Origin: an uncultured Porphyromonadaceae bacterium
GTDB taxonomy: Bacteria > Bacteroidota > Bacteroidia > Bacteroidales > Muribaculaceae
Assembly: GCA_947176355.1 (NCBI GenBank)
Contig: CAMWQY010000047.1
Coordinates: 1-12,514, forward strand
Length of the DNA stretch: 12,514 bases
Direction: 5' to 3'
The position numbers were made by a program, and so were the translations under genes. Below are positions 1-12,514 of the stretch, in pieces (positions within the stretch are counted from its first letter, which is position 1; each line of letters starts with the position of its first letter). Under the pieces are notes generated by a model. It saw nothing but the letters and a program-made list of their open reading frames with translations. It made no database searches and had not been told where the DNA came from.

Positions 1-7
1 TCTTCCT

Positions 8-41
8 GTATCGTGGGCTCGGTGATGTGTATAAGAGAAAG
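8..41 (+). other. Residual Nextera read-2 transposon adapter (sequencing artefact)
   Basis: These 34 bases match the Illumina Nextera read-2 adapter, including its mosaic-end sequence, at 31 of 34 positions by my count. The mismatches are at 10, 23 and 39. The orientation is as expected for contamination: the mosaic end (core GATGTGTATAAGAGA) finishes at 41 and the insert begins at 42. Bases 1-7 are therefore also suspect. The apparent ATG at 27 lies inside the adapter and is not a biological start codon. The adapter sequence is quoted from memory of a widely used reagent and was not aligned by software. Confidence 0.92.
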
Positions 42-1187
42 GTGGAGTATCGCCAACCTTATTCACTTTGGCGCAAGATGAATAAATATGGAGATGATTT
101 TGATCATCTCAAATATCGTCATTTCGTGGAAATCGTTTTCAAGAATGAAGAAGGTATTTCCGAAAAAAATCTTGCCCTGAAGATATATTCGCTATTGACC
201 GACCGCTTTAAGGAAAAACCCGGGGGAATTTCCAATTATATCGACAATCCGAAGGAAAATGGTTACCAAAGTTTTCATGTGAAACTCCTTGCAGACTATG
301 GCAGATGGCAAGAAGTACACATCAGCAGTGAGCGCATGGTGACTAATTCTCAATATGGTTTCCTCAGCGACAGTTCGGAAGGTAACATCAAGAGGTGGAT
401 TAATAAGTTCCGGTCAAATCTCAGGGAAATTTCAAAAAATGCTCATGAAGGGGGAAGCACTTTTATTGAAAATGTGGTGTCTTCATTCTATAATGATGAT
501 ATCATGACCTTTACTCCACAAGGAAAACCAATCATTCTTCCCCAAAAGTCTACTGTCCTTGACTTTGCATACGAAGTGCATTCAAAACTTGGCGAAAAAG
601 CAAAATTCGCACGCATCAACGGTCGTCTTGCTTCAATCAAGACAGCTCTGCATCGTGGTGATATTGTAGAAGTCTTTCCGGATGCAGAGTGCCATCCTAC
701 AAGGGATTGGCTCGATGCTACTGTAACTTATAAAGCAAGAAAAGCCATTCGTTCATATCTCTCAAAACTTCCAAAACCCAAATACGATCGTTGCCCTATT
801 TGTATGCCGATGCCGGGTGAGGAGGTGATAGGTTTCCATAATACCGGAGAGCGAATAATGGTTCACAAGCGAGATTGCCCTGAAGTCATCAAAATGTCTT
901 CCCAGCTTGGCGATAATATTGTCAGTGTTGATTTTGAGGCCAACGACACCCTCTATCCTGTAGAAATAGAGGTGGTATGCGTCGATCGTCCGCACATGGT
1001 CATCGACCTTGTAGATTGTATTTCCAACAGTCTCAACCTTTCTATCGGAAGCATCAACACAAAGACTCAGGATAGCATAGCCACGATTCTCATCACATTC
1101 TCCGTGCATAGTTACGACGAACTCCGGATGGTGATGGATCAAATTGCAAATCTCCCTGATATTGACTCTGTCCGCGAGATTATCTGA
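42..1187 (+). CDS. RelA/SpoT-homologue (RSH) protein, 5'-truncated, divergent synthetase domain
   Basis: This is the C-terminal part of a long RSH protein, the family that makes and breaks (p)ppGpp in the stringent response. Residues are numbered from the codon at 27. The remains of the synthetase domain run to about 112 (PYSLWRKM at 11-18, D26, NPKENGYQSFH at 74-84, EVH at 96-98). A TGS domain follows at about 157-220 (FTPQGKPIILP, DFAYEVH, GDIVEVF). Next is a zinc-finger/CC-type region with C256, C259, H280 and C284, and a C-terminal ACT domain at about 312-386. Family members are usually 700 or more residues, so the HD hydrolase domain and the start of the synthetase are missing because the contig begins here. 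Oddly, the loop that carries RxKD in bifunctional enzymes or ExDD in RelA reads GISN (67-70), and the region after EVH lacks the usual IRT. The synthetase may be weak or inactive. The family call is firm; the exact paralogue is not. Confidence 0.93.
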   Translation: MEYRQPYSLWRKMNKYGDDFDHLKYRHFVEIVFKNEEGISEKNLALKIYSLLTDRFKEKPGGISNYIDNPKENGYQSFHVKLLADYGRWQEVHISSERMVTNSQYGFLSDSSEGNIKRWINKFRSNLREISKNAHEGGSTFIENVVSSFYNDDIMTFTPQGKPIILPQKSTVLDFAYEVHSKLGEKAKFARINGRLASIKTALHRGDIVEVFPDAECHPTRDWLDATVTYKARKAIRSYLSKLPKPKYDRCPICMPMPGEEVIGFHNTGERIMVHKRDCPEVIKMSSQLGDNIVSVDFEANDTLYPVEIEVVCVDRPHMVIDLVDCISNSLNLSIGSINTKTQDSIATILITFSVHSYDELRMVMDQIANLPDIDSVREII

Positions 1188-1193
1188 GAAAAA

Positions 1194-1225
1194 TTTGTGT
1201 AATTGAATTTTTTTTAGTAATTTTG
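1194..1225 (+). promoter_or_regulatory. Bacteroidetes-type promoter for rpsF-rpsR-rplI
   Basis: A -33 element TTTG (1194-1197) and a -7 element TAATTTTG (1218-1225) are separated by 20 bp. This matches the Bacteroidetes primary sigma factor consensus TTTG/TAnnTTTG. It lies 7 bases after the stop codon of the upstream RSH gene. Transcription would start around 1230-1233, giving a leader of about 70 nt before rpsF. Confidence 0.8.
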
Positions 1226-1231
1226 TGCCGT

Positions 1232-1266
1232 TTTTGAGACGACTTATTGCTAAGTCGATGTCAAAA
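1232..1266 (+). promoter_or_regulatory. Leader hairpin upstream of rpsF (candidate autoregulatory element)
   Basis: This is a two-part stem. The outer stem TTTTGA (1232-1237) pairs with TCAAAA (1261-1266). An internal loop has GA on one side and ATG on the other. The inner stem CGACTTA (1240-1246) pairs with TAAGTCG (1251-1257) and closes a TTGC loop. It would form the very 5' end of the transcript from the predicted promoter. In many bacteria the S6:S18 complex represses this operon by binding a leader stem with a bulge that imitates its 16S rRNA site. The position fits that role, but I do not see the characteristic CCG in the bulge, so function is inferred from location and shape only. Confidence 0.5.
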
Positions 1267-1299
1267 CAATGATAAATAACCAATTAATTAATCAAACGT

Positions 1300-1683
1300 A
1301 TGAATCGTTACGAAACCGTTTTCATTTTAACTCCCGTTTTGTCTGACGAACAGATGAAGGAAGCGGTAGAAAAATTCAAAGGCGTGTTGACAGCTAATGG
1401 AGCTACAATCGTCAATGAAGAGGAATGGGGTCTCCGCAAGCTCGCTTATCCCATCCAGAAAAAATCAACTGGCTTCTATTGCCTTCTCGAATTTGAAGGC
1501 GCGCCAACTCTCGTAAAGCAGCTCGAAATCGCTTATCGCCGCGATGAGAAAGTGCTCCGTTTCCTCACTTTCCGTCTCGACAAGTATGCAGCTGAATACG
1601 CTGAAAAACGTCGCAATCTGAGAGCAAACAAAGCAAGTGAAACCGCTGCAGCTCCGGCTGAAGCAGAAAACAAGGAGGCATAA
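1300..1683 (+). CDS. rpsF: 30S ribosomal protein bS6
   Basis: bS6 is a small-subunit protein of the platform that binds 16S rRNA as a heterodimer with bS18. The 127-residue product starts with the typical [18 protein letters not shown] and contains the family signature [17 protein letters not shown] (about residues 45-61), which forms one strand of the ferredoxin-like fold, followed by [18 protein letters not shown]. The C-terminus (about 103-127) is a charged, Ala/Glu-rich tail, as in other Bacteroidetes bS6 proteins. It is the first gene of the rpsF-rpsR-rplI operon. The start is the first in-frame ATG after an AT-rich leader without a Shine-Dalgarno sequence, which is normal for the phylum. 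Its last codons overlap the Shine-Dalgarno of rpsR. In Bacteroidetes ribosomes bS6 also helps to hide the anti-Shine-Dalgarno end of 16S rRNA. Confidence 0.98.
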
Positions 1684-1685
1684 TC
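1672..1685 (+). promoter_or_regulatory. Strong Shine-Dalgarno sequence for rpsR
   Basis: AAGGAGG at 1672-1678 is a perfect 7-base complement to the 16S rRNA anti-Shine-Dalgarno CCUCCUU and sits 7 nt before the rpsR ATG (1686). It lies within the last codons of rpsF (Asn-Lys-Glu-Ala). Most other genes in this window have no such motif, recN being the other clear case. Strong Shine-Dalgarno sequences before the genes for bS21 and/or bS18 have been reported in Bacteroidetes and proposed to let these proteins control their own translation. Confidence 0.88.
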
Positions 1686-1952
1686 ATGGCAGCAAACAGC
1701 GAAATCCGTTATCTTACTCCTCTTACAGTAGACACTCGTAAGAAAAAATACTGCCGTTTCAAACGCAGCGGTATCAAATATATCGACTACAAGGATCCTG
1801 AATTCCTCAAAAAGTTCCTCAACGAACAGGGCAAAATCCTCCCACGTCGCATCACCGGCACTTCTCTTAAGTTCCAGCGTCGTGTGGCTCAGGCTGTAAA
1901 GCGTGCTCGCCACCTCGCCCTTCTTCCTTACGTAACTGACTTAATGAAATAA
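1686..1952 (+). CDS. rpsR: 30S ribosomal protein bS18
   Basis: bS18 is a small, basic platform protein of the 30S subunit and partner of bS6. The 88-residue product shows the classic bS18 core: [18 protein letters not shown] (about 20-37), [30 protein letters not shown] (about 53-82). The start follows the rpsF stop by only 2 nt, suggesting translational coupling, and is fixed by the perfect Shine-Dalgarno 7 nt upstream. In the Flavobacterium johnsoniae ribosome structure, bS18 together with bS21 and bS6 occludes the anti-Shine-Dalgarno. Shortage of bS18 could therefore expose the anti-SD and raise translation of this gene. That feedback is a published proposal for the phylum and an inference here. 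Confidence 0.98.
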
Positions 1953-1976
1953 TAACCATTTTAACGAAAGCTATAT

Positions 1977-2432
1977 ATGAAACTCATTCTTAAAGAAAAC
2001 GTAGTCGAATTAGGCTACAAAGACGATGTAGTGGAAGTGAAAGATGGTTATGGACGTAACTATCTCATCCCTCAGGGTAAGGCTGTGATCGCTTCTGACG
2101 CAAACCTCAAAGAACTTCAGGAAAATCTCCGCCAGCGTGCACATAAGATTGCAGCTATTCTTGCTGATGCTCAGGCTCAGGCTGACGCTATCAAGGACGT
2201 GACTCTCACTATCGAAGCTAAGACAGGTCCTAACGGTGTGATCTACGGAAGTGTGGCTGCTGCTCAGATTGCTGATGCATTTGCTAAACTTGGTCACAAT
2301 ATCGACCGTAAGCTCATCTCACTCAAGAACCCAATCAAGGTCATCGGCGACTATGTATGCACTGTGAAATTCCACCGTGACGTCAACGCTGAAGTGCCTG
2401 TTTGTGTTGTGGCTGAAGCAACTGAAGAATAA
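1977..2432 (+). CDS. rplI: 50S ribosomal protein bL9
   Basis: bL9 is a large-subunit protein that binds 23S rRNA near the base of the L1 stalk and helps keep the reading frame. The 151-residue product has the N-terminal signature MKLILKENVVELGYKDDVVEVKDGYGRNYLIPQGKA (about 1-36), then a long connecting helix (about 41-75) rich in Ala, Gln and charged residues, and the C-terminal domain with NGVIYGSVAAAQIADAF (about 86-102) and D/E-rich tail. Length is normal (about 150). It is the last gene of the rpsF-rpsR-rplI operon, 24 nt after rpsR, with no Shine-Dalgarno, and is followed by a strong terminator. Confidence 0.98.
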   Translation: MKLILKENVVELGYKDDVVEVKDGYGRNYLIPQGKAVIASDANLKELQENLRQRAHKIAAILADAQAQADAIKDVTLTIEAKTGPNGVIYGSVAAAQIADAFAKLGHNIDRKLISLKNPIKVIGDYVCTVKFHRDVNAEVPVCVVAEATEE

Positions 2433-2457
2433 TCCAAACAGCTTAGCTGAAAATTAT

Positions 2458-2494
2458 AGTTCCATGCAATCTTCATTGCGTGGAACTTTTTTTT
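2458..2494 (+). terminator. Rho-independent terminator after rplI
   Basis: A 13-bp stem (2458-2470 with 2475-2487, one G·U pair) closes a CTTC loop and runs into an 8-base T tract (2487-2494). This is a textbook intrinsic terminator for the ribosomal protein operon. The T tract also supplies part of the -33 element of the next promoter. Confidence 0.95.
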
Positions 2495-2523
2495 GCATAT
2501 ACCATTTTTTTTTGTTACCTTTG
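2492..2523 (+). promoter_or_regulatory. Bacteroidetes-type promoter for the dnaN operon
   Basis: A -33 TTTG (2492-2495) and a -7 TACCTTTG (2516-2523) are 20 bp apart, as in the other two promoters of this window. The -33 element overlaps the end of the upstream terminator. Transcription would start near 2530, leaving a leader of about 70 nt, AT-rich and without a Shine-Dalgarno, before dnaN. Confidence 0.8.
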
Positions 2524-2602
2524 TGTTTTAAATACGTCTCTTTTCAAATATAATTGAGGGTTTAAATTAACTTGTTGAAAAATAAAATAATAGTCTAAAT
2601 AT

Positions 2603-3727
2603 ATGAAATTTAACGTTCACGGAAAGACTCTTCAGCAGCAACTTGCGGCTGTCAGCAAGGTGGTAAATGCAAAAAATGCACTTTCCATCCTCGACAATTT
2701 TCTTCTTGAAGTAAAAGAAGATTCTCTCTACATTACCGGCTCTGACCAAGAGACTGTGATGACTGCTAAGCTTGAAATAACTAATCAGGGACTCGACGGC
2801 AAAATTGCCATCAATGCAAAGCGCCTCATGGATGTAGTGAAGGAAGTGTCGAATTTTCCCCTCACATTTGAAATTGAAGAGACAAACTGCTCTGTCGATC
2901 TTCTCTTCCCGGGCGGACACTTCCAATTTATGGGTGTAGATGCAGCAGAATATCCTCAGAACTTTGACACTGACGATCTTTCAATTGAAATGACTATTCC
3001 CACCGAGGTGATACAGCGAGGCCTCGATTTCACTCTCTTTGCGATAAGCACTGAGTCTATACGTCCGATGATGACCGGTGTCTATTGGGATTTTCACGAA
3101 AACGACATCACTTTTGTAGGCTCTGACACACATAAGCTCGTACGCTATATAAACACAAGCTTTCAGCCCAATCGCGAGACATCTTTTATCTTGCCGGGAA
3201 AACCTGCAGCTATCCTGCGTTCGCTCATTGGCAAAGATACTGAAAGTGTAAAGATACGCAAAGATGAAAAGAGTGCCATTTTTGCTTTCGGTGATTTCCG
3301 TCTCGGCTGCCGCTTCGTTAAGGGCAATTATCCTAATTACAACCGTGTGATTCCAATTGATAACCCAAATGAGATGACTGTAGACCGCACTGCACTCGCG
3401 GCTGCGATGCGAAGGGTTTCTCTCTTTGCGAGCAAGGCTTCAAGTCTGGTGAAGATGTCGATGGATGAAAACAATGTATCTCTTCAATCGCAAGACCTCG
3501 ATTATTCCACGCGTGCAGAAGAACGTATCTCTTGTTCCTACGAAGGAACTCCTCTTTCGATTGGATTCAACAGTGTATATATGCTTGAGGTACTCAATAA
3601 TCTCCCCGGTGATTCAATCGTAGTAAAACTGTCTGATCCCGGTCGTCCAGGTTTGTTCTTGCCTTTTGAGCAGAAGGAAAATGAGAATGTCGTGATGCTT
3701 CAGATGCCGATGCAAGTAATTGAATAA
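2603..3727 (+). CDS. dnaN: DNA polymerase III subunit beta (sliding clamp)
   Basis: The beta clamp is a ring-shaped dimer that encircles DNA and tethers the replicative polymerase and repair enzymes. The 374-residue product matches the usual length (about 366-375). It has the three-fold repeated clamp architecture: domain 1 from MKFNVHGKTLQQQLAAVSKVV with NALSILDNFLLEV, domain 2 from about 130 with ISTESIRPMMTGVYWDF and GSDTHKLVRY, and domain 3 from about 250 with the C-terminal NVVMLQMPMQVIE. The first ATG after the promoter leader is used. It is the first gene of a six-gene run (exonuclease, coaBC, porD-like, recN, rlmB). Sharing an operon with an exonuclease and recN fits a DNA metabolism theme. 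No truncation or frameshift is seen. Confidence 0.98.
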   Translation: MKFNVHGKTLQQQLAAVSKVVNAKNALSILDNFLLEVKEDSLYITGSDQETVMTAKLEITNQGLDGKIAINAKRLMDVVKEVSNFPLTFEIEETNCSVDLLFPGGHFQFMGVDAAEYPQNFDTDDLSIEMTIPTEVIQRGLDFTLFAISTESIRPMMTGVYWDFHENDITFVGSDTHKLVRYINTSFQPNRETSFILPGKPAAILRSLIGKDTESVKIRKDEKSAIFAFGDFRLGCRFVKGNYPNYNRVIPIDNPNEMTVDRTALAAAMRRVSLFASKASSLVKMSMDENNVSLQSQDLDYSTRAEERISCSYEGTPLSIGFNSVYMLEVLNNLPGDSIVVKLSDPGRPGLFLPFEQKENENVVMLQMPMQVIE

Positions 3728-3748
3728 GTTTTATATCCTTAGTGAATT

Positions 3749-4516
3749 ATGCAACTGAATCTGAATCGACCAATAATTTTCTTCGACCTGGAGACTACCG
3801 GCACGAGTGTTACTTCCGACAGGATTATTGAGATTTCACTTATAAAGGTTTTTCCTGACGGACATACTGAAGAAAAGACCCGTCGCATCAATCCTGAGCG
3901 CCACATTCCTGAAGAGAGCACTGCCATACATCATATCACTGATGAAGATGTGAAGGATGCTCCGACATTCCGACAGATAGCAAAGTCTCTCCATGAGCTT
4001 TTCTCTGACAGTGATATAGCCGGATTTAACTCTAACAAATTCGATGTCCCTTTGCTGATAGAGGAATTTGGAAGAGTGGGTCTTCCTTTTGACGTATCGG
4101 GTAGGAATTTTATAGATGTGCAGGGTATTTTTCACAAAATGGAACAGCGTACGCTTGTGGCTGCATATCGTTTCTATTGCGGAAAGGAACTCAATGATGC
4201 TCACTCTGCCAATGCCGACACAAGAGCTACCTACGAGGTGCTCTTGAGTCAACTGGATCGCTATCCTGAACTGAAAAATGATGTGAAGGCTCTCGCTGAG
4301 TTCTCAAGCGGGGGCAGAAATGTCGATCTTGCAGGCCGTATGGTCTACGACGACAATCATGAGCCAATATTCAATTTCGGTAAGAATAAAGGGCGCAAGG
4401 TGAAGGATGTAGTGCGCCATGAGCCCGGTTTCATTCAGTGGATAATGCAAGGAGACTTCCCTAAAGAGACCAAGGATCAGCTTCGCCGACTGCAATATGA
4501 ATATCTTAAAAAATAA
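3749..4516 (+). CDS. DEDDh 3'-5' exonuclease (DnaQ/epsilon-like) with ExoX-like C-terminal domain
   Basis: This is a 255-residue exonuclease of the DnaQ superfamily. Exo I is FFDLETTG (D13, E15), Exo II is NSNKFDVPLL (D99), and Exo III is HSANAD (H152, D157), so the full DEDDh metal-binding and catalytic set is present. A short C-terminal domain at about 205-250 (FNFGKNKGRKVKDVV and FIQWIMQGDFP) resembles the ExoX-like C-terminal/DUF3820 module, thought to bind nucleic acid. Such proteins are often annotated as DNA polymerase III subunit epsilon, but Bacteroidetes usually carry several, so proofreading versus repair cannot be decided. It lies 21 nt after dnaN and 6 nt before coaBC. I see no obvious clamp-binding pentapeptide at its C-terminus, so direct action with the clamp is only suggested by position. 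Confidence 0.92.
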   Translation: MQLNLNRPIIFFDLETTGTSVTSDRIIEISLIKVFPDGHTEEKTRRINPERHIPEESTAIHHITDEDVKDAPTFRQIAKSLHELFSDSDIAGFNSNKFDVPLLIEEFGRVGLPFDVSGRNFIDVQGIFHKMEQRTLVAAYRFYCGKELNDAHSANADTRATYEVLLSQLDRYPELKNDVKALAEFSSGGRNVDLAGRMVYDDNHEPIFNFGKNKGRKVKDVVRHEPGFIQWIMQGDFPKETKDQLRRLQYEYLKK

Positions 4517-4522
4517 CTCGAC

Positions 4523-5728
4523 ATGCAGAGCTTGAAGGGGAAACATATTGTGCTTGGAATTTCAGGTGGTATCGCTGCCTACAAGAGCGCTTACCTTCTG
4601 CGCCTTTTCATCAAGGCTGGGGCGGAAGTGCAGGTGGTGATCACTCCTAATGGCAAAGAATTCATCACTCCCGCCACATTGGCGGCATTAAGCGGGAAAC
4701 CCGTGGTTTCGGAGTTTTTTGCCGCTAACACCGGTGAATGGCATTCCCACGTTGACTTGGGTCTTTGGTCTGACTTGATGGTGATTGCTCCTGCTACTGC
4801 ATCTACAATCGGAAAGATGGCTAATGGAGTGGCTGACAATATGCTGATCACTACTTATCTTTCAGCTAAGAGCCATGTGATGATCGCTCCGGCTATGGAC
4901 CTCGATATGTGGGCTCATCCTTCCACTCAACGCAATATCTCTACGCTCCAAAAAGATGGCGTGGAAATTATCATGCCTTCTTCAGGCGAACTGGCAAGTC
5001 ATCTTGTCGGTAAAGGCCGCATGCAGGAGCCCGATGAAATTCTGAGAAGGGTAGAGCTCTATTTCTCGCAGAAGGAAAGCCTGAAAGGGAAGAAAATTCT
5101 GGTCACGGCAGGCCCTACTTACGAGAATATTGACCCCGTAAGATTTATTGGTAATTATTCCAGCGGAAAGATGGGTTTTGCCATTGCTGAAGAAGCTGCT
5201 GCAAGAGGTGCAGATGTGACTTTAGTGACAGGTCCGGTATCGTTAGATACTGCTTGCCAATCAATAAGGAGAATCGACGTAAGGAGTGCTCGTCAGATGC
5301 TCGATGCGGCAGAAATTGCATTTGAAGAGTGCGATGCTGCCATTCTTTCTGCAGCGGTGGCTGACTATGCTCCGGAAGAATGTCATGACTCTAAAATCAA
5401 ACGGGAGAAAACTGATGGAATGATTCTTAAACTTGTGAAAAATCCTGACATAGCAGCTACTTTAGGAGCAAAAAAGAAAGACAAGGTGCTTGTGGGTTTT
5501 GCTCTTGAGACTGATCATGAGCACGACAACGCCGTAGAAAAGATGAAAAAGAAATCTTTCGATATGATTGTGCTAAATTCCCTCCAAAATCCACTTGCCG
5601 GATTTAATAAGGATACGAATCAAGTCTGCATAATAAAGAAAGATGGCTCTGAAACCGAGTATCCGGCAAAAAGCAAGCGTGAAGTCGCTTCCGATATTTT
5701 AGATAATCTTGAAGATTTTTTCAAGTAG
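4523..5728 (+). CDS. coaBC: Bifunctional phosphopantothenoylcysteine decarboxylase / phosphopantothenate-cysteine ligase
   Basis: CoaBC performs two successive steps of coenzyme A synthesis: joining cysteine to 4'-phosphopantothenate (CoaB) and decarboxylating the product to 4'-phosphopantetheine (CoaC, FMN-dependent). The 401-residue product has normal length. The N-terminal CoaC flavoprotein domain (about 1-182) shows GISGGIAAYKS, the catalytic histidine region HSHVDLGLWSD (H76), APATASTIGKMANGVADN and PAMDLDMWAHPSTQ. The C-terminal CoaB domain (about 188-401) shows ILVTAGPTYENIDPVRFIGN, YSSGKMG and AAVADYAP. Two points differ from the best-studied enzymes. PAMN reads PAMD. The LACG motif carrying the active-site cysteine (C158 in E. 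coli) reads LASH, with S159 and H160. The PAMD form is, I believe, common in Bacteroidetes; the LASH form I cannot place. It lies 6 nt after the exonuclease gene. Confidence 0.96.
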   Translation: MQSLKGKHIVLGISGGIAAYKSAYLLRLFIKAGAEVQVVITPNGKEFITPATLAALSGKPVVSEFFAANTGEWHSHVDLGLWSDLMVIAPATASTIGKMANGVADNMLITTYLSAKSHVMIAPAMDLDMWAHPSTQRNISTLQKDGVEIIMPSSGELASHLVGKGRMQEPDEILRRVELYFSQKESLKGKKILVTAGPTYENIDPVRFIGNYSSGKMGFAIAEEAAARGADVTLVTGPVSLDTACQSIRRIDVRSARQMLDAAEIAFEECDAAILSAAVADYAPEECHDSKIKREKTDGMILKLVKNPDIAATLGAKKKDKVLVGFALETDHEHDNAVEKMKKKSFDMIVLNSLQNPLAGFNKDTNQVCIIKKDGSETEYPAKSKREVASDILDNLEDFFK

Positions 5729-5753
5729 CATTTAAGTTTAACATACTCAATAA

Positions 5754-6674
5754 ATGAAGGCTAAGAGAATTGCAAAATATATCGCGGCTTCAGCTGCTAT
5801 GATGGTTTCTTCGGGTGCTTTTGCTCAAGAGCTGAATTGCACTGTTGAAGTTAATGCGCAGAAGATCGAGGGAGGGTCTAAGTCTGTATTCCAGACTCTC
5901 CAGGAGGCTATGTCGGAATATATGAACGAGACCCGATTCTCTAATGCCACTTTTGCAAACAATGAAAAAATTGACTGCCGTCTCTATCTGACAGTCAGTG
6001 AATATACGGATGATCGAATCACGGGTGATCTACAGGTACAACTCTCTCGTCCGGTCTATAACTCTACCTACACTACCACGCTTTTCAATTTTAAAGACAA
6101 TAGGATAAGTTTCGAATATCGCGAAGGTGAACCGATAATATTCAATGCCAACACCATTGATAATAATCTCACAGCTATTCTCAACTATTATGCCTATCTC
6201 TTTTTGGCTCTTGATTTTGATAGCTTTTCTCCTATGGGGGGTGAACCATATTACGAACGTGCTGCATCCGTAGTTCAAGCTGCACAGAGTCTCGGAGAAA
6301 TAGGTTGGAAGGCTTTTGAAGATCCTAAAAATAGGAGCGGGGTTCTTACTTCGTTCACTTCACCATCCACTTCGTCTTATCGACAAATGCTCTACGACTA
6401 TCACCGTAAAGGTCTTGACGAAATGGTGACATCTCCCGACAAGGGTCGGGCTTCGATTACATCTTCTCTTTCAGCAATTGAAAATGTCTATAAGGCTGAT
6501 GCCATGTCGGCTGCCCTCTCTATTTTCCGCGATTCGAAATTGGATGAATTGGTAAATGTATATTCAAAAGCTCCCCAGACAGAGCGTGAACTGGTCTACA
6601 AGTTGTTGCAACCTATTTATCCTTCGGAAAATGAGCGTCTTAATAAGATAAGAAAGGGAGATGAGAATAATTAA
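5754..6674 (+). CDS. DUF4835 / PorD-like secreted protein
   Basis: This is a 306-residue exported protein with a clear signal peptide: a basic start (MKAKRIAKY), a hydrophobic stretch (IAASAAMMVSSGAFA) and a probable cleavage after about residue 24 (AFA-QE). The mature part matches the DUF4835 family as I know it: ELNCTVEVNAQKI near the N-terminus, QTLQEAMSEYMN, an NYYAYLFLALDFDSFSP segment at about 143-159, and FEDPKNRSGVL. DUF4835 members are annotated as PorD-like because of a link to type IX secretion in some Bacteroidetes. The role is not settled, and many members occur in species where the gene simply sits between coaBC and recN, as here (25 nt after coaBC, 21 nt before recN). No membrane helix is seen beyond the signal, so it is probably periplasmic or envelope-associated. 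Confidence 0.85.
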   Translation: MKAKRIAKYIAASAAMMVSSGAFAQELNCTVEVNAQKIEGGSKSVFQTLQEAMSEYMNETRFSNATFANNEKIDCRLYLTVSEYTDDRITGDLQVQLSRPVYNSTYTTTLFNFKDNRISFEYREGEPIIFNANTIDNNLTAILNYYAYLFLALDFDSFSPMGGEPYYERAASVVQAAQSLGEIGWKAFEDPKNRSGVLTSFTSPSTSSYRQMLYDYHRKGLDEMVTSPDKGRASITSSLSAIENVYKADAMSAALSIFRDSKLDELVNVYSKAPQTERELVYKLLQPIYPSENERLNKIRKGDENN

Positions 6675-6680
6675 TAGTAT

Positions 6681-6695
6681 AGGAGGAAACCAATC
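6681..6695 (+). promoter_or_regulatory. Shine-Dalgarno-like sequence before recN
   Basis: AGGAGG at 6681-6686 lies 9 nt before the recN ATG (6696), in the 21-nt gap after the PorD-like gene. It is complementary to six bases of the anti-Shine-Dalgarno. It is the second clear such motif in a window where most genes lack one, and it supports the chosen recN start. Whether Bacteroidetes ribosomes use it is uncertain. Confidence 0.6.
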
Positions 6696-8369
6696 ATGAT
6701 CAGAAATCTTTCAATCATCAACTATGCGCTTATTGACAAAGTTGAGCTCACTTTAAGAGATGGGCTGACTATCTTGACTGGTGAGACCGGTGCCGGTAAA
6801 TCTGTCATGATGGGGGCGATTTCCCTTTTAATGGGCGAGCGTGTCGACTCTAAAGTTCTTGCCAACCGTGAGGGAAAGGCTGTGATAGAGGGCGTTTTTG
6901 ACTCTGTGGCTTCTTCTCTTAAAGAAATTTTTGATGCCAACGACTTAGATTGGAACGACGGTCAGATCATAGTCCGAAGAGAGATTGCCGCTAACGGTCG
7001 CAGTCGTGCTTTCATCAACGACACTCCGGTCACTCTTCCTCTTCTATCAGAAGTGGCGGGAGGACTCGTTGATATTCATTCCCAACACTCCAACCGTCTG
7101 CTCTCAAAGCCTGATTATCAATTGAGCATTATTGATTCGATTGCCGACAATGCTGAGTTGCTTGCAGACTATAAGAATGATTTCTCGAAATTCGTGGGAT
7201 TGAGAAATAAAATCAAAAAACTTCGCGACTCAATGGAACGCAATCGCGAAAACAGAGAGTTGCGGGCTTTTCAACTCGAGCAATTGACGAAGATTAATCC
7301 GAAGAAAGGGGAGTTGGAAGAAGTGGAAAAGGAATATGATATCCTTTCTGATGCCGACGACCTTAGAAGCCGTATCGGCCAGGCTGCTTATCTTCTTTCA
7401 ATTTCTGATACTTCTGCATTGAACTTGATAGGAGATGCCGGAGCATCTATCGATGGAATAGACTTTTCTCTTTTTGAAGGACCGGCTGAGCCCGGTCAAC
7501 CTACTCTGATGGAGCGTCTGCAAAATGTCTATATCGAACTTAAGGATATCGGAGACTCCCTTTCCAGAATATCTTCCGGTATTGAATCTGATCCGGTCAG
7601 ACTTGCTAAGGCTGATTCTCGACTTAAGGAACTCTACGAAGCTGTCAAGCGGTTTAAGATGGAAGACTATAATGCCCTTGTCGACTTATATAATTCACTT
7701 AAAAAAGAAAGCAATGTAGGGTCTGATAAGATTGAAGAGCTTAATGCCCTTGAGTCGGAAGCAAGAAAGCTGGGCGATACTTTGAAGGAGAAAGCTGAGA
7801 AGATAAGCATTTCGAGAGCTGCAGCCGCCAAGAAATTTGAGGAGACTCTCACTTCCGATGCTCGGCCGCTTGGACTAAAGAATCTGCGTTTCAGTGTCAA
7901 TATCATAAAGGGAAAACTGACTCCGGATGGTAAGGATACCATAGAGTTTCTTTGTGCCTTCAATAAAAATCAGCCGTTGATGCCGTTGTCGCAAACTGCT
8001 TCAGGAGGCGAGATGGCGCGACTGACACTTTGCATTAAGGCTATAACGGCTAATAAACTGAAGCTCCCAACTGTGATTTTTGATGAAATAGACACGGGCG
8101 TTTCAGGCGACATTGCCGACAGAATGGGCTCCATGATGGCTGACATTGCTTCAGGGATGCAGGTGTTCGCCATTACGCACTTGCCTCAAGTGGCTGTAAA
8201 AGGAAAATCTCATCTTCTCGTCTTTAAGCAAGATGAGGGGGAGCGCACAGTAAGCCATGTGAAGACTCTTGGCTATGATGAGCGTGTAAAAGAAATAGCA
8301 AGAATGCTTTCCGGAAAAGAAATCAATGACGCTGCCCTGACGAATGCCCGGGCTTTATTGGAAGGCTAA
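6696..8369 (+). CDS. recN: DNA repair protein RecN (SMC-like ATPase)
   Basis: RecN is an SMC-family ATPase that acts early in repair of double-strand breaks. The 557-residue product has normal length (about 550-560). The Walker A motif GETGAGKS is at 29-36, the ABC signature ASGGEMAR at 435-442, and Walker B FDEIDTGVSG starts with D463 and E464. The D-loop and switch histidine follow in FAITHLPQVA. Between the two ATPase halves are the two coiled-coil arms (about 165-385), rich in Glu, Lys, Leu and Arg, with a short hinge-like section around 240-270. The N-terminus MIRNLSIINYALIDKVEL is typical. It is preceded by an AGGAGG motif and followed 32 nt later by rlmB. I see no LexA-type operator. 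Its position suggests co-transcription with dnaN and the exonuclease. Confidence 0.97.
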   Translation: MIRNLSIINYALIDKVELTLRDGLTILTGETGAGKSVMMGAISLLMGERVDSKVLANREGKAVIEGVFDSVASSLKEIFDANDLDWNDGQIIVRREIAANGRSRAFINDTPVTLPLLSEVAGGLVDIHSQHSNRLLSKPDYQLSIIDSIADNAELLADYKNDFSKFVGLRNKIKKLRDSMERNRENRELRAFQLEQLTKINPKKGELEEVEKEYDILSDADDLRSRIGQAAYLLSISDTSALNLIGDAGASIDGIDFSLFEGPAEPGQPTLMERLQNVYIELKDIGDSLSRISSGIESDPVRLAKADSRLKELYEAVKRFKMEDYNALVDLYNSLKKESNVGSDKIEELNALESEARKLGDTLKEKAEKISISRAAAAKKFEETLTSDARPLGLKNLRFSVNIIKGKLTPDGKDTIEFLCAFNKNQPLMPLSQTASGGEMARLTLCIKAITANKLKLPTVIFDEIDTGVSGDIADRMGSMMADIASGMQVFAITHLPQVAVKGKSHLLVFKQDEGERTVSHVKTLGYDERVKEIARMLSGKEINDAALTNARALLEG

Positions 8370-8401
8370 TGATGCGGAATGATTGGCAACTAAACTGAAT
8401 T

Positions 8402-9154
8402 ATGGAAAAAAGTGATTATATATTTGGCTTGAGAGCCATTATTGAGGCTATAGAAGCCGGAAAAGATATCGACAAGATTCTGGTTAAGACCGATTTCAGC
8501 GGCGACTTGGCAAGAGAACTGCTTGGCAAGGCAAAGGCGTATGGAATTTTGGTGAAGCGAGTGCCTCAAGAGAAGCTCAATCGCATTACTATGAAAAATC
8601 ATCAGGGAGCGATTGCTATCCTCGCAGCTGTCCCTTATCATAAACTTGAGAATATCATTCCCATGCTTTATGAGGAGGGCAAGAATCCTTTGATAGTGGT
8701 GCTCGATGGCGTGACTGATATCAGAAACTTCGGTGCCATTGCCCGCACTGCATGCTGTGCCGGTGCCAATGCCATCGTCATTCCTTCACACAATTCTGTC
8801 TCGATCACAGCCGATGCTATAAAGACATCCGCGGGTGCTCTTTTCCATATTCCGGTGTGTCGTGAAAAAACAACTCTCGATGCTGTAAAGCAACTCAAAA
8901 ATAATGGATATAAAATTGTTGCTGCAACGGAAAAAGGTGCTGTAAATTATACTAAGACTGATTTCACGGTCCCCGCAGCAATTGTGATGGGTGCTGAGGA
9001 GACCGGTATTTCGGAAGAAGTGCTCCGTCAGGCTGATGATCTTGCTGCCATTCCTATCATTGGCGAAATCAGTTCACTCAATGTTTCTGTAGCTGCCGGT
9101 ATAATTATATACGAGGCAGTCAGACAGAGAAATCTGGAAAAAAGTTTGGATTAA
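8402..9154 (+). CDS. rlmB: RlmB-type 23S rRNA 2'-O-methyltransferase (SpoU/TrmH family)
   Basis: This SPOUT-class enzyme uses S-adenosylmethionine to methylate a ribose 2'-OH; RlmB modifies G2251 (E. coli numbering) in the peptidyl transferase P-loop. The 250-residue product has an N-terminal substrate-binding domain (about 1-78, beginning SDYIFGLRAIIEAIEAG) and a trefoil-knot catalytic domain. Motif 1 is LDGVTDIRNFGAIARTA (about 100-116, with the conserved Asn and Arg), motif 2 is IVMGAEETGIS (about 197-207), and motif 3 is PIIGEISSLNVSVAAGI (about 219-235, with Ser/Asn pair). The N-terminal domain favours RlmB over TrmH, but related 2'-O-methyltransferases such as RlmB-like paralogues with other rRNA targets cannot be excluded. 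It is the last gene of the dnaN run, and the next promoter overlaps its 3' end. Confidence 0.9.
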   Translation: MEKSDYIFGLRAIIEAIEAGKDIDKILVKTDFSGDLARELLGKAKAYGILVKRVPQEKLNRITMKNHQGAIAILAAVPYHKLENIIPMLYEEGKNPLIVVLDGVTDIRNFGAIARTACCAGANAIVIPSHNSVSITADAIKTSAGALFHIPVCREKTTLDAVKQLKNNGYKIVAATEKGAVNYTKTDFTVPAAIVMGAEETGISEEVLRQADDLAAIPIIGEISSLNVSVAAGIIIYEAVRQRNLEKSLD

Positions 9155-9176
9155 TCAAAGGAAAATATTAATTTTG
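9145..9176 (+). promoter_or_regulatory. Bacteroidetes-type promoter for nusB-yajC-ybbR
   Basis: A -33 TTTG (9145-9148, inside the last codons of rlmB) and a -7 TAATTTTG (9169-9176) are 20 bp apart. Transcription would start near 9182-9184, giving a leader of about 58 nt that contains the hairpin at 9192-9217. Confidence 0.8.
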
Positions 9177-9191
9177 CATCCTGTTTATATC

Positions 9192-9217
9192 GCTCGCCTA
9201 CAAGAGTGTGGGCAAGC
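9192..9217 (+). promoter_or_regulatory. GC-rich leader hairpin upstream of nusB
   Basis: GCTCGCCTAC (9192-9201) pairs with GTGGGCAAGC (9208-9217) around an AAGAGT loop. This gives 10 positions with one C/A mismatch and one G·U pair. It begins about 10 nt after the predicted transcription start and ends 23 nt before the nusB ATG. There is no T tract, so it is not a normal terminator. It may protect the 5' end or control translation, but no known element is recognised. Confidence 0.5.
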
Positions 9218-9240
9218 CTGATATTATAAATCAAATATTT

Positions 9241-10644
9241 ATGATAAATAGAGTTCTCATAAGGATAAAAGTGGTGCAACTGCTTTATTCATATTTTCTT
9301 GTGCAAAATAATTTCTCGGTGCAGTCTACTCCATCTGCTCCTACGAAAGAGAAGCGTTTTGCTTACTCACTCTATCTTGACTACCTTTACTTAATGATAT
9401 CGATTGCAGAGTCGATCAGTCCGCGTACTAAACACTCATCGCTTTATGATACAAGATTTATCCAGCGTCTGCTTTCTGACAATATCATGAAGTCGGTATG
9501 CAATAAGTATTCCGGTGGTGATTTCCCTCTTGCAAAATGTGTCAGCGACCTTTGCGAAAAAATCAATGAGTCAGCAATCTATCGTAGTTTTCAAAAAGAT
9601 CCTAAGTCTGATTCAATGATTTGGCAGGATATCTTCCGCTATTTTATTTCTCCTGATACTCAAATAAGCTCGATTGCTAAAGGCTATCAAAATTATTCTT
9701 TGAGAGGCATTGACCGGGCAAAAGAGATGGTGGCTCAGACTTTCATGGAGTTTGCTTCAAGCCAAGATAATATTACAGATGGCGTGGAAGATCTTCAGAG
9801 AAGTTTGTCGAAAGCGCGGGAACTATATTTCCGTCTGCTGATGCTTCCCGTAGATATCACTTATCAAAGGGAGGTGGATCTGGACGAGCGTCGCCATCGT
9901 TATCTTCGCACAGACGAGGATATGAATCCTAACCCTAAATTTATCGACAACGAGCTTGTAAAACTCCTCGATAATAATGAAGAGATCAAGGATTATGTTG
10001 AGAAAAACAAGATCTATTGGCTTCAGCAGTATCCTGAACTCATCAATCATCTTCTAAAAAAAATCATAGAGTCTGATCTCTACAAGGAATATATGCAAGA
10101 TCCGGTGAGCGATCTTCATGCTGACTGTGAATTTTGGAAGAAGGCTATGAACAATATCATTATGACGGACCCGCAATTTCTGGAGACTCTTGAGTCTATG
10201 TCGGTGTTCTGGAATGATGATCTTGATATCATGGGTGAGTTTGTGATAAAGACCTTCAGAAGATTTGAGGAAAAGGCTTCCGATCCGTCATCAAAAATTA
10301 CGGAACCTGTGCTCCCTATGTACAAGGATGGTGAGGATGCTAAGTTCGGAAAGGAATTATTCGAAGCTACAGTAAAAAAACATGCTATATACAGGGGATA
10401 TATCGATGAGGTCCTCAATAAGCAGCATTGGGAATCTGACCGCTTGGCATATATGGATGTGGTGATTATGATGACTGCTATAGCGGAAATATTAAATTTC
10501 CCCAAGATTCCATTGCAGGCTTCGCTCAATGAATATATCGAAATAGCCAAGAGCTATTCATCTGCCAAGAGCGGATCTTTCATCAATGGTCTGTTGGCAG
10601 GCGTGATCACTAACTTGAAAGAAAGTGGAAAGTTAAGAAAATAA
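9241..10644 (+). CDS. nusB: NusB family transcription antitermination protein, extended
   Basis: NusB, with NusE (ribosomal protein uS10), binds boxA RNA and keeps RNA polymerase from terminating early on rRNA operons. The C-terminal ~100 residues are a recognisable NusB domain: AIYRGYIDEVLN, WESDRLAYMDVVIMMTAIAEIL, PLQASLNEYIEIAKSYSSAKSGSFINGLLAGV. The N-terminus MINRVLIRIKVVQLLYSYF is also family-typical in Bacteroidetes and fixes the start at this ATG rather than an upstream GTG at 9208, which lies in the leader hairpin. The product is 467 residues, whereas Bacteroides homologues, as I remember them, are about 300. The extra length seems to come from a duplication: residues about 36-180 resemble 184-345 (ESAIYRSFQKDPKSD at 110-124 against ESDLYKEYMQDPVSD at 277-291). 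It is the first gene of an operon with yajC and ybbR. Confidence 0.9.
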   Translation: MINRVLIRIKVVQLLYSYFLVQNNFSVQSTPSAPTKEKRFAYSLYLDYLYLMISIAESISPRTKHSSLYDTRFIQRLLSDNIMKSVCNKYSGGDFPLAKCVSDLCEKINESAIYRSFQKDPKSDSMIWQDIFRYFISPDTQISSIAKGYQNYSLRGIDRAKEMVAQTFMEFASSQDNITDGVEDLQRSLSKARELYFRLLMLPVDITYQREVDLDERRHRYLRTDEDMNPNPKFIDNELVKLLDNNEEIKDYVEKNKIYWLQQYPELINHLLKKIIESDLYKEYMQDPVSDLHADCEFWKKAMNNIIMTDPQFLETLESMSVFWNDDLDIMGEFVIKTFRRFEEKASDPSSKITEPVLPMYKDGEDAKFGKELFEATVKKHAIYRGYIDEVLNKQHWESDRLAYMDVVIMMTAIAEILNFPKIPLQASLNEYIEIAKSYSSAKSGSFINGLLAGVITNLKESGKLRK

Positions 10645-10663
10645 TAATTAATATAATACTAAT

Positions 10664-10972
10664 ATGAATTCAATTCTTCTTCAGCAAGCAGCCGGAGGCG
10701 GTGGCCTCAGTGGAATGCTTATGATCGTGGCAATGATCGTGATCTTCTATTTCTTCATGATTCGCCCGCAGCAAAAAAAACAAAAAGAGATCAAGAAAGC
10801 CCGTGAGGCAATGAAGACAGGCGATCGCGTAGTGACAGCCGGCGGAATTCACGGAAAATTGAAGGAAATTTCTGATGCTACTGTAATGATAGAAGTAGCT
10901 CCCGGGGTTCAGATGAAGGTTGACAAGAGCTCTGTATTCCCTGCAGGAGTAGAGAATCCTAACCAGCAGTAA
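10664..10972 (+). CDS. yajC: Preprotein translocase accessory subunit YajC
   Basis: YajC is a small inner-membrane protein that associates with SecDF and the SecYEG translocon. The 102-residue product has one N-terminal membrane helix at about 16-33 (GMLMIVAMIVIFYFFM) followed at once by the hallmark RPQQKKQKE, then the cytoplasmic part with GDRVVTAGGIHGKL (about 53-66) and APGVQMKVDKSSV (about 78-90). The N-terminus NSILLQQAAGGGG is Gly/Ala-rich, as is common. It lies 19 nt after nusB and 29 nt before the YbbR-like gene, with an AT-rich start region and no Shine-Dalgarno. Length is normal for the family. Confidence 0.96.
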   Translation: MNSILLQQAAGGGGLSGMLMIVAMIVIFYFFMIRPQQKKQKEIKKAREAMKTGDRVVTAGGIHGKLKEISDATVMIEVAPGVQMKVDKSSVFPAGVENPNQQ

Positions 10973-11001
10973 TATTCTGCATCTCTCCGCAACCATGCGG
11001 C

Positions 11002-11979
11002 ATGCGTATGAATTTTCTAAATACAATCGAAGAAGTATTCGGCAAACTCCGGAAATCCTCGAGATTCCGGGGTATGCTTACTTTTGCGGTCTTTGTAGGC
11101 ATTGCTGCATTGTTTTGGTTGATACTGACACTCAACGAATCTGTGCAGGATGGGTGCATAGTGAATATCAAAATTAACAACAAGCCTGATACTGTCACCT
11201 TTATTTCTGACGTGCCTAAGACTATTCATGTCGAGGTGAAAGATAAAGGGTCAAGCCTGATGCGGACAATGTGGATGAAGACTCCTACTGTCAATCTGAA
11301 TTTCCGCGAATTGGCAGATCATGGGCAATTGATATGCTCTCGCTCCGATATGATGTCGGCTTTGAAAGAGACTTTTGGAAGCAGTGCCACTATAATTTCA
11401 AGCAGCTTGGATTCTCTTAGACTTAACTATACTGACAATCCCGGAAAGTCGATTCCTGTGGTTGCAATGGTGAAGGCGAGTGCTAAAGCAGGCTACATTG
11501 TATATGGCAATCCGGTTTCTGATCCTCCGAGAGTGACTGCTTACGGTCCGAGGGAAATCATTGATACTCTCCATCGAGTGATGACCAAGTCGTTTGTAGA
11601 GCAAGATCTGTCAGAGACTAAAAGTTTTGTGTCGGAATTAAAGTCGATACCCGGAGTCAGGCTTATCCCCGGAAAGGTCAACGTCAAAGTTAATGTAGAG
11701 CCACTGGTGTTGAAGGAGGATGTAGTGACAGTCGTGGCTGAGAATGTTCCCCAGGAAGAAAATCTGCTCCTTTTCCCGTCGAAAGTCAGAGTAAGCTATT
11801 ATGTGCCCATGAGTGAATTTTCTGATGATAAAAAAGCTGTAAGGGTAGTGGTAGATTACGACGATTTGTCAGAGCATAGAGGCGAGCGGCTTCCATTGCG
11901 CATCGAGCCAATTAAGGGTATTCCTGCCGTTAACCCCAAACTCCACGGAGATTCCGTAGAATATACACTTGTCAGATAA
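11002..11979 (+). CDS. YbbR-like domain-containing membrane protein
   Basis: This is a 325-residue protein with a short basic cytoplasmic N-terminus, one membrane helix at about 25-43 (MLTFAVFVGIAALFWLILT) and a large external part. The segment LNESVQDGCIVNIKINNKPDTVTFISDVPKTIHVEVKDKG (split here as about 44-83) is typical of the first YbbR repeat. Further beta-rich YbbR-type units follow, for example SGFVS-like strands around YIVYGNPVSDPPRVTAYGPR (about 162-182). In Firmicutes the YbbR protein CdaR regulates the c-di-AMP synthase CdaA, but no cdaA is next to it here, so that role is not supported by context. The start could be ATG 11002 or ATG 11008; they differ by two residues. In other Bacteroidales, as I recall, coaE follows this gene. 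Here repeats follow instead. Confidence 0.88.
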   Translation: MRMNFLNTIEEVFGKLRKSSRFRGMLTFAVFVGIAALFWLILTLNESVQDGCIVNIKINNKPDTVTFISDVPKTIHVEVKDKGSSLMRTMWMKTPTVNLNFRELADHGQLICSRSDMMSALKETFGSSATIISSSLDSLRLNYTDNPGKSIPVVAMVKASAKAGYIVYGNPVSDPPRVTAYGPREIIDTLHRVMTKSFVEQDLSETKSFVSELKSIPGVRLIPGKVNVKVNVEPLVLKEDVVTVVAENVPQEENLLLFPSKVRVSYYVPMSEFSDDKKAVRVVVDYDDLSEHRGERLPLRIEPIKGIPAVNPKLHGDSVEYTLVR

Positions 11980-12021
11980 ATTAAGTGTTCAGTTAGATGT
12001 TCTAATTTTGGCAATTGACTT

Positions 12022-12157
12022 GGCAGCTCGGAGAGCTGTTATTATGCCAAAACCCCAGGCTTCAGCCTGGGGAGTCTCAGACAAAAGCTCAGTAGCCTCG
12101 GAGAGGCGCTTTATGATATTGTCATGATTTTTGACACATTGAACTTAATACCTTAAT
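12022..12157 (+). repeat. Multi-hairpin intergenic repeat, copy 1
   Basis: Hairpin 1 is CAGCTC/GAGCTG with a GGA loop (12024-12038), extended by two G·T pairs. Hairpin 2 is a perfect 8-bp CCCCAGGC/GCCTGGGG with a TTCA loop (12053-12072). Hairpin 3 is GCCTC/GAGGC with a GGA loop (12095-12107), clamped by AAAGC (12084-12088) and GCTTT (12108-12112) with a 6-nt bulge on the 5' side. A weaker TGTCA/TGACA stem (12120-12136) follows. Hairpins 1 and 3 share the core CTCGGAGAG. The unit is repeated 199 bp downstream. It could be a REP-like mobile palindromic element or a 3'-UTR RNA structure; I recognise no named family. Confidence 0.85.
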
Positions 12158-12220
12158 ACTTTATCTTATTAATTGATTCAATTTTTACTTGTTCTAATTT
12201 GTTGAAGTTCTATATTATTT

Positions 12221-12355
12221 GACAGCTCGGAGAGCTGTCATTATGCCAAAACCCCAGGCTTCAGCCTGGGGAATCCCAGACAAAAGCTCAGTAGCCTCGG
12301 AGAGGCGCTTTATGATGTTGTCATGATTTTGACACATTGAACTTAATGCCTTAAT
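12221..12355 (+). repeat. Multi-hairpin intergenic repeat, copy 2
   Basis: This is a direct copy of the unit at 12022. From 12223 to 12355 I count five substitutions and one single-base gap relative to 12024-12157. Hairpin 1 is a perfect 8-bp stem GACAGCTC/GAGCTGTC with GGA loop (12221-12239). Hairpin 2 is at 12252-12271 and hairpin 3 at 12294-12306, with clamps at 12283-12287 and 12307-12311; both are unchanged. The differences fall in hairpin 1's outer pairs, in the linkers and in a T-run. The following spacer resembles the one after copy 1 but has diverged more than the structured part. Confidence 0.85.
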
Positions 12356-12419
12356 TGTTAATTCAAGTTTCACTTGTTCTATTTCATTGTAGTTCAGTTC
12401 TTAAATATATCCAATAGCG

Positions 12420-12498
12420 TAGCTTTCTTTGCGCTCTCCGGCCGATGCGAAGCAGGCAGCGATCTTTGCGAGCTTGCCATAACCGAGTCGCAAAGCTA
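12420..12498. repeat. GC-rich segment bounded by imperfect inverted repeats
   Basis: The left end TAGCTTTCTTTGCG (12420-12433) pairs with CGCAAAGCTA (12489-12498): ten base pairs with a 3-nt bulge. Inside, CTTTGCG occurs twice directly (12427-12433 and 12464-12470), and GGCA/TGCC (12455-12458 with 12475-12478) can form an inner stem. Base composition is much richer in G and C than the AT-rich flanks. It may be another class of intergenic repeat, a small non-autonomous element or a structured RNA. Nothing coding is convincing. Confidence 0.55.
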
Positions 12499-12514
12499 TA
12501 ATTGATCGTTAATC

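Follow-up and report, generated by a model that had tools for sequence, protein, structure and literature searches.

Two described systems place a Shine-Dalgarno (SD) element in front of a gene for a protein of the platform pocket (bS6, bS18, bS21), in lineages in which this pocket hides the anti-SD of the 16S rRNA. The first is the autoregulation of bS21, the product of rpsU, in Flavobacterium johnsoniae, which needs an extended SD with an energy below -13 kcal/mol (available excerpts of McNutt et al., 2023, PMC9976891). The same excerpts report that a tuf reporter with the 7-nt SD AGGAGGU yielded more than twofold more product when bS21 was devoid of its C-terminus, and that the loss of the C-terminus had no effect on a reporter with the weak motif AGGA. 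The second is the SD of rpsR, the gene for bS18, which was described for Bacteroidales, Cytophagales and Sphingobacteriales by Jha et al. (2021), a study cited here through excerpts of McNutt et al. (2021, PMC8710568; 2023, PMC9976891). The mode of the SD energy was given there as -11 for rpsR versus -20 for rpsU (PMC9976891), and SDs were also assigned to rplE, rplF, rplI, rplW and further ribosomal protein genes of certain Bacteroidia. In Prevotella bryantii, addition or lengthening of an SD hardly altered the yield in normal cells (Accetto and Avgustin, 2011, PMC3155529, in part), a result that fits an anti-SD that is hidden in complete ribosomes. The initial annotation of the present locus had stated that such SDs had been proposed as sensors, and the rpsR SD together with its self-regulation is indeed in print (PMC9976891); both the SD in Bacteroidales and the regulatory idea are thus already known. 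An experiment on rpsR or a synonymous-site test of its SD was not noticed in the literature searched, which included the available parts of PMC9976891, PMC8710568, PMC3155529 and PMC10783764 and excluded most subscription journals.

The locus described here is part of a window of 12,514 nucleotides, i.e., the whole stretch of DNA that was analyzed, and the features of its rpsF-rpsR-rplI region are on the forward strand. The motif AAGGAGG at 1672-1678 is followed by the 7-nt spacer CATAATC (1679-1685), which contains the rpsF stop codon TAA (1681-1683), and by the ATG of rpsR at 1686-1688. The flanking genes are rpsF (bS6, 1300-1683), rpsR (bS18, 1686-1952) and rplI (bL9, 1977-2432), and Pfam matches were obtained for all three proteins. 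The 3′ end of rpsF reads AAG GAG GCA TAA, and the motif thus encodes Lys-Glu-Ala, the last codons of bS6. The initial annotation had been correct in all these respects: the position of the motif, its double use as coding sequence, and an operon that encodes two of the pocket proteins. Pairing of the motif with the 16S tail was predicted to comprise 7 bp with an energy of -11.2 kcal/mol (ViennaRNA duplexfold). An SD was called at -7 kcal/mol or better, and by this threshold, at a functional distance from the start, the rpsR element is included, while rpsF (+1.0) and rplI (-4.3) are devoid of an SD. The 16S 3′ end was not found in this genome, which is 74% complete; the usual anti-SD is present in G013, the one Muribaculaceae member whose 16S end was read. 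Within the window AAGGAGG occurs twice on the forward and not on the reverse strand, and 2 of 12 gene starts reach the threshold, namely rpsR and the gene at 6696 (-10.2). The latter gene (6696-8369), which we take to be recN, has an AGGAGG at 6681-6686, 9 nt upstream of its ATG and behind the stop codon of a DUF4835 gene; no homologue was found among the relatives' loci that were read. A phage search with the rpsF-rpsR junction yielded no match.

The bare string AAGGAGG near an ATG is not rare, and it is the context that decides: 63 occurrences that precede an ATG by 4-9 nt were counted in the own genome, versus 44 of the reversed control. SDs at gene starts were therefore counted in 400 kb of a congener (G030), with starts approximated as the first ATG of open reading frames of at least 100 amino acids. 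The thresholds of -7, -9 and -11 were reached at 8, 4 and 3 of 299 starts, compared to 25, 10 and 3 of 299 in an upstream mock window, and thus SDs at starts are rarer than in the mock window. As so few starts of the congener and of the window reach -7, the view that SDs are normally not used in this lineage is upheld, and as only four congener starts reach -9, the SD of rpsR is not a chance occurrence.

The occurrence in relatives was analyzed at two levels. The rpsR gene was found in 114 of 119 genomes of the family and in 113 of 119 genomes of the order, 117 of the latter set being from 117 other families. In the family 71 loci were read, including the own, and the start was obtained in 69 of them (not in L007 and L031); in the order 69 loci were read, 67 of which were parsed at first, and L093 and L099 were added only for the rpsR/rpsU pairs. 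The loci were the best-scoring ones plus others picked down the lists, i.e., not a random draw. An SD precedes rpsR at 55 of the 69 family and 45 of the 67 order loci (53/67 and 45/64 where rpsF was also delimited). The conservation in close relatives, the absence of which had been named as grounds for abandoning the idea, therefore applies to the majority and not to all. The 14 losses in the family include all three loci read in genus g21, three of four in g27, two of three in g23, and the congener G113 (-1.5). The other four of the five congeners with a readable rpsR have an SD (-9.6 to -12.5), and no rpsR was obtained from a sixth one, G050. Among 80 named loci, five of which could not be parsed, an rpsR SD was present in 11/11 Muribaculaceae, 2/2 Porphyromonadaceae, 2/2 Prevotellaceae and 0/20 Flavobacteriaceae. 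The nearest two, both with an SD and 86.0 and 87.6% identical over 1.3 and 1.2 kb, were deposited as Muribaculaceae, which places the window in the Bacteroidales. Two further loci, L411 (titled Bacteroides sp.) and L424 (Lachnoclostridium sp.), have an rpsR that resembles those of Muribaculaceae, and may thus be mistitled; L411, which is 76% identical over 1.2 kb, is without an rpsR SD.

SDs are also present in front of other ribosomal protein genes. The starts of the S10-spc operon were scored in 20 family genomes that had been selected for their long contigs, and 48 of the 555 starts reached -7: rplE in 18/20, rplF in 16/20, rplW in 12/20, and the remaining 25 genes in 2/495. A general use of SDs at internal cistrons was rejected, as 46 of the 48 belong to these three genes. 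In the own genome no S10-spc operon was detected. Coding may account for part of the rplE site, which is located within the terminal portion of rplX. In the case of rplI an SD was found in 52/67 order and 29/69 family loci, and it is also present at loci where rpsR has none (e.g., L100, L104, L117). One possible reading, which we hold on the doubtful side, is that the rpsR SD simply helps ribosomes to initiate or re-initiate at a cistron inside the operon, the upstream region of which is fixed by coding, with no sensing of the pocket. It is in agreement with this reading that rpsR SDs go together with tight rpsF-rpsR junctions (gaps of up to 8 nt: 47/55 in the family and 39/45 in the order; longer gaps: 6/12 and 6/19), that the other SD genes found are also internal cistrons, and that no SD was found on rpsF, with which the operon begins, at any of 132 loci. 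However, tightness of the junction is not sufficient for an SD, since none of the 110 S10-spc starts with gaps of up to 8 nt, rplE excluded, has one, and in P. bryantii SDs gave no appreciable rise of the yield (PMC3155529, in part). Moreover, rplE and rplF retain their SDs where rpsR has none, which indicates that the rpsR SD has its own history.

In other bacteria a complex of bS6 and bS18 binds a structured leader of its own mRNA, in which case the SD would be incidental; the gene order rpsF-rpsR suits such a control, but an Rfam search of 1-3600 with a permissive threshold gave three hits, all below the gathering score and none of them credible, so that no leader structure known to Rfam was found upstream of rpsF, and this explanation is very improbable. 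A hairpin that hides the rpsR SD was rejected as a conserved feature. A pairing of GGAG with rpsR codons is predicted in the window (0.97); however, the mean pairing of 100 loci with an SD (0.54) did not exceed that of the synonymous null (0.57; p 0.32), and the fold was no better than that of shuffled sequences (z 0.38).

A synonymous test was applied to unravel the selection on the nucleotides themselves. The last ten rpsF codons were resampled according to the pooled codon usage of rpsF and rpsR, using loci with an rpsF-rpsR gap of up to 8 nt. The SD was present in 47 of 55 family loci, while 20.4 were expected, and in 39 of 45 order loci versus 12.8 expected, with p values of 5e-6 or less that ignore shared ancestry, by which the order sample is less affected. 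The position is equally constrained: at 80 of 98 loci with an SD the GGAG ends, with its last G, 8 or 9 nt upstream of the rpsR start, and at 12 of the 98 (six in the family, six in the order) the motif lies behind the rpsF stop codon, at the usual distance from rpsR. The site therefore tracks rpsR rather than bS6. That bS6 merely happens to end in Lys-Glu, a dipeptide found within the last five residues of 50 of 67 family proteins (4 of these 50 without AAG GAG), has a negligible probability, given that the codon choice (AAG GAG in 46/50 family and 27/35 order cases) far exceeds usage, and given the loci with a motif outside rpsF and the narrow spacing to rpsR. The selection at synonymous sites that the initial annotation had implied was thus verified, and the synonymous excess together with the fixed position identifies the motif as a selected SD element. 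The comparison of sequences argues that its conservation is due to selection on the nucleotides rather than to the bS6 protein, and with high confidence AAGGAGG is a working SD of rpsR. By its energy and spacing, the order of its host and its maintenance by selection it belongs to the rpsR SDs of Bacteroidales.

The rpsR SD might be read best by 30S subunits with a free anti-SD, i.e., those with an incomplete pocket of bS6, bS18 and bS21. Initiation at rpsR would then rise as long as the pocket is unfilled, and would fall once bS18 and bS21 complete it. By analogy with the published work on rpsU, a selected SD with such a feedback on rpsR has, in our view, an even chance of being correct. The compact bS18 circuit that the initial annotation had proposed is plausible, and the selected SD, the scarcity of SDs, and the pocket residue Tyr54 of bS21, which is kept in 38 of 38 genomes of the tree with an SD on rpsR only, speak for it. 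The energy, which does not reach the -13 kcal/mol of bS21 autoregulation, the predicted pairing of the SD with rpsR codons in this window, the repeated losses (14 of 69 in the family, with no replacement seen) and the SDs of comparable or higher predicted strength on rplE, rplF, rplW and rplI speak against a feedback. The products of these four genes do not occlude the anti-SD, and a circuit private to bS18 is therefore not supported; a feedback specific to bS18 appears unlikely. Since other operon-internal ribosomal genes carry SDs of the same class, the feedback would probably be modest and shared, and rplE, rplF, rplW and often rplI should respond to the same pocket-incomplete subunits. In turn, rplE, rplF and rplI offer a ready control set that could separate a circuit specific for bS18 from a general SD regulon. 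If the feedback were true, a ribosome that lacks a platform protein would itself serve as the sensor in a major order of gut bacteria, and the gene under its control would differ from that of the demonstrated Flavobacterium case. Solved ribosome structures, 7jil (F. johnsoniae) and 9i5v among them, contain close bS6, bS18 and bS21 chains, which also speaks for the feedback. The entries 9i5v and 9i5x both hold the bS6 and bS18 closest to those of the window, and a matching bS21 chain is present only in 9i5v, so that a pair of structures, one of them lacking bS21, may be available for this group. A paper with the code 9i5v was not found in the literature search, with most subscription journals outside its scope.

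As had been suggested by the initial annotation, the rpsF-rpsR junction and the rpsU leader were compared across relatives. The junction has an SD at most loci; none of 28 family rpsU leaders reached -7, the strongest being -5.9. In the order both genes were read in 60 genomes (families), including G161 and G188; rpsU was not read in 9 of 69 genomes with an rpsR locus. An SD was present on rpsR only in 35, on rpsU only in 15, on both in one (G126), and on neither in nine, with rpsR of G159 (-6.6) and rpsU of G215 (-6.3) near the threshold. The two SDs are thus nearly exclusive in this sample, an observation that can serve as a lead. In 30 of these 60 genomes the SD of rplE was found in 10/11 genomes of the rpsR type, 12/12 of the rpsU type and 6/6 of the neither type, and that of rplF in 7/10, 8/12 and 4/6, respectively; in G126 rplF is without an SD and the rplE start was unreadable. 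The SDs of rplE and rplF are thus present in all three genome types, irrespective of the switch between rpsR and rpsU. On a tree of four ribosomal proteins (67 rows, 393 columns, bootstrap not settled) 8 changes were counted for the rpsR SD and 3 for the rpsU SD, all 15 rpsU-only genomes fell inside one group of 17, and an independent-pairs test was not significant. The exclusiveness is therefore a pattern with essentially one origin and no proof of a functional replacement. A replacement of lost rpsR SDs was likewise unsupported by these results and by the absence of SDs on rpsF (0/132); the losers that were read, from several lineages, have no SD on rpsU or rpsF. At the class level, 25 pairs from 26 genomes comprised 18 with neither SD, four with rpsU only, two with both and one with rpsR only, scored with only the two tail types of the order, which misjudges lineages that have a different anti-SD. 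From the two cases with both SDs it is evident that the exclusiveness is no rule outside the order.

The rpsU leaders of the clade with an rpsU SD, whose assignment to the order is the label of the search tool, scored -8.5 to -15.5 (better of two tails, with a program other than that of McNutt et al.); according to the available parts of PMC9976891, no Bacteroidales satisfy the rpsU criteria applied there. Leaders of this clade (L270-L296), e.g., AGAAAGAGGTATT, would form a duplex with the 16S tail in which a single base is bulged out. Two types of 16S tails exist in the order, AACACCUCC or AAUACCUCC, and G190 has both, one each on two contigs. An altered anti-SD in the clade, suggested by rpsU leaders that resemble a complement of the tail lacking one base, was rejected where the tail was readable: 29 pattern matches were obtained in 26 of 119 order genomes, 23 were judged to be 16S ends by inspection and 6 were off target, and all 23 contain CCUCC. 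Several leaders of the clade have GGTATT, fitting the U of the 16S tail, but a readable tail is available in only five rpsU-only genomes and the U is also present in the rpsR-SD genomes G142 and G229, and thus the link is weak. A broader scheme, which we consider quite unlikely as a whole, would be that SD control in Bacteroidales usually applies to one pocket gene, namely rpsR in the majority of the sampled families and rpsU in a single clade, with rplE and rplF unchanged; a small SD regulon made up of ribosomal genes inside operons would be driven by pocket-incomplete subunits, and the pocket gene would be its feedback arm.

Compared with the autoregulation of rpsU in F. johnsoniae, the common point is an SD before a pocket-protein gene, here rpsR, in a lineage with a hidden anti-SD. 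However, the rpsU SD is extended (9-13 bp) and the only strong one in most Flavobacteriales, while the SD described here comprises 7 bp, several genes have an SD, and rpsU has none. Its -11.2 kcal/mol stays above the -13 kcal/mol of the rpsU type, a limit that was computed by another program, and in the family the SD of rplE is stronger (median -13.5). The SDs of rplE, rplF, rplI and rplW (McNutt et al., 2023) resemble it in their strength class and in belonging to ribosomal genes, but in contrast to the rpsR product their products form no anti-SD pocket. The closest counterpart is the rpsR SD of Jha et al., with the same gene, order, strength class (about -11) and proposed role; to this otherwise identical system the present analysis adds the synonymous-site test, the position relative to the rpsF stop codon, and the control genes.
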